Of a DNA stretch of 64,000 bases, positions 1 through 64,000 are shown in pieces (the first letter of the stretch is position 1; every line of letters begins with the position of its first letter). The DNA lies in assembly GCF_003703395.1 (NCBI RefSeq), contig NZ_RDQN01000009.1, positions 1 to 64,000 of the forward strand, written 5' to 3'. The notes beneath the pieces are model-generated. The model saw only the letters and a list, made by a program, of their open reading frames with translations, was not told where the DNA came from and made no database searches. The position numbers were made by a program, and so were the translations under genes. The DNA comes from Pseudoxanthomonas spadix. GTDB lineage: Bacteria; Pseudomonadota; Gammaproteobacteria; Xanthomonadales; Xanthomonadaceae.

Positions 1-1
1 G

Positions 2-127
2 TACCTCGCGCATCACAACACCAAACCCAAGCCGTTCATCTGGACCAGAAGCGCCCGCGACATCCTGCAGAAGGTGATCCGCGCCAATCAGCGCTTAAGT
101 TCCAAACAGAATGGAACACTACACTAG
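2..127 (+). mobile_element. IS630-family transposase, C-terminal end (partial)
   Basis: An open frame enters from the left edge of the window and stops at TAG 125-127. It encodes about 41 residues that begin YLAHHNTKPKPFIWT. The pattern HHN-x-KPKPF-x-W is the extreme C-terminus of IS630-family transposases, just beyond the last catalytic acidic residue. Only this tail is visible, so whether the element is intact cannot be judged. The frame ends in CTAG. IS630 elements favour CTAG targets and duplicate TA, so the element boundary probably lies here. The stop codon overlaps that of the convergent cytochrome b561 gene. Confidence 0.7.
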
Positions 128-672
128 GGCCTGGCACCGGTCTTGCCGCTGCGCGCCATGCTGGAGAACACCCCGTCGCGCCGCACCCAGGCATGGAACA
201 GGGCCGCGCCCAGGTGGCCCAGCACCATGGCGAACAGGACGTAGGCCAGCACCGTGTGCGCAGGCCGCAGCAGCGCATACAGGTCCGGGCTGTGCGGGGC
301 GATTGCCGGCAGGTGCACCCCGCCGAACAACACGACCGGGTAGCCGCCGGCCGAGAGCATCGACCAGCCGATCAGCGGCATGGCCAACATCAACCCATAC
401 AACAGCCAGTGCGAGGCGTGGGCGGCCCGCTTCTGGATCGCCGGCAGGTCCGCGGGCAAGGGCGGCGGCGGGCTGCGCAGGCGGTTGACCAGGCGCACGA
501 TCGCCAGCAACAGGATCGCGAGACCGAGCGGGCGATGCAGGTCCAGCAGGGTCGGGCGCCAGGCCAGCGATACCACCATGCCGGCGCCGATGAACAGCAT
601 CGCCAGGATCATCGCGGCCATCAGCCAGTGCAGCATGCGCGCCAGTGCGTCGAAGTGTCCGTGGCGGTTCAT
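124..672 (-). CDS. Cytochrome b561 family protein
   Basis: This 182-residue inner-membrane protein has four predicted membrane helices, the usual layout of bacterial di-haem cytochrome b561. Candidate haem-ligand histidines are visible in LHW (about residue 15), DLHRP (about 46), PAHTV (about 138) and LGHLGAALFH (about 151-160). The family passes electrons between quinol and periplasmic partners. Its ATG overlaps the stop of the upstream catalase-like gene (ATGA at 669-672), so the two are probably translationally coupled, and the cytochrome may supply electrons to that peroxidase (inference). The stop codon lies at the IS630 junction, so the last few residues may have been altered by the insertion. 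Confidence 0.88.
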   Translation of the reverse strand: MNRHGHFDALARMLHWLMAAMILAMLFIGAGMVVSLAWRPTLLDLHRPLGLAILLLAIVRLVNRLRSPPPPLPADLPAIQKRAAHASHWLLYGLMLAMPLIGWSMLSAGGYPVVLFGGVHLPAIAPHSPDLYALLRPAHTVLAYVLFAMVLGHLGAALFHAWVRRDGVFSSMARSGKTGARP

Positions 673-1763
673 CTGGTCTCTCCCTTGGCGCCGGTCGCCG
701 CGGGCGCCTGACCGGTACCGATCTCGTGCATGCGCCGGTTGAACGACACCGAGTACACCGCCGCGCGCGCGGCCAGGATCGGGTCCTTGGATGGCGCCAT
801 GCCGTCGGGCAGCACGGTCGGGTCATAGTTGATGTCGCGGCAGGCGCCGCTGTCCTGCGGCGTGGTGCCGGTGAAGGTCACGGTGCCGGCCACCACCTGG
901 GTGCGGTCGGCGGGCCAGGGCTGCGAGGGATCATCGATGGGGTCGCCCTCCCTGGCTTGGGTCACGACCAGGTCCCACTTCACCGGACCCCTGGCCAGGC
1001 GCGTGTTGAATTCCTCGCTGAGAAAATCGGCATCGGCCTGCGCGCGCTGCCCGGCGCTGAGCTCCTCGAATGGCGCCTGCGGCCGCAGCGACCAGCGCAC
1101 CGCATGGCGTTCACCAGCGGCGTTGGTAAACCAGAAACTGTTGACGCCGTTGAACCGGGTGTTGGCCCAGCTGTTGGACCACGGCGCCGACTTGGCCCAG
1201 GCCATGAACTTCTTCGCTTCCGGATACTGGTCCAGGAACGCGGCCATCCTGGCCGGGTCGGGCTTGCCGGTGGCCGGGTCCGGCGCCGAGGCGAGGTTCT
1301 GCGCCTGGAAGCCTTCCGGCGTGGCCACCACGAAGAACGGAAAGCTGTTCATGGCGGTGCGCCATTGCTGGCCGTCGTCGGTCTTGAGCAGCAGGGCGAC
1401 GCTGCGCACGCGCGCCTTGGCGTCGGCGCCGTGCGGGTCGCCGCCGCCGATCGACAGCCGCCCCAGGATCGGCGTGTTTGCCTGGGTGAACACGCGCGCC
1501 CTGGACAGCTGCGGCGCCTGCGCGCTGGGGGTAAAGCTGCCGGCGACACACACGCCCTTGGCGTGGGCCCGGCGGAAGCCGGGGTGCGGCTTGCCGGCTT
1601 CGATGGTGTTGGTCATCTGCTGCGCCGTGAGCCGCGCGCCGAACCCGCCGCCAACCCAGGCAAAGGCGCCGGCCAGGGCGGCCAGAAGCGCGACGATGCC
1701 CAACAGGGCCGGCACCGGGCTGGGTTTGCCCGGCGCTCGGGATGAGGAAGATGGCTGGGACAT
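669..1763 (-). CDS. Catalase family peroxidase (SrpA-like), membrane-anchored
   Basis: This 364-residue protein has one N-terminal hydrophobic segment (about residues 18-40) after a Ser/Pro-rich leader, so it is anchored or exported to the periplasm. HAKG near residue 68 matches the distal-histidine motif of haem catalases. A C-terminal Arg-x3-Tyr stretch (RAAVYSVSF) fits the proximal haem tyrosine region. It is shorter than classical catalases, as in the SrpA/YgaA-like subfamily, which generally shows organic-peroxidase activity. The ATG at 1763 is chosen because it precedes the membrane anchor and follows an ECF-type promoter by about 30 bases. It is coupled to cytochrome b561 downstream and divergent from an ECF sigma factor, which points to a peroxide-stress module. 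Confidence 0.88.
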   Translation of the reverse strand: MSQPSSSSRAPGKPSPVPALLGIVALLAALAGAFAWVGGGFGARLTAQQMTNTIEAGKPHPGFRRAHAKGVCVAGSFTPSAQAPQLSRARVFTQANTPILGRLSIGGGDPHGADAKARVRSVALLLKTDDGQQWRTAMNSFPFFVVATPEGFQAQNLASAPDPATGKPDPARMAAFLDQYPEAKKFMAWAKSAPWSNSWANTRFNGVNSFWFTNAAGERHAVRWSLRPQAPFEELSAGQRAQADADFLSEEFNTRLARGPVKWDLVVTQAREGDPIDDPSQPWPADRTQVVAGTVTFTGTTPQDSGACRDINYDPTVLPDGMAPSKDPILAARAAVYSVSFNRRMHEIGTGQAPAATGAKGETR

Positions 1764-1794
1764 GGGGTTTGCTGGCGCTGGGAGTCGAAGGTGG

Positions 1795-1819
1795 GACGCG
1801 GCGGGCGTGGAGTTATTCC
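1795..1819 (-). promoter_or_regulatory. Candidate ECF-sigma promoter of the catalase-cytochrome b561 genes
   Basis: Read on the minus strand, GGAATAA (1819-1813) is followed after exactly 14 bases by CGTC (1798-1795). The same arrangement occurs in front of the divergent sigma factor gene. The spacing places a start site about 25 bases before the catalase ATG. Inference from motif symmetry only. Confidence 0.6.
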
Positions 1820-1875
1820 ATCTGCCTGTGGCGGCCAAGCTGCGGCCGCGGCGGTGATGGCCTCGTCAGACCCAG

Positions 1876-1900
1876 GGAATACCCTGTCGCCTCGCCCGTC
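1876..1900 (+). promoter_or_regulatory. Candidate autoregulatory ECF-sigma promoter
   Basis: GGAATAC (1876-1882), 14 bases, then CGTC (1897-1900), about 30 bases before the sigma factor ATG at 1931. It mirrors the motif driving the catalase-like gene in the opposite direction, which suggests autoregulation by the encoded sigma factor. Confidence 0.6.
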
Positions 1901-1930
1901 CCACCCACAGACCCGTCCGGCATCGCGCCC

Positions 1931-2461
1931 ATGACCGCTCCCGCCACCGACCTGGATGACGCCACGCTGCACGCGCTGATCCCGCGCCTGCGCCGGTTCG
2001 CCCGTTCGCTGGTGCACGAGCCGGCGGCGGCCGACGATCTGGTCCAGGCCACGCTGGAGCGCGCGCTCGTCCATGGCCGCAGCCGGCACACGCCCGCGGC
2101 GCTGCAGGGCTGGCTGTTCTCGGTCCTGTACCGGCAGTTTGTCGACGAACACCGCCGCGCCCTGCGCTGGCGCCGGCTGGCGCAGCTGTTCGGCCAGGCC
2201 GAGCCCGAGCATGCGCCGTCGGCCGAGCGCGTCACCGCCAGCCGCGCCACCCTGGCCGCCTTCGACACGCTGCCGGCCGAGCAGCGCGCCTTGCTGCTGC
2301 TGGTCAGCGTCGAGGGCTTCAGCTACCGCCAGGTGGCCGACACCCTGGGCGTACCGATCGGCACGGTGATGTCGCGCCTGGCCCGTGCCCGCCAGGCCCT
2401 GCGCGTGGCCAGCGATGCCGCGCCCGGCCCGACCCGGCCGGTGCTGAAGGTGCTGCGATGA
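1931..2461 (+). CDS. ECF RNA polymerase sigma factor
   Basis: This 176-residue sigma-70-family protein has only regions 2 and 4. Region 2 is visible around residues 15-70 (RRFARSLVHEP, DDLVQATLERAL, LQGWLFSVLY). Region 4 lies at about 110-155, with LPAEQRALLLLVSVEGFSY followed by the helix-turn-helix YRQVADTLGVPIGTVMSRL. The frame is open upstream to 1742, but that extension is Trp/Gly/Cys-rich and non-homologous, so the ATG at 1931 is used. It overlaps the downstream anti-sigma gene by ATGA and is divergent from the catalase-like gene, whose promoter carries the same motif as its own. It probably responds to an oxidative or envelope signal released through the anti-sigma partner. Confidence 0.92.
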   Translation: MTAPATDLDDATLHALIPRLRRFARSLVHEPAAADDLVQATLERALVHGRSRHTPAALQGWLFSVLYRQFVDEHRRALRWRRLAQLFGQAEPEHAPSAERVTASRATLAAFDTLPAEQRALLLLVSVEGFSYRQVADTLGVPIGTVMSRLARARQALRVASDAAPGPTRPVLKVLR

Positions 2462-3204
2462 TCCGCCTGGCGCCGAGCGAGGCGGACCTGCACGCCTATG
2501 TCGACGGCCAGCTGGAGGCCCCGGCGCGCGCCGAGATCGAGCGCTGGCTGGCTGCGCACCCGGAGCGCGCGGCCGTGGTCGCCGACTGGAAACGCGATGC
2601 CAAACGCCTGCGCGTGAGCCAGGCCCTGCCCGAGCAATGGCCGGCCAATCCGAACCTGGAGCCGGCCCACCTGCGCCGCCGCGTGCGCGCCCGCGGTCGT
2701 GCGCGGCTGGGGGTGGCCGCCGCGCTGCTGCTGTCGCTCGGGCTGGGGACCGTGACGGGCTGGCAGGCCAGGCAGCTGCAGGTGGCCTCGGCGCGGCTGC
2801 CGATGGCCGATGCGGTCTGGGCCTATCGGCTGTTCGCCGTGTCCGACCGCCCCGATACGCTTGATGCGGCCGCTCGCGCGCAGCTGCAGGACTGGCTGGG
2901 CCAGCACTTCGGCGCGCTGGGCGCCATGCCCGATCTGCACGCGCAGGGCTTGCACCTGGTCGGGGGACAACGCCTGTCCACCGAACAGGGCGCGGCGGCG
3001 ATGCTGGTCTATGCCGATGCCAGCGGTGCGCGGATCGGCGTGTACCTGCGCCCGGGCGGCCGCTTCGGCCAGCCGGGCCAGCGCCGCGACGGCGAGCTGC
3101 TGGCCCAGTACTGGTCGCGCGGCAACACCAGCTTCGCGGTGGTCAGCCCGTTCGAGGATGCACGCGCGCGCAACGTGGCGGCGGTGCTCGCGCCAGGCGG
3201 CTGA
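2458..3204 (+). CDS. Transmembrane anti-sigma factor
   Basis: This 248-residue protein has a cytoplasmic N-terminal anti-sigma domain (LHAYVDGQLEAPARAEIERW near residues 11-30), one membrane helix at about 82-102 (LGVAAALLLSLGLGTVTGW) and a periplasmic C-terminal domain of about 140 residues. The usual HxxxCxxC zinc motif of ZAS anti-sigma factors is absent, so it is a zinc-independent type. The start overlaps the sigma factor stop (ATGA 2458-2461), giving the tight coupling expected of a sigma/anti-sigma pair. The specific signal is not apparent. Confidence 0.85.
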   Translation: MIRLAPSEADLHAYVDGQLEAPARAEIERWLAAHPERAAVVADWKRDAKRLRVSQALPEQWPANPNLEPAHLRRRVRARGRARLGVAAALLLSLGLGTVTGWQARQLQVASARLPMADAVWAYRLFAVSDRPDTLDAAARAQLQDWLGQHFGALGAMPDLHAQGLHLVGGQRLSTEQGAAAMLVYADASGARIGVYLRPGGRFGQPGQRRDGELLAQYWSRGNTSFAVVSPFEDARARNVAAVLAPGG

Positions 3205-3215
3205 AGGCGCTTCGA

Positions 3216-4193
3216 TCAAGCCGGTTGCACGGCGTTGATCTCCACCGTCACGTGGACCAGTTCCTCATGGATGGCCAGCGCCGCGCGCACGTCCTGCGGC
3301 GACAGCGGCCGGGTGGTGACCAGGCCGAGGATGGCCGCGTACTGGCCCCGTCCCACGCGCCAGACGTGCAGGTCGCTGATCGCGGTGGGCTGCGGCAGTT
3401 CGGCGATCACCTCGCGCACTTCCTCTACCACCGGCGCGTCCATCTCCGCATCCAGCAACACCCGGCCGGTGCTGCGCAGCAGGCCGATTGCCCACACCGT
3501 CACCAGTACCGCGCCGGCGATGCCCATGACCGGGTCCAGCCAGGACGCACCGAAGAACCGGCCGGCGAGCAGGGCGACGATCGCCAGCACCGAGGTCGCC
3601 GCATCGGCCAGCACGTGGACATAGGCCGCGCGCAGGTTGAGGTCGGCATGGGGGGCATGGTGATCCTCGCCGGGGTGCCCATGTGCGTGGTGGCCGTGGT
3701 CATGACCATGGTCGTGCCCGTGATGGTGGTGGCTGTGGTCGTCCTTCAGCCACCAGGCGCAGACCAGGTTCACCGCCAGCCCGAGCACGCCCAGCACGAT
3801 GGCCTGGTCGTAGTGGATCGGCAGCGGATTGACCAGCCGCTGCAGCGACTGCACCGCCATCAGCAGCGCCACGCACAGCAGCAGCACCGCGCTGGTGTAG
3901 CCGCCCAGGATCTCGATCTTCCAGGTGCCAAAGGCAAAGCGCCGGTCGCGCGCGAACCGGCGCGCGCTGGCATAGGCCAGCAACGACAGGCCCAGCGCCA
4001 GCACGTGCGAGCTCATGTGCCAGCCATCGGCCAGCAGCGCCATCGAGTTGAAGATCCAGCCGCCGGCAATCTCGGCCAGCATCATCGCGGCGGTCAGGAC
4101 CACGGCCCGGCGCGTGTTGCGTTCGCCAGCGGTATTGCCGGTGACGTAGCTGTGGTCGTGACGATGCGCGTGCAGCGCCGGGTCCAGGGACAT
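3216..4193 (-). CDS. dmeF: Cation diffusion facilitator, DmeF type
   Basis: This 325-residue inner-membrane metal/proton antiporter has about six predicted helices. Metal-site residues appear as HxxxD in helix 2 (LADGWHMSSH) and helix 5 (HVLADAATS). A long His-rich cytoplasmic loop lies between helices 4 and 5 (about residues 145-175, repeated HGHDHGHDHGHH), and a cytoplasmic C-terminal domain contains DLHVWRVGRGQYA. The open frame extends 100 codons further upstream, but that part overlaps the divergent regulator, so the ATG at 4193 is chosen. The divergent RcnR/CsoR-family gene and shared operator indicate the DmeRF pair, which in other bacteria exports cobalt and nickel; zinc or iron remain possible. 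Confidence 0.85.
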   Translation of the reverse strand: MSLDPALHAHRHDHSYVTGNTAGERNTRRAVVLTAAMMLAEIAGGWIFNSMALLADGWHMSSHVLALGLSLLAYASARRFARDRRFAFGTWKIEILGGYTSAVLLLCVALLMAVQSLQRLVNPLPIHYDQAIVLGVLGLAVNLVCAWWLKDDHSHHHHGHDHGHDHGHHAHGHPGEDHHAPHADLNLRAAYVHVLADAATSVLAIVALLAGRFFGASWLDPVMGIAGAVLVTVWAIGLLRSTGRVLLDAEMDAPVVEEVREVIAELPQPTAISDLHVWRVGRGQYAAILGLVTTRPLSPQDVRAALAIHEELVHVTVEINAVQPA

Positions 4194-4210
4194 GCGGAAA
4201 ACCTGGTGTA

Positions 4211-4231
4211 GGATACCCCCCCATGGTATCC
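4211..4231. promoter_or_regulatory. RcnR/DmeR-type operator
   Basis: A perfect 7-bp inverted repeat, GGATACC (4211-4217) and GGTATCC (4225-4231), surrounds a run of seven C (4216-4222). Alternating A/T bases flanking a G/C tract is the known operator layout of RcnR, FrmR and DmeR repressors. It lies midway between the divergent dmeF (ATG at 4193) and dmeR (ATG at 4246), so one site could control both. Confidence 0.75.
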
Positions 4232-4245
4232 GAGATTGGTCCCGC

Positions 4246-4518
4246 ATGACCCACCTGATCCACGACGTGGCCAGGCTCACCCCGCGCATCCGGCGCCTCA
4301 AGGGCCAGGTCGCCGCGCTGGAAAAGGCGCTGGCCGGCCAGCCCGAGTGCATCGCCGTGCTCACCCAGATCGCGGCCATCCGCGGCGCGGCGCAGGGCCT
4401 GCTGCTGGAAGTGCTGGAAGGCCACATGCAAGCGCACGTGGCCGGCGAGAAGAACCCCGCCAGGCGCAGCGCCGAGGTCGCCGCGATCCACAAGGTGCTG
4501 CGTTCCTACCTCAAGTAG
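4246..4518 (+). CDS. dmeR: Metal-sensing transcriptional repressor, RcnR/DmeR type
   Basis: This 90-residue all-helical CsoR/RcnR-family repressor begins with MTHLIHD and carries RIRRLKGQVAALEKAL, the conserved first helix that touches DNA. Metal ligands of the family are visible: an N-terminal His (position 3), Cys at about 33 (PECIAV) and His at about 60 and 64 (EGHMQAH). When metal binds, repressors of this family release DNA. The ATG at 4246 is used rather than an in-frame ATG 18 codons upstream, because the operator overlaps that extension. It is divergent from dmeF across the C-tract operator. Confidence 0.85.
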   Translation: MTHLIHDVARLTPRIRRLKGQVAALEKALAGQPECIAVLTQIAAIRGAAQGLLLEVLEGHMQAHVAGEKNPARRSAEVAAIHKVLRSYLK

Positions 4519-4597
4519 CGCGCAGCTCGCGCCGCGTTGCCGCCATCGCCACCTGCGCACGGGCATGCTGTGGGTCTGTCTCCCTCAAGGCGTCGAC

Positions 4598-5221
4598 ATG
4601 GGCAACCTGCATTTCTACCGTCCCGGCCAAGGCCACGGCCTGGCCCACGATCCGTTCAAGGCGATCCTCGCCCCGCGCCCGATCGGCTGGATCGGCTCGG
4701 TCTCGGCCGACGGCGTGCGCAACCTGGCGCCCTACAGCTTCTTTGGCGCCTTCTGCGACACGCCGCCGATCATCGGTTTCAGCAGCTCGGGCTGGAAGGA
4801 CAGCGTGCGCAACGTGCAGGCCCGCGGCGTGTTCACCTGGAACCTGGCCAGCCGCGCGCAGGCCGAGGCGATGAACCTGAGCTCGGCGCCGTTTGCGCCG
4901 GAGGTCGACGAGTTCGAACGCGCCGGCCTGGTCGCGCTGCCCGGCAAGGTGGTCGATGCGCCGTTCGTCGAAGGCGCGCCGGCCGCCTTCGAATGCAGGT
5001 TGACCCAGCTGCTCCAGCTCACCGACGCCGATGGCCACGCACTGGAACAGTGGCTGGTGCTGGGCGAGGTGGTGGGCGTGCACATCGACCGTCGCTGGCT
5101 GGTCGATGGCGTCTACGACACCGCCGCGGCCGGGCCGATCCTGCGCGCCGGCGGCCTTGACCGCTACGCGCAGATCACGCCCGAGGCGATGTTCGAGATG
5201 GCGCGGCCCACAGGCGTGTAG
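4598..5221 (+). CDS. Flavin reductase-like (FMN-binding split barrel) protein
   Basis: This protein of about 207 residues matches the flavin reductase-like/DIM6-NTAB family: ILAPRPIGWIGSVS and NLAPYSFFGAFCDTPP near the N-terminus form the FMN-binding strand and loop, and a conserved Asn-Leu stretch (FTWNLAS) follows. Members bind FMN and act as flavin reductases or flavoprotein oxygenases; the partner cannot be predicted. An in-frame ATG at 4565 would add 11 residues; the ATG at 4598 (MGNLHFYRPG) is preferred because homologues begin near HFYxPG. There is no operon partner: dmeR lies upstream on the same strand and a convergent GH3 gene downstream. Confidence 0.82.
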   Translation: MGNLHFYRPGQGHGLAHDPFKAILAPRPIGWIGSVSADGVRNLAPYSFFGAFCDTPPIIGFSSSGWKDSVRNVQARGVFTWNLASRAQAEAMNLSSAPFAPEVDEFERAGLVALPGKVVDAPFVEGAPAAFECRLTQLLQLTDADGHALEQWLVLGEVVGVHIDRRWLVDGVYDTAAAGPILRAGGLDRYAQITPEAMFEMARPTGV

Positions 5222-5344
5222 CGCGCCGGTGGCGCAGCCTGTGCAGCCCCTTGCGATGCGCAGGCACCGCCGTGCCCTGGTCCGGACCGACCTGCAGGCC
5301 GCCCGCATCGATGCCTTCGGTGCCGCCGTGGCTCGCGCGTGGCG

Positions 5345-7531
5345 TCAGCCCTTGGGCGGGCACAGCTCGAACTGCACCGGGGTGCCGTTCGCCGACGAGT
5401 CGGTGATCCACACATCGAACAGGCCCGGCTCGGCCCGGCACACCAGGTCCATGCCGGTGAAGGCCAGCAGGCTGCGGTCCAGCTGGAAGCTGACCTGGGC
5501 CGATTCGCCGGGCCGCAGCGCGATCTTGTTGAAGCCCTTCAGCTCGCGCACCGGGCGCACCCGGCTGGCCACCCGGTCGTGCACGTACAGCTGCACCACG
5601 GTTTCGCCGGCGACCTCACCGGTATTGGTCACGGTCGTGGTCGCGGTCAACGTCTGGTCCCAGCCCAGCTGGGTGGTCGACAGCTGCGCCGGGCCGTACT
5701 CGAAGGTGGTGTAGGAGAGTCCGTGGCCGAACGGATACAGCGCATCGGCCGTGACCTCGCGCCAGCGCGACTTGAACTCGCGCATGTGCGGCAGCTCGGG
5801 GCGGCCGGTCCGCGAGCGGTTGTAGAACAGCGGCTGCTGGCCCGAATCCTGCGGGAAACTCACCGGCAGGCAGCCGGCCGGGTTGTAGTCGCCGAACAGC
5901 ACGTCGGCCACGCCGTGCCCGGTCTGGCTGCCCAGGTACCAGGTCACCACGATCGCTGCAGCCTTGCGCACCGCGCCGTGCAGGGCCAGTGCGCGACCAT
6001 TGCGCAGCAGTACCACCAGCGGCTTGCCGGTGGCGGCCAGGGCTTCGGCCAGGGCCTGGTGTGCGGGCGGGACCACGATCTGGGTCCGCGACTGCGCCTC
6101 GCCGCTGTAGGACTGCGGCTCGCCGATCGCCAGCACCACCACATCGCTGGCATGTGCGGCGGCCACGGCGGCCTCGATGCCACCGTCGATCGGCTCTTCC
6201 AGGCCGCAGCCGTCCTCGACGATCAGCTGCGCGTGCTCGCCCAGGGCGGCGCGCACGCCGGCTTCCAGGGTGACATAGCGCGTCCTGTCGCCGAACAGCG
6301 TCCAGCAGCCTTCGATATTTTTGGTGTCGCGCGCGAACGGGCCGACCAGCGCGATCTTCTGCCCGGTCTTCTTCAGCGGCAGCACCGCGCCCTGGTTCTT
6401 CAGCAGCACGATCGATCGGCGCGCCGCATCGCGCGCAAGCGCCTCATGCGCGGCCAGATGCGACTGGTCGGCTTCGCGCGCCGGATCCAGCGAGCGGTAT
6501 GGATTGTCGAACAGGCCGATCTGCTGCTTGACCCACAGCACCCGGCGCACGCTTTCATCCAGCTGGGCCAGGGTCACCTCGCCGCTTGCCACCAGCGAGG
6601 CCAGGTTGCGGTCGTAGAAGCCGCTCTGCATGCTCAGGTCCAGGCCGGCGGTGAACGCGCAGCGGGTGGCGTCGCGTTCGTCGGCCGCATAGCCGTGCGC
6701 GATCAGCTCCATGTCGGCGGTGTAGTCGGACACCACCAGCCCGGGGAACTGCCAGGCCCCGCGCAGCAGGTCGGTCATCAGCCAGCGGTTGGCACTGGCC
6801 GGCACCCCGTTGATGTCGTTGAAGGCGCTCATCACCGTGATCGCACCGGCGTCGAAGGCGGCCTTGAACGGCGGCAGGTGCACATCGCGCAGGGTCTGCT
6901 CGGAAATGTCGACCGTGTTGTATTCCAGGCCACCGGCGACCGCGCCGTAGGCGGCGAAATGCTTGGGCGTGGCCAGCAGGCAATCATCGGCAGTCAGCCC
7001 GGCCTGGCCCTGAAACCCCTGCACGCGTGCACGGGCGAAGGCGCAGCCCAGCAGCACGTCCTCGCCGGCACCTTCGGCACCGCGGCCCCAGCGCTGGTCA
7101 CGGGCCACGTCCACGGCCGGGGCGAAGGTCCAGTGGATGCCCGCGGCGGTGGCTTCGACCGCGGTGGCGCGCGCGGTGCGGCGGGCCAGCTCCGGCTCGA
7201 AGCTGGCGGCCTCGCCCAGCGGGATCGGGAACACCGTGCGCATGCCGTGGATCACATCGGCGCCCAGCAGCAGGGGAATGCCCAGGCGCGACTCTTCCAC
7301 CGCCAGGCGCTGCGCCTGGCGTCCCTCGGCCGCGCCCACCCCGTTGAACAGCGCACCGATCTTGCCGGCGCGGATGCCCGCACGCACCTCCGCCGCACCG
7401 CGGGCGTTGGCCTCCGGATTGACCTCCGGGGCGAACGGCCGCAGCGCGTCGGCAAAGATGCCCAGCTGGCCCACTTTCTCTTCCACCGTCATCTGCGCGA
7501 TGAGGGCCTCAATCCGTTCCGAGTTCGACAT
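5345..7531 (-). CDS. bglX: Glycoside hydrolase family 3 beta-glucosidase
   Basis: This 728-residue enzyme has the full GH3 plan: an N-terminal TIM-barrel (about residues 1-330), an alpha/beta sandwich (about 360-570) and a C-terminal fibronectin III-like domain (about 630-720). The nucleophile Asp lies in GLVVSDYTAD (about 270). ATPKHFAAYGA and SAFNDINGVPASANRW are GH3 signatures. No signal peptide is seen (MSNSERIEALIAQM), so it appears cytoplasmic, unlike many periplasmic BglX enzymes. It would cleave terminal beta-glucosides from imported oligosaccharides. A LacI/GalR-type operator sits 13 bases before the ATG. The symbol follows similarity to BglX; substrate specificity is uncertain. Confidence 0.88.
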   Translation of the reverse strand: MSNSERIEALIAQMTVEEKVGQLGIFADALRPFAPEVNPEANARGAAEVRAGIRAGKIGALFNGVGAAEGRQAQRLAVEESRLGIPLLLGADVIHGMRTVFPIPLGEAASFEPELARRTARATAVEATAAGIHWTFAPAVDVARDQRWGRGAEGAGEDVLLGCAFARARVQGFQGQAGLTADDCLLATPKHFAAYGAVAGGLEYNTVDISEQTLRDVHLPPFKAAFDAGAITVMSAFNDINGVPASANRWLMTDLLRGAWQFPGLVVSDYTADMELIAHGYAADERDATRCAFTAGLDLSMQSGFYDRNLASLVASGEVTLAQLDESVRRVLWVKQQIGLFDNPYRSLDPAREADQSHLAAHEALARDAARRSIVLLKNQGAVLPLKKTGQKIALVGPFARDTKNIEGCWTLFGDRTRYVTLEAGVRAALGEHAQLIVEDGCGLEEPIDGGIEAAVAAAHASDVVVLAIGEPQSYSGEAQSRTQIVVPPAHQALAEALAATGKPLVVLLRNGRALALHGAVRKAAAIVVTWYLGSQTGHGVADVLFGDYNPAGCLPVSFPQDSGQQPLFYNRSRTGRPELPHMREFKSRWREVTADALYPFGHGLSYTTFEYGPAQLSTTQLGWDQTLTATTTVTNTGEVAGETVVQLYVHDRVASRVRPVRELKGFNKIALRPGESAQVSFQLDRSLLAFTGMDLVCRAEPGLFDVWITDSSANGTPVQFELCPPKG

Positions 7532-7543
7532 CCGGTCCTGCCG

Positions 7544-7566
7544 TGAAAACGTTTACATGTATTCTA
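7544..7566 (-). promoter_or_regulatory. LacI/GalR-type operator and -10 element for the GH3 gene
   Basis: TGAAAACGTTTACA (7544-7557) differs at one position from the palindromic LacI/GalR consensus TGTAAACGTTTACA, with its centre at the CG of ACGT. On the minus strand it lies directly after a -10-like TAGAAT (7566-7561), so a bound repressor would cover the start site. No LacI-family gene is present in the window. Confidence 0.6.
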
Positions 7567-7685
7567 GGCCAAGCCCGAAGGATGCCAAGCCCGCGGGACG
7601 CCAAGCGGGCAAGGCTGCACCGCCCCGGGCGCCCTGTCGAGGCCTTGCTGCCAGCGCCGCCGCGGGCCTGCGCCCGGCCAGGCGA

Positions 7686-7844
7686 CTACTGCAGCTGCTC
7701 TGGTCCCTGGTCCTCGCCCCGGGGCGGCGGCGGATCGCCGGCCTGCAGCAGCGGCGGGATTTCGCCGGCGCCGGGTGGCAGGACGGGATAGGCATCCCAT
7801 TCAAAGGGCATCTCGAACTCGGGTTCAAACGCGCGACCGGGCAT
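7686..7844 (-). CDS. Small hypothetical acidic Pro-rich protein
   Basis: A 52-residue frame (MPGRAFEPEFEMPFEWD..., ending PEQLQ) has a near-consensus Shine-Dalgarno GGAGG five bases before its ATG. It is rich in Pro, Glu and Asp and has no membrane segment. The same frame continues upstream to 7901, but that part lacks a ribosome site. It lies alone between the divergent GH3 gene and the aldo/keto reductase. No family is recognised and no function is proposed; the strong ribosome site is the main reason to call it. Confidence 0.5.
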   Translation of the reverse strand: MPGRAFEPEFEMPFEWDAYPVLPPGAGEIPPLLQAGDPPPPRGEDQGPEQLQ

Positions 7845-7971
7845 GGCGACCTCCACGCGTCGGCATGCGAGGGTGCGCCGGCGCTGCCCGGTACTGTCCA
7901 CCGCCGTTCGTCACGATCAGGTGCAGGCCTGCTGGCGGCGGGTTTCACGCCGCCGGCCGCCGGACACGCGC

Positions 7972-8934
7972 TCAGGGCGCGCTGGCCTGGTCCAGCGCCT
8001 GGATCTGTGCCGGGGTCAGGGTCAGGCGCGCGGCCTGCAGGATCTCCTGCAGCTGCTCGACGCTGCTGGCGCTGGCGATCGGGGCGGTGATCGAATCGCG
8101 CGCCATCAGCCAGGCCAGCGCGATCTGCGCCGGCGTGGCCTTCTGCGCCTCGGCCACCGCATCGAGCGCCTCGAGGATCGCCTGGCCGCGCGGATTGAGG
8201 TATTGCGCGACCACCTTGGCCCCGCGCGCCGGACTCTTGGCCGCATCGGCCGGATCGCGGTACTTGCCGGTCAAAAAGCCCGATGCCAGCGCGTAGTAAC
8301 TGATCACGCCCAGGCCCTGGGCCTTGACCAGCGGCTCCAGCTCGGTCTCGTAGCCGGCACGGTCGTAGAGGTTGTACTCGGGCTGCAGGGTTTCATAGCG
8401 TGGCAGGTTGTGATCCTGGGACACCCGCAGCGCCTCGGCCAGGCGCTCGGCGCTGTAGTTGGAAGCACCGATCGCGCGCACCTTGCCCTTCTCGATCAGC
8501 CGCGAGAACGCGCCCAGGGTGGCCTCCAGCGGCACGGACGGATCGTCCTCGTGCGCCTGGTACAGGTCGATGGTGTCGATGCCCAGGCGGCGCAGCGAAT
8601 CGTCCACCGCCGCCTCGATGTTCTCCGGCGACAGGCCCGGGCGCTCGCCCCACTTGGCCACCTTGGTGGCGATCACCACCTGGTCGCGCTTGCCGCTGGA
8701 CTTGAGCCACTGGCCGATCAGCGTCTCCGATTCGCCGCCCTTGTTGCCCGGCACCCAGGCCGGATACACATCGGCGGTATCGATCAGGTTGAAGCCGCCA
8801 TCGACGAAGGCGTCCAGCAGCCTGCCGGTGCCGGCCGCATCCTTGACGCTCCAGCCAAACACATTGCCGCCAAAGGCCAGCGGCGCGACGGTGATGCCGG
8901 ATCTGCCCAGCGGGCGTCGGGGAATGGAACTCAT
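7972..8934 (-). CDS. Aldo/keto reductase
   Basis: This 320-residue NADPH-dependent oxidoreductase has the (beta/alpha)8 barrel of the AKR superfamily. The catalytic tetrad appears as Asp and Tyr in NLIDTADVY (about residues 50-58), Lys in VIATKVAKWG (about 88) and His in LYQAHEDDPS (about 120). GASNYS at about 150 and the C-terminal SASSVEQL (about 280) fit the NADPH phosphate-binding loop. The ATG at 8934 (MSSIPRRPLG) begins just before the first strand; a longer in-frame start at 9018 has a non-homologous leader. It would reduce aldehydes or ketones of unknown identity and is transcribed alone. Confidence 0.9.
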   Translation of the reverse strand: MSSIPRRPLGRSGITVAPLAFGGNVFGWSVKDAAGTGRLLDAFVDGGFNLIDTADVYPAWVPGNKGGESETLIGQWLKSSGKRDQVVIATKVAKWGERPGLSPENIEAAVDDSLRRLGIDTIDLYQAHEDDPSVPLEATLGAFSRLIEKGKVRAIGASNYSAERLAEALRVSQDHNLPRYETLQPEYNLYDRAGYETELEPLVKAQGLGVISYYALASGFLTGKYRDPADAAKSPARGAKVVAQYLNPRGQAILEALDAVAEAQKATPAQIALAWLMARDSITAPIASASSVEQLQEILQAARLTLTPAQIQALDQASAP

Positions 8935-9068
8935 CGTGGTATCTCCAGTGCGCGCGGAAAAAAACGAGCCCAAGCGTATGCGCCCGGCGTTTAAGCCAGC
9001 GTGCACAGCCGTGGCCAAAACCCGCTGCGTGCTAGGCTCGGCGCCACTTTTCCGCCGGGAATTGCGTC

Positions 9069-9905
9069 ATGCGCCGATCGCTTGCCACCCTTGCCCTGTG
9101 CGCCGCGCTGGCGCCGCTGGTGCCGGCCCTGGCCCAGGTCGCCACGTCCGCCACGCTCCCCGTCCCGGCGCCGCTGCAGGCGGCCATCGACGGCCCCTGG
9201 CGCAAGCCGGCCGACGTGGCCCGCGACCGCTATCGGCATCCGGGCCAGACCCTGGCGTTCTTCGGTGTGCAGCAGGCCGACACCATCATCGAAATCACGC
9301 CCGGCAACGGCTGGTATTCGGCGATCCTGGCGCCCTACGTGAAAGGCCAGGGCCAGTACGTCGCCGCGGTGGTCGACCCCGACGCGGTGCCCGAGTCCTC
9401 GCGCGCCTACCAGCAAAAATCCAGGGACAGCCTGGAAGCGCTGTACAAGGCCGACGCCGCCCGCTACGGCCAGGCCAGGATGGTGGCCTACGCGCCGGCC
9501 ACGCCCAGCTTCGGCCCGGCCAATTCGGCCGACGTGGTGCTGACCTTCCGCAACGTGCACAACTGGCGCATGGCCGACAACGCCGAGGCGATGTTCAAGG
9601 GTTTCTTCGCCGTGCTCAAGCCCGGCGGCACCCTGGGCGTGGTCGAACACCGCGCCGCCACGGCCGTGCCCGATGGCGACAGGAGCGGCTATGTCGGCGA
9701 GGACCAGGTGATCGCGCTGGCCACCGCCGCCGGCTTCCGACTGCAAGGCAAGAGCGAAATCAACGCCAACCCGCGCGACACCAAGGATTATCCGGGCGGG
9801 GTATGGACCCTGCCGCCGACCAACAAGCACGACCAGGCCGACGACGCCAGGTTCCAGGCCATCGGCGAAAGCGACCGCATGACCCTGCGCTTCGCCAAAC
9901 CATAG
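9069..9905 (+). CDS. Exported class I methyltransferase-like protein (COG4798 type)
   Basis: This 278-residue protein begins with a clear Sec signal peptide (MRRSLATLALCAALAPLVPALA, cleavage near AQV at about 23). The mature part is a Rossmann-like methyltransferase fold: an SAM-loop-like ITPGNGWYSAIL at about residues 76-87, an acidic strand end in VVDPDAV, and motif-like ADVVLTFRNVHNW and LKPGGTLGVVEH. COG4798 'predicted methyltransferase' proteins share this exported layout. A SAM-dependent enzyme in the periplasm would lack an obvious supply of SAM, so the real activity is unclear. It is monocistronic, divergent from the aldo/keto reductase. Confidence 0.8.
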   Translation: MRRSLATLALCAALAPLVPALAQVATSATLPVPAPLQAAIDGPWRKPADVARDRYRHPGQTLAFFGVQQADTIIEITPGNGWYSAILAPYVKGQGQYVAAVVDPDAVPESSRAYQQKSRDSLEALYKADAARYGQARMVAYAPATPSFGPANSADVVLTFRNVHNWRMADNAEAMFKGFFAVLKPGGTLGVVEHRAATAVPDGDRSGYVGEDQVIALATAAGFRLQGKSEINANPRDTKDYPGGVWTLPPTNKHDQADDARFQAIGESDRMTLRFAKP

Positions 9906-10185
9906 GCACCCAGCCTCGTTGCGGCGAAGCCTGCGCCGAGCGCGTGCAGCGGGTGCATGGATTCGGGCATCGACGGCGCCGCCTTGAAAAAGATCGACCC
10001 GCGCGCAATGAGCAGTGGCGGTGCCGACCACCCACAGCGGTCGCTGTGTTCTGCCTTGCCCAACCCATGTGATGTCGCAACGCTGGGCGGCGGCGTGGGG
10101 CGCAGTCGGATCCAGCAGCTCCCACGCGGCGGGCATCGATAATGGGCCCCCACATCCCGTCGCGGTCACCACGCCGGTCAACGCC

Positions 10186-10728
10186 TTGCTCATTGCCTTC
10201 AACAAACCATTCAACGTGCTGTGCCAGTTCACCGATCGCAGCGCGCCGCCGCGGCGCACGCTGGCCGGGTTCGGCCTGCCCAAAGCGGTGTATGCGGCCG
10301 GGCGGCTGGACTACGACAGCGAAGGCCTGCTGCTGCTCACCGACGAGGGCGCCCTGGCCCACCGGCTCACCGATCCGCGCCACAGGCAGGACAAGACCTA
10401 CCTGGTGCAGGTCGAAGGCACGCCCCATCCGGACCAGTTGCATGCCCTGCGCGATGGCGTGGGATTGAACGACGGCCCGACCCTGCCGGCGCGCGTGCGC
10501 CTGCGCGAAACGCCACCGACGCTGTGGCCGCGCGATCCACCCGTGCGCGTGCGCAAGACCGTGCCCGATGCCTGGCTGGAACTGACCTTGCGCGAAGGGC
10601 GCAACCGGCAGGTGCGGCGCATGACCGCCGCGGTCGGCCTGCCGACCCTGCGGCTGGTCCGCGTGGCAATGGGTGGGGTGGCGCTGCAGGACCTGCAGCC
10701 GGGACAGTGGCGCATCCAGCAGCCATGA
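10186..10728 (+). CDS. rluE: 23S rRNA pseudouridine synthase, RluE type
   Basis: This protein of about 180 residues is in the RsuA/RluB/E/F family. The catalytic aspartate lies in [26 protein letters not shown] is the N-terminal motif, and [22 protein letters not shown] is the C-terminal signature (split here as GRNRQVRRM and LPTLRLVR). It lacks the N-terminal S4 domain, as expected for RluE, which modifies 23S rRNA U2457. The start is uncertain: ATGs at 10015 and 10072 are in frame but give a non-homologous leader, and a -10-like GATAAT at 10136 suggests the mRNA begins near 10148, so TTG at 10186 is preferred. Confidence 0.83.
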
Positions 10729-10860
10729 GCGCTGCATGGCAACGCCGAAACGGCACGACGCCCGGTCGTGCCGGGCGTCGCCTCAACCTCGGGAAGCTGG
10801 CTCGACCGCCCGGCCCCCGCGGTGGCGAGGGCCAGACGGCCGAGGACTCAGCATTGCAGC

Positions 10861-11280
10861 TCAGCTTTCGCTGGGCGTCTTGGCGGCTGCCCGGCTGTAG
10901 CGTGCGGCGCGCGAACGCAGCCCGGCGTTGCCCCGGCTGGTGGCCGGTTGCAGCCGGCGCGCGCTGCCGTCGATGGCGGCCATGTCCTGCTTCTGCCTGT
11001 ACCTGCGGAACACCGCATAGCCGATCAAGCCGATGCCGACCGCGGCCGCGGCGCCCACCGCGACCGGGTTGCGCTTGACGAAGCTGGTGGCGACCTTGCC
11101 GCCGGTGCGCGCCACGCCCAGCGCAGCGCTGCTCTTGAGGAACTTGCCGGCGGTGGACCGGCGCGAAGGCACCAGGTCGCGCACGCTGCTGCCGGCGCTG
11201 CGCAGTCCGTCGCCAGCCTGGTGGACCAGCTCCAGGGCGGTCTCCAGCGCGCGGTCGCTGATGTCAGTGAACTTGCTCAT
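10861..11280 (-). CDS. Hypothetical single-pass membrane protein
   Basis: This 139-residue protein starts MSKFTDISDRALETALELV. An amphipathic N-terminal helical region (about 1-45) is followed by a basic linker, one membrane helix near residues 75-93 (AVGAAAAVGIGLIGYAVF) and a basic C-terminal tail rich in Arg and Ser. The layout resembles small ElaB/DUF883-like envelope proteins, but no diagnostic motif was found. The ATG at 11280 is preferred over an in-frame start at 11388 because the upstream part is Cys/Pro-rich and non-helical. It lies between rluE (convergent) and hrpB, with no functional link apparent. Confidence 0.7.
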   Translation of the reverse strand: MSKFTDISDRALETALELVHQAGDGLRSAGSSVRDLVPSRRSTAGKFLKSSAALGVARTGGKVATSFVKRNPVAVGAAAAVGIGLIGYAVFRRYRQKQDMAAIDGSARRLQPATSRGNAGLRSRAARYSRAAAKTPSES

Positions 11281-11410
11281 GACGGAACCCTGATGAGGAG
11301 GAAGAGGTGCAGTGTCCGGGCAGCCATGTAGACGGCGCGTGTGCGGCGCCGCGCCAGCCCATCCACAGCCTGAACACGCTGCGCGCAAGGTCGCTTCAAG
11401 CCCGGGCGAT

Positions 11411-13915
11411 TCAGCTGCCGCGGGGCTTGGCCCGGTGGGTGGCGGTGGCGCTCCAGGGGTCGTCGGGCCAGGGATGGCGGGGGTAGCGTCCCTTCATCTC
11501 CTTCTTGATCTCGGCATAGGTCTTGGCCCAGAAGCTGCGCAGGTCGCGCGTGACCTGCAGCGGCTTGCCGCCGGGCGAGAGCAGGTGCAGGGTCAGCGGC
11601 ACCCGGCCCTCGGCAATGTGCGGGGTATCGCCCAAGCCGAACAACTCCTGCAACTTGACCGCCAGCACCGGCGCGCGCGGGCTGCCGTCATGCTCGACGC
11701 CGTAGTCGATGCGCCGCTCCAACCCGGAAGGCACGGTGATGTGGGTCGGCGCCAGGGCGTCGATGCGCTGGCGCATGGCCCAGTCGGTGAAGGACTTGAG
11801 CGCCTGGGCCAGTTCGCTTTCGTCCAGTGCATCCAGCGCGGTCTTGCCGGCGAAGGCGGGCCTGAGCCAGTGGTCCAGGGTGGCCAGCAGCGCCGCGTCG
11901 GACAGGTCGGGCAGCGCCAGCTCCGGCATCCAGGCGCGCAGGTTGCGCACGCGCGCGCGCCATTGCTGCAGGCCCTCGGTCCAGGGCAGGGCGTCCAGGC
12001 CCAGCGCGCGCACCGCGTCGGTGAGCGCGGCGGCGGCGTGCTGCGGGTCGATCCTTCCGGCCGGGCGTGCGTCCAGCACGATCGCATCGAAGCGCGAGGT
12101 GCGCTGGGCCACCAGCGCGCGCCGCTCCACATCCCAGCGCACCTGGTCGGCGGTGGAAAAATGCGCGGCGAAGTGCTCGCGCAGGAACGCCTGGTCCACC
12201 GGCGCGGCGCGCAGGACCAGGCCATCGCGCGCTTCCCGGCGCAGTTCGCTGGCCACGATCCACGGCTCGCCGCGCAGCGCGCTGTCATCGAACAGGCGCG
12301 CGGTGCGGCCGTTGGCCAGCGCATAGCGCAGCGGATCGGTGGGATGGCGATAGCCGATACGATCGGGAAAGGCCTGCGCCAGCAGGTCGCCCAGCGCGTG
12401 CGCTTCGCTCTGGCGCGGTGGCGTGGCGTCCTCGCGCAGGCGGCGGCGCCACTGCCTGGCGGCCGCATCGATCGCCGCCAGCGCCGAACGCTGCGCATCG
12501 GCCGGGACGCGGCCATCACGGAAGGCGGCCAGCGCACGCCAGCGCGCGGCCAGCGCATCGCCGCCGCCACGCAGCGGGTCGCGCGCCTCCACCAGCGCGG
12601 CCAGGTCGCAGGCCAGCGCGCGCGACGTGCCCGCCGGGGCCGCCAGCAGCATCGCGGCCAGCCGTGGATGGGTGCCCAGCGCCAGCATGCGCCGGCCGAG
12701 CGGGGTGATCGGCCGGCTGGCATCCAGCGCGCCCAGCCGCTGCAGCAGCTCGCGCGCAGCGGCCAGCGGGCCGGACGGCGGCGGATCGACGAAGCGCAGC
12801 TCGTCGCTGCCCCACGCCGCCAGTTCCAGCGCCAGGCCGGCCAGTTCGACCTGGGTGATCTCCGGGCGTCGCTGGGGTTCCAGCCGCTGCGAGGCCGGCC
12901 ACAGGCGCCAGGCCACGCCTTCGGCGACACGGCCGGCGCGGCCGGCGCGCTGGTCGGCCGAGGCCTGGGCGATGTGGACCACGTCCAGCCGCGAGAATCC
13001 GCTGTTGGGATCCAGCCGCGGCTCGCGCGCCAGCCCGCTGTCGATCACCACCCGCACGCCGGGCAGGGTCACCGAGGACTCGGCCACATTGGTCGCCAAT
13101 ACCACGCGGCGTCGGCCCTGCGGGTCGGGCTGCAGCACGGCCGACTGCTGCTGCACCGGCAGCTCGCCATGCAGCGCCAGCACGCTGACCCCGGCCAGTG
13201 CAGGACTGTCGCCCAGCGCCGCCTGCACGCGTGCGATCTCGCGCTGACCCGGCAGGAACACCAGCACGTCGCCGGGATGGCTGGCAATGGCCGCTTCCAC
13301 CGCGCGCCGGGCCTGCGACTCCAGCGCCTCGTCGCGCCGCGCGGGGAAATGCGAAACCTCCACCGGATAGCTGCGCCCTTCGCTGGACAGGCGCGGCGCG
13401 TCCAGCCACTGCGCCAGGCGCGCGCCATCCAGGGTGGCCGACATCACCACGATGCGGAGGTCTTCGCGCAGCGCGGCCTGCACGTCCAGCGCCAGGGCCA
13501 GGCCCAGGTCGCCGGCCAGGTGGCGTTCGTGGAATTCGTCGAACAGCAGCGCGCCGACCCCTTCCAGCAGCGGGTCGTCCTGCAGCATCCGGGTCAGGAT
13601 GCCCTCGGTGACCACCTCGATCCGGGTGCGTGCGCTGGTCCTGTTGTCGAAGCGGATGCGGTAGCCGACGGTCTGACCGACCGGCTCACCGAGCTGCCCG
13701 GCCATGAAGCCGGCGGCGGCACGCGCGGCCACCCGGCGCGGTTCGAGCATCACGATCCTGCGGCCGGCCAGCCACGGCGCGTCCAGCAATGCCAGCGGCA
13801 CCTGGGTGGTCTTGCCGGCACCGGGCGGGGCTTCCAGCACCAGCCGCGGATGATCGGCCAGCGCGGCGGTGATCTGCGGCAGCAGCGGCGAAATGGGGAA
13901 GAACGGCGCGGACAT
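11411..13915 (-). CDS. hrpB: ATP-dependent RNA helicase HrpB
   Basis: This 834-residue DExH-box helicase shows Walker A PPGAGKTTQVP (about residue 32), motif II DEFHER (about 127), SATLDGARL (about 160), ATNVAESSVTLPGVR and QRAGRAGR (about 325). These are followed by a winged-helix/ratchet region and the family-specific HrpB C-terminal domain (about 540-834). The length matches E. coli HrpB (about 810-824). In Xanthomonas relatives HrpB has been implicated in mRNA processing and adhesion; it should not be confused with the type III secretion gene of the same name. It is divergent from tatD with a 71-bp spacer. Confidence 0.95.
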   Translation of the reverse strand: MSAPFFPISPLLPQITAALADHPRLVLEAPPGAGKTTQVPLALLDAPWLAGRRIVMLEPRRVAARAAAGFMAGQLGEPVGQTVGYRIRFDNRTSARTRIEVVTEGILTRMLQDDPLLEGVGALLFDEFHERHLAGDLGLALALDVQAALREDLRIVVMSATLDGARLAQWLDAPRLSSEGRSYPVEVSHFPARRDEALESQARRAVEAAIASHPGDVLVFLPGQREIARVQAALGDSPALAGVSVLALHGELPVQQQSAVLQPDPQGRRRVVLATNVAESSVTLPGVRVVIDSGLAREPRLDPNSGFSRLDVVHIAQASADQRAGRAGRVAEGVAWRLWPASQRLEPQRRPEITQVELAGLALELAAWGSDELRFVDPPPSGPLAAARELLQRLGALDASRPITPLGRRMLALGTHPRLAAMLLAAPAGTSRALACDLAALVEARDPLRGGGDALAARWRALAAFRDGRVPADAQRSALAAIDAAARQWRRRLREDATPPRQSEAHALGDLLAQAFPDRIGYRHPTDPLRYALANGRTARLFDDSALRGEPWIVASELRREARDGLVLRAAPVDQAFLREHFAAHFSTADQVRWDVERRALVAQRTSRFDAIVLDARPAGRIDPQHAAAALTDAVRALGLDALPWTEGLQQWRARVRNLRAWMPELALPDLSDAALLATLDHWLRPAFAGKTALDALDESELAQALKSFTDWAMRQRIDALAPTHITVPSGLERRIDYGVEHDGSPRAPVLAVKLQELFGLGDTPHIAEGRVPLTLHLLSPGGKPLQVTRDLRSFWAKTYAEIKKEMKGRYPRHPWPDDPWSATATHRAKPRGS

Positions 13916-13986
13916 GGCACACAGGATAAGGCGCGTGTCCGCCGCGCCCTACACTATGGCGCTCCCAGGTCTTCGCTCCACGCGCC

Positions 13987-14781
13987 ATGCAGCTCATCGA
14001 TATCGGTGCCAACCTCACCCACGAGGCCTTCGACCGCGATCGCGACGCAGTCCTGCAGCGCGCGCGCGCTGCCGGCGTGGCCCAGCTGGTGGTCACCGGG
14101 GCCAGCCGCGAGCATTCGCCCAGGGCGCTGGAACTGGCGCGCGCGCATCCGGGGTTCCTGTTCGCCACCGCCGGCGTGCATCCGCACCACGCCAGCGAAT
14201 ACACCGCCGAGTGCGATGCGCAGATGCGCATGCTGCTTGCCCAGCCTGAAGTGGTGGCGGTGGGCGAATGCGGGCTGGACTACCACCGCGACCTCTCCCC
14301 GCGCCCGGCCCAGCGCCGCGCGTTCGAGCACCAGCTGCAGAGCGCGGTGGACACCGGCAAGCCGCTGTTCCTGCACCAGCGCGAGGCGCATGCCGATTTC
14401 ATGGCGATGATGAAGCAATTCGACGGTCAGCTGCCGGCCGCGGTGGTGCACTGCTTCACCGGCACCGGCCAGGAGCTGTTCGATTACCTGGACCAGGACT
14501 GGCACATCGGCATCACCGGCTGGCTGTGCGACGAGCGCCGCGGCGCGCATCTGCGCACGCTGGTGCCGCACATCCCCGCGCACCGGCTGATGCTCGAGAC
14601 CGATGCGCCGTACCTGCTGCCGCGCACCCTCAAGCCGATGCCCAAGGACCGTCGCAACGAACCGGCCTTCCTGGCGCACATCGCAGGGGAAGTTGCCCGC
14701 GAGCGCGGCGAGGAACCTGCCGTCACCGCCGCCAGCACCACCCACACCGCGCGCGCGTTCTTCGGCCTGCCGGTTGCCTGA
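13987..14781 (+). CDS. tatD: TatD family metal-dependent hydrolase
   Basis: This 264-residue TIM-barrel hydrolase opens with DIGANLTHEAF (the family DxHxH motif is altered to N-x-T-H). Metal-binding residues follow in GVHPHH (about 61), GECGLDYH (about 94), LFLHQREAH (about 130), VHCFTG (about 155) and the Asp of LETDAPYLLP (about 205). The N-terminal Asn in place of the first His is typical of the TatD subgroup rather than YcfH. TatD proteins act as 3'-5' exonucleases on DNA with a role in peroxide damage repair. Transcription is divergent from hrpB. Confidence 0.93.
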   Translation: MQLIDIGANLTHEAFDRDRDAVLQRARAAGVAQLVVTGASREHSPRALELARAHPGFLFATAGVHPHHASEYTAECDAQMRMLLAQPEVVAVGECGLDYHRDLSPRPAQRRAFEHQLQSAVDTGKPLFLHQREAHADFMAMMKQFDGQLPAAVVHCFTGTGQELFDYLDQDWHIGITGWLCDERRGAHLRTLVPHIPAHRLMLETDAPYLLPRTLKPMPKDRRNEPAFLAHIAGEVARERGEEPAVTAASTTHTARAFFGLPVA

Positions 14782-14799
14782 GCGTGCCGGCCGCCGGGC

Positions 14800-15165
14800 T
14801 CACTGGGCCTGGTCGTCTTCCTGCTTGGCCTCTGCCATCGCCTCCGGTTCCAGGTCTTCGGCGACGCGGTTGAACTTGACGAAAGCGCCCCAGGCGATCA
14901 GCAGCACCGCGGCGGTGAGGCCGATGGCCCCGGCATAGGGCAGTTTGGTGGGATCTTCGTGGCCCAGCTCGAAGGTCATCACCAGGGTCTCGATGCTCAG
15001 CGCGATCACCACCACCAAGAACCGCGACAGGTAGCGGTGCGTGGATGGCGCCGCAGCATGGCCAGCGCCGCGTGCGGGCGGCGCGAAGGCGTTCAACTGC
15101 TCACCCAAGCTGGGCGGCGACCAACACCTGCAGGTGGATCCACGCCGTTTCCAGCCGCGCCACAC
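14800..15165 (-). CDS. Small two-helix membrane protein, probably 5'-truncated
   Basis: The conserved-looking part (RYLSRFLVVVIALSIETL, two membrane helices at about residues 45-65 and 78-98, then an acidic C-terminal tail EAMAEAKQEDDQAQ) begins abruptly after a leader that overlaps the 3' end of panE in another frame. The only upstream ATG (15165) lies inside panE, and no ribosome site precedes the hydrophobic part. This looks like the C-terminal portion of a longer membrane protein whose 5' part was lost, but a short functional version starting at TTG or GTG near 15030 cannot be excluded. No function is assigned. Confidence 0.45.
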   Translation of the reverse strand: MWRGWKRRGSTCRCWSPPSLGEQLNAFAPPARGAGHAAAPSTHRYLSRFLVVVIALSIETLVMTFELGHEDPTKLPYAGAIGLTAAVLLIAWGAFVKFNRVAEDLEPEAMAEAKQEDDQAQ

Positions 15166-16039
15166 GCAGGCCGGCGTGCGCAGCGCGATGGACCATGTCG
15201 CCGACGATGTGCGCCGCTTCCACCCGCTGGCCCGATTGCAGGTCGCGCAGCATCGAGGCGGTCAGCGTGGAACCGGGCTGGGTCAACGCCTCCAGCATCG
15301 AGGCCTGCGCGGTCTGCGGCACCTGGACCCCGGCCGCGGCGGCCACCTCCAGGCATTCCGCGTACAGGCCGGCCATGAACGCGTGCCCGCCCTCGGCGGC
15401 GACGATCTGGCCGACGCTGCCGCGCATCAGGCAGGTGGCCGCCGCCAGCGCGGTCACGAAGCTGTACTTGCTCCATTGCGCCACGGCGATGTCGGCTGCG
15501 TGTTCGAACTTCAGCCCGGCCTGCCGGCACAGCGTGGCCAGCGCCTGCGTGCGCGGGCTGTCGGTGTCGCCGCTGCGCTCGCCGAAGGTGATCGAGGCGG
15601 TCCTGCCCAGGTGCAGCACCTGGCCATCCGGGCCCTTCATCGCACTGATGAAGCACAGCCCGCCCAGCACGTTGGCCGCGCCAAAGCGCGCGTCCAGCGC
15701 GGCGTAGTGCAGCAGGCCGTTGAGGATCGGCAGCACGCTCGTGCCCGGGCCGACCGCAGGGGCGATCGCGTCGATGGCGCTGTCCAGGTCATAGGCCTTG
15801 CAGCTCAGCAGCACCAGGTCGAAGGGTTTGCCGGCAGCCAGCGCCGGCAGCGCCTCGGCGGTGACATGGGCCACCGGAAACTGCGCATCGCCCTGCGCGG
15901 TCCTGATCACCAGGCCGTCGCGCTCGAGCTGTTCGGCACGCGCAGGACGCACCAGGAAAGTCACGTCCGCGCCGGACTGCGCCAGCCGTCCGCCGAAATA
16001 ACCACCGGTGCCACCGGCACCCAATACCAGGATCCGCAT
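15101..16039 (-). CDS. panE: 2-dehydropantoate 2-reductase
   Basis: This 312-residue NADPH-dependent enzyme (PanE/ApbA) reduces ketopantoate to pantoate in coenzyme A synthesis. The N-terminus MRILVLGAGGTGGYFGGRL contains the Rossmann GxGxxG. The catalytic Lys lies in LLSCKAYDLDSA (about 96) and a second conserved Lys in AQWSKYSFV (about 190), followed by the all-alpha dimer domain. Several paralogues of this family occur in bacteria, so a related ketoacid reductase is possible. It is 25 bp downstream of the ABC permease gene on the same strand and may share its transcript. Confidence 0.88.
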   Translation of the reverse strand: MRILVLGAGGTGGYFGGRLAQSGADVTFLVRPARAEQLERDGLVIRTAQGDAQFPVAHVTAEALPALAAGKPFDLVLLSCKAYDLDSAIDAIAPAVGPGTSVLPILNGLLHYAALDARFGAANVLGGLCFISAMKGPDGQVLHLGRTASITFGERSGDTDSPRTQALATLCRQAGLKFEHAADIAVAQWSKYSFVTALAAATCLMRGSVGQIVAAEGGHAFMAGLYAECLEVAAAAGVQVPQTAQASMLEALTQPGSTLTASMLRDLQSGQRVEAAHIVGDMVHRAAHAGLRVARLETAWIHLQVLVAAQLG

Positions 16040-16064
16040 GTGCCGTTCTCCAGAGCTTGCAGGA

Positions 16065-16864
16065 TCAGCTGCGCAGGCCGATGCCGCGCTTGAGCAGGTG
16101 CAGGCCCAGTGCGCCCAGTGACACCACGAAGCCCACCATCAGCACGTAGGCCACCCACAGCGGCACGTCGGAGCTGCCCAGCAGGCCGTAGCGGAACGCG
16201 TTGACCATGTAGAAGATCGGGTTGAGGTGGGTCAGCGCCTCGGCCCAACCCGGCAGCAGCTCGACCGAATAGAACACCCCGCCCAGATAGGTCAGCGGGG
16301 TCAGGATGAAGGTCGGCACGATCGCGATGTCATCGAACTTGCGCGCGTAGGCGGCATTGACGAAGCCGGCCAGCGAGAAGATCGTCGCGCCCAGCAGCAC
16401 CGTGCTCAGGGTCACCAGCGGGTGCGGGATGCGCACCGGGGTGAAGAACATCGCGATGATCAGCACGATCACGCCCACCATCAGCCCGCGCAGCACCGCG
16501 CCGGCCACGTAGCCCAGCAGGATCACCCAGTTGGGCACCGGGCTGACCAGCAGTTCTTCCACATGGCGGCCGAACTTGGCGCCGAAGAACGACGAGCTGA
16601 TGTTGCCGTAGCTGTTCTGGATCACGCTCATCATCACCAGGCCCGGGACGATGAACTGCATGTAGGAGAAACCGCCCATGTCGCCCACGCGCGAGCCGAT
16701 CAGGCCGCCGAAGATCATGAAGTACAGGGTCATGGTGATCGCCGGCGGCACCAGGGTCTGGCCCCAGATGCGCAGGATGCGCGCCACTTCGCGCCGGGCG
16801 ATGGTCCACAGCGCGGTCAGGTTGCGCCGGGTGTTGCTGGCAGGCGGCAGCAGGGCCTGGTTGC

Positions 16865-16868
<4 letters not shown>
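16065..16868 (-). CDS. yadH: ABC-2 type transporter permease, YadH type
   Basis: This 267-residue inner-membrane protein has six predicted helices and the ABC-2 domain signature (MQFIVPGLVMMSVIQNSYGN near residue 70). It starts at ATG 16868, which overlaps the stop of the ATPase gene (ATGA 16865-16868). The longer open frame upstream is a shadow of the ATPase gene. Together with the ATPase it forms an exporter of the YadGH type; the substrate of this class is not established. Confidence 0.9.
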
Positions 16869-17836
<968 letters not shown>

Positions 17837-18020
17837 GGAGTGGGCCTTTGCGCGGGCGAAGGCCCGCAGGACAAGCGATTACCTATTATAGGCGCCCCGC
17901 CTGGCTGCCCGGGCACCAGAGCGCTCCACTTGGCCATTGCCCAGTTCCGCCGACGCTGGGCGAACGCGGCATGATCGCGCCCAGCGTGGGCCACGATGTG
18001 TTCGCCTGCACCCAGGGCAC

Positions 18021-18290
18021 CCGATGGCGTTCGTGCCCGGCCAGTTCATCCTGCAGCCGGGCGATGCCAACGCGCGAGATGCGGTACCACGACCCGCTGC
18101 GCGCCTTCGCCGTGGCGCATCCGGGCTTGCGCTGCCTGCCGTGCCTGTCGCGAGAACGGCCGGCCGCCGCGCACGCCCGGATGCGCGGCGGCTACGTGCA
18201 GCAGGTGCTGGCCGGGTTCGCCCCGGACCCGACCCGCGACATCGCCTGCCTGTGCGGCAATCCGGACAGGATCGATGCCCCGTTCCCAAG
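18021..18290 (+). pseudogene. Relic of ferredoxin-NADP reductase (fpr-like)
   Basis: Two short pieces in different frames resemble parts of the Fpr family. FVPGQFILQPGD (about 18027-18065, third frame) looks like the FAD-domain strand with GQF. HPGLRCLPCLSRE followed by VQQVLAGFAPDPTRDIACLCGNP (about 18110-18270, first frame) matches the NADP-domain C-terminus, where SRE and CGNP are conserved. The middle of the gene is missing and the pieces are out of frame, so this is a decayed fragment. It explains most of the 566-bp space between yadG and the next gene. Recognition is by eye and tentative. Confidence 0.45.
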
Positions 18291-18403
18291 GCGCGCGTGC
18301 TGTTCGAACCGTCATGCCCCCTGCCTTCGGTCACATCCGCCGGCGCCCCGGGTCATGTCAGCATCCACGCAGGAAATTTCCGCTGTCTTCCAAGGAGTTC
18401 GTC

Positions 18404-19864
18404 ATGCGGCACCGCTGGTTGTTCCCCGCCCTGATCCTGGCCGCATGCGCGCCAGCGGCGCAGGCCCGCACCCTGGGCACGCTGGAATTCAAGCCGTGCG
18501 CGCTCAGCGCACCGCTGTCGGCCAGCGTCGTCCAGGCCCAGTGCACCACCCTGGCGGTTCCGGAAAATCCCAAGGCGCCCGATGGCCGCAGGATCAGCCT
18601 GCGCATCGGCTGGATCCCGGCCGGGCGCGAGGAGGCGGCCGAGCCCGATCCGGTCTTCATGCTCGCCGGCGGCCCGGGCCAGTCGGCGCTGGACAGCTAT
18701 CCGCAGGTGCAGCCGGCGTTCGCCGAAGTGGTCAGGAAGCGCAACCTGATCCTGGTCGACCAGCGTGGCACCGGCGGCTCCAACCCGCTGCAGTGCGCCA
18801 ACCCGACCGATGCCATGGACCCTGACTCGCCGCAGGCGGCGGCGGACTACGCGCGCCAGTGCATGGCCACGCTGGAGAAGAAGGCCGACCTGCGCCACTA
18901 CACCACCGGTCAGGCCATCGCCGACCTGGACAGCGTGCGCCAGGCCATCGGTGCGGACAAGATCAACCTGGTCGGCGTGTCCTACGGCACCCGCGTGGCC
19001 CAGCAGTACGCGGCCGCCTATCCGCAGCACACCCGCGCGATCGTGCTGGACGGGGTGGTGCCCAACTCGCTGGTGCTGGGCAACGAGTTCGCGGCGAACC
19101 TGGAACACGCACTGGACCTGCAGTTCGGCCGCTGCGCCAGGGACGCCAAGTGCACGGAGAAACTCGGCGACCCGCGCCAGCGCCTCAACGCGTTGATGAA
19201 GACCTTGAAGGACACCCCGCCGACGGTCAGCTTCCGCGATCCGGCCACTGGCGTGGCCCGGCAGGAAGTGCTCACTGCCGGCGATGTGGCGATGCTGGTG
19301 CGCATGTCGGCCTATCTGCCGTTGATGACCGCGACCCTGCCGCTGCAGTTTTCCGAAGCCGCGCAGGGCCGCTACGACACCCTGGCCGCCAGCGCCAACA
19401 TGATCGGCGATTCGCTGGCCGATGCGATGGCCATCGGCATGCAGCTGTCGGTGATCTGCACCGAGGACGGCAGCGAGCTGAAGGCCGATCCGGCACAGGA
19501 CGGCACGCTGCTGGGCAACGCCATCGTCGAAGGCCTCACGGCCCAGTGCGCGGTATGGCCCAAGGGCACCCGCGCGGCGAACTTTCGCAAGCCGCTGTCC
19601 ACACAGGTGCCGGCGCTGCTGCTGAGCGGCCAGTTCGATCCGGTCACCCCGCCGCGTTATGGCGAGGAAGTGGCCAAGGCCCTGCCCAACGCGCGCCACC
19701 TGGTGCTGCGCGGCCAGGGCCACAACGTCATCGCCGCAGGCTGCACACCGCAGCTGCTGGGCAAGTTCCTCGATGGCCTGGATCCGAAGGCACTGGATGC
19801 CAAGTGCCTGGACCGGCTGACCGACACCCCGCCTTTCACCGGCTTCTACGGATGGGACCCATGA
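18404..19864 (+). CDS. Exported alpha/beta hydrolase (TAP-like peptidase)
   Basis: This 486-residue alpha/beta hydrolase has a signal peptide (MRHRWLFPALILAACAPAAQA, cleavage near residue 21). The oxyanion region is FMLAGGPGQSA (about 86). The nucleophile Ser lies in GVSYGTRVAQQY (about 190), the acid Asp in SGQFDPVTPP (about 410) and the His in RGQGHNVI (about 440). The C-terminal TAP-like domain is that of tripeptidyl/prolyl aminopeptidases (S33-like). AGGAG lies six bases before the ATG at 18404. The stop overlaps the ATG of the next ABC gene, so the three genes 18404-21785 probably form an operon, perhaps linking peptide processing with export (inference). Confidence 0.88.
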   Translation: MRHRWLFPALILAACAPAAQARTLGTLEFKPCALSAPLSASVVQAQCTTLAVPENPKAPDGRRISLRIGWIPAGREEAAEPDPVFMLAGGPGQSALDSYPQVQPAFAEVVRKRNLILVDQRGTGGSNPLQCANPTDAMDPDSPQAAADYARQCMATLEKKADLRHYTTGQAIADLDSVRQAIGADKINLVGVSYGTRVAQQYAAAYPQHTRAIVLDGVVPNSLVLGNEFAANLEHALDLQFGRCARDAKCTEKLGDPRQRLNALMKTLKDTPPTVSFRDPATGVARQEVLTAGDVAMLVRMSAYLPLMTATLPLQFSEAAQGRYDTLAASANMIGDSLADAMAIGMQLSVICTEDGSELKADPAQDGTLLGNAIVEGLTAQCAVWPKGTRAANFRKPLSTQVPALLLSGQFDPVTPPRYGEEVAKALPNARHLVLRGQGHNVIAAGCTPQLLGKFLDGLDPKALDAKCLDRLTDTPPFTGFYGWDP

Positions 19865-20607
19865 TCGCCCTGCGCAATCTCCACAAGACCTTCAAGACCA
19901 AAAAGAGCGAGGTCAAGGCCGTCAATGGCGTGGACTTCACCGCTGCCGATGGCCAGATCACCGGCCTGCTGGGGCCCAATGGCGCCGGCAAGACCACCAC
20001 CCTGCGCATGCTCTACACCCTGATGCAGCCCGACGCGGGCCAGGTGCTGGTCGATGGCGTGGACGTGGCCGCCAACCCGCAGGCCGCGCGCCGCGCGCTG
20101 GGCGTGCTGCCCGACGCGCGCGGGGTGTACAAGCGCCTGACCGCACGCGAGAACATCGCCTACTTCGGCCAGCTGCATGGCCTGGACAGCGCCACCATCA
20201 ACGCCCGCACCGAGCGCTTGGTGCAGGCATTGAACATGGCCGACTTCATCGACCGCCGCGCCGAGGGCTTCAGCCAGGGCCAACGGACCAAGACCGCGAT
20301 TGCCCGCGCGCTGGTGCATGACCCGCGCAACGTGGTCCTGGACGAGCCCACCAACGGCCTGGACGTGATGACCACCCGCAGCCTGCGCGAATTCCTCAAA
20401 GACCTGCGCGGCGAAGGACGCTGCGTGGTGTTCTCCAGCCACATCATGCAGGAGGTCGCCGCGCTGTGTGACCGCATCGTGATCATCGCCAAGGGCACCG
20501 TGGTCGTCGCCGGCAGCGCCGACGAACTGCGCGCGCACTACGGCGAGCAGAACCTGGAAGACGCCTTCGTCAAGGCGATCGGCTCCGAGGAGGGTCTGCT
20601 GGCATGA
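19861..20607 (+). CDS. natA: ABC transporter ATP-binding protein, NatA type
   Basis: This 248-residue ATPase shows Walker A GLLGPNGAGKTT (about 40), a signature FSQGQRTKTAIA (SQGQ in place of SGGQ, as in NatA proteins, about 138), Walker B NVVLDEPTNGLD (about 160) and an H-loop in FSSHIMQEV (about 195). NatAB of Bacillus is a sodium exporter; the same type is widespread with unknown substrates. The ATG overlaps the stop of the hydrolase gene, and its own stop overlaps the permease ATG, indicating a three-gene operon. Confidence 0.9.
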   Translation: MIALRNLHKTFKTKKSEVKAVNGVDFTAADGQITGLLGPNGAGKTTTLRMLYTLMQPDAGQVLVDGVDVAANPQAARRALGVLPDARGVYKRLTARENIAYFGQLHGLDSATINARTERLVQALNMADFIDRRAEGFSQGQRTKTAIARALVHDPRNVVLDEPTNGLDVMTTRSLREFLKDLRGEGRCVVFSSHIMQEVAALCDRIVIIAKGTVVVAGSADELRAHYGEQNLEDAFVKAIGSEEGLLA

Positions 20608-21785
20608 ACAGCCTCAAGACCGTATGGATCGTGATGCGCAAGGAGCTCAAGGATCTGTTCCGCGACCGGCGCACGGTGTTCCTGTCGCTGGCGCTGGGGC
20701 CGATCCTGATTCCGGTGATGCTGGTGGGCATCTTCACCCTGACCGAGAACCGGATCCGCGACCTGACCGAAAAGCCGCTGGAGCTGCCCGTCATCGGCAA
20801 GGACAACGCGCCCAACCTGATCGCCTGGCTGGAAGGCCAGAACGTCACCATCAAGGCGCCACCGACCGACATCGCCGCTGCCATCGCCGAGCAGAAGGAC
20901 GATGTGATCCTGCGCATCGGCGACGACTACGCCGAGAAGTGGCGCAGGAGCGAGCCTGCACCGGTGGAGGTGATCAGCGACAGCACCCGCCAGAACGCCC
21001 AGGTGCCGGTCAAGCGCGTGCAGGCGCTGCTCAAGGCCTACAGCGGGCAGGTCGGGGCGCTGCGCCTGCTGGCGCGCGGGGTCAGTCCCTCGGCCGCCGC
21101 ACCGCTGCAGATCGGCGAGACCGACATGGCCTCCGATGCGGCCAAGCGCGGCCAGCTGGTCGGGATACTGCTGCCCTACCTGCTGATCCTCAGTGCGTTC
21201 ATGGGCGGCGCCTACCTGATCATGGATGCCACGGCCGGCGAGCGCGAACGCCAGTCGATGGAACCGCTGCTGGCCACGCCGGCCGCGCGCGGCGCGATCG
21301 TCAGCGGCAAGGTGGCCGCGGCGTGCGCGGTGGCGCTGCTGTCGCTGGCCTTTACCCTGCTGATGTTCAAGGCCACCGCGGTGATCTCGCCGACCGTGGG
21401 TCGGCAGATGTCGGTGAGTTTCATGACCATCGCGATGCTGCTGCTGATCCTGATGCCGATGGTGTTCATCGGCACCACCCTGCTGACCTATCTGTCGGCC
21501 ACGGCCAAGAGCATGAAGGAGGCGCAGAGCCACATGAGCTACCTCATGCTGCTGCCGATGCTGCCTTCGATCATCCTGATGGTGAACCCGGTCAAGACCC
21601 AGCTATGGCAGTTCGCGGTGCCGTTCCTGGCGCAGAACCAGCTGATCCTGAAGGTCGTGCGCGGCGAGGCGATCGACCCGATCCAGTGGGTGGTCTACTT
21701 GGCGGCCAGCTTCGGCCTGTCGGGCTTGATGTGGTTCCTGGCCGTGCGCCGCTATCGCGGCGAGCAGCTGGCGATCTCGGGCTGA
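20604..21785 (+). CDS. natB: ABC transporter permease, NatB type
   Basis: This 393-residue protein has one N-terminal membrane helix (about 20-45), a large extracytoplasmic domain of about 130 residues, and five or six helices in the C-terminal half (AFMGGAYLIMDATAGERERQ marks the family motif near residue 205). This is the NatB/ABC-2_3 architecture. It pairs with NatA upstream (4-bp overlap) and is followed by an intrinsic terminator, so it ends the operon. Confidence 0.9.
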   Translation: MNSLKTVWIVMRKELKDLFRDRRTVFLSLALGPILIPVMLVGIFTLTENRIRDLTEKPLELPVIGKDNAPNLIAWLEGQNVTIKAPPTDIAAAIAEQKDDVILRIGDDYAEKWRRSEPAPVEVISDSTRQNAQVPVKRVQALLKAYSGQVGALRLLARGVSPSAAAPLQIGETDMASDAAKRGQLVGILLPYLLILSAFMGGAYLIMDATAGERERQSMEPLLATPAARGAIVSGKVAAACAVALLSLAFTLLMFKATAVISPTVGRQMSVSFMTIAMLLLILMPMVFIGTTLLTYLSATAKSMKEAQSHMSYLMLLPMLPSIILMVNPVKTQLWQFAVPFLAQNQLILKVVRGEAIDPIQWVVYLAASFGLSGLMWFLAVRRYRGEQLAISG

Positions 21786-21811
21786 GCCCCAGGGTCTTCG
21801 CAAAACGAGGA

Positions 21812-21841
21812 GGGGCCGGCATTGCCGGCCCTTCTTCTTTT
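21812..21841 (+). terminator. Intrinsic terminator after natB
   Basis: GGGCCGGC (813-820 of 21 kb), loop ATT, GCCGGCCC (824-831), then a T-rich tail TTCTTCTTTT. It ends the natB operon; the convergent TonB-domain lipoprotein gene stops 17 bases beyond it. Confidence 0.85.
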
Positions 21842-21857
21842 GCCACGTGCTGGCCGA

Positions 21858-22934
21858 TCAGCCCGGATTGAACGCGATCGTGCGCCGGGTAGTGCTGGTC
21901 GCGCCGGTGGGTTCGAACTTCCAGCGCTTGACCGCGGTCAGTGCGGCGCGGTCGAACACGCGCGGCGGAGTCGCCTCGACCACCCGCGCATTGGTGACAT
22001 CGCCGTCGCCGCCGATGGTGATCTCCACCACGACGGTGCCGCTGGTATTGGCGCGCAGGGCCTCCATCGGATAACGCGGCGAGGGCGCGCTCAGCAGCCG
22101 ACGTTCGCCCGCCGGCGGGACCGGCTCGGCGGCCACCGGACGCGGCGCCGGGGTTTGGGTGGCCGGGGCCGGCGCCGGGTTCGGGGCGTCTGCCACGGGC
22201 TGGCGCGCAGGCGCGGCGGCCGGAGGCGTCTCGGTCCGGGCCGGCTCGGCCCGAGCGGCTGGCGTTTGCTGCGCCTGCTGGGCCTGCGCCTGCTGCGCCT
22301 GCTGGGCCGCCAGGGCGTCGGCGGCCTGCTTCTGCTGGGCGGCCTGTTCGGCCAGGCGCTGGGTTTCCCTGGTCTTGGCCTCGGCGGCCGCCTTGGCCTT
22401 GCTGGCTTCGTCGGTGGTCTGCTGGGCCAGCAGCTTCTCGCCGCTGGCGATGGCCTGGCCCAGGCGGGGCAGGGCCGGCGCCTTGGGATCAGCCTTGCCG
22501 ATCAGGGCCAGCAGGCGCCTGGCCTCGTCGAAGTCCTGGCGGCCAATGCTCTGCTCGGCGGCGATCACCGTGTAGGGCATCAGGTCGGTCAGGGCGCTGG
22601 TGGTGGCCGGATCGTCGGGCTGCTTGTCACGCAGGGCCAGGTAGTACTCCATGGCGTTGTCGCCGCCCGGGGCGTAGATGCGGTTCTGGCTCAGCGCCTT
22701 GCTGGCGGCGGCGCGCAGGTCCTCGGCGCTCATCGCCTGGACGCTGGCGGCCACCGCTGGCTTGGGTGGGCTGTCGGCGGCCACCGCCTGCGCGGCACTG
22801 GCCTTGTCGGTCGGTGCGGCATTGCCGGGCTGGCTGCCGTCGGCGGCCGGCGGTGGCTTGGAACAGGCGGCCAGCAGGCCGAGCAGCGCGAACGCTGCCA
22901 CGGGCCGCAGCGCGGTCGGTGTGAGCTTGGACAT
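21858..22934 (-). CDS. Lipoprotein with C-terminal TonB domain
   Basis: This 358-residue protein has a type II signal peptide ending in the lipobox LLAACS (about residues 19-24), so it is lipidated. Serine rather than Asp after the Cys predicts the outer membrane. The middle is an Ala/Gln/Lys-rich coiled-coil-like segment (about 170-225) and a Pro/Ala linker. The last 90 residues are a TonB_C domain with APSPRYPMEALR, GTVVVEITIGGDGDVTNARV and FDRAALTAVKRWKFEP. Classical TonB is anchored in the inner membrane by a helix; that helix is absent here. It is separate from the tonB-exbBD cluster at 36.8 kb and convergent with natB. Its partner is unknown. Confidence 0.85.
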   Translation of the reverse strand: MSKLTPTALRPVAAFALLGLLAACSKPPPAADGSQPGNAAPTDKASAAQAVAADSPPKPAVAASVQAMSAEDLRAAASKALSQNRIYAPGGDNAMEYYLALRDKQPDDPATTSALTDLMPYTVIAAEQSIGRQDFDEARRLLALIGKADPKAPALPRLGQAIASGEKLLAQQTTDEASKAKAAAEAKTRETQRLAEQAAQQKQAADALAAQQAQQAQAQQAQQTPAARAEPARTETPPAAAPARQPVADAPNPAPAPATQTPAPRPVAAEPVPPAGERRLLSAPSPRYPMEALRANTSGTVVVEITIGGDGDVTNARVVEATPPRVFDRAALTAVKRWKFEPTGATSTTRRTIAFNPG

Positions 22935-23025
22935 CTGGTATTTCCCCTGGGTGCGCATTGCCTGACGAATGCCTGCAACGTGAAAGTCACGGAAATCGCC
23001 AGCGCTTGTCAACAGGCGCCCGCTC

Positions 23026-24375
23026 CTACTTGCCGATGCAGAACGTGGAAAAGATCCGCCCCAGCAGCGCGTCGGGCGAGGTTTTGCCGGTGATCTCACC
23101 CAGCGCGTCATGGGCAAGCCGCAAGTGTTCAGCGGCCAGTTCAAGCGTTTCATGATCAATCTCGCGTTTTGCAAGGTCCAGGTGCGCCAGGGCCTGCTCC
23201 AGCGCCAGCACATGGCGGGCGCGGGCGGAGAACTCACCCTCGGCAGAGGCGAGTGCCGGGCCACTGACCAGCGCCTGCAGCCGCGCCAGCAGGGCCTGGA
23301 TGCCGGCGCCGGTGCGGGTCGAGATGCCCAGCGCCTGGTCCGGCAGCGCATGGGTCGCCGGCAGCAGGTCGGTCTTGTTGTGCAACCACAGCTGGCGAAG
23401 CTGCGGGTCGAGCAGGTCGGCGAGCGCGGCGTGGCCGGCCTGCGGATCGCGCGCGTCGACCACCACCAGGGCCACGTCGGCGCGCTGCAGTTCCTCGCCG
23501 GCCCGACGCATGCCTTCGCGTTCGATCGCATCGCCACCGCTGCGCAGGCCGGCGGTATCGACCAGGGTCAGCTCCAGGCCATCGACGCGGATCACTTCGT
23601 GCAGGGTGTCACGGGTGGTGCCGGCCAGCGCGCTGACGATGGCCCGCTCGCGTCCGGCCAGTGCATTGAGCAGCGAGCTCTTGCCGGCGTTGGGCGGGCC
23701 GACGATCACCACATGCAGGCCGTCGCGCAGGCGCCGGCCGCGCTCGGCCTCGGCCAACAGCCCGGCCAACGCGTCGCCCAGCTCGGCCAGGCCGGAGCGC
23801 ACCGCCGCGCCGCCGAGCGTGTCCAGCGGCTCGTCGGCGAAATCGATCGCCGCCTCCACATGCACGCGCAGCCGCAGCAGCTGTTCGGACAGTGCCTGGA
23901 TGCGGCGCGAGAACACCCCCTCCAGCGAACGTCGCGCCGCGCGCGCCGCGCGGGCGTCACCGGCGGCGATCAGGTCGGCGATCGCCTCGGCCTGGGCCAG
24001 GTCGAGCTTGCCGTTGAGGAAGGCGCGTTCGGAAAATTCGCCCGGCCGCGCCGGGCGCGCGCCCAGCGCGCAGGCGCGCGCCACCAGGGCGCGCAGCACG
24101 ACCGGGCTGCCGTGGGCCTGCAGTTCGACCACGTCCTCGCCGGTAAAACTGGCCGGGGCGAGGAAGGCCAGGGCGATGCCATCGTCGATCACCTCGCCGT
24201 CGCCATCGAGGAAGCGCGCGTAACGCGCCCGGCGCGGCCGCAGCTGGCCGGCGCCCATCGCCGCGGCGATCGCCAGCGCCTGCGGCCCGGACAGGCGCAC
24301 GATGCCCACCCCCCCGGCGCCGGGGGCGGTGGCCACTGCGGCAATGGTGTCGGTGGTCGCGGCCGCTGCGCTCAC
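23026..24375 (-). CDS. mnmE: tRNA modification GTPase MnmE
   Basis: This 449-residue protein has an N-terminal THF-binding domain (about 1-120, with [12 protein letters not shown]), a helical domain, and an inserted G domain with GPPNAGKSS (about 228), [13 protein letters not shown] (about 275) and NKTD (about 335). It ends with the invariant C-terminal CIGK. With MnmG (43.4-45.3 kb) it makes the 5-carboxymethylaminomethyl modification of U34 in tRNA. The start is GTG at 24375, preceded by GGAG six bases away; an upstream extension to 24495 is non-homologous. It is downstream of yidC in the conserved rpmH-rnpA-yidC-mnmE order. Confidence 0.96.
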
Positions 24376-24448
24376 GGTTGCTCCGGTTGGACAGGCGTTC
24401 GGTCCAGGGTCGACGCGATCCTGGTCAGGTCCGGAATTGCCGCCCGGC

Positions 24449-26215
24449 TTACTTGCCCTTGGTCTTGAGGTCGTCCTTGGTGTGGCCCTTGCCATCGGTC
24501 TCGGGCCTGGCCAGCACCGGCTGGCCGTGGATGCGGCCCATCCACCACTGCTGCAGCAGGCTCAGGCCGCCGTTGGTGACCCAGTACAGCACCAGGCCGG
24601 ACGGGAAGAAGGCCATGGTCGCGCCGAAGATCAGCGGCATAAGCTGCATCATCCTGGCCTGGGTCGGGTCCATGCCCGGGTTGGGCGTCAGCCGCTGGGT
24701 CAGGAACATCACCGCCACGTTGAGCAGCGGCAGGACGAAGTACGGATCGCGCGCGGTCAGGTCCTGGATCCACAGGATCCACGGCGCCTGGCGCAACTCC
24801 ACCGATTCGTTGAGCACCCAGTACAGGCACAGGAAGATCGGCATCTGGATCAGCGTGGGCAGGCAGCCACCCATCGGATTGATCTTCTCCTTCTTGTACA
24901 GCTCCATCATCGCCTGCTGCAACTTGGCGCGGTCATCGCCATAGCGCTCCTTCAGCTGCGCCATGCGCGGCTGGAAGCGGCGCAGCTTGGCCATCGACTT
25001 GTACTGGGCCGAGGACAGCGGGAACAGCACCAGCTTGATCACCACCACCAGGCCGATGATCGACCAGCCCCAGTTACCCAGCAGGTCGTGCAGATGGCTC
25101 AGGATCCAGAACAGGCCCGAGCCGATCACCGCCAGCGGCGCGAACCGGCTGTAGTCCACCGCGCTGTCCAGGCCCGGAATGCCCGAGGCCTGGATCGCCC
25201 TGACCAGCTTCGGGCCAACCCACAGGCGCGCCTGGACGGTGCTGGTCTGGCCTGGTGCCACGCTCACGGCCGGACCGGTCTGGCTGATCAGGTACCGCGG
25301 GGTGCCATCGACCACGCGCTGGTCCAGCGAAACCTTGGTCGGCTGCGTCGGATCGGGCACCCAGGCGCTGAGGAAGTGGTGCTCCAGCATCGCCGCCCAG
25401 CCGCCGGTGGCATCCTGGTTGAGCTTGCCCCCTTCCAGGTAGTCCTCGTCGAACTTGCGTCGTTCATAGGCGCCGCTGGCGGTGCGCCAGGCGGCACCGA
25501 CCAGGCTGAAGGCATGCGGATTGGTGAAGCCGCCCTTGACCGGCGGCGGCGGCACGCGTTCGAGTTGGCGATAGACCACCCCGCGCCACGGTGCCTGGCC
25601 GGTGTTGGTGACCTGGTCGGACACGCCTACCAGGTACTGGCCGCGCCTGACGGTGAAGGTGCGCACGATGCGCACGCCATTGCCTTCCCACACGAACGGG
25701 ATGCTCAGGCTGTCCTGGTCGGCGCCCAGACTGTAATCGCGCTGCGGCTGCATCGGGCGAAAGACCGAGCTCTGGTCCGGGGCCGCGCCGCTCTGGGCAA
25801 TCCAGGCCACCGCGGCGGTGTAGCGCTGGGCCGGGTCGTCCTTGAACAGCTCGACCGGTGGGGCGCCGGGATCACGGCTCTGCGGGTACTGCAGCAACTG
25901 GGCGCGCAGGACCTTGCTGCCGTCAATCACCAGCTTGAGCGTGTCGGTACTGACGGTGACCTGGGTGCCCTGCGTCGCCGGCGCGGCGGCCGCCGCATGG
26001 GCCGGCGCGGTGGTCTGCTCGGCCACGTTGGCCGACGGAATGGTCAGGCCCTCGGTGCTGGGCACGCCATTGCCCTGGTCGGATGTGGTGCCCGGCGCGG
26101 TCGCAACCGCAGTGGCGGGTTGGTCCTGGGCGCTGGTCCACTTGCCCCACTCCATCCACAACAAGGTCGCCACCATCAGCCAGGCGAAGATCAGGAAAAC
26201 ACGGGTCTGGTTCAT
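24449..26215 (-). CDS. yidC: Membrane protein insertase YidC
   Basis: This 588-residue insertase has an N-terminal membrane helix ([20 protein letters not shown]), a large periplasmic beta-supersandwich domain (about 60-350) and the five-helix 60KD_IMP core (about 370-570). In that core [19 protein letters not shown] is the cytoplasmic hairpin and [20 protein letters not shown] the conserved helix. The basic C-terminal tail ends DDLKTKGK. It inserts inner-membrane proteins with or without SecYEG. The ATG is 13 bases from the rnpA stop, so no yidD gene intervenes. Part of the rpmH-rnpA-yidC-mnmE cluster. Confidence 0.97.
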
Positions 26216-26228
26216 CAGGCAGGCAGTC

Positions 26229-26669
26229 TCAGCCGGTGGTCGGGTCCGGCGTGGAAAGGGAGGAGGGAGGGCTCGAAGGCGCGGGGCGCATTGTGCCGCC
26301 CGCATCCGGAGGGGGCAACGCGCCGGCGCGCACCAGCAGCCCGCAGAAGGCCTGGCGCAGCTGCGTGGACGAAGCGGCGGCCGCCGGTGGGCGGGCGACC
26401 AGCACGTAGTCGCCCGGCTCCAGCTGCGCGCGCAGGGCGCGGAACTGCTCGCGCAAGGTCCGCTTGATGCGGTTGCGGCCGACGGCGTGCTTGTCGACCT
26501 TGCGTGACACCGCCAGACCCAGCCGCGCCCCGTCGCCGCCAGCCGCGTAATGCAGGGCCAGCATCGGCGCCGCGGTCCGGCGTGCGGTGGCGAACACCCG
26601 GGCGTACTCGGCCGAGGTGCGCACCCGGGCCGCACGGGGGAAGGTCCTGCGGGGAAATTCAGAGCTCAT
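26229..26669 (-). CDS. rnpA: Ribonuclease P protein component
   Basis: This 146-residue basic protein carries the RNase P signature RLGLAVSRKVDKHAVGRNRI, an Arg-rich RNA-binding helix, at about residues 48-68, preceded by FPRAARVRTSAEYARVF. It assists the RnpB RNA in 5' maturation of tRNA. It is longer than the usual about 120 residues because of a Pro/Ser/Thr-rich C-terminal tail (about 118-146). That tail occupies the position where yidD starts in many genomes. It lies 91 bases downstream of rpmH, likely co-transcribed. Confidence 0.95.
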   Translation of the reverse strand: MSSEFPRRTFPRAARVRTSAEYARVFATARRTAAPMLALHYAAGGDGARLGLAVSRKVDKHAVGRNRIKRTLREQFRALRAQLEPGDYVLVARPPAAAASSTQLRQAFCGLLVRAGALPPPDAGGTMRPAPSSPPSSLSTPDPTTG

Positions 26670-26760
26670 GGCACGACAAAGCCCGCACCGTTGCCGGGCG
26701 CGGGCTTGGGGTGCAGACGCATGGCAATGTCAGAGCCGCGCACCGGGCGCGGCCCCGGCA

Positions 26761-26901
26761 TCAGGCGCAGAGCGTCTTGCGGCCCTTGGCGCGACGGCGG
26801 GCGAGGATCTTGCGGCCGTCAGCGGTCTTCATGCGTGCACGAAAACCGTGGTCGCGCTTGCGCTTGAGATTGCTGGGCTGGTAGGTGCGCTTGGTGGCCA
26901 T
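26761..26901 (-). CDS. rpmH: Ribosomal protein L34
   Basis: This 46-residue protein starts [19 protein letters not shown] and ends GRKTLCA; the sequence [19 protein letters not shown] is the L34 hallmark. It is a 50S subunit protein and the first gene of the leftward rpmH-rnpA-yidC-mnmE cluster. It is divergent from dnaA across a 200-bp spacer that must hold both promoters. Confidence 0.97.
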
Positions 26902-27101
26902 GGGGCACTCTAAGGCGTATGCGTGGAAAGAACCGGAAATTCTACGGGGCGCCGGTTTGCTGCGTCAAGGGCAGGGTGTGGACCAGGCTGTGGATGGGCG
27001 GTGGGCCGCCGGTGCATCGTGGTAACCTGCGCGGCCCCTTTTTCGCTTGTGCCACGCAGGTTGTTGCCACGCCTGCGCCGGCCGGATGATCGATCTCGCA
27101 A
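26902..27101. promoter_or_regulatory. rpmH-dnaA divergent promoter region
   Basis: This spacer separates rpmH (leftward) from dnaA (rightward). One DnaA-box-like 9-mer, TGTGGATGG (26989-26997), matches seven of nine positions of the TGTGGATAA consensus and could serve DnaA autoregulation. No convincing -35/-10 pair could be fixed by eye for either gene. Confidence 0.45.
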
Positions 27102-28433
27102 ATGGATGCCTGGCCCCGCTGCCTAGAACGCCTGGAAGCCGAATTGCCGGCTGAAGATGTCCATACCTGGCTCAAGCCGCTGCAGGCCGAACAACGTCCC
27201 GACGCGGTCGTGCTGTACGCGCCCAATGCCTTCATCGTCGACCAGGTGCGCGAGCGCTACCTGCCACGCATTCGCGAGCTGCTGGACCACTACGCCGGGC
27301 TGGACCAGGTCTCGCTGGCGGTCGGCTCGCGCGCCAGGACGGCCGCGCCTGTGGCTGGCGCCGCGCCGGCCTCGCTGGGCACCACCGCCACCGCGCCGAC
27401 CGAGCCGTTCGCCGGCAACCTGGATACCCACTACACCTTCGACAACTTCGTCGAGGGCCGCAGCAACCAGCTCGGACGCGCCGCGGCCTGGCAGGCGGCG
27501 CAGAAGCCGGGCGAGCGTTCGCACAATCCGCTGCTGCTGTACGGCAGCACCGGCCTGGGCAAGACCCACCTGATGTTCGCCGCCGGCAACGAGCTGCGCC
27601 GGCAGAACCCGGCCGCACGCGTGCTGTACCTGCGTTCGGAACAGTTCTTCAGCGCCATGACCAAGGCGCTGATCGACCGGACCATGGACCAGTTCAAGCG
27701 TCGCTTCCAGCAGGTCGAGGCGCTGTTGATCGACGACATCCAGTTCTTCGCCGGCAAGGACCGCACCCAGGAAGAGTTCTTCCACACCTTCAACGCGCTG
27801 TTCGACGGCCGCCAGCAGATCATCCTGACCTGCGACCGCTATCCGCGCGAGGTCGAGGGCCTGGAGCCGCGGCTGAAGTCGCGCCTGGCCTGGGGCCTGT
27901 CGGTGGCCATCGACCCGCCCGATTTCGAGACCCGCGCGGCGATCGTGCTGGCCAAGGCGGCCGAGCGCGGGACCCACATCCCGGACGATGTGGCCTTCCT
28001 GCTGGCCAAGAAGATGCGCTCCAACGTGCGCGACCTGGAAGGGGCGCTCAACACCCTGGCCGCGCGCGCCAACTTCCTGGGCAAGGCGATCACCCCCGAG
28101 TTCGCCCAGGAAACCCTGCGCGACCTGCTGCGCGCCCAGCAGCAGGCCATCGGCATCCCCAACATCCAGAAGACCGTGGCCGATTACTACGGCCTGCAGA
28201 TCAAGGACCTGCTGTCCAAGCGCCGCACCCGTTCGCTGGCGCGTCCGCGGCAGATGGCCATGGCCCTGACCAAGGAACTGACCGAGCACAGCCTGCCGGA
28301 GATCGGCGATGCCTTTGCCGGCCGCGACCACACCACCGTGCTGCATGCCTGCCGGCAGATCCGGACCCTGATGGAATCGGACGGCAAGCTGAAGGAAGAC
28401 TGGGACAAGCTGATCCGCAAGCTGAGTGAGTGA
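27102..28433 (+). CDS. dnaA: Chromosomal replication initiator DnaA
   Basis: This 443-residue protein shows all four DnaA domains. Domain I (about 1-75, [16 protein letters not shown]) loads helicase. A short Ala/Pro linker forms domain II. Domain III is the AAA+ core with Walker [12 protein letters not shown] (about 147), Walker [10 protein letters not shown] (about 210) and sensor regions. Domain IV binds DNA with the signature [14 protein letters not shown] (about 405-418). The ATG at 27102 begins with the family-typical MDxWxxCL; no strong ribosome site is visible. It opens the dnaA-dnaN-recF-gyrB cluster, with a probable origin directly downstream. Confidence 0.98.
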
Positions 28434-28730
28434 ACACGCGCCCGCGGGCCGGGTCAGGTGGCTATGCTGTACAAGGTCGGCCCGAGGGGTGAACAACCGG
28501 TGGGCCGAAGGGTCTTGAAGCTGTGGACAAGGGGTGGATCAAATCCTGCGGCAAAACTGTCCACAGGTTTCCCCGGCAGGCGCGGTGCACCTGTACACCG
28601 GGTTTTAACCACTAAAAATATCGCAATATCAAATGGTTACAGGTGCTTTCCCGCGTAATGGCGGCAACCATCACCACCAGTTTTAAAGATTTATACACTT
28701 CTAAAAACATAGAGCACCGGGACATACACG
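28434..28730. other. Candidate replication origin (oriC), dnaA-dnaN spacer
   Basis: This 297-bp spacer has DnaA-box-like 9-mers: TGTGGACAA (28522-28530, one mismatch to TGTGGATAA), CTGTCCACA (28557-28565, two mismatches to TTATCCACA) and TTATACACT (28691-28699, one mismatch to TTATNCACA). It also has two AT-rich stretches unusual for this GC-rich DNA (28603-28640 and 28680-28710) that could unwind, and one GATC at 28537. Gene direction switches around it. Spacers next to dnaA commonly hold oriC. The dnaN promoter must lie here too. Confidence 0.75.
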
Positions 28731-29834
28731 ATGCGTTTCAGCCTGCAGCGAGAAGCTTTCCTCAAACCCCTGGCGCAAGTGGTCAACGTGGTGGAACGTC
28801 GCCAGACGCTCCCCGTGCTGGCCAATTTCCTGGTCCAGGTGCACAACGGCCAGTTGTCCCTGACCGGCACGGACCTGGAAGTGGAAATGATTGCGCGCAG
28901 CGCGGTCGAGGACGCCCAGGACGGGGAGACCACGATCCCGGCCCGCAAGCTGTTCGAGATCGTGCGCGCCCTGCCCGACGGCAGCCGGATCACGGTCAGT
29001 CAGAGCGGGGACAAGGTCAGCGTCGCCGCCGGGCGCAGCCGCTTCACCCTGGCCACCCTGCCGGCCAACGATTTCCCGTCGGTCGATGAAGTCGAAGCCA
29101 GCGAGCGGGTCACCGTGCCCGAGGCCGCGCTGAAGGAACTGATCGAACGTACCTCCTTCGCCATGGCCCAGCAGGACGTGCGCTATTACCTCAACGGCTT
29201 GCTGTTTGACCTGCGCGATTCGGCGCTGCGCTGCGTGGCCACCGATGGCCACCGCCTGGCGCTGTGCGAATCGGGCCTGGACACTGGCACCAGCCTGACC
29301 AAGCGCCAGATCATCGTGCCGCGCAAGGGCGTCACCGAGCTGCAGCGCCTGCTCGAGGGCGGCGAGCGCCTGCTGGAGCTGGAGCTCGGCCGCAGCCACA
29401 TCCGGGTCAAGCGCGACGATGTGACCTTTACCTCCAAGCTGATCGACGGCCGCTTCCCCGATTACGAAGCGGTGATCCCGATCGGCGCGGACATCGAGGT
29501 CAAGCTGGACCGGGAAGTGCTGCGTGCGGCCCTGCAGCGCGCCGCGATCCTGTCCAACGAGAAATACCGCGGCGTGCGCGTGGAACTTTCGCCCGGGCAG
29601 ATGAAGATCAGCGCCCATAACCCGGAGCAGGAAGAAGCCCAGGAGGAAATCGAGGCCGACACCAAGGCTGACGGGCTGGCGATCGGCTTCAACGTCAATT
29701 ACCTACTGGACGCCTTGTCTGCCTTGCGTGACGAGCACATCGTGATCCAGCTGCGCGATGCCAATTCATCGGCCCTGGTGCGAGAGGCCAGCAGTGAGCG
29801 TTGCCGCCACGTGGTGATGCCGCTTCGGCTGTGA
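28731..29834 (+). CDS. dnaN: DNA polymerase III sliding clamp (beta subunit)
   Basis: This 367-residue protein has the three-domain clamp fold. It starts MRFSLQREAFLKPLAQVVNV and contains RQTLPVLANFLVQV, ATDGHRLALCESGL (end of domain II) and a C-terminal HVVMPLRL, the conserved MPxRL end that lines the client-binding cleft. The ring-shaped dimer tethers Pol III and other partners to DNA. It is separated from recF by a parS-like site and a GC-rich hairpin. Confidence 0.98.
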   Translation: MRFSLQREAFLKPLAQVVNVVERRQTLPVLANFLVQVHNGQLSLTGTDLEVEMIARSAVEDAQDGETTIPARKLFEIVRALPDGSRITVSQSGDKVSVAAGRSRFTLATLPANDFPSVDEVEASERVTVPEAALKELIERTSFAMAQQDVRYYLNGLLFDLRDSALRCVATDGHRLALCESGLDTGTSLTKRQIIVPRKGVTELQRLLEGGERLLELELGRSHIRVKRDDVTFTSKLIDGRFPDYEAVIPIGADIEVKLDREVLRAALQRAAILSNEKYRGVRVELSPGQMKISAHNPEQEEAQEEIEADTKADGLAIGFNVNYLLDALSALRDEHIVIQLRDANSSALVREASSERCRHVVMPLRL

Positions 29835-29846
29835 TGCATTGGTGGC

Positions 29847-29862
29847 TGTTCCACGTGAAACC
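29847..29862. other. parS-like ParB-binding site 1
   Basis: TGTTCCACGTGAAACC differs only in the last base from the 16-bp parS consensus TGTTCCACGTGAAACA. It lies in the dnaN-recF spacer. ParB would load here to organise the origin region for segregation. Confidence 0.8.
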
Positions 29863-29866
29863 CAGA

Positions 29867-29892
29867 CAACGCCCGGACCGATCCGGGCGTTG
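29867..29892. terminator. Hairpin in the dnaN-recF spacer, possible weak terminator
   Basis: An 11-bp perfect stem (CAACGCCCGGA/TCCGGGCGTTG, loop CCGA) is followed by TCATT, a poor T-tract. It may attenuate rather than end transcription between dnaN and recF. Confidence 0.5.
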
Positions 29893-29912
29893 TCATTAGC
29901 GAACGCGAAGCG

Positions 29913-33591
<3,679 letters not shown>

Positions 33592-33602
33592 GCCTGGCGC
33601 GC

Positions 33603-34445
33603 ATGGAAGCCGATCCGGTCCAGTCCGGCGGCGGGCAGGGAGCCTCTTCCCGGCCGGGAAGAGCACTGCCGCTGCGCCAGGCGTTGTCGCGCTTCGCGCT
33701 GGAGGTGCTGATCGTGGCGGTGCTGTTTGGCCTGCTTTCGCTGTCGGGCGCCTTGGCCTGGGGCCTCTGGCGCGGCGTGCAGCTGGCGCTGCAGGGCATG
33801 CCCACCGCCGATCCCGGCGCGATCATGCAGGCCGTCGGCAAGCCCGGCCCGCTGGCGACCATCGCCATGAGCGTGCTCGGGGTGGGCGGCACGGCGCTGG
33901 CGGCCATGCTCTGGCGCGCCCCGCCCCGTGGCGATGAACGCCGCCGCTCGCGTGCCGCCCTGCGCATGCCGGCGACCTGGCTGCTGGCGTTGTTCACCGC
34001 CGCGGGGGTGATCTGCTTCAGCGCGGTCGTCGCGCAGATCGCCGCGGCCCTGCGCCAATCGCTGGACCCCACCAACATGACCCTGGTGCGCGGCACGCTG
34101 GCCCAGCATCCGGGGCTGCTGCTGCTGTTCGCCGTGGTCGTCGCGCCGATCTACGAAGAAGTCCTGTTCCGGCGCGTGCTGTTTGGCAGGCTCTGGCGTG
34201 ACGGCTGGCCGTTGCTGGGCGCGGTGTTGAGTGGGGTGCTGTTCGCCTTCATGCACGAACCGCCATGGGTGGGCGACAAGTCACTGGCCGTGCAACTGCC
34301 GCTGTGGGTGGTCTACACCTGCATGGGCATCGCCTTTGCGTGGGTCTACCGGCGCACTGGCTCGCTGGGGGCCTCGATCATCGCGCACGGGCTCAACAAC
34401 GCGTTTGCGCTCGGCCTGATGATGGTCTTCGGCGTTGCCCGCTGA
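33603..34445 (+). CDS. CPBP family intramembrane metalloprotease
   Basis: This 280-residue protein has about seven hydrophobic segments and the CPBP/Abi (Rce1-like) motifs: EEVLFRRVLFGRLW (about residue 185), FAFMHEPPW (about 218) and AHGLNNAFAL (about 262). The Glu-Glu, His and His-Asn positions form the metal site. Family members act as membrane proteases or in bacteriocin immunity; the substrate here is unknown. It follows gyrB by 11 bases and may be partly co-transcribed with it. The position next to gyrB and an M48 protease recurs in Xanthomonadaceae. Confidence 0.88.
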   Translation: MEADPVQSGGGQGASSRPGRALPLRQALSRFALEVLIVAVLFGLLSLSGALAWGLWRGVQLALQGMPTADPGAIMQAVGKPGPLATIAMSVLGVGGTALAAMLWRAPPRGDERRRSRAALRMPATWLLALFTAAGVICFSAVVAQIAAALRQSLDPTNMTLVRGTLAQHPGLLLLFAVVVAPIYEEVLFRRVLFGRLWRDGWPLLGAVLSGVLFAFMHEPPWVGDKSLAVQLPLWVVYTCMGIAFAWVYRRTGSLGASIIAHGLNNAFALGLMMVFGVAR

Positions 34446-34491
34446 GCGCGGAAGCTTGACGGAAAGTTCATGTGTGCCAACACTGATCCGC

Positions 34492-35304
34492 ATGAAAGCC
34501 AGACCCCGACTCGTCCTCCCGCTGTTGTGCTGCTTGGTCGCCGGCGTGTTGCTGGCCGGTTGCGCCACCATGACCTCCTCGACCGGCCGTCGCCAGAATG
34601 TGGGCGCGGTCTCGCAGCAGGAACTGGATCAGCTCGGCGCCCAAGCCTTCGCCGAGGCCAAGCAAAAACAAGTCATCAGCAGGGATCCCGGACAGAACGC
34701 CTACGTGCGCTGCGTGGTCAACGCGCTGGTGGCCCAACTGCCGGCATCCACACGCGGCATCGCCTGGGAAACGGCGGTGTTCGAGGACAGCGACGCCAAC
34801 GCCTTCGCCCTGCCCGGCGGCAAGGTCGGAGTGAATACCGGCATGTTTCCGGTGGCCCGGACCCAGGATCAGCTGGCCGCGGTGATCGCCCATGAAATCG
34901 GTCACGTCGTCGAGCACCACTTTGAAGAGCGCCTCACCAACCAGGTCCGCACCTCGCAGGCGCTGCAACTGTTGGGCGCGCTGGCCGGCGACTACGGTTC
35001 GCTGGTCACCCAGGGCGGCAGCATCGCCGCCAGTGCAGGCTTTCTGCTGCCCAATTCGCGCGCGCAGGAAAGCGAGGCCGACGTGGTCGGCCAGCGCCTG
35101 ATGGCACAGGCCGGGTTCGATCCGCGCCAGGCCGTGGACCTGTGGCAGAACATGCTGGCCGCCGGTGGCAGCCGGCCACCGCAGTGGCTGTCCACCCATC
35201 CCGATCCAAGCGCCCGCATCCGCGAGCTGCAAAGCCGCGCCGATACGCTGGTGCCGACCTGGCAGGCCGCGCGCGCTGCAGGCCGCACGCCGCGTTGCCG
35301 CTAA
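34492..35304 (+). CDS. M48 family metalloprotease lipoprotein
   Basis: This 270-residue exported lipoprotein has the lipobox LLAGC at about residues 19-23. The zinc motif HEIGH lies in VIAHEIGHVVEHH (about 138), and a distant Glu in QESEADVVGQRLM (about 197) completes the M48 site. This is the LoiP/YcaL-like type of periplasmic or outer-membrane-associated protease that degrades misfolded outer-membrane proteins. The ATG at 34492 is used because the frame upstream overlaps the CPBP gene and lacks a signal peptide. Its own promoter probably lies within 34446-34491. Confidence 0.92.
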   Translation: MKARPRLVLPLLCCLVAGVLLAGCATMTSSTGRRQNVGAVSQQELDQLGAQAFAEAKQKQVISRDPGQNAYVRCVVNALVAQLPASTRGIAWETAVFEDSDANAFALPGGKVGVNTGMFPVARTQDQLAAVIAHEIGHVVEHHFEERLTNQVRTSQALQLLGALAGDYGSLVTQGGSIAASAGFLLPNSRAQESEADVVGQRLMAQAGFDPRQAVDLWQNMLAAGGSRPPQWLSTHPDPSARIRELQSRADTLVPTWQAARAAGRTPRCR

Positions 35305-35441
35305 TGGCCAGTTGCGCCGAGCGCGCAACGAAATCCGTACACATTGTTAATTCTATTCTGCTAGTTTTCCCGGCGGTCATCATTGGCCTGCTGTTCAGCC
35401 CCGTGCCCACGCAAGACCCCCGTTTCCGCAAGAGGTGATCC

Positions 35442-36635
35442 ATGTTGTTGCGCACCCCCAAACATGCCCTGCTCTCCCTGGCCGTCCTCGGCCTGCTCGC
35501 CGGCACGGTCGCCGTCGACGCCTCGGCCCAGCAGACGCGTGAGCGCGCAGAACGCAAGAGAGGCGGCGATACCAAGCAGGAAGTGCTCTTCCCCGACGCC
35601 ACCCGCCAGGTGCCGGAGGCCAAGAACTCTCGCAAGATGGCGTCCAGGGCCGAGAAGCTGATCAAGGCCTACAACGACCAGGACTGGGCCGCCGCACGCA
35701 CCCAGGCCGATGAAATCATCGCCAGCCCCGACGCCAACGACTACGACAAGGCGCTGGCCGCGCAGATCGCTTCGCAGGCCGCCTACAGCACCGACGACCC
35801 GGCTGCGGCCAAGGCCTACCTCAAGCAGGTCCTGGACCTCAATGCGCTGGACAACAACGGCCACTACCAGGCCATGTACATGCTGGCCCAGCTGCAGCTG
35901 CAGGACGAACAGTACGCCGAAGGCCTGGCCACCCTCGACAGATATCTGGCCGAGACCAAGTCGAGCAAGCCTGAAGACCTCGCCCTGAAGGGTCAGGCCC
36001 TGTACCAGGCCGAGCGCTACGCCGAGGCGATCGAGCCGCTGAAGCAGGCCATCGCCACCTCGCCCGAGCCCAAGGCGCAGTGGAGCCGGGTACTGATGGC
36101 CAGCTACGAAGCCAACAACCAGCCCGCCGAGGCACTCGGGTTGGCCGAGGACATGGCCGCCAAGGCGCCAAACGACAAGACCGCGCAGATGAACCTGGCC
36201 GTGGTGTACTCGCAGAACGACCAGCCGGAGAAGGCCGCGGCGATCCTGGACAAGCTGCGCGCCTCGGGCCAGCTGACCGACGAAAAGGAATACCGCCAGC
36301 TGTACGCCACCTACAGCAACATGGACAAGCACGAAAAGCAGACCATCGAGGTCATCAACGACGGCCTGGCCAAGAACATCCTCAAGCCGAACCTGGAGGT
36401 GTATCAGATCCTCGCGCAGGCGTACTACTATTCCGAGCCGCCGCAGATCGCGCAGGCCATCGAAGCCTGGAAGAAGGCGGCGCCCCTGGATCCGACCGGC
36501 GAGACCTATCTGAATCTGGCCCGGGTGCAACTGCAGGAAGGGCACACCGACGAGGCCAGGAAGGCCGCCCAGGCAGCGCTGGACAAGGGTGTAAAGAAAC
36601 CGCAGGACGCGAAAACGATCATTGGCGTCAAGTGA
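35442..36635 (+). CDS. Exported tetratricopeptide repeat protein
   Basis: This 397-residue protein has a signal peptide (MLLRTPKHALLSLAVLGLLAG, cleavage near ASA at about 29), a basic linker, and then helical TPR-like repeats from about residue 70 to the end (for example ALKGQALYQAERYAEAIEPL and YLNLARVQLQEGHTDEARKA). AGAGGTGATCC precedes the ATG. TPR domains scaffold protein complexes in the periplasm. It lies directly before tonB, as in other Xanthomonadaceae, so a role with the Ton system is possible but unproven. The upstream 137-bp spacer has an AT-rich stretch (35335-35365) that may hold its promoter. Confidence 0.88.
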   Translation: MLLRTPKHALLSLAVLGLLAGTVAVDASAQQTRERAERKRGGDTKQEVLFPDATRQVPEAKNSRKMASRAEKLIKAYNDQDWAAARTQADEIIASPDANDYDKALAAQIASQAAYSTDDPAAAKAYLKQVLDLNALDNNGHYQAMYMLAQLQLQDEQYAEGLATLDRYLAETKSSKPEDLALKGQALYQAERYAEAIEPLKQAIATSPEPKAQWSRVLMASYEANNQPAEALGLAEDMAAKAPNDKTAQMNLAVVYSQNDQPEKAAAILDKLRASGQLTDEKEYRQLYATYSNMDKHEKQTIEVINDGLAKNILKPNLEVYQILAQAYYYSEPPQIAQAIEAWKKAAPLDPTGETYLNLARVQLQEGHTDEARKAAQAALDKGVKKPQDAKTIIGVK

Positions 36636-36796
36636 TCGGTTGGAAGCGATTTCACAGCGGTGGATCACTGCTGGAATCGTGATGAAGGATTGGGTTAAGC
36701 TGGCAATTCCGCTGCGGTTCTGCAGGGGAATCCGAATCGAATCGACATTCCGGTGCGCCTGACCGCGCACCCCGTTTCCATTGAGTCCATTGGCGC

Positions 36797-37471
36797 ATGG
36801 CTGAACAACTCGTCATCAACCGCTATCGGGAGCAGGAGGGTCCGCAGGGGCTCAACTGGTCGCGCATCATCGGCTACGCATTCGTCATCGCGCTGCATGT
36901 GGCGGTGTTCCTGCTTCTGTTGATCCCTGCGGTTGCACCGCCGGCGCAGAAGGAGGAGGAACAGAAGATGCTGGTTCAGATCGTCGACCCGCCCCCGCCC
37001 CCGCCGCCGCCCCCGCCGCCGCCGCCCAAGCAGGAGACCCCGCCGCCGCCGGTGAAGGAGCTGTCCCCGCCCAAGCCGTCGCCGGTCCCGCCGCCGCCGG
37101 AAGCCCCGCCGGTGGACGTGCCCGATCCGCGTCCGATGGATACCTATGCCCCGCCCGCGCCGCCGGCCCCGCCCGCGCCGTCCCCGGACATCGGCGCCAG
37201 TGTGGACATTTCCTCCAAGAACATGAACCCGCCGCGCTATCCGCCGGCCGCTGCCCGTGCGGGCGTGGAAGGCACGGTGATCCTGATCATCGATGTCGAC
37301 GCCAACGGCAACGTCACCAACGTCTCGGTCGAGAAGTCCAGCCGCAACCGCGATCTCGACCGCGCCGCGACGGAAGCAGCACGCAAGTGGCGCTTCAATC
37401 CCGGTAAATCAGGCGGCCAGAGTGTCGCCGGGCGCGTGCGCGTCCCGGTCGACTTCAGCATGGGCGGCTGA
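36797..37471 (+). CDS. tonB: Energy transducer TonB
   Basis: This 224-residue protein has a short cytoplasmic start, one membrane helix (about 26-46, IIGYAFVIALHVAVFLLLLI) with the conserved His, a long Pro-rich periplasmic spacer (about 62-130, with runs of Pro and Pro-Lys) and the TonB_C domain (about 140-224, PPRYPPAAARAGVEGTVIL then ARKWRFNPGKSGG). It transmits proton-motive energy from ExbB-ExbD to outer-membrane receptors such as the one at 55.8-58.4 kb. First gene of tonB-exbB-exbD-exbD2. A sigma-54-like sequence at about 36700-36715 may be its promoter, but no Fur box could be recognised. Confidence 0.96.
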   Translation: MAEQLVINRYREQEGPQGLNWSRIIGYAFVIALHVAVFLLLLIPAVAPPAQKEEEQKMLVQIVDPPPPPPPPPPPPPKQETPPPPVKELSPPKPSPVPPPPEAPPVDVPDPRPMDTYAPPAPPAPPAPSPDIGASVDISSKNMNPPRYPPAAARAGVEGTVILIIDVDANGNVTNVSVEKSSRNRDLDRAATEAARKWRFNPGKSGGQSVAGRVRVPVDFSMGG

Positions 37472-37536
37472 GCCGGACTGCTTCACCCAATGAGCGTCAC
37501 CTAACCCCACCAAATTTCCAACTAAAGGTAAGCGTC

Positions 37537-38292
37537 ATGCTGCAGGAAACTCTGATTGTTGCCGCCGCGGGAGGCACCAACGCCGCCGCGGCCCTGAACC
37601 AGATGGGCTTCTCCCACCTGATCTCCGAAATGACCAGCAACCCGGGCGCCTTCGTGGTGTCGTGGGTGGTGCTGCTGACCCTGGTCATCATGTCCGCCGC
37701 GTCCTGGTACTGGACCATCGTCAACATCATCAAGAGCGTGCGCCTGCGCTCGCAGGCCGATCGGGTGACCGCGGCCTTCTGGGAGGCCAAAAACGCCCAG
37801 GACGCCATCCGCTTCATGGAGGAGCAACCGCGCAACGAGCCGTTTTCCAAGATCGCCCTGGATGCCGCCCAGGCCGCCGCCCACCACCAGCGCGCTGAAG
37901 GTACCGGCACCGGCGAGGCCCTGAGCCGTTCGGAGTTCGTCGACCGGGCCCTGCGTCAGGCCGTCACCCGCGAGAGCACCAAGATCCAGTCCGGCATGAT
38001 CCTGCTGGCCACCGTCGGTGCGACCGCTCCGTTCGTGGGTCTGCTGGGAACGGTGTGGGGCATCTACGGCGCCCTGATCCGCATCGGTGCCACCGGCAGC
38101 GCCGGCATCGACGCTGTCGCCGGCCCGGTGGGCGAAGCGCTGATCATGACCGCCATCGGCCTGTTCGTCGCGATCCCGGCGGTGTTTGCCTACAACTTCT
38201 TCAGCAAGATCAACGCCACCACGATCGCCAACTTCGATACCTTCGCGCACGACCTGCACGACTTCTTCGCGACAGGCGCCCGCGTGCGCTAA
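37537..38292 (+). CDS. exbB: TonB system proton channel subunit ExbB
   Basis: This 251-residue MotA/TolQ/ExbB-family protein has three membrane helices: about 42-62 (FVVSWVVLLTLVIMSAASW), 145-170 and 195-218. The second and third helices contain LLATVGATAPFVGLLGTVWG and GPVGEALIMTAIGLFVAIPA, the motifs lining the proton pore. The N-terminus is Ala-rich and periplasmic, as in Xanthomonas ExbB. It follows tonB by 65 bases and precedes two exbD genes. Confidence 0.96.
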   Translation: MLQETLIVAAAGGTNAAAALNQMGFSHLISEMTSNPGAFVVSWVVLLTLVIMSAASWYWTIVNIIKSVRLRSQADRVTAAFWEAKNAQDAIRFMEEQPRNEPFSKIALDAAQAAAHHQRAEGTGTGEALSRSEFVDRALRQAVTRESTKIQSGMILLATVGATAPFVGLLGTVWGIYGALIRIGATGSAGIDAVAGPVGEALIMTAIGLFVAIPAVFAYNFFSKINATTIANFDTFAHDLHDFFATGARVR

Positions 38293-38336
38293 CGCGTCGA
38301 AACAAAACCCCACGACAAGAAGTATCCGGAGGCCGT

Positions 38337-38765
<429 letters not shown>

Positions 38766-38767
38766 CC

Positions 38768-39178
38768 ATGGCCTTTAGTAGTGGTGGTGGCAAGGGCGCC
38801 ATGTCCGAGATCAACGTGACCCCGTTGATCGACGTGATGCTGGTGCTGTTGATCATCTTCATCGTGACCGCGCCGATCATGACCTACCCGATCGATGTGG
38901 CGCTTCCGCAGCGGTCGACGACGCCGCCGCCCACCCAGGAACCGCCACCACCGATCGATCTGCGGATCGACGCTTCCAACACGGTGTACTGGAACAACAA
39001 CCCGGTGTCGGTCAGCGCCCTGCAGGGCATGATGGAGAACGAGGTCCAGAAGGACCCGACCAACCAGCCGCAGCTGCGCATCGACGCCCACCCGGACTCG
39101 CAGTACGAAACCATGGCCCGTGTGCTGGCCGCTGCGAAGAACGCACAGATGCTCAAGATCGGTTTCATGCAGCAGTAG
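38768..39178 (+). CDS. exbD2: Second ExbD-type protein (ExbD2)
   Basis: This 136-residue protein is parallel to ExbD. It starts [19 protein letters not shown], has [19 protein letters not shown] with the pore Asp, and has a periplasmic domain with a Pro-rich stretch near residue 55. In Xanthomonas campestris the corresponding ExbD2 is dispensable for iron uptake but needed for plant-related functions and pectate lyase induction. It begins two bases after the exbD stop and ends the operon before an intrinsic terminator. Confidence 0.93.
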
Positions 39179-39202
39179 TCGATCCGCCGCATTGGATGAG
39201 AG

Positions 39203-39235
39203 ACAACGCCGCCTGCTAGGGCGGCGTTGTTGTTT
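39203..39235 (+). terminator. Intrinsic terminator after exbD2
   Basis: Stem ACAACGCCGCC (39203-39213) and GGCGGCGTTGT (39220-39230), loop TGCTAG, then TGTTT. It ends the tonB operon. The remaining about 240 bases to pdxJ show no supported gene. Confidence 0.8.
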
Positions 39236-39474
39236 GGTGGCACTACGGGCATGTCCGGACCCGCAACCACCGAGCGCGGCAGCTGGCGCGGCACCGCGCC
39301 TGCATCGCTGGGTGCTCCGCTCCCACGCGCGAAAAATCCGGCCACGCCGGTGTGCCATGAGCCGATCTCAACCCTCCCGGACCGCGGCCGTGCTCAGGGC
39401 TGCCCAGGCGCAACGGCTGCACCTCGAAGCGGCGACCGCCGGGCGCATCGCCATCGCCGGTTATTGCGCTGGAC

Positions 39475-40251
39475 CTACGCGCTCAGCGCCTGGATGATCG
39501 CCAGATAGCGGCGCACGGTTGTTTCCAGGCCTTCATACAGGGCCTCGCTGATCAGCGCATGGCCGATGGAGACCTCCTGCACCTGCGGCACCCCGGCCAG
39601 GAACATGCCCAGGTTGTCCTGGCTGAGGTCGTGCCCGGCGTTGACCTGCAGGCCCAGCAGCTGAGCTTCCTGCGCGGTGGCGCGGCACGCGGCCAGGGCC
39701 GGGTCGGGCGCGCCGGCGGCCCAGCCTTGCGCATAGGGGCCGGTGTAGAGCTCGATGCGGTCGGCGCCCATGGCCGCAGCCCGCTCCAGGCCCACGCAGC
39801 CGGCATCGACGAACAGGCTGACCCTGCAGCCCAGCGCCTTGAAGTGGGCGACCAGCCGGCCCAGCTGGATGGTGTCCCCGGTGAAGTCGAACCCATGGTC
39901 GGAGGTGAGCTGGCCATCGCTGTCCGGCACCAGCGTGACCTGGGCCGGGCGGGCCCGTTCGCACAGCGCCAGCAAGCCGGGATAGCCCTGGCGCGGCGGT
40001 GCAAATGGATTGCCTTCGATGTTCAATTCCACCTGGAACTGCGCAGTCAGCCCGGCCAGCGCCAGCACGTCCTCGGCAGTGATGTGGCGCCGGTCCGGGC
40101 GCGGATGCACGGTGATGCCGTGGGCACCGGCGCGCAGGCAGGTGCGCGCGGCGCGGACCACGTCTGGCTCGCCGCCGCCGCGCGAATTGCGCAGCACGGC
40201 GACCTTGTTGACGTTGACGCTGAGCGCGGTGCGCACTGGGTCAGGCGTCAT
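39475..40251 (-). CDS. pdxJ: Pyridoxine 5'-phosphate synthase
   Basis: This 258-residue TIM-barrel enzyme condenses 1-deoxyxylulose 5-phosphate with 3-amino-2-oxopropyl phosphate in the last step of vitamin B6 ring formation. Visible family motifs are [15 protein letters not shown] (N-terminus), [13 protein letters not shown] (about 50), ELNIEGN (catalytic Glu, about 75), LVPD (about 105) and [11 protein letters not shown] (His, about 200). The ATG at 40251 ([10 protein letters not shown]) overlaps the end of the small membrane protein gene upstream. Its position beyond the tonB cluster matches Xanthomonas. Confidence 0.96.
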
Positions 40252-40522
40252 CGCGCGGCTGCTGCGGCATGGCGCTGGCTTGTGGTTGCCGGGCGGCCTT
40301 GCGCGCCTGGGCCTGCTCGCGCAGGCGGTGCAGCTCGACCGGGTCGACCATGCCACGGCCGTTGCGATCGCGGTTGCCGGCCCTGGCCCAATACCAGCCC
40401 ATCGCCCAGGCGATCAGCAGGCCCAGCGCGGCCAGCAGGCTGACGGCCATCAGCGCCATCGAGGGGGTGCGCAGGGCCACCGCCATGGCGCCCAGGGAAA
40501 GCAGCAGGAAGAGCCAGTACAT
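40241..40522 (-). CDS. Small membrane protein, two helices
   Basis: This 93-residue protein starts [19 protein letters not shown] at the ATG at 40522. It has two membrane helices (about 2-17 and 22-44) and a basic C-terminal tail rich in Arg, Gln and Ala. A TTG six codons upstream is possible but weaker. It overlaps pdxJ by 11 bases, so the two are probably translationally linked. No family was recognised. Confidence 0.65.
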
Positions 40523-40582
40523 GACACGCGCTCGGTGCAAGGGAGGGGACGGGAATTCTACCGATCCGCCTGCGCCGGCACG

Positions 40583-42037
40583 CTACAGCAGCGGTGAGCC
40601 CAGCCGCGCCAGCGCCTCGGGCAAGCGGTTGCGCCACAGCGAGCGGTTGCGCGCATCCTGCACACGCGCAGCGCTGGCGAACTCGCCCTCCAGCAGCTGT
40701 GACAGGCGCGCGTTGAAGGTCGGTTCGCGGAACAGCAAGGCCACCTCGAAATTCAGCCGGAAGCTGCGGTGGTCGAAGTTGGCGCTGCCCAGCACCGCCA
40801 GGGCGTCGTCGCACAGCAACGCCTTGGTGTGCAGCATGCGCGGGCCGTACTCGTAGACCTTGACCCTGGCCGCCAGCAGCTCATCGAAGTACGAGCGCGC
40901 CGCGTAGGTCACCACCCGGGAATCGCTCTGCTTGGGCACCAGCAGGCGCACGTCCAGCCCGGCCAGGGCGGCCGATGTGAGCGCCATCATCGCCGCCTCG
41001 CCAGGGACGAAGTACGGCGTGACCAGCCACACCCGCTGCCTGGCCTCGTAGATCGCACCCACCTGCAGGCGGTGGATGGCTTCCCAGTCCGAATCCGGGC
41101 CGGAGGTCAGCACCTGCGCGGCGATCGGGCCCGGTTCGGCCTCGGCCGCCGGCGCCCACAGCGCCGTGCCCCTGAAGTTCTCGCGTTGATGGCCGCTGGC
41201 GTACAACCAGTCCTCGACGAACACCTGCTGCAGGCTGCGCACGATGTCGCCTTCCAGGCGCATGTGCAGGTCGCGGAAGGCGTCCGGGCGCAGGGTCTCG
41301 TTTTCCTCGTCGGTGATGTTGATGCCGCCGGCGAAGGCCACCGTGCCGTCGATCACCACGATCTTGCGATGGGTGCGCAGGTTCAGCCAGGGCCGGCTGA
41401 AGGGGCGGAACTGGGTCGGGTGGAACCAGCAGTGCTCACAGCCAGCCTCCAGCAGCGGTGCCAGGAACTTGCGGTTGAGCTTGCCGGCGCCGACCGCGTC
41501 CAGCAGCAGGCGCACGTGCACGCCGGCCCTGGCCCGCTCGATCAGCGCATCGCGCACGCGCGTGCCGGTGCGGTCCGGCTCGAAGATGTAGTACTCCAGG
41601 TGCACGTGGTTGCGCGCCTGGCCGATCGCCTCCACCAGCGCCTCGTAAGTGGCCGCGCCGTCGACCAGCAGGTCTACGCGCGTGGCCGAAGAGGGCGGCA
41701 GGCCGGTCACGGCCTGGCCCAGCAGCGCCAGCTCGGCGCATTGTGCGTTGGGCGGACAGGTGGCCTGCTGCGAATCCATGCCATCGCGCGAGCGGTCGCG
41801 TCGCAGGCGCTGGCGCTTGATCTTCTGCGGGCCCAGCGCGAAGTAGATGAGAAAGCCCACGTACGGCAGCACTGCCAGCGACAGCACCCAGCCGAGCGTG
41901 GCCACCGGCTCGCGCTTCTGCAGGATGATCCAGCCGGACAGGATCAGCAGATAGGCTACCCAGGCCGCGGTGAGATAGGACTTGAGGTGCGGGATCTGTG
42001 CGATGTCGTGCCACACGGTGGCGAGCAGGGCGAGCAT
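40583..42037 (-). CDS. cls: Cardiolipin synthase
   Basis: This 484-residue phospholipase D-superfamily enzyme has two N-terminal membrane helices (about 13-33 and 40-65). Two HKD motifs follow: HRKIVVIDGTVAFAGG (about 225) and HTKALLCDDALAVLGSANFD (about 405). LEYYIFEPDRTGTR and ITDEENE are ClsA-type motifs, and the protein ends SPLL. It joins two phosphatidylglycerols into cardiolipin and glycerol at the inner membrane. The 5' side abuts a 168-bp palindromic repeat, so its promoter may lie in or beyond that element. Confidence 0.94.
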   Translation of the reverse strand: MLALLATVWHDIAQIPHLKSYLTAAWVAYLLILSGWIILQKREPVATLGWVLSLAVLPYVGFLIYFALGPQKIKRQRLRRDRSRDGMDSQQATCPPNAQCAELALLGQAVTGLPPSSATRVDLLVDGAATYEALVEAIGQARNHVHLEYYIFEPDRTGTRVRDALIERARAGVHVRLLLDAVGAGKLNRKFLAPLLEAGCEHCWFHPTQFRPFSRPWLNLRTHRKIVVIDGTVAFAGGINITDEENETLRPDAFRDLHMRLEGDIVRSLQQVFVEDWLYASGHQRENFRGTALWAPAAEAEPGPIAAQVLTSGPDSDWEAIHRLQVGAIYEARQRVWLVTPYFVPGEAAMMALTSAALAGLDVRLLVPKQSDSRVVTYAARSYFDELLAARVKVYEYGPRMLHTKALLCDDALAVLGSANFDHRSFRLNFEVALLFREPTFNARLSQLLEGEFASAARVQDARNRSLWRNRLPEALARLGSPLL

Positions 42038-42046
42038 GGTCCGATT

Positions 42047-42214
42047 CTAGGCGTCTGTCGGGCTTTGGCGGTCGAGGCGAAAATTCGGCTGCGCGAGAAC
42101 AGATTTTCGCCGATTCGCCGCCCCATAGTGGTTCTATGGGGCAAGAAGCGACGGAAATATGGACCGCACAGCCGGATTTGCAGCCCGGCCGGCCAAAGTC
42201 CGACAGGCTCATAG
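42047..42214. repeat. 168-bp palindromic MITE-like element, copy A
   Basis: The ends are inverted repeats: CTGTCGGGCTTTGG at the left and CCAAAGTCCGACAG at the right. Inner palindromes have arms GCGAAAAT/ATTTTCGC and CCCCATA/TATGGGG. It is bounded by CTAG (42047-42050) and ATAG (42211-42214), as expected for insertion into CTAG with TA duplication, the IS630/Tc1 pattern. A second copy (45357-45524) in opposite orientation differs at about ten positions by manual alignment, without gaps. It fills the cls-radical SAM divergent spacer. Confidence 0.85.
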
Positions 42215-42258
42215 GGCAGTCGCGTTCGCTGAGACGCACCGGCGCTAGGCTTGCAGGC

Positions 42259-43335
42259 ATGGGTGAGGCGATCAAAGGGCGCGGGTCGACCGGCTGGCTG
42301 CCGGGACGCTTTGCCGTGACCACGCCGGAAGTGGCCGACGATGGCTGGCACCAACGCGATCACGATGGCGAGCTGGACCTGCTGCCCCGCACCCAGGTCA
42401 CCGAGGAACGTGCGCGCAGCATCATCAGCCGCAACCGCTCGCCGGACATCCCGTTCTCGCAGTCGGTCAATCCGTACCGCGGCTGCGAGCACGGGTGTTC
42501 CTATTGCTTCGCCCGGCCCACCCACGCTTACCTGGAGCTGTCGCCGGGCCTGGATTTCGAGACCCGGCTGTTTGCCAAGACCAATGCCCCGGCGCTGCTG
42601 CGGCGCGCGCTGGCCAGGCCTGGCTACCAGGTCAGCCCGATTGCGCTGGGCATCAACACCGATGCCTACCAGCCGCTGGAACGCAAGCTGCAGCTCACCC
42701 GCCGGCTGATCGAGGTGTTTGCGCAGACGCGCCATCCCTTCACCCTGATCACCAAGAACGCGCTGGTCACGCGCGATCTGGACCTGCTCGCACCGCTGGC
42801 CGCTGACAATCTGGTGCACGTGGCGTTTTCGATCACCTCGCTGGACAACGCGCTGTCTTCGAAACTGGAACCGCGCGCCTCGGCACCGCACGCCCGCCTG
42901 CGCGCGATGAAGGCCCTGAGCGCGGCCGGCGTGCCGGTCGGGGTGATGTTCGCCCCGGCCATTCCCTGGGTGAACGATGCGCACCTGGAAGGCGTGCTGG
43001 AAGCGGCGCGTGAGGCCGGCGCGCGCTCGGCCGGCTATGTGCTGCTGCGCCTGCCGCATGAAGTGGCGCCGCTGTTTCGCGACTGGCTTCAGACCCATCT
43101 GCCGCAGCGGGCCGCGCACGTGATGAGCACCGTGCAGCAGCTGCGCGGCGGCAAGGATTACGACAGCACCTTCGGGACGCGCATGCGCGGGCAGGGTGTG
43201 TACGCGGACCTGCTGGAACGGCGCTTTGCCCTGGCCTGCAAGCGCCTGGGGTTCGACCGCGATCGCGGGCCCAGGCTGGACTGCAGCAGGTTCGTGGCGC
43301 CGCGCGCGCCTTCGCCACAGGGCCAATTGTTCTAG
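42259..43335 (+). CDS. PA0069-family radical SAM protein
   Basis: This 358-residue radical SAM enzyme has the cluster motif CEHGCSYCFARPTHAYLEL (CxxxCxxC, about residues 78-85). NPYRGC precedes it and ISRNRSPDIPFSQSVN lies just upstream, as in PA0069/SplB-like proteins, with a TIM-barrel body and no obvious substrate-binding accessory domain. The ATG at 42259 (MGEAIKGRGS) begins where homologues begin; the frame is open further upstream only because it runs through repeat copy A. The substrate is unknown. It lies between two repeat copies with mnmG. Confidence 0.88.
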   Translation: MGEAIKGRGSTGWLPGRFAVTTPEVADDGWHQRDHDGELDLLPRTQVTEERARSIISRNRSPDIPFSQSVNPYRGCEHGCSYCFARPTHAYLELSPGLDFETRLFAKTNAPALLRRALARPGYQVSPIALGINTDAYQPLERKLQLTRRLIEVFAQTRHPFTLITKNALVTRDLDLLAPLAADNLVHVAFSITSLDNALSSKLEPRASAPHARLRAMKALSAAGVPVGVMFAPAIPWVNDAHLEGVLEAAREAGARSAGYVLLRLPHEVAPLFRDWLQTHLPQRAAHVMSTVQQLRGGKDYDSTFGTRMRGQGVYADLLERRFALACKRLGFDRDRGPRLDCSRFVAPRAPSPQGQLF

Positions 43336-43431
43336 GCCGGTGCGCTGGGCCAAACCGGGACGCCGCGTCGGTCTGGGCGCAGGCAGTGCGGCGGCCGCCG
43401 ACCAGGCGCCGGCAACGACCGCGCGAACAAC

Positions 43432-45321
43432 TCAGGCCACCGCACCGCGGCGCGCGCGCTCCAGATGGACCAGCAGCAGCGAGATCGCCGCCGGGGTCAT
43501 GCCGGGGATGCGCTGGGCCTGGCCGACGGTCTGCGGCTGCACCCGGCCGAGTTTCTGCTGCACTTCCAGCGACAGGCCGCGCACGCCGGCATAGTCGAAG
43601 CCGGGCGGGATCGGCGTGCCTTCGTTGCGCTGCTGGCGGTCGATCTCGGTGCGCTGGCGGTCCAGGTAGCCGGCGTACTTGACGCTGATCTCCACCTGCT
43701 CGGCGACCTGCGCATCGGCCACGCCCGGGCCCAACGCCGGCACCTGCATCAACCTGGCGTAGTCCAGCTCGGGGCGCTTGATCAGGTCCAGGGCGTTGGT
43801 TTCGCGGCTGACCGCGATGCCCAGGGTGGCCTCCAGATCGCGACCCACGCCATTGCCCGGCGAGGCCCACAGACCGCGCAGGCGGGCAGTCTCGCCTTCG
43901 ACCGCCTCGCGCTTGGCTGCAAAGCGCGACCAGCGCGCATCGTCGACCAGGCCCAGGGCGCGGCCGATCGGCGTCAGCCGCGCGTCGGCGTTGTCCTCGC
44001 GCAGCTGCAGGCGGTATTCGGCGCGGCTGGTGAACATGCGGTACGGCTCGGTGGTGCCGTGGGTGATCAGGTCGTCGACCAGCACGCCCAGGTAGGCCTG
44101 GTCGCGGCGCGGCGACCAGGGGTCCTTTTCCTGGACCAGGCGCGCGGCGTTGACGCCGGCCAGCAGGCCCTGCGCGGCGGCCTCCTCGTAGCCGGTGGTG
44201 CCGTTGATCTGGCCGGCGAAGAACAGCCCGGACACCTGCTTGGTTTCCAGCGAGGTCTTCAGCCCGCGCGGGTCGAAGAAGTCGTATTCGATCGCATAGC
44301 CAGGCCGGGTGATGTGCGCATTCTCGAAGCCGCGGATCGAGCGCACCAGCTCCAGCTGCACATCGAAGGGCAGCGAGGTGGAGATGCCGTTGGGGTAGAT
44401 CTCGACCACGTCCAGCCCCTCGGGCTCGACGAAGACCTGGTGGCTGGCCTTTTCCGCAAAGCGCACCACCTTGTCCTCGATCGAGGGGCAATAGCGCGGG
44501 CCGATGCCTTCGATCTGGCCGCTGTACAGCGGCGAGCGGTGCAGCGCGGCGCGGATGATCGCGTGGGTGCGCTCGGTGGTGTGGGTGATCCAGCAGCTGA
44601 CCTGGGCCGGGTGCTCGGCGCTATCGCCCATGAACGACATCACCGGCAGCGGATCATCGCCAGGCTGCTCGTCCATCACCCCGTAGTCCAGGGTGCGACC
44701 GTCGATGCGCGGCGGGGTGCCGGTCTTGAGCCGGTCGATGGCGAACGGACGCTCGCGCAGGCGCGCGGCCAGGGTGGTCGCCGGCGGGTCGCCCATGCGC
44801 CCGGCCGGGTACTGGGTCTGGCCAATATGGATCTTGCCGGCCAGGAAGGTCCCGGCGGTCAGCACCACGGCCGGGGCGTCGAAGCGCAGGCCGGTCTGGG
44901 TCACAACCCCGCGCACTGCGTCAGCCTCGATCACCAGGTCCTCGACCGCGGCCTGGAACAGGGTCAGATTCGGCTGTGACTCGACGATGCGCCGGATCGC
45001 GCTGCGGTACAGCGCGCGGTCGGCCTGGCAGCGCGTGGCCCGCACCGCCGGCCCCTTGGAGGCATTGAGCGTGCGCCACTGGATCCCGGCCAGGTCGGCC
45101 GCATGCGCCATTACCCCGCCCAGTGCGTCGATTTCCTTGACCAGATGGCCCTTGCCGATCCCGCCGATGGCCGGGTTGCAGCTCATCGCGCCGATGGTCT
45201 CGATGTTGTGGGTCAGCAACAGCGTGCGTGCGCCGGCGCGGGCCGAGGCCAGGGCAGCCTCGGTGCCGGCGTGGCCACCGCCGATCACGATGACCTGGTA
45301 GGAATGGAAGGACGTGCTCAT
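43432..45321 (-). CDS. mnmG: tRNA uridine 5-carboxymethylaminomethyl modification enzyme MnmG
   Basis: This 629-residue FAD enzyme shows [19 protein letters not shown] (Rossmann, about 9-27), [14 protein letters not shown] (about 47), [13 protein letters not shown] (about 155), [15 protein letters not shown] (about 275), [21 protein letters not shown] (split here as [14 protein letters not shown] and EEAAAQG) and a C-terminal helical domain that contacts MnmE. It works with MnmE (23.0-24.4 kb) on tRNA U34. The ATG at 45321 begins MSTSFHSYQ; open frame further upstream is again created by repeat copy B. The rsmG, parA and parB genes that follow mnmG in many bacteria are absent here. Confidence 0.97.
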
Positions 45322-45356
45322 GGCGCGGATTTTCTCATGCCGGTGGTGCCGCTGGC

Positions 45357-45524
45357 CTAGCAGCCTGTCGGACTTTGGTCGGCCGGGCTGCGAATCCGCC
45401 TGTGCGGTCCATCTTTCCGTCGCTTCTTGCCCCATATAACCACTATGGGGCGGCGAATCGGCGAAAATCTGTCCTCGCGCAGACGAATTTTCGCCTCGAC
45501 CGCCAAAGCCCGACAGACTCCTAG
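45357..45524. repeat. 168-bp palindromic MITE-like element, copy B
   Basis: This is copy A in opposite orientation: CTAG (45357-45360) begins it and CTAG (45521-45524) ends it, with terminal inverted repeats CTGTCGGACTTTGG/CCAAAGCCCGACAG. It sits 36 bases upstream of mnmG and may carry or disrupt its promoter. Together the copies bracket 42215-45356 in inverted orientation. Confidence 0.85.
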
Positions 45525-45604
45525 CGGCGCCACGCGCGGCGAAATCAGGCGGCGCGATGCCTCGGCCTGAGGCGAAGCGGGTACTGGAGGCGGGACGCGA
45601 AAAG

Positions 45605-45621
45605 TTGGCACGGCTTCTGCG
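45605..45621 (+). promoter_or_regulatory. Sigma-54-type promoter
   Basis: TTGGCACGGCTTCTGCG: GG at 45607-45608, exactly ten bases, then GC at 45619-45620, with TGGCACG matching the full -24 element. The -12 box is CTGC rather than TTGC. A start site near 45631 is predicted. No protein gene begins within the next 100 bases on this strand; an intrinsic terminator does follow. Confidence 0.65.
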
Positions 45622-45630
45622 TCATACATC

Positions 45631-45752
45631 CTGCACCCATCGTGGCAAGCGACTTCGGGCGCCCAAGGCTGGTATTGGAACAGGGGCCAGCCGCTAGCGC
45701 ACGTTGGGGATGCAGGGGCCGGTAGTCGGGGGACTGCCGGCCCCATTTTTTT
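45631..45752 (+). ncRNA. Candidate sigma-54-dependent small RNA
   Basis: Predicted transcript of about 122 nt from the sigma-54-like start site to a strong terminator. Features visible: the 5' end CTGCACCC can pair with GGGGATGCAG just before the terminator, closing a rod. Inside, GGCTGG/CCAGCC encloses a loop containing GGA. Two further GGA motifs occur (GGGGATG, GGGGGACT). No good open frame with a ribosome site is present on either strand. No match to a known RNA family is recognised. Exposed GGA motifs would fit CsrA/RsmA binding, but this is speculation. Boundaries are approximate. Confidence 0.5.
45715..45752 (+). terminator. Strong intrinsic terminator of the candidate small RNA
   Basis: Stem GGGGCCGG plus TAGTC pairing with GACTG plus CCGGCCCC (13 bp including one T-G pair, loop GGGG 45728-45731), then A and seven T (45746-45752). 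Confidence 0.88.
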
Positions 45753-45796
45753 CCGGGCCAGATCCGGTGGGATCGGTCTTTGGAACAACGAAGCAA

Positions 45797-45836
45797 ACAA
45801 CAACGCCCGGGCAATGCCGGGCGTTGTTGTTTTTTG
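45797..45836 (+). terminator. Second intrinsic terminator
   Basis: A 14-bp perfect stem ACAACAACGCCCGG/CCGGGCGTTGTTGT with loop GCAATG, followed by T5 (the final stem T makes six). It lies about 45 bases after the first terminator in the same direction. The single-stranded stretch before it is A/C-rich (GGAACAACGAAGCAAACAAC). It may end a second short transcript or catch read-through. Confidence 0.85.
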
Positions 45837-45839
45837 GGC

Positions 45840-45898
45840 GCCGACGACCGGCAAGGGCCGGAACAGGGGGGATCCAGATTTCCCCACCGGACGTCGGC
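45840..45898. other. Structured intergenic element
   Basis: The outer stem GCCGACG-A-CCGG (45840-45851) pairs with CCGG-A-CGTCGGC (45887-45898) around an A-A mismatch. Inside, GGGGA can pair with TCCCC. The motif GGAACAGGGG repeats one found in the candidate small RNA (45677-45686). No T-tract follows on either strand, so it is not a plain terminator. Function unknown; the rest of the spacer to 45996 shows nothing further. Confidence 0.35.
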
Positions 45899-45996
45899 AT
45901 GGACGCTTTGAACATTTATACCCGGGTTACGTCATAAAACGACGCAACCGGTCAACCAGCGCTAGCTTGAATGGAGCGCACGGCACACGCAAGGGT

Positions 45997-46623
45997 TCAG
46001 CGCTCGTGACTGATCGGCCGAGTGCGGAAGTGAGACTTCCTTGGCAAAGACGGCGGCGCCGGGCGCGACTGCGCCGGGCCGGCCGATCCAGCAGGCATTG
46101 GTGGTGACTGCGGCATTTCGCCTTCGACAGGGGGCGGCATCGGTCGGCCGTTCGGCGAGCGCTGGCGGTTGGGCGATTGGGCACGTGCGCGGTGCTCATC
46201 GCGCATGGACGGTGGGCGCTGGTGACCTTCAGCGGGACGCCACGGGCGCGGGCCCCCGGTCGCTGGCCGATCGCCACGATTCCCGCCATCGGCAACCGGC
46301 GGCGGACGCTGGCCATGGCGGTGGTCATCATGGCCGTCGTGATGATCACGCCGCCGCGCCGGCGGATGGATCACATAGGAGGGACGGCTGTAATACCCGT
46401 AGAAGCCGGGCCAATATCCATAGCCACCGTAGCCGGCGCCATATCCGCCGTATCCATAGCGGTAGGCACCGCCGTAGCCGCCGTAATAGCCGCCCGGATA
46501 GGAATACCGGTAGCTGGGACTGCCGCTGTAGTAGCCACCGGCTGCGCCGCCACTGACCTGATCATAGGTCGCGCAGCCGCCCAGCCCCGCCAGGGCAATG
46601 GCGGAAAACAGGAGACGTTTCAT
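45997..46623 (-). CDS. Gly/Tyr-rich lipoprotein
   Basis: This 208-residue protein has a lipobox LAGLGGC at about residues 12-18. The mature part has three zones: a Gly/Tyr-rich repeat region (about 28-78, units such as GGYGGAYRYGYGGYG), a His/Asp/Arg-rich stretch (about 88-105, RRRDHHDGHDDHRHG) that could bind metal, and a Pro/Arg/Gln-rich tail to the end. Low-complexity composition prevents family assignment. Such Gly-Tyr lipoproteins occur at the outer membrane of several proteobacteria without known function. The stop is followed by the structured element and terminator region, which reads toward it. Confidence 0.75.
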   Translation of the reverse strand: MKRLLFSAIALAGLGGCATYDQVSGGAAGGYYSGSPSYRYSYPGGYYGGYGGAYRYGYGGYGAGYGGYGYWPGFYGYYSRPSYVIHPPARRRDHHDGHDDHRHGQRPPPVADGGNRGDRPATGGPRPWRPAEGHQRPPSMRDEHRARAQSPNRQRSPNGRPMPPPVEGEMPQSPPMPAGSAGPAQSRPAPPSLPRKSHFRTRPISHER

Positions 46624-46767
46624 GGTGGACCCCCCGGTCCGCACCGCTGTATGGATGCCAGCCTGGGCGCCGGGCATTGAACCGGTGATTAATTCCTGCC
46701 GGGAATGGCCCGTGTGCCGCGGCCCTGGGGTACGCCGGAGCCGAAGACCATCGGGTAGTCTTGGGCC

Positions 46768-47727
46768 ATGCCGTCCGCCCTTCCCTGTTTCGACGACGTC
46801 CTCGACGCCGCCGCCCGGATCGCGCCCCACGCGCGCCTGACCCCCGTGCTGACCTCCACCACGCTCGATGCGCTGAGCGGGGCGAGGCTGTTCTTCAAGG
46901 GTGAGCACCTGCAGCGCAGCGGCGCGTTCAAGTTCCGCGGCGCCTGCAATGCGGTCTGGGCGCTGGATGAACACCAGGCCGCGGCCGGTGTGGTCACCCA
47001 TTCCTCCGGCAACCATGGCGCCGCGCTGGCGCTGGCCGCGCGCAGCCGCGGCATCGCCTGTCACGTGGTGGTGCCCGAAGGCGCGGTCGAAGCCAAGCTG
47101 GCTTCGATCCGGCGCTACGGCGCGCTCGTACACCGGTGCGCGCCAACCATTGCCGCGCGCGAGACGCTGTGTGCCCAGGTCCAGGCGCAGACCGGGGCGA
47201 CCCTGGTCCATCCCTACACCGACTTCCACGTGATCGCCGGCCAGGGCACGGCTGCGCTGGAACTGCTGGCCGCCGCCGGCCCGCTGGATGCGGTGGTCAC
47301 GCCGATCGGTGGCGGCGGCCTGGCCTCGGGCACGGCGCTGTCGGTGCGCGCCAACGCCGCGCAGGCCGCGCTGTGGTGCGCCGAACCGGAAGGCGCGGCC
47401 GATGCGGCGCGCTCGCTGGCCGCCGGCCGCCTGCAGTTGGACTTCATCCCGGACACGCGCTGCGACGGTTTGCGCGGCACCTTGGGTGCGCCCAACTTCG
47501 AGCTGCTGCGCCGGCATGGCGCGCGCGTGGGAACGGTATCCGATGCCGGCACGCTGGCCGCGATGCGCCTGTTGTGGCAGGTGACCAAGCAGACCGTGGA
47601 ACCTTCCTCGGCCATCGCCCTGGCGCTGGTGCTGGCGCGACCACGGGACTTTGCCGGCAAGCGCGTGGGCATCGTGCTGTCCGGCGGCAATGTCGACCTT
47701 GACGCGCTGCCCTGGATGGCGGCATGA
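46768..47727 (+). CDS. PLP-dependent serine/threonine dehydratase or serine racemase
   Basis: This 319-residue fold-type II PLP enzyme has the Schiff-base Lys in SGAFKFRGACNA (about 53), the substrate loop HSSGNHGAALALAA (about 77), the phosphate-binding tetraglycine PIGGGGLASG (about 180) and SGGNVDLDA (about 308), which binds the PLP nitrogen. The length fits the serine racemase/catabolic threonine dehydratase group, lacking the regulatory ACT domain of IlvA. It could deaminate L-Thr/L-Ser or racemise serine; sequence alone does not decide. It overlaps ydcF-like by ATGA (47724-47727). Confidence 0.88.
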   Translation: MPSALPCFDDVLDAAARIAPHARLTPVLTSTTLDALSGARLFFKGEHLQRSGAFKFRGACNAVWALDEHQAAAGVVTHSSGNHGAALALAARSRGIACHVVVPEGAVEAKLASIRRYGALVHRCAPTIAARETLCAQVQAQTGATLVHPYTDFHVIAGQGTAALELLAAAGPLDAVVTPIGGGGLASGTALSVRANAAQAALWCAEPEGAADAARSLAAGRLQLDFIPDTRCDGLRGTLGAPNFELLRRHGARVGTVSDAGTLAAMRLLWQVTKQTVEPSSAIALALVLARPRDFAGKRVGIVLSGGNVDLDALPWMAA

Positions 47728-48332
47728 AACCGGCCCGGCGGCGCCGCGGCCGGTGGGGATGGTGCTGGCGGCTGGGCTGGCTGGTGCTGCTGTGGCTGGC
47801 TGGCGTTTCGGCCTACATCGTCTGGATCGGCCAGCGCGACCAGGCCGCGCCGGCCGACGTGATCATCGTGCTGGGGGCGGCCGCCTACGACGCGCGGCCC
47901 TCGCCGGTATTCGAAGAACGCCTGCGCCACGGTGTTGAGCTGTACCAGCGCGGCCTGGCGCCCAGGATGCTGTTCACCGGCGGCTTCGGCGGGACCGGCG
48001 CGCGCTTTGCCGAATCCCAGGTCGGCCGGCGCTACGCGCTCAAGGCTGGCGTGCCGGTCAGGGCGATCCTGATCGAGACCGTCTCGCGCACCACCCGTCA
48101 GAACCTGCAGCAGGCCGCCATGCTGATGCAGGCCAACAGCCTGCACCGGGCGATCATCGTCAGCGACCCGCTGCACATGGCCCGGGCCATGCGCCTGGCC
48201 CGCAAGGAAGGCATCGATGCGCTGGCCTCGGCCACCCCGACCAGCCGCTTCCGCACCTTCAGCACGCGCTGGCGCTTCTTCCTGCAGGAGCTGTACTTCT
48301 TCCACCGCGACCTGTTCCTGGAAGCAGTCTGA
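47724..48332 (+). CDS. YdcF family (DUF218) membrane protein
   Basis: This 202-residue protein has one N-terminal membrane helix (about 12-34) and a DUF218 domain: DVIIVLGAAAYDARPSPV (about 45), RMLFTGGFGGTGARFAESQ (about 80), IETVSRTTRQN and SDPLHMARAM. YdcF/SanA/ElyC proteins are envelope-associated; ElyC influences peptidoglycan precursor metabolism. The ATG overlaps the upstream PLP-enzyme stop, so the two are translationally coupled, though a functional link is not obvious. Confidence 0.88.
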   Translation: MKPARRRRGRWGWCWRLGWLVLLWLAGVSAYIVWIGQRDQAAPADVIIVLGAAAYDARPSPVFEERLRHGVELYQRGLAPRMLFTGGFGGTGARFAESQVGRRYALKAGVPVRAILIETVSRTTRQNLQQAAMLMQANSLHRAIIVSDPLHMARAMRLARKEGIDALASATPTSRFRTFSTRWRFFLQELYFFHRDLFLEAV

Positions 48333-48487
48333 TCCGCCCTGGCACGCAGCAGGAAGGTCCGGGCGTCGTGCGCCAGCGGCCCCTTGACGCCGTTCACCGG
48401 GTGCCCATGAAGATCGACGGAACCGCCCACCGCGCCACCGATCCGGTGCTGGACTTCGGCAGCGTCTACGAAAAGCGGCCCGCCGAT

Positions 48488-49372
48488 TCAGGCCGGAGTC
48501 GAGCGGCGCCGGATCGGGATGCGCGACAGCGGCACGGCGGCCACGTCGTGGCCGTCTTTGCGAATGGGCGTGCCGGCCTGTGGAGCCCAGGCGTGGGCGT
48601 AGAGGACTTCCCAGGTGCTGGGCAGGCGGCCTTCGGCCGTGCGCAGGGGTTCATACGCCTGCGCGGCGTCGGCAAAGCGGCTGCGGCCGGTGAGCGAGGC
48701 GCGGCGCATGGACAGCGCGTTGGTGGCACCGATCGCGCGCAGCTCGGCCATCAGTGCCGGCAGGTCGGGATAGGTCAGGGTGAACTGGTCGCGGTCCAGC
48801 ACCGGATCGCGGAAGCCGGACCGCATCAGGGCATCGCCAAACTGGGCGATCGGCGCGAACGGGCTCACGTGTGGCGCCGGGTCGGCGGCGAAGGCCTGGC
48901 GCAGTTCGATCAGCGTCTGCGGGCCGAAGGTCGAGCACAGCAGCAGCCCGTCGGGCTTGAGCACCCGGCGGAAGCCGGCGAACACCGCCGGCAGGTCTTC
49001 CAGCCATGGCAGGCACAGGTTGCAGAACAGCACGTCGGCGCTGTGCTCGGCCAGCGGCAGCGCGCGCGCATCGGCGGCCACCCGCGCGAACGGCTTCCAC
49101 CAGCCGGCCTGCTTGCGGGCCTGGCGCAGCATCGGCAGGGCCAGGTCCAGCGCGATCACCTGCGCCCTGGGCCAGCGCTTGCGCATCTGCGCGGCGGCCG
49201 TGGCCGGGCCGCTGCCCACGTCCAGCACCACCTGCGGCACGCGCTGGCCCAGATAGTCCAGCGATTCGAGCAGGCGCTTTTCCACCTCGTGATGGAGCAC
49301 CGCGGCATCGGCGTAGGTCGTGGCCGAGCGCGAGAACGCGCGGCGGATCTGGCGGCTGTCGAACATCGGCAT
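48488..49372 (-). CDS. bioC: Malonyl-ACP O-methyltransferase BioC
   Basis: This protein of about 294 residues is a class I SAM methyltransferase. It opens MPMFDSRQIRRAFSRSATTY, as BioC does, with motif I VLDVGSGPATAAAQM (about 50), motif II VIALDLALPMLRQAR (about 75), and LFCNLCLPWLEDL and LKPDGLLLCSTFGP (about 125). BioC methylates malonyl-ACP to start the pimeloyl chain of biotin. In-frame ATGs at 49390, 49372 and 49366 are all possible; 49372 fits homologues best. It follows bioF by 128 bp with no bioH between. Confidence 0.9.
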   Translation of the reverse strand: MPMFDSRQIRRAFSRSATTYADAAVLHHEVEKRLLESLDYLGQRVPQVVLDVGSGPATAAAQMRKRWPRAQVIALDLALPMLRQARKQAGWWKPFARVAADARALPLAEHSADVLFCNLCLPWLEDLPAVFAGFRRVLKPDGLLLCSTFGPQTLIELRQAFAADPAPHVSPFAPIAQFGDALMRSGFRDPVLDRDQFTLTYPDLPALMAELRAIGATNALSMRRASLTGRSRFADAAQAYEPLRTAEGRLPSTWEVLYAHAWAPQAGTPIRKDGHDVAAVPLSRIPIRRRSTPA

Positions 49373-49500
49373 GGCGCCATTGTCCGCCATTGCGCGCGGC
49401 GCGACGAGCCGATGGGCCGGACGCTGGGCCAGGCAGGGCGCAATGATTGCCAGGCACGGCGCCGGCCTCGCCTCGACCCGGTTCCCGGTGGCGAGCTGCT

Positions 49501-50700
49501 TCAGGCCACGCTCACCGCCAGCGACTGCGGCGCGCGGGCACGCACCAGGGCATCGACCAGGCCGTCGACCTGTTGGGGGGAATGCAGCGCCGAGAGGGTC
49601 ACCCGCAGGCGCGCCTTGCCTTCGGGCACGGTCGGCGGGCGGATCGCCGGCACCCAGTAGCCGGATTCCTCCAGCGCGGCCGACCAGGCCAGCGCCTGCG
49701 CATCGGCGCCGCACAGCACTGGCTGGATCGGGGTGTCCGAGGGCAGCAGGTCCAGCCCGGCGACGGTGGCGCGGGTGCGAAAGCGCTCGATCAGGCCGGC
49801 GAGCTTGTCGCGGCGCCAGTCGTCGCGGCGCGCCTGGCGCAGGGCCTCGCTGCTGGCCGCGGCCAGGGCCGGCGGCAGCGCGGTGGTCTGGAGGTAGGGA
49901 CGCGCGGTCTCGGCCAGATGCTGGATCAGGGCGGCATCGCCGATCACCGCCGCGCCGTAGCCGCCCAGCGCCTTGCCCAGGCTGACCAGCTGCAGAGGGA
50001 CTTCCTCCACGCCCAGCCGGGCCTCGGGCACGCTGCCGCGGCCGTTGGGCCCGCGCACGCCGACCCCATGTGCGTCGTCCACGTACAGCAGCGCCTGCTG
50101 GACCCGCGCCACCAGCGCCAGCGCGCGCAGCGGGGCGACATCGCCGTCCATGCCGAACACCCCGTCGGTGGCCAGCATCGCCGCACCGTCGGGCACGTTG
50201 CGCAGCTGGCGGATGGCGCCCTCGGCATCGCCGTGCGGATAGCGGCGCAGGCGGCAACCGGCCAGACGCGCGGCGTCGAGCAGGCTGGCGTGGTTGAGCC
50301 GGTCCTGCACGCAGGCGTCGCTTTCTTCGCCCAGCAGCGCCTGCTGCACGGCCAGGTTGGCCAGGAACCGGCTGCCGAACAGCAGCGCGGCCGGCGCCTG
50401 CAGCCAGTCGGCCAGTTCGTGTTCCAGTGCCGCGTGCGCGGCATGGTGGCCGCTGACCAGGGGCGAGGCGCCGGCGCCGACGCCGTCGCGCGCGGCCGCG
50501 TCCTGCAGCGCGGTGGTCACCTGGAACTGCTGGGCCAGGCCCAGGTAGTCGTTGCTGCAGCATTCCACCAGCCAGCGCCCGTCCACTTCCACCCGCACGC
50601 CGTCGCGGCGGCTGACGATGCGGCGCACCCGGACCCGGTCCTGGGCCACGCGCAATTTGCGCAGCGACGCGATGCGGTCGTGCAGATCGGGGCGGGCCAT
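49501..50700 (-). CDS. bioF: 8-amino-7-oxononanoate synthase
   Basis: This 399-residue fold-type I PLP enzyme joins pimeloyl-ACP and alanine in biotin synthesis. Motifs are [11 protein letters not shown] (about 46), [12 protein letters not shown] (about 78), [19 protein letters not shown] (PLP Asp, about 205) and the Schiff-base Lys in [16 protein letters not shown] (about 243). The ATG at 50700 ([10 protein letters not shown]) is used; the longer upstream frame overlaps comF. It is divergent from comF with a 161-bp spacer, and no BirA-type operator could be recognised there. Confidence 0.95.
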
Positions 50701-50861
50701 GGGACGTCCTGTGCAGTGGCGGGCTGAGCGGGCTAGCGTAATCCACGCGACATCGGTGGTGATGACCGATTGGCCGGCGCTTTGCTGCCGCGTGTCCGCA
50801 GCTACACCCGGCGGGCGGGCGCGGGTTAAAGTCGGTGCGTTTCGAACAGGGACGCGCGCGC

Positions 50862-51566
50862 ATGGATGCCAAACGGGTCGAGCGCTGGCTGCGACAGGCC
50901 GGCCGGGTGCTGCTGGCGCCGCGCTGCCTGGTCTGCGGCGAAGCCGGCGTTCACGGCCAGGACCTGTGCGCCGCCTGTACCGCCGCCCTGCCCTGGAACC
51001 ACACCGCCTGCCCGCGCTGCGCCCTGCCGCTGGCCCATGCCGCACTGTGCGGTGCCTGCCTGCAGCGGCCGCCGCCGGTCGCGGCCACCTGTGCGGTGTT
51101 CGTCTATGGATTCGCGCTGGACCGGCTGGTGCCGCGCTTCAAGTTCCACCAGGACCTGGCCGCCGGCCGGCTGCTGGCCGAACTGATGGCCCAGGGCCTG
51201 GTCCAGGCCGAACGTCCGGCTGCGCTGGTCCCGGTCCCGTTGCATCCGGCGCGCCTGCGCACCCGGGGCTACGACCAGGCGCTGGAACTGGCCCGGCCGG
51301 TCGGCCGCGCGCTCGGCCTGCCGGTCCTGTCCGAGGTGCTGCATCGCCGGCGCGACACCGCGCCCCAGTCCGAGCTGGATGCGGCGGCGCGCCGGCGCAA
51401 CCTGCGTGGCGCCTTCGCCGTCTCCTCGCCCACAGCGCTGCCTGACCATGTCGCGGTGCTGGATGACGTGATGACCACTGGCGCCACCGCCCACGCCGCT
51501 GCCCGCGCCCTGTTGCGCGCCGGGGTGAAACGCGTCGACGCCTGGGTCTGCGCAAGGGCGCCTTGA
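50862..51566 (+). CDS. comF: ComF family phosphoribosyltransferase-like protein
   Basis: This 234-residue protein has a Cys-rich zinc-finger-like N-terminus ([36 protein letters not shown] at about 20-70) and a C-terminal phosphoribosyltransferase domain (about 120-234) with [18 protein letters not shown] and the PRPP loop [17 protein letters not shown]. ComF proteins help single-stranded DNA pass through the inner membrane during natural transformation and act in recombination. The ATG at 50862 ([10 protein letters not shown]) is chosen over a GTG nine codons upstream. The comF-bioF divergent arrangement is common in Gammaproteobacteria. Confidence 0.92.
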
Positions 51567-51590
51567 TGGGCGGCCGTCCCTGCAGTTGCC

Positions 51591-53033
51591 TCAACCTGCA
51601 GGCGCCGGCATCACCGGCGGCACGTACGCCAGGGTCAGGCCGAGCAGCCACAGCAGGCCGATCACCAGCGGGATGTGGACCAGCAGCTGGATGAAGGTGA
51701 AGCCGACGATGTCGCGCGCCTTCAGCCCCAGCACGCCCAGCAGCGGCAGCATCCAGAACGGATTGATCAGGTTCGGCAGGGCCTCGGCGGCGTTGTAGAC
51801 CTGCACCGCCCAGCCCAGGTGCGCGTGCAGTTCGTTGGCCGCCTGCATCACGTACGGTGCCTCGACCAGCCACTTGCCACCGCCGGAAGGCACGAAGAAC
51901 CCCAGGATCGCCGAGTACGCCCCCATCACCGCAGGAAAGCTGTCCTGGGTGGCCACCCGCACGAAAAGCTGCGACAGGTGATGGGCCAGGCTGTCGCCAT
52001 CGGCACCCTTTGCGCCGGTCAGGATCATCGCGATGGCGCCGTACAGCGGAAACTGGATCAGCACCCCGGTCGTGCTGGGCACCGCGCGTGCCACGGCGTT
52101 GAGGAAGCTGCGTGGCCGCCAGTGCAGCAGCAGGCCCAGCGCCAGGAACAGGAAGTTGTAGGTGTTGAGGTTGGCGATGGCGGTGATCACCGGCTTGGCG
52201 GCGAACTCGCTCGCCAGCCAGCCAAAGGCCAGCAAGGAGAGCAGCACGGTCAGCAGCGGGCTGTATTCCAGCCACTCGCCCGGACGGGTGCGCGGTGGCA
52301 GTTCGGGCCTGGCTTCGCTGGCCACGGCTTCTTCGAATGCCTCGACCGTCCGCGCCGAGCTGCCGGTGGGCGCGGTCAGCCAGCAGATCAGCAGCGAGAC
52401 CAGAATCAGCACCGCGGTGAGCACGATCGACTGCCACAGGAAGATCGTCTCGGTGAACGGCAGCACGCCGGTGATTTCCACCAGGCCCGGCGGCATCGAG
52501 GCCGGATTGGCCTGCAGCTGCGCGGCCGAGGAGCTCAGGCCCATCGCCCAGACCGCGCCCAGGCCCAGATAGGCCGCGGCGCCGGCGGCCCGGTAATCCA
52601 TCTTCAGATCGCTGCGACGGGCCAGCGCGCGCACCAGCAGGCCGCCGAACACCAGCGAAAACCCCCAGCTGAGCAGCGAAGCCAGCATGCTCACCAGGGC
52701 GACATACACGATCGCCCCGCGCCCGCTGCGTGGCACCCTGGCCAGCTGATCGATCAGGCGCGCCACGATCGGCGCGGTCGCCACCGCATAGCCGCCGATG
52801 ACCACGAAGGCCATCTGCATGGTGAAGGGGATCAGGCTCCAGAAGCCGCCGCCGAAGGCCTCGGCCGTGGCCTTGGGGCTGGCTCCGGCCAGCATCGCCG
52901 CGACCGCCACGATGACCACGCCCAGCACCGCGAACACATAGGCATCGGGGAACCATCGCTCCGCCCAGGCTGCCGAACGCAGCGCCGCGCGCGCCATCAC
53001 CCCTTGTCGTCCCAGTCCCGGATCGCTTGCCAT
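51591..53033 (-). CDS. atoE: Short-chain fatty acid transporter (AtoE family)
   Basis: This 480-residue inner-membrane protein has about 12 helices and the AtoE/SCFA permease signatures: WFPDAYVFAVLGVV near the N-terminus, WGFSLVFGGLLVRALAR, QFPLYGAIAMILTGA and FFVPSGGGKWLVEAPYVM (about 390). E. coli AtoE imports acetoacetate and short-chain acids. No atoDAB genes accompany it here, so it may serve a general role. It is monocistronic: comF converges from upstream and HdeD lies on the other strand. Confidence 0.88.
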   Translation of the reverse strand: MASDPGLGRQGVMARAALRSAAWAERWFPDAYVFAVLGVVIVAVAAMLAGASPKATAEAFGGGFWSLIPFTMQMAFVVIGGYAVATAPIVARLIDQLARVPRSGRGAIVYVALVSMLASLLSWGFSLVFGGLLVRALARRSDLKMDYRAAGAAAYLGLGAVWAMGLSSSAAQLQANPASMPPGLVEITGVLPFTETIFLWQSIVLTAVLILVSLLICWLTAPTGSSARTVEAFEEAVASEARPELPPRTRPGEWLEYSPLLTVLLSLLAFGWLASEFAAKPVITAIANLNTYNFLFLALGLLLHWRPRSFLNAVARAVPSTTGVLIQFPLYGAIAMILTGAKGADGDSLAHHLSQLFVRVATQDSFPAVMGAYSAILGFFVPSGGGKWLVEAPYVMQAANELHAHLGWAVQVYNAAEALPNLINPFWMLPLLGVLGLKARDIVGFTFIQLLVHIPLVIGLLWLLGLTLAYVPPVMPAPAG

Positions 53034-53221
53034 CGCCCTGCCCCTTCCTGCGCCAGCCTGCATTCTCGGCCGGACCTGGGTCAGCGTCTGCCCCACCTTG
53101 GTCCAAGCCGGTCGCGCCGCCCACCCTGGCGTGATCCGGGATGCGCTAGGCTCGGCCGTGCTGTCCCGCCAGGCCGCTGCTTGTGCTGCCGCACCCCTCC
53201 AGCCAATCCAAAGGAGTTCCC

Positions 53222-53776
53222 ATGACGCCTTTCCCGCTCAATGGCCTGGGCCGCGCCTGGTGGCTGCTGGTCCTCTATGGCGTGCTGGCAGTGCTGTTCG
53301 GGGTGCTGGCGGTGGCCCGGCCCGTGGCGGCGACCGCAGGTCTGGTCTGGGCCTTCGGCATCCTGGCCATCGCCGAAGGCATTGCCACGCTGGTGGCGCT
53401 GTTCACCCGCGATACCGGCCTGTCCAAGGGCTGGACGGTGCTGTACGCGCTGGCCTCGCTGGCGTTTGGGGTGCTGGCGGTGATCGACCCGTTGTCCACC
53501 GCCGGGGCGCTGGCGATCCTGCTGGCCGCCTGGATGATGGTGGCCGGCATCTACCGGATCGTGTTCGCCGTGCGCGTGCGCCGGCTGATACGCGGGGAGT
53601 GGCTGATCGCGCTGTCCGGCGTGCTGTCGGTGGTGCTGGGCGTGCTGTTCGCCATCGCGCCGCTGGCAGGTGCGATGGTGGCCACGCTGTGGGTGGGCAT
53701 CGGCGCGTTGATCTACGGCGTGATCCAGATCGTGGCCGGGGTGAAGCTGCGCAAGTTCGGGCGCACCGCGGTCTGA
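53222..53776 (+). CDS. HdeD family membrane protein
   Basis: This 184-residue protein has six predicted helices in three paired repeats (LVLYGVLAVLFGVLAVARP, ALASLAFGVLAVIDP and ALSGVLSVVLGVLFAIAP), the HdeD/DUF308 pattern. E. coli HdeD is an acid-stress membrane protein at high cell density. AAAGGAG precedes the ATG at 53222 by six bases. It ends two bases before the convergent ubiA stop, leaving no room for a terminator between them. Confidence 0.88.
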   Translation: MTPFPLNGLGRAWWLLVLYGVLAVLFGVLAVARPVAATAGLVWAFGILAIAEGIATLVALFTRDTGLSKGWTVLYALASLAFGVLAVIDPLSTAGALAILLAAWMMVAGIYRIVFAVRVRRLIRGEWLIALSGVLSVVLGVLFAIAPLAGAMVATLWVGIGALIYGVIQIVAGVKLRKFGRTAV

Positions 53777-53778
53777 GC

Positions 53779-54672
53779 TCAGCCCAGCCACAGGTCGGCG
53801 GCGACGCCGGCGAACACCGCCGCGCCGACCCAGTTGTTGTGCAGGAACGCGCGCAAGCACGGCCCGCGCTCGCGCTTGCGGCAGAGCACGAACTCGTAGA
53901 CCACCAGGCACACGCCCACACCCAGCCCGGCCCAGTAATACGTGCCCAGACCGGCCTGGCGTCCGACCAGCAGCAAGGTGGCAAAGGTCAGCGCGTACAG
54001 CAGACCCTGGATGACCAGGTCCAGGTCGCCGAACAAAATCGCAGTGGACTTGGCGCCGGCGCGGATGTCGTCTTCGCGGTCGACCATCGCATACCAGGTG
54101 TCGTAGGCGGTGGCCCACAGGATGTTGGCCGAATACAACAGCCAGGCCAGGGTCGGCACCTGGCCCTGGACCGCAGCGAAGGCCATCGGAATGCCGAAGC
54201 CGAACGCCATTCCCAGGTAGACCTGCGGCAGGTAGGTGTAGCGCTTCAGGTAGGGGTAGCTGGCGGCCAGGAACGCGGCGATCACGCTCAGGCCGATGGT
54301 CAGCCGGTTCATCGTCATCACCAGGGCCAGGGCGGCGAGCATCAGCAGCACGAACACCCACAGCGCTTCGCGCCCGCTGACCTGCCCGGTTGCCAGCGGC
54401 CGCTCCCGGGTGCGCTCGACCTTGGGGTCCAGCCAGCGGTCGGCGTAGTCGTTGATCACGCAGCCGGCCGAACGGGTCAGCCAGACCCCTGCGGTGAACA
54501 CCAACAGGGTCCACCACGGCGGCACCCCGCCGGCAGCCAGCCACAGCCCCCACCAGGTCGGCCACAGCAGCAGCAACACGCCGATCGGCCTGTCGCCGCG
54601 AACCAGCTTCCAGTACAGCGCCAGCCGGCCCGGCGGCCGCACTGCCGGCACATCGAAACGTTCGTAACCCAT
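53779..54672 (-). CDS. ubiA: 4-hydroxybenzoate polyprenyltransferase
   Basis: This 297-residue inner-membrane prenyltransferase has about eight or nine helices and two Asp-rich motifs: [20 protein letters not shown] (about 68) and the second, [12 protein letters not shown] (about 192), which bind the Mg-polyprenyl diphosphate. [17 protein letters not shown] is the family N-terminus. It prenylates 4-hydroxybenzoate in ubiquinone synthesis. The ATG at 54672 is preceded by a TTG two codons upstream. ubiC is not adjacent, so the pathway genes are dispersed. Confidence 0.95.
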
Positions 54673-54889
54673 GCGCAAAGCGTAGCAGGCGCGCGCGGTC
54701 GCCGGCTTGCGCCCGGCTGCTCAACCTCGAGCGCTGGCACCGGCAACCAACTCCGCAACGACCAGGCTCGGTTCGGGCACACGATCGGGGCCGGGCAGGG
54801 GCGTGCCGGGCTGCGCGCGCGCGAGCTGCACAAGCCAGCGGCAGAGCCATTGGCCACCGATGCGGGCCAGCCGCGTCGCAATGTTTTCT

Positions 54890-55750
54890 TCAGGGTGTGC
54901 CGGCCGGCACCCGCATCGACACGATCTGGCGTTCGCGGCGGCTGATCCCGTACAGCATGCCCGGTTCACTCTCGTCCCAATCGATCGCTTGCCCCTCCAC
55001 CGCGATGCCGAGGGTGTCCAGGTGGTCGAGCACCGCGCCGCCTTCGCGCGGCAGCGCCAGCACGTACAGTTCCGGCCGGTCGTGTCCGGTGGCGTACAGG
55101 CGTCCATCCGGCCCCCAGCCGCCGCCGGAGATGCTCGACGGCGCGATCCGCTCCAGCACCGAAGCCGGAAACGCCCAGCTCTCGGTGCGACGCCAGGCCT
55201 CGTCCAGGCGCACCAACAGCGTGTGCCGGTGATCGCGCGGCGCCTCGCCGCCGCGCCCGTCGTAGTTGGCAAACAGCGCCCACCAGGCACCGTCCTTGCG
55301 ATCGACCCAGGTCAGCGAGCCGGTGCCCAGCCCCAGCGACACGCTGCGCAGGTGGTCCAGCGTGTCAGGATCGAAGAACTCCACCGAACTCCAGTGCGGC
55401 GTGGCCGGATAATTGGAACTGGCGCAGACCAGTTCGGCGGCGATCAGCGCGCAGGAGTTGATGTGCGGGAAGCGCTGCGGGTCGCCGCGCCACTGGCCCA
55501 GACGCTCGCCGCTGTGCTTGTCGTACTTGACGATTTCGTGATTGGACACCGCGTAGAGGAACTGGGCGCCGACCGCCACGCCCTGCCGTGCCTGCGGCGC
55601 CGGATAGCGGCGCAAGGCGGTGGCGCTGCGCGCCGGCGCATCGGCCAGCGCTTGCGCCGGCCCCTGCACGGGCCCAGCAGGGGCGGCCGGGCCGGAGCCA
55701 AGAGCGGTTGCCGCGGCCAGTGCGGCGGCCAGTGCCAGTGCTGAAGGCAT
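54890..55750 (-). CDS. Exported protein, possible beta-propeller, partner of TonB receptor
   Basis: This 286-residue protein has a signal peptide (MPSALALAAALAAATALG, cleavage near residue 20-25). The mature part shows WD/NHL-like spacing: GVAVGAQFLYAVSNHEIVKYD, FFDPDTLDHLRSVSLGLG, WALFANYDG, GGWGPDGRLYATGHDRPELY and GMLYGISRRER, which suggests a beta-propeller. It lies ten bases downstream of the TonB-dependent receptor gene, so it is almost surely its operon partner and may bind or process the ligand. No enzyme motif is recognised and the ligand is unknown. Confidence 0.72.
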   Translation of the reverse strand: MPSALALAAALAAATALGSGPAAPAGPVQGPAQALADAPARSATALRRYPAPQARQGVAVGAQFLYAVSNHEIVKYDKHSGERLGQWRGDPQRFPHINSCALIAAELVCASSNYPATPHWSSVEFFDPDTLDHLRSVSLGLGTGSLTWVDRKDGAWWALFANYDGRGGEAPRDHRHTLLVRLDEAWRRTESWAFPASVLERIAPSSISGGGWGPDGRLYATGHDRPELYVLALPREGGAVLDHLDTLGIAVEGQAIDWDESEPGMLYGISRRERQIVSMRVPAGTP

Positions 55751-55760
55751 CGTGGTCTCC

Positions 55761-58403
55761 TCAGAAATGGCCGGACAGGCCGACCCAGTAGGTGCGGCCA
55801 TAGTCGGCCGATTCCTGCAGATATTGCTTGCCCGGGCCGGTCACCTCGCGGCGGCCGGTGTCTGACAGGTTCTGGCCCTGCACGAACACAGTCAGACGAT
55901 CGCTGAGCTGCCAGTCCACGCTGGCGTCGTAGGTGTGGCGGCCCTTCCAGTACTGGTCGGCATTGGGAATGGTGTCGTTGATGGTCTCCAGGAACCCGCC
56001 CAGGTAGTTGTGGGAGACGCGGAACTCGACCGGGCCGTACTGGTAGAACAGCGCGGCGTTGGTGATCACGTCCGGCTGCATGTACAGGCCGGTCTCGCGC
56101 AGCCCGGCGCTGGTGATGAAGGCAAACTCGGTGTCCAGGAAGGTGGCGTTGAGGTTGAAGCCCAGTCCGTCGAACGGCGCCGGCAGGAAGCTCAGGGTCT
56201 GCTGCCAGGCCACCTCCGCGCCGGTGATCTTCGCCGACTGCGCGTTCATTGGCTGCTGCACTTGGACCATTTCCACCCCGCGGCCGATGCCCAGGTCCAT
56301 TTCCACGTTCGAGGTCAGGGTGAAGATCTCGTTGTCGATGCGTTTGCGGAACAGGCCCAGCGCGACCAGGCCTTCGTCGAGGTAGTACTCCAGCGACAGG
56401 TCGAAGCCCTCGCTCTCGCGCGGCTTCAGGGAGGGGTTGCCGCGGGTCAGCACGGCCACGCTGCCGTCGAAGTTGATCGACGAATTGGCGGTGATGTCGG
56501 CGAAGTCCGGGCGGCCGATGGTATTGGTCCAGGCCGCGCGCAGCACCAGGTTGTCGGTCGCGTCATAGCGCAGGTGCAGGCCCGGCAGCCAGTTGTGGTA
56601 GGAGCCCGAGTCACTGACCGGCAGATAGACGTCATCTGAAGCGCGGGTGGAATCGGTGTCCACCTCGGTGCGCTCGTAGCGCATGCCGGCAATCACGGTG
56701 AACGGGCCGCGCTTGATCGTGGCCTGGCCGTAGCCGGCGTAGACGTCCTCGCTGACCGTGAAGTCCGAGCCGATGTTGTCCAGCGCGGCGTTGAAATTGC
56801 CGATGTTGGCGTTGAGGAAGTCATTCGCGGCCCGGTAGTCGATCCGCGGCGACAAGAGGTAGCGCCCCTTGATCAGCTTGTCCGGCCCGGCCCGGCTGAC
56901 GCTGTCCAGGGTCCAGTTGAACCCGCTCCTGGTGCTGTAGGTGATCCGGTCCTGGTCCAGTTCGCGGTCGGTGAAACGCGCCACCCCGCCGAACTTCAAC
57001 TTGAAAAAGTTCTCCAGGCCGCCGTTGTCGTATTCCAGGTCCAGGCGCGCCTGCTGGCTCTCCTCGATGCTGTCCAACTGGGTATCGCGGTACTGCTGGA
57101 ACCTGTAGTTGGCCGGGTCGCGCGCGGCGGCCTGGTCATAGGGGGTGAAGATCGGATAGAAGTCCGAGGTGTCGTAGCTGAAACCGAAGTCCCTGGCACG
57201 CGTGCCGGTGGGGGTGCGGAATTCGATCGCGGTCGTGGTCTGGTCCAGTTCGGCGCGCGAATAGATCACATCGCCGCTGACCTTCAGCCGCTCGGCGGCC
57301 GTCCACTCCACCGCGCTGCGGCCCAGCCAGATGCTGCGCTCGGTGTCGGGCAGGTTCAACTGGATGAACTGCCGGCCGCTGGCGAAATCGCCGCTGGTGG
57401 CGGTCTGGTTGGCGACGTTGCCGATCGGCTCCAGCCGGTTTTCGATGCGTTCCTCGTCGTCTTCCATGGTGTTGTAGGCGGCCGAGGTGTCCCACCTGAA
57501 GTCCGGGTTTGGACGCCATTCCAGCTTGGCATTGAGGCCGCTGCGGTTCTTGGTGTTGTTGTACCAGAACAGCCGGCGCTGGGTCGGCACCTGGATGCCA
57601 TTGCCGAGCGCACTGCCCGAATCCACCGGGGCGCCGGCGGCGGTGTATTCGCGCACCGACGGGCTGGCCGATTCGACCTGCGGGATGTCGTAATCGAGCT
57701 GTTCGTCCGAGGCACTGACCACGATGCCGAACTGGTCGTCGGCGCCAAACAGCCGGCCGGCGGCGAAATTGACCCGGTACGGCTGCTTGTCGTTGCGCAC
57801 ATCGCCATGCTGTTCGGCAAAGCCCAGCGAGCCGGTCGCATCCAGGAACGGCTGGCCGGTGGAAAACGCGCTGCGGGTGACGATGTTGATGATGCCGCCG
57901 ATGGCGTTGGCGTCTTGATCGGGGGTGACGGTCTTGATGACTTCGATCCGGTCGGCCATCACCGAGGGCACGATGTCCAGTGGCACGTTGCGACCCTCCT
58001 CGGACACCGAGGACACCAGCGCGCCGTCGATCGTGGTCCGGTTGTAGGTGGAGGTGAGGCCGCGGATGATCGGTTCGCGCGGCTCGCCCTGGTCTTCCCA
58101 TACCGCCACGCCGGGGACCCGCTGCAATGCTGCGGCGGTATTGTGGTCGGGCAGCTTGCCGATGTCGTCCGAGGCCACCACGTCGCTGACTGCGAAGGTC
58201 TCGCGCTTGGTCTGGATCGCTTCCCGCTGCGCCTGGCGCTGGCCGGTGACGATCACCGTGTCGAGCTCGGTGGGCGTGCTGGCGGGTTCTTCCTGCATTT
58301 GCTGGCCGGCAGTGGACTGCTGGGCCATCGCTTCGGGCAGGGCCAGGCTTCCGGCAGCAAGCAGCATCGCCAGGCTTCGGGCGTGTAGGGGGGAGGGGGC
58401 CAT
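55761..58403 (-). CDS. TonB-dependent outer membrane receptor
   Basis: This 880-residue receptor has a signal peptide (cleavage near AMAQQ, about 27) and a TonB-box-like DTVIVTGQR (about 48). The plug domain (about 65-190) contains LQRVPGVAVWEDQGEPREP and GGIINIVTRSAF. A 22-strand barrel follows, ending with the outer-membrane C-terminal Phe (TYWVGLSGHF). Energised by TonB-ExbB-ExbD, it imports a ligand that cannot be named from sequence. No FecI/FecR regulators or Fur box are evident. It forms an operon with the exported protein downstream. Confidence 0.93.
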   Translation of the reverse strand: MAPSPLHARSLAMLLAAGSLALPEAMAQQSTAGQQMQEEPASTPTELDTVIVTGQRQAQREAIQTKRETFAVSDVVASDDIGKLPDHNTAAALQRVPGVAVWEDQGEPREPIIRGLTSTYNRTTIDGALVSSVSEEGRNVPLDIVPSVMADRIEVIKTVTPDQDANAIGGIINIVTRSAFSTGQPFLDATGSLGFAEQHGDVRNDKQPYRVNFAAGRLFGADDQFGIVVSASDEQLDYDIPQVESASPSVREYTAAGAPVDSGSALGNGIQVPTQRRLFWYNNTKNRSGLNAKLEWRPNPDFRWDTSAAYNTMEDDEERIENRLEPIGNVANQTATSGDFASGRQFIQLNLPDTERSIWLGRSAVEWTAAERLKVSGDVIYSRAELDQTTTAIEFRTPTGTRARDFGFSYDTSDFYPIFTPYDQAAARDPANYRFQQYRDTQLDSIEESQQARLDLEYDNGGLENFFKLKFGGVARFTDRELDQDRITYSTRSGFNWTLDSVSRAGPDKLIKGRYLLSPRIDYRAANDFLNANIGNFNAALDNIGSDFTVSEDVYAGYGQATIKRGPFTVIAGMRYERTEVDTDSTRASDDVYLPVSDSGSYHNWLPGLHLRYDATDNLVLRAAWTNTIGRPDFADITANSSINFDGSVAVLTRGNPSLKPRESEGFDLSLEYYLDEGLVALGLFRKRIDNEIFTLTSNVEMDLGIGRGVEMVQVQQPMNAQSAKITGAEVAWQQTLSFLPAPFDGLGFNLNATFLDTEFAFITSAGLRETGLYMQPDVITNAALFYQYGPVEFRVSHNYLGGFLETINDTIPNADQYWKGRHTYDASVDWQLSDRLTVFVQGQNLSDTGRREVTGPGKQYLQESADYGRTYWVGLSGHF

Positions 58404-58818
58404 TGGAAGCTTTCCGCTGCGTGGGGTACGGCGACCTTAGGTTTCGCCGGTGACGCGTCCATGACCGATTGATCAGCCACGCGGCCGGCCACGACCCGAT
58501 GGCTCAGCCAGCCCGCTGCGCCCCCTGCGTCATCCACGGCGATGCCGGCGAGGGCCGCCGCCCCAGCCAGGACCAGCGGCCGAGGCGCGCCTGCCGCCAG
58601 CCGGCACCAGCGCGAACAGGGGCAGGGGCGTGCAGATGCCCTTGGCGACCAGAGCCGGTACGCGCTGTCGCCACTGCAATCACAGCGCGGGGACTAACAC
58701 CGGGATGAGCGCAGTCGCAATGTCCACGCTCGACCAGAACTCCGCACAGCACTCTGAGCCGGCCGCGCAGGCCGGGCGATCGGACCGTGGGCGCCGGGCA
58801 GGGCCTGGCGCAAGGGCT
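58404..58818. other. Intergenic region without a supported gene
   Basis: About 415 bp between the TonB receptor (leftward, starts 58403) and the nitroreductase stop. Only the receptor's promoter is expected here. On the minus strand, fragments such as VDIATALIPVLVPAL (about 58690-58735) followed by a stop look like remains of a membrane protein, but no family was recognised. Confidence 0.4.
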
Positions 58819-59418
58819 TCAGGCGAAGACGCGGAAGCGCTCGGCGTCGTCGATGAACGTCTTTTCGCCGAACGGTGCTTGGTTGGAACCGAACGGCATC
58901 TGCGCGCGCAGCTTCCAGCTGGCCGGCAGGTTCCATTTGGCGGCGGCGGCGGCATCCGGCAACGGGTTGTAATGCTGCAGGCTGGCGCCGATGCCGACCG
59001 TGGCCAGCGCGGTCCACACCGCCAGCTGGGCCATGCCGCTGGCCTGCTCGGACCACACCGGGAAGTGCTCGGCGTACAGGGCGAACTGCTCCTGCAGGCC
59101 CTTGACCACGGCCTGGTCTTCGTAGAACAGGATGGTGCCGGCACCGGCGGCGAAGCTGTGCAACTTCTGCTCGGTGGCGACAAAGGCCTCGGCCGGCACG
59201 ATCGGGCGCAGTGCCTCGGCGGTCAGGCCCCAGAAGGTGTCGCTCTGTTCGCCGAACAGGATCACCGCGCGCGCGCTCTGCGAATTGAACGCCGACGGCG
59301 CGTGCTTGATGGCCTCCTGGATCAGGGCGGTCACCTGGTCCTGCGGCAGCGGCAGGGTCTTGCCGAGAGAATACTGGGAGCGACGGGTCTTGAGGGCGGC
59401 AATGAAGGCGTTGGTCAT
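58819..59418 (-). CDS. Nitroreductase family protein
   Basis: This 199-residue FMN enzyme matches the nitroreductase fold: KTRRSQYSLG (FMN phosphate-binding Arg, about 12), APSAFNSQSARAVILFGE (about 40), GAGTILFYEDQAVVKGLQ and QYNPL-like HYNPLPDAAAAA (about 150). The family of about 200 residues includes the RutE/HadB-like oxidoreductase group. It would reduce nitro compounds or enals with NAD(P)H. The ATG at 59418 is chosen over the open frame to 59493. It is monocistronic. Confidence 0.9.
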   Translation of the reverse strand: MTNAFIAALKTRRSQYSLGKTLPLPQDQVTALIQEAIKHAPSAFNSQSARAVILFGEQSDTFWGLTAEALRPIVPAEAFVATEQKLHSFAAGAGTILFYEDQAVVKGLQEQFALYAEHFPVWSEQASGMAQLAVWTALATVGIGASLQHYNPLPDAAAAAKWNLPASWKLRAQMPFGSNQAPFGEKTFIDDAERFRVFA

Positions 59419-59702
59419 GTGGGGTGGGTGTGGTGGGGAAGCGACAAGCCTAGGGACACGGCCGCAGTGCGACCAGATTGCTGCGCGAGACAATCCATTT
59501 CCGCAGGGTGGCGGTGACGGCCGCGGGCGAGCGGCGGGTCCGGTGTCCTCCGCGCCGGCGGCAAAAAGGCAGTGGTCGGCAGGCGGCCAACAGCCGGCGC
59601 CTGCACGGCCTGCGGGCGGTCATGTTTCGTTCGGTTTGCCTACACCCGTCGTGAACGATCCAGGGACCACCATGCCGCCACTTTCAGTACCCGTGGCATC
59701 GC

Positions 59703-60035
59703 ATGAACGCAGTCAATCGGTCGCTGGCGCAGGCCGCATCGGATGTGGAAACCCGCATTTTCCGCCGTGGCGTCAGTGACCAGGAGGTCCACCAGGCCGT
59801 CGAGCTGATCCGCGAATACGTCTCCACGCAGGTGCGCAGCAGCGGCAGCGAGAGCGACTGGTGGACCGCCTTTGCCGAGGTCTACGACGACCTGTCTCGC
59901 AACTTCACCCCGCAGCAGACCGCAGCCTTCGAGATCGCCACCGACACCATCCTGGTGGGCTTCGGCTGCCCCCGCTGGAGCATGGCCCGCGAAGAGCTGC
60001 TCCCCGGACCGAAGCGGCGCCCCGGGCCGCGTTGA
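59703..60035 (+). CDS. Hypothetical acidic protein
   Basis: This 110-residue protein (MNAVNRSLAQAASDVETRIF...) is predicted helical, with a Trp-rich centre (SDWWTAFAEVYDDLSRNF) and a basic end GPKRRPGPR. No signal peptide or membrane segment is present and no family is recognised. The ribosome site is weak, but the frame has a plausible composition and no competing gene on the other strand. The spaces on either side (59419-59702 and 60036-60259) show no further genes. Confidence 0.55.
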   Translation: MNAVNRSLAQAASDVETRIFRRGVSDQEVHQAVELIREYVSTQVRSSGSESDWWTAFAEVYDDLSRNFTPQQTAAFEIATDTILVGFGCPRWSMAREELLPGPKRRPGPR

Positions 60036-60259
60036 CTTGCCGTCCCAGCGCCGCCGGTGTCGGCTGCTGATCCAATCCTGCACGGCCGGCTGCGCAACCT
60101 GCCCCGGCATGATGGCCGGTGCGGCCCACCTGGGCGCTTGCCGGCCCATGTGGATCAGCGGCGCTGCCAGCAGACCCAGACGCGGCCATAACACGGCGCC
60201 CATCGCCACCCGTTTAGACTGCCTGGCCACTTCATTCTCCCACCTGCCGCAGGCCCGCC

Positions 60260-60805
60260 ATGACGACTCTGTACGACATCCCGCTGAAGACCATCCAGGA
60301 CCAGCCCACCACCCTGGCCGACTACCGCGGCAAGGTCCTGCTGGTGGTCAACGTGGCCTCCAAGTGCGGCCTGACCCCCCAGTACGAAGGGCTGGAGGCG
60401 CTGTACCGGGCCAAGCACGATGCGGGCCTGGAAGTGCTGGGTTTTCCGGCCAACAACTTCATGGAGCAGGAGCCGGGCAGCAACGCCGAGATCGCCAGCT
60501 TCTGCAGCGCCAATTTCGACGTGACCTTCCCGCTGTTTTCGAAGATCTCGGTGGCCGGCAATGCCGTGCATCCGCTGTACCAGGCGCTGGTCGACGCCCA
60601 GCCGGTGGCCACCGGCGAAGGCCCGCTGCGCGAAAAGCTCAAGTCCATGGACATCAAGGTCAACCCGGCGCCGGGGGTGACCTGGAACTTCGAGAAGTTC
60701 CTGATTGGCCGCGATGGTCGGGTGCTGGCGCGCTTCGCCCCGGACGTGGCGCCGGACGATCCGCGTCTGCTCCAGGCGGTGGACGCGGCGCTGGCCGCGG
60801 GCTGA
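60260..60805 (+). CDS. gpx: Glutathione peroxidase (thiol peroxidase)
   Basis: This 181-residue thioredoxin-fold peroxidase has the peroxidatic Cys in NVASKCGLTPQY (about 36, Cys in place of Sec), GFPANNFMEQEPGS (about 70; the usual Gln of FPCNQF is Asn and the resolving-site Cys is Ala), and WNFEKFLIGRDG (about 137) with the catalytic Trp-Asn. It reduces peroxides with thioredoxin or glutathione as electron donor. It stands alone, followed by a strong terminator shared with the convergent Mla operon. Confidence 0.92.
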   Translation: MTTLYDIPLKTIQDQPTTLADYRGKVLLVVNVASKCGLTPQYEGLEALYRAKHDAGLEVLGFPANNFMEQEPGSNAEIASFCSANFDVTFPLFSKISVAGNAVHPLYQALVDAQPVATGEGPLREKLKSMDIKVNPAPGVTWNFEKFLIGRDGRVLARFAPDVAPDDPRLLQAVDAALAAG

Positions 60806-60815
60806 TTCGGTCATG

Positions 60816-60849
60816 AACAAGGCCGCCTCTCCAGGCGGCCTTGTTGCTT
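60816..60849. terminator. Bidirectional intrinsic terminator between gpx and mlaA
   Basis: A 13-bp stem AACAAGGCCGCCT/AGGCGGCCTTGTT (60816-60828 and 60833-60845) with loop CTCC, flanked by A- and T-rich tails. It serves gpx and the convergent mla operon. Confidence 0.8.
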
Positions 60850-60874
60850 GCAGCATCCGCGGCCGGGGCCGGTT

Positions 60875-61879
60875 TCAGCCGCCGCCCGGGAACACGCTGG
60901 GAATGGCGTCCATCGGCACGGTCGGGTTGTCGTCTTCCTCGCGCAGATAGGGCGGCAGGTCGTCGTCGGACTTGCCCTTGCGCCGGTTGCGCTCGCCTTC
61001 GTCACCGATCTGGTAGTTGCGGCGCTGCAGCCAGCCGTCGCGGAACAGCGCGTACTCGTCCAGCGCACCTTCGCGCAGCGAATCGAGCGACATCAGCTGG
61101 GTGCGCACATCGACCAGCCGCAGGCCCTGCAGGAAGACGCGCGCCTTGTCGTCCTCGATACGCTGTACCGGCGACAGCGGTGCGTCGCCAACCAGGCCGA
61201 AGGTATCGCGCACGGTGCGCGGCCCGAACAGCGGCAGCTCCAGATAGCGCGAGCGCTTCCAGCCCCACACGCCCAGGGTCTGGCCAAAGTCCTCCCGGGT
61301 GTTGGGGACCTGGTCGTGGCTGGCCACGTCGAACACGCCGGCTACGCCGACGGTGGTGTTGATCAGGAAGCGGCCCAGGGCATCCCAGGCTTCGCCCGGC
61401 TTGGCCTGCAGCAGGCTGTTGACCACCGTCAGCGGCTGGCCGAGGTTGCCGAAGAAGTTGTGCACGCCATTGCGCACCGGGCGCGGCACCACGTTGACAT
61501 AGGTGGTGGCAAGCGGCTTGGCGACATAGCGATCGATGCCGTTGTTGAACCTGTGGACCTTGCGGTTCCACTTTTCCCACGGGTCGTAGCTGGGCGGCGC
61601 GCCGGCGGCCGGCGGTGGCAGGGTGGGATCGGCGACCGGGTCGTACGGCGAAGTGCCGTAGATGGTGCTGAAGTCGTTCTCCGCGCTGGTCGGCGGTGGC
61701 CCGTCGCTGGCCGCGCGGGGGGCGGCCTGCGGCTCGGCCGCAGGTGCCTGCACAGGCGGCGGCGCCTGGGCCGGTGCAGCCACGGAGGACGCCGGCGGGG
61801 CGGAGGCGGCCGGCTTGTTGGAGGCACAGGAGGCGACCAGCGCGCTCAGCAGCAAGGGAAGGAGGTGCAGCGGTTTCAT
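60875..61879 (-). CDS. mlaA: MlaA (VacJ) outer membrane lipoprotein
   Basis: This 334-residue lipoprotein has the lipobox LVASCAS at about residues 14-20 and a long Pro/Ala linker before the MlaA domain (YDPWEKWNRKVHRFNNGIDR at about 103, DVASHDQVPNTREDFGQTLG, LPLFGPRTVRDTFG). In E. coli MlaA removes misplaced phospholipids from the outer leaflet and hands them to MlaC. It is the last gene of the leftward mla operon, here next to mlaB rather than elsewhere in the genome as in E. coli. The tail is acidic/basic and Gly-ended. Confidence 0.92.
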   Translation of the reverse strand: MKPLHLLPLLLSALVASCASNKPAASAPPASSVAAPAQAPPPVQAPAAEPQAAPRAASDGPPPTSAENDFSTIYGTSPYDPVADPTLPPPAAGAPPSYDPWEKWNRKVHRFNNGIDRYVAKPLATTYVNVVPRPVRNGVHNFFGNLGQPLTVVNSLLQAKPGEAWDALGRFLINTTVGVAGVFDVASHDQVPNTREDFGQTLGVWGWKRSRYLELPLFGPRTVRDTFGLVGDAPLSPVQRIEDDKARVFLQGLRLVDVRTQLMSLDSLREGALDEYALFRDGWLQRRNYQIGDEGERNRRKGKSDDDLPPYLREEDDNPTVPMDAIPSVFPGGG

Positions 61880-61944
61880 TTTCCAGATCCCTCTATGGGA
61901 AGCCCGCACGCGATGTGGCGTGCACACGGTGCCGGTCAGGCCGG

Positions 61945-62247
61945 CTATGACGCCGGCACATAGTCCAGCGTGGGGGTCAGACGGTAGGCGGCGCACAGTT
62001 CGGCCAGACCGGCAGGGGCGCCCTCGATCGCCACGGCGCCCATGCCGGCCGCACGCAGCCGCGCGGCAGTGGCCACCAGCAGGGCCAGGCCGGCACTGTC
62101 CACGCGCGGCACATCGGTCAGGACAAGCCGCTGCGCGCCATCCAGGGCGCGCAGCGTGGCCGGCCACAAGTGCTGCGCCGCGGCCCGGTCCAGCTCACCG
62201 GCGAACACCAGGGCAGGGCCGTTGCGTTGGACCGAAGCCGGGCGCAT
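61945..62247 (-). CDS. mlaB: STAS-domain protein MlaB
   Basis: This 100-residue protein has an NTP-binding-like STAS fold: VFAGELDRAAAQHLW at the N-terminus, LVLTDVPRVDSAGLALLVA (with the conserved Asp-Ser-Ala-Gly) near residue 45, and GMGAVAIEGAPAGLAEL. MlaB stabilises the MlaFE transporter core in the cytoplasm. The ATG at 62247 lies eight bases after the mlaC stop; an upstream extension to 62421 is a frame shadow of mlaC. Confidence 0.85.
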   Translation of the reverse strand: MRPASVQRNGPALVFAGELDRAAAQHLWPATLRALDGAQRLVLTDVPRVDSAGLALLVATAARLRAAGMGAVAIEGAPAGLAELCAAYRLTPTLDYVPAS

Positions 62248-62255
62248 GGCGGCAC

Positions 62256-62930
62256 TCAACGCTGGTTGCCGGCGGCATCGGCGCTGGCGGCCTGCAGGCG
62301 GCCGGCGCGCAGGTCGGCGGCCACCTGCCGGATCGATTTCTGCCGCAACGGCGCGTCGAACTGGTTCTTGAAGGTCTGTACGTAGGAGACGCCCTCGATC
62401 ATCACATCGAAGGCCTTCCACTGGCCGTTGACGTTGCGCAGCAGGTACTCCACCGGCACCGGGTCGCCGCTCTCGCGCAGCATCTCGGTGGACACGCGCA
62501 CGCCACGGTTGCCGGGCAACGGGCTCTCGGACTTGATGCGCACGCGCAGGCGCTGGTTGAAGTCCAGCAGCGATTGACCATAGCGGGCGGTCAGGTTGTC
62601 GGCCAGCGCACTGGCGAAGTCGGCGATCTCGGCCTCCGAGGCGCCGCGGCCGTGCAGGCCCAGCACCAGGCGCGCGGCATAGTTGCCGTCAAAGCTGGTG
62701 TTGAACTCGTCCTTGATGAAGGCTTTCAGCGCAGCCGGGTTGGATTTGAACTCGGCCCGGCGCTGTTCCAGGGTGGACAGCACGCGGGTGCTGCTGCGCA
62801 GCACCAGGGCACTGGCCGAGCCCTGCGCGGGTGCGGCAGCAGTGCTGGCCTGGGCCTGGGCCAGGCCCACGGCAGGTGTCGAGGCGGCCAGGGCAGCGGC
62901 CAGGACCAGGGTGAACATGGAACGCTTCAT
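62256..62930 (-). CDS. mlaC: Periplasmic phospholipid carrier MlaC
   Basis: This 224-residue exported protein has a signal peptide (MKRSMFTLVLAAALAASTPAV, cleavage near residue 24) and the MlaC/Ttg2D fold, with LEQRRAEFKSNPAALKAFI, ARLVLGLHGRGASEAEIADF and YVQTFKNQFDAPLRQKSIRQ. It shuttles phospholipid between MlaA and the MlaFEDB complex. The start overlaps the mlaD stop (ATGA 62927-62930). Confidence 0.92.
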   Translation of the reverse strand: MKRSMFTLVLAAALAASTPAVGLAQAQASTAAAPAQGSASALVLRSSTRVLSTLEQRRAEFKSNPAALKAFIKDEFNTSFDGNYAARLVLGLHGRGASEAEIADFASALADNLTARYGQSLLDFNQRLRVRIKSESPLPGNRGVRVSTEMLRESGDPVPVEYLLRNVNGQWKAFDVMIEGVSYVQTFKNQFDAPLRQKSIRQVAADLRAGRLQAASADAAGNQR

Positions 62931-63472
62931 GGAGTCTCTCCGTTGGGGGCGGCCGGCGCCGGCGCGTCGGGCGCGTCCGGGGCGGCTGCCGAATCGTCAC
63001 CGGCGGGTTTGCCGCCGCCGCTGAACATGTACTTGCCCACCAGCTGCAGCAGGTCTACCGCCGGTTGGGTGAAGGCGATCTCCTCGCCGGGCTTGAGGGT
63101 CTCGGGGTCGCCACCAGGCGACAGGCCGATGTAGTTCTCGCCCAGCAGGCCACTGGTGAAGATGCCGGCGGAGGTGTCGGCCGGCAGATCCTGGTACTTG
63201 CCATCGATACGCAGGGTGACGACCGAGTCGAACCGCTGGGGATCCAGGCTGATGTCGCTGACCTGGCCGATCACCACCCCGCCGATCTTGACCGGCGCCT
63301 GTACCCGCAGCTGGCCCAGGTTGGTGAAGCGCGCCTTGAGTTCGTAATGGTCGCCGCCGCCGAAGCCGAAGGAACGGTTGGTCGAGGCCAGCGCCAGCAC
63401 CAGCAGCGAGGCCAGGGCCAGCAGCAGGAAGGCGCCGACGGCAAATTCGAGTCGTGGTCCGCGTGCGGCCAT
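62927..63472 (-). CDS. mlaD: MCE-domain phospholipid transport protein MlaD
   Basis: This 181-residue protein has one N-terminal membrane helix (EFAVGAFLLLALASLLVLAL at about 9-28) and an MCE domain: LKARFTNLGQLRVQAPVKI, GGVVIGQVSDISLD, LPADTSAGIFTSGLLGENYI. It ends with an Ala/Pro-rich tail. MlaD forms the hexameric ring of the inner-membrane complex. The ATG at 63472 (MAARGPRLEF) is preferred over one 21 codons upstream. A 133-bp spacer with a hairpin (63537-63556) separates it from mlaE. Confidence 0.92.
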   Translation of the reverse strand: MAARGPRLEFAVGAFLLLALASLLVLALASTNRSFGFGGGDHYELKARFTNLGQLRVQAPVKIGGVVIGQVSDISLDPQRFDSVVTLRIDGKYQDLPADTSAGIFTSGLLGENYIGLSPGGDPETLKPGEEIAFTQPAVDLLQLVGKYMFSGGGKPAGDDSAAAPDAPDAPAPAAPNGETP

Positions 63473-63605
63473 GGTTATTCCACCTGTGTACTGAAAAAGG
63501 CCACGCCCTGGATCGAAGCCGGCGTTTGGTTGCATCCCCGCACAGCAAGGTGCGGGCCCCTGCCCGGGATCGGCATGAACACCTGCGGGTTCCGAGCGAC
63601 GGGCA

Positions 63606-64000
63606 TCATTGAAACAGCAGCGCGGAAAGGACGAAGTTCAGCATCAGCACCAGCAGCGAGCCATTGACCACCGCCCGGGTGGTCGCCACCGAGGTGCCTT
63701 CGATCGTGGGCTCGGCATTGAAGCCGACATACGAGGCGACCAGGGCGGCCACCGCGCCGAACACGGCCGATTTCAGCAGGGCCACGCCGAAGTCCTCCCA
63801 CAGGTCCACGCTGTCCTGCAGCGAGGACCAGAAGGTGCCGTTGTCCAGGCCCAGCACCTTGACCGCCTCGAACCAGCTGGCGCTGATGGCCAGTGAGCAG
63901 AACAGGCCGGTCAGCAGCGGCACGGTCACCACCGCGGCCCAGAAGCGCGGCGCCACTGCCTTGGCAATCGGATCGATGGCCATCAGTTCCAGCGCCTTGA
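63606..64000 (-). CDS. mlaE: MlaE permease, C-terminal part (cut by window end)
   Basis: The visible 131 residues are the C-terminal half of MlaE: ALELMAIDPIAKAVAPRFW, where the gene enters from the right edge, then helices VVTVPLLTGLFCSLAISASW, LLKSAVFGAVAALVASYVGF and GSLLVLMLNFVLSALLFQ. MlaE is the permease of the phospholipid ABC transporter. Its start and mlaF lie beyond 64000. The order mlaE-mlaD-mlaC-mlaB-mlaA is conserved. Confidence 0.92.
   Translation of the reverse strand, partial: KALELMAIDPIAKAVAPRFWAAVVTVPLLTGLFCSLAISASWFEAVKVLGLDNGTFWSSLQDSVDLWEDFGVALLKSAVFGAVAALVASYVGFNAEPTIEGTSVATTRAVVNGSLLVLMLNFVLSALLFQ

Follow-up and report, generated by a model that had tools for sequence, protein, structure and literature searches.

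A sigma-54-type promoter of the small RNA asX1 and a convergent candidate RNA with a complementary loop

The window analysed here, a stretch of 64,000 nucleotides from Pseudoxanthomonas spadix, carries at 45605-45836 a sigma-54-type promoter directly before a terminator, and the locus raises the question of which RNA this promoter would drive and what that RNA may act on. A preliminary description, made from the letters alone, had proposed an undescribed small RNA with tandem terminators, to be judged by its conservation in relatives and given up on a match to a known Rfam family. The features of the plus strand are as follows.

45605..45620, plus strand: sigma-54-type -24/-12 promoter of asX1, TTGGCACGGCTTCTGC (letters and family comparison)
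45634..45750, plus strand: small RNA asX1, RF02235 (Rfam match and covariation in relatives)
45677..45686, plus strand: hairpin-2 motif GGAACAGGGG of asX1, complementary to the loop of a second RNA, E2 (alignment A1)
45715..45751, plus strand: intrinsic terminator of asX1 with a GGGG loop (13-pair hairpin followed by ATTTTTTT)

The locus matched Rfam family RF02235 (asX1) over its full length (1-115) and scored 90.2 bits where the cut-off is 70, so the transcript is not undescribed. On this point the preliminary description, which had recognised no known family, fell on the very outcome it had named. asX1 was found in 128 of the 149 genomes of the window's family, as a single copy except in G077, where a second match lies at a contig end. 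From these 129 places 127 loci were taken (the place in G128 and the second in G077 were left out), and the only criterion for picking them was the asX1 model, in which the promoter is not included. Two-sided changes were observed in 28 of 36 base pairs with 97.1% of cells paired (97 distinct rows from 100 loci), and none of 500 shuffles reached any of five measures of covariation, which bears out the conserved stems that had been looked for in relatives. The stems of a three-way junction and the terminator hairpin were both recovered; alignments A2 and A4 were fitted to their own structures. The strong hairpin plus seven T reported at this place is the terminator listed above, and its loop was predicted as GGGG in 116 of the 127 loci by single-sequence folding. 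Six terminator-like sites were found in 3.5 kb (shuffles: mean 1.5, sd 1.2), and as a control for the GGGG loops 12 other terminators were obtained, too few to judge. A cut-off second copy of asX1 faces the first at a contig end in one locus (L018, 1-100), perhaps as an assembly artefact.

A second model that includes the promoter (R1) gave matches in 103 of 250 genomes of the order, among them family f12 and some of family f3; a few of its weakest matches look false. The weak hits L202-L206, L208 and L400 appear spurious on visual inspection. As R1 contains the promoter, part of the promoter conservation seen in f12 and f3 follows from the way the model was made. The discovery of asX1 is reportedly due to a 2012 paper. 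Reads of asX1 have been reported in other species (PMC12189769, PMC4652430), and the consulted portions of these two papers give no function for it and mention neither a sigma-54 promoter nor an adjacent partner RNA.

The near-consensus -24/-12 promoter with GG-N10-GC spacing that had been described is present as TTGGCACGGCTTCTGC, with GG at 45607-45608 and GC at 45619-45620. In relatives, TGGCA-N8..10-GC stands 27-30 nt 5' of asX1 in 125 of the 127 family loci, the two exceptions being TTGGTACGATTCATGC and CTGGAACGCTTCCTGC, and the columns TGG-N-A and TGC are invariant in all 127. This placement is beyond chance, as the same pattern occurred 264 times in 733,890 bases of the relatives' flanks (both strands), where TTGGCAYG-N4..6-TGC occurred once. 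The layout of a sigma-54-type promoter directly before a terminated small RNA is kept in the relatives, as the preliminary description had hoped to find. The asX1 model starts 14 nt past the GC of the -12 element, near the expected start of the sigma-54 polymerase, and the start site probably lies at about 45632. A divergent mnmG motif was detected 5' of asX1 in 117 of the 127 loci; in the ten loci that do not have it, TGGCA is kept in nine and TGGAA stands in one. In the literature searched on sigma-54 and Xanthomonas small RNAs, on sX13 and sponges, and on gidA/mnmG, neither the asX1 promoter nor the E2 RNA was found, and an earlier mention is possible; the near-universal sigma-54-type promoter, as read from the sequences, appears to be new.

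The sigma factor gene rpoN was matched in 146 of the 149 family genomes. Two of the three genomes with no rpoN match also gave none for asX1, one of them being 99% complete, and this joint absence gives only a hint of sigma-54 dependence. G034, a family genome of 99% completeness, gave no match for rpoN, asX1 or sX13. No conserved dyad for an enhancer-binding protein was found 5' of asX1 by dyad and k-mer counts over the family loci, which yielded the mnmG coding signal and G+C-rich noise. A box resembling TGTGA-N6-TCACA, which we take to be of the CRP/Clp type, lies beside the sigma-54 promoter, 60-100 nt 5' of asX1, in L002-L006, in group g17 only of the eleven groups aligned. The activators named for sigma-54 in Xanthomonas oryzae are FleQ, PilRX and PrpR, and in the consulted portion of the same review the Xanthomonas rows of the table list protein genes only (PMC8657755).

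Two further observations were made. In two loci of the same genus (L207, L209) a second R1 match is by eye a sigma-54-type promoter before a type IV pilin gene. In the window, a palindromic MITE-like repeat of 164 bases lies at 45361-45524, between the mnmG start (45321, minus strand) and the sigma-54 promoter, with a copy at 42047-42209; at least 31 near-full copies and one partial copy were counted in its own genome (40 of 60 candidates scored).

Beyond the asX1 terminator, the following features were identified.

45795..45832, strand not assigned: inverted repeat between asX1 and E2, possibly a two-way terminator (T6 on the plus side, U-rich on the minus side)
45840..45898, minus strand: hairpin core of the E2 RNA (model R2 match 45823-45909)
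45860..45869, minus strand: C-rich motif CCCCUGUUCC of the E2 loop (letters)
45964..45992, minus strand: weakly indicated candidate promoter of E2, TTGC-N-AAGCT (pattern present in 42 of 122 family loci and in 2 of 122 control windows)

The inverted repeat, which starts at 45795 after a gap from the asX1 end at 45750, had been read as a second perfect terminator. The repeat and its T6 on the plus strand hold; the tandem arrangement is not so simple, as a convergent minus-strand RNA lies beyond it. A terminator-like hairpin of the minus strand was found in the interval between asX1 and E2 in 52 of 122 family loci, compared with 5 of 610 shuffles. This second conserved RNA behind the supposed second terminator, on the other strand, not in Rfam and with a loop that complements asX1, had been missed.

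The E2 hairpin was located by the exact string GGAACAGG at 24-466 nt past asX1 in 122 of the 127 family loci. Model R2 added L015, L038, L041 and L121, giving 126 of 127, and in the one remaining locus (L111) the contig ends about 110 nt past asX1. E2 also stands beside asX1 in all 30 loci of families f12 and f3, and it was found in two further family loci. When 154 copies were folded on each strand, the ratio of G-U to A-C was 335:34 over the 18 pairs of the minus-strand fold and 34:87 over the 13 pairs of the plus-strand fold; this asymmetry indicates an RNA of the minus strand, convergent with asX1, and rules out E2 as a plus-strand RNA or a DNA element. Covariation supports the fold, with two-sided changes in 13 of 16 pairs and 97.9% of cells paired (100 copies). 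The loop invariance in alignment A3 is by construction, since the loci behind R2 were selected by GGAACAGGGGG; that of the stems is not. A joint fold of 95 loci predicted no 5' hairpin, and only the core is claimed.

With R2, one E2 copy per genome was found in 127 of the 250 genomes of the order (G344 is doubtful). Outside the order there was none in the class sample, as the five of 369 class genomes that matched all belong to this order. Among the named loci, at least 80 and including Xanthomonas, Stenotrophomonas, Lysobacter, Luteimonas, Pseudoxanthomonas, Thermomonas and Vulcaniibacterium, E2 was found in 75 of the 80 listed, 72 convergent with asX1 and three on its strand; in four of the five listed loci with no E2, asX1 lies within 640 bases of the locus end. 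L253 and L262 gave no E2 match at full sensitivity. No Rfam family reached its cut-off at E2, the best beside asX1 being psRNA14 (26.1 of 60 bits) and RcsR1 (19.8 of 60), and RF02232 (sX13) had no match in 45560-46100 at E up to 1. E2 appears to be a new, putatively transcribed RNA. TATA-like boxes were seen by eye at the 5' flank of E2 in 7 of 20 loci inspected (f2, f10, f11). On the minus strand at 45930-45955, 5' of E2, there is also a box TTGACC-N4-GCGTC-N-GACG, perhaps an operator, whose dyad occurs in 80 of 125 loci and in 4 of 127 control windows.

The two RNAs have complementary loops. In the window, GGAACAGGGG of asX1 (45677-45686) is the exact complement of CCCCUGUUCC of E2 (45869-45860, minus strand), and throughout the 60 loci of alignment A1 the motif GGAACAGGGG hardly varies. 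Among 122 family pairs the longest complement between asX1 and E2 was GGAACAGGGG in 71, GGAACAGGG in 23, GAACAGGGG in 11 and UGGAACAGGGG in four. When asX1 was shuffled, matches to E2 of at least 9 nt arose in 46 and of at least 10 nt in 17 of 366 trials, so for the family the length of the match is unusual only to a moderate degree. GGAACA alone is usually exposed according to single-sequence folding, AACAGG is fully unpaired in only 16 of 127 asX1 copies, and the motif of E2 has its UCC end within the inner stem; some pairs must therefore open for the loops to pair. Linked RNAs with complementary loops were also found in family f12, more weakly, with a perfect match of only 6-7 nt, and in four of its loci (L193, L198, L199, L200) with a match of 12 nt when G-U pairs are counted. 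In the f3 loci the sigma-54 sites are present and the matches to E2 are 7 nt long, in two of three apparently outside the loop.

In family f11 the sigma-54 RNA is reduced, to about 57 nt. In all six of its loci, a sigma-54-like site TGG(C)C/ACG-N5-TGC precedes an RNA of 56-60 nt made up mostly of a G-rich 5' portion (CAGGGGGAAUC or a near variant) with a terminator behind it. This RNA is a perfect complement of the E2 loop over 11 nt in L394, L395 and L397 and over 14 nt in L399, and with G-U pairs it matches over 11 nt in L396 and 12 nt in L398, whereas shuffled f11 RNAs reached 11 nt once in 1200 trials. The f11 match lies on the 5' side of the E2 loop and that of the window's family on the 3' side; the register differs, and thus the letters have changed while the complementarity was kept. 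As far as sequence comparison can tell, the f11 match is the best evidence for pairing between asX1 and E2, and the odds for pairing were raised because of it. No sigma-54 site was found beside E2 in the loci of families f2, f4, f5, f9 and f10. In one f5 locus (L392) R1 matches weakly, at 12.5 bits, and GGAACAGGGG can be seen by eye next to E2, with no recognisable sigma-54 site.

Building on the promoter, both RNA structures, the strand of E2, the linkage and the complementarity that the compared sequences establish, we infer strongly, and in a form open to test, that asX1 pairs with E2. We hold it somewhat probable that the two convergent small RNA genes form one system, in which asX1, induced through sigma-54, pairs with and antagonises the E2 RNA. 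A signal would activate an enhancer-binding protein, upon which the sigma-54 RNA polymerase would make asX1 from the plus strand up to the first terminator. E2 would be an independent small RNA gene of the minus strand, and the G-rich asX1 loop GGAACAGGGG would pair with its C-rich loop CCCCUGUUCC. Such pairing may block or destabilise the E2 RNA and so keep it away from the targets of E2, which are presumably messages with a G-rich start. The sigma-54 signal would thus turn on an antagonist of a regulator with a C-rich loop. As for targets of asX1 itself, a cold-shock-like gene (csp) of the window's own genome has a perfect 12-nt complement of the asX1 loop across its ribosome site (L129, 1501-1527; C1:326607). 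csp was rejected as a general target: the pattern CCTGTTCCAA-N0..4-GGAG is no commoner in the family than its reversed control, each being present in 8 of 149 genomes, and only in the window's genome does it stand next to csp.

Part of the sequence of asX1 also suits another C-rich RNA. The GGGG terminator loop and CAGGGG could imitate the GGGG targets of the three C-rich loops of sX13 (RF02232), and asX1 would then be mainly a sponge for sX13. sX13 occurs in 142 of 149 family genomes and 42 of 47 f12/f3 genomes, its predicted loops carry CCCC, and its repression in Xanthomonas needs C-rich loops and G-rich target motifs according to the portion consulted of PMC3771888; as it is nearly universal, its presence or absence is uninformative. 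We regard this as rather unlikely, because more of asX1 is matched by the E2 loop (the hairpin-2 loop is predicted to pair at -21.0 kcal/mol with a 19-nt piece of E2 against -7.4 to -8.0 with 8-nt pieces of sX13 loops, unequal lengths that make the comparison only indicative), because the f12 copies inspected have no GGGG terminator loop while sX13 is present, and because the f11 RNA matches E2 beyond the shared CAGGGG. It is unlikely, too, that asX1 and E2 act separately, their matching loops being the relic of an inverted duplication or of a shared ligand. E2 does occur in f2, f4 and f10 with no sigma-54 RNA detected beside it, and the short perfect match of f12 points the same way; against it, f11 keeps the complementarity with different letters and register, and the adjacency of asX1 and E2 survives rearrangement, as in L015 and L038, where E2 lies just 5' of asX1 on the same strand, and in the three named loci with both on one strand.

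E2 could also be the leader or the 3' end of a neighbouring message and not a small RNA gene. In f3, f5 and f11 it shares the strand of mnmG and precedes that gene; it stands directly before the mnmG start in G136 (L401), where asX1 was not found, and in the window it comes after a minus-strand lipoprotein-like frame. The neighbours vary, however, with an rpmB-like gene following in f2 and other genes in f4 (names by eye), and L015 and L038 carry E2 beside asX1 with no mnmG motif. E2 as the leader of one fixed gene is excluded by these differences, and the message reading as a whole is improbable. The preliminary description had further compared the locus with RsmY/Z, citing GGA motifs exposed in loops. 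RsmY and RsmZ carry GGA in several hairpin loops. The GGA of hairpin 2 is exposed in most family copies of asX1, and to this extent the observation stands; according to A1 it is the one loop with GGA, the terminator loop being GGGG as a rule, so that several GGA loops were not found and the analogy is weak. The f11 RNAs carry GGGGGAAUC or GGGGGAGUC in their single-stranded part and not GGA loops, and we consider a sponge of the CsrA/RsmA protein very improbable.

The favoured reading, asX1 as an antagonist of E2, has likenesses among known systems. GlmY is under sigma-54 control. CrcZ and CrcY have an RpoN promoter directly before a decoy RNA (PMC8657755, in the portion consulted), and GlmY acts as a decoy RNA (PMC7073468, likewise in part); in asX1, unlike these, the likely partner is another RNA. 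CJnc190 and CJnc180 of Campylobacter jejuni also combine a small RNA with a C/U-rich loop, a G-rich target at a ribosome site and a cis-encoded antagonist (PMC8687705, from the part consulted). Those two RNAs are mutually antisense, whereas the asX1 and E2 genes do not overlap, match only in their loops and include one with a sigma-54 promoter. E2 resembles sX13 in its C-rich apical loop and in its conservation across the same group, and differs in having one C-rich hairpin, another locus and no RF02232 match. The antagonist reading is drawn by analogy with CJnc190 and with sX13, whose C-rich loops act in Xanthomonas to repress messages that begin with G-rich regions (PMC3771888).

Taken further, E2 may be an order-wide, undescribed, single-copy core regulator acting after transcription, with the sigma-54-driven asX1 as its dedicated loop-matched antagonist, kept adjacent through rearrangements and in one family little beyond an antisense stretch and a terminator; we judge the chances of this wider view to be about evenly balanced. 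The group in which asX1 is conserved includes Xanthomonas, Stenotrophomonas and Lysobacter, and its dedicated sigma-54 promoter would tell when to look for it, as the neighbour RNA would hint at its role. Should E2 prove to be transcribed, Rfam has lacked a conserved RNA gene that is present in well-studied genomes, and a regulator with a C-rich loop would possess its own inducible off switch.
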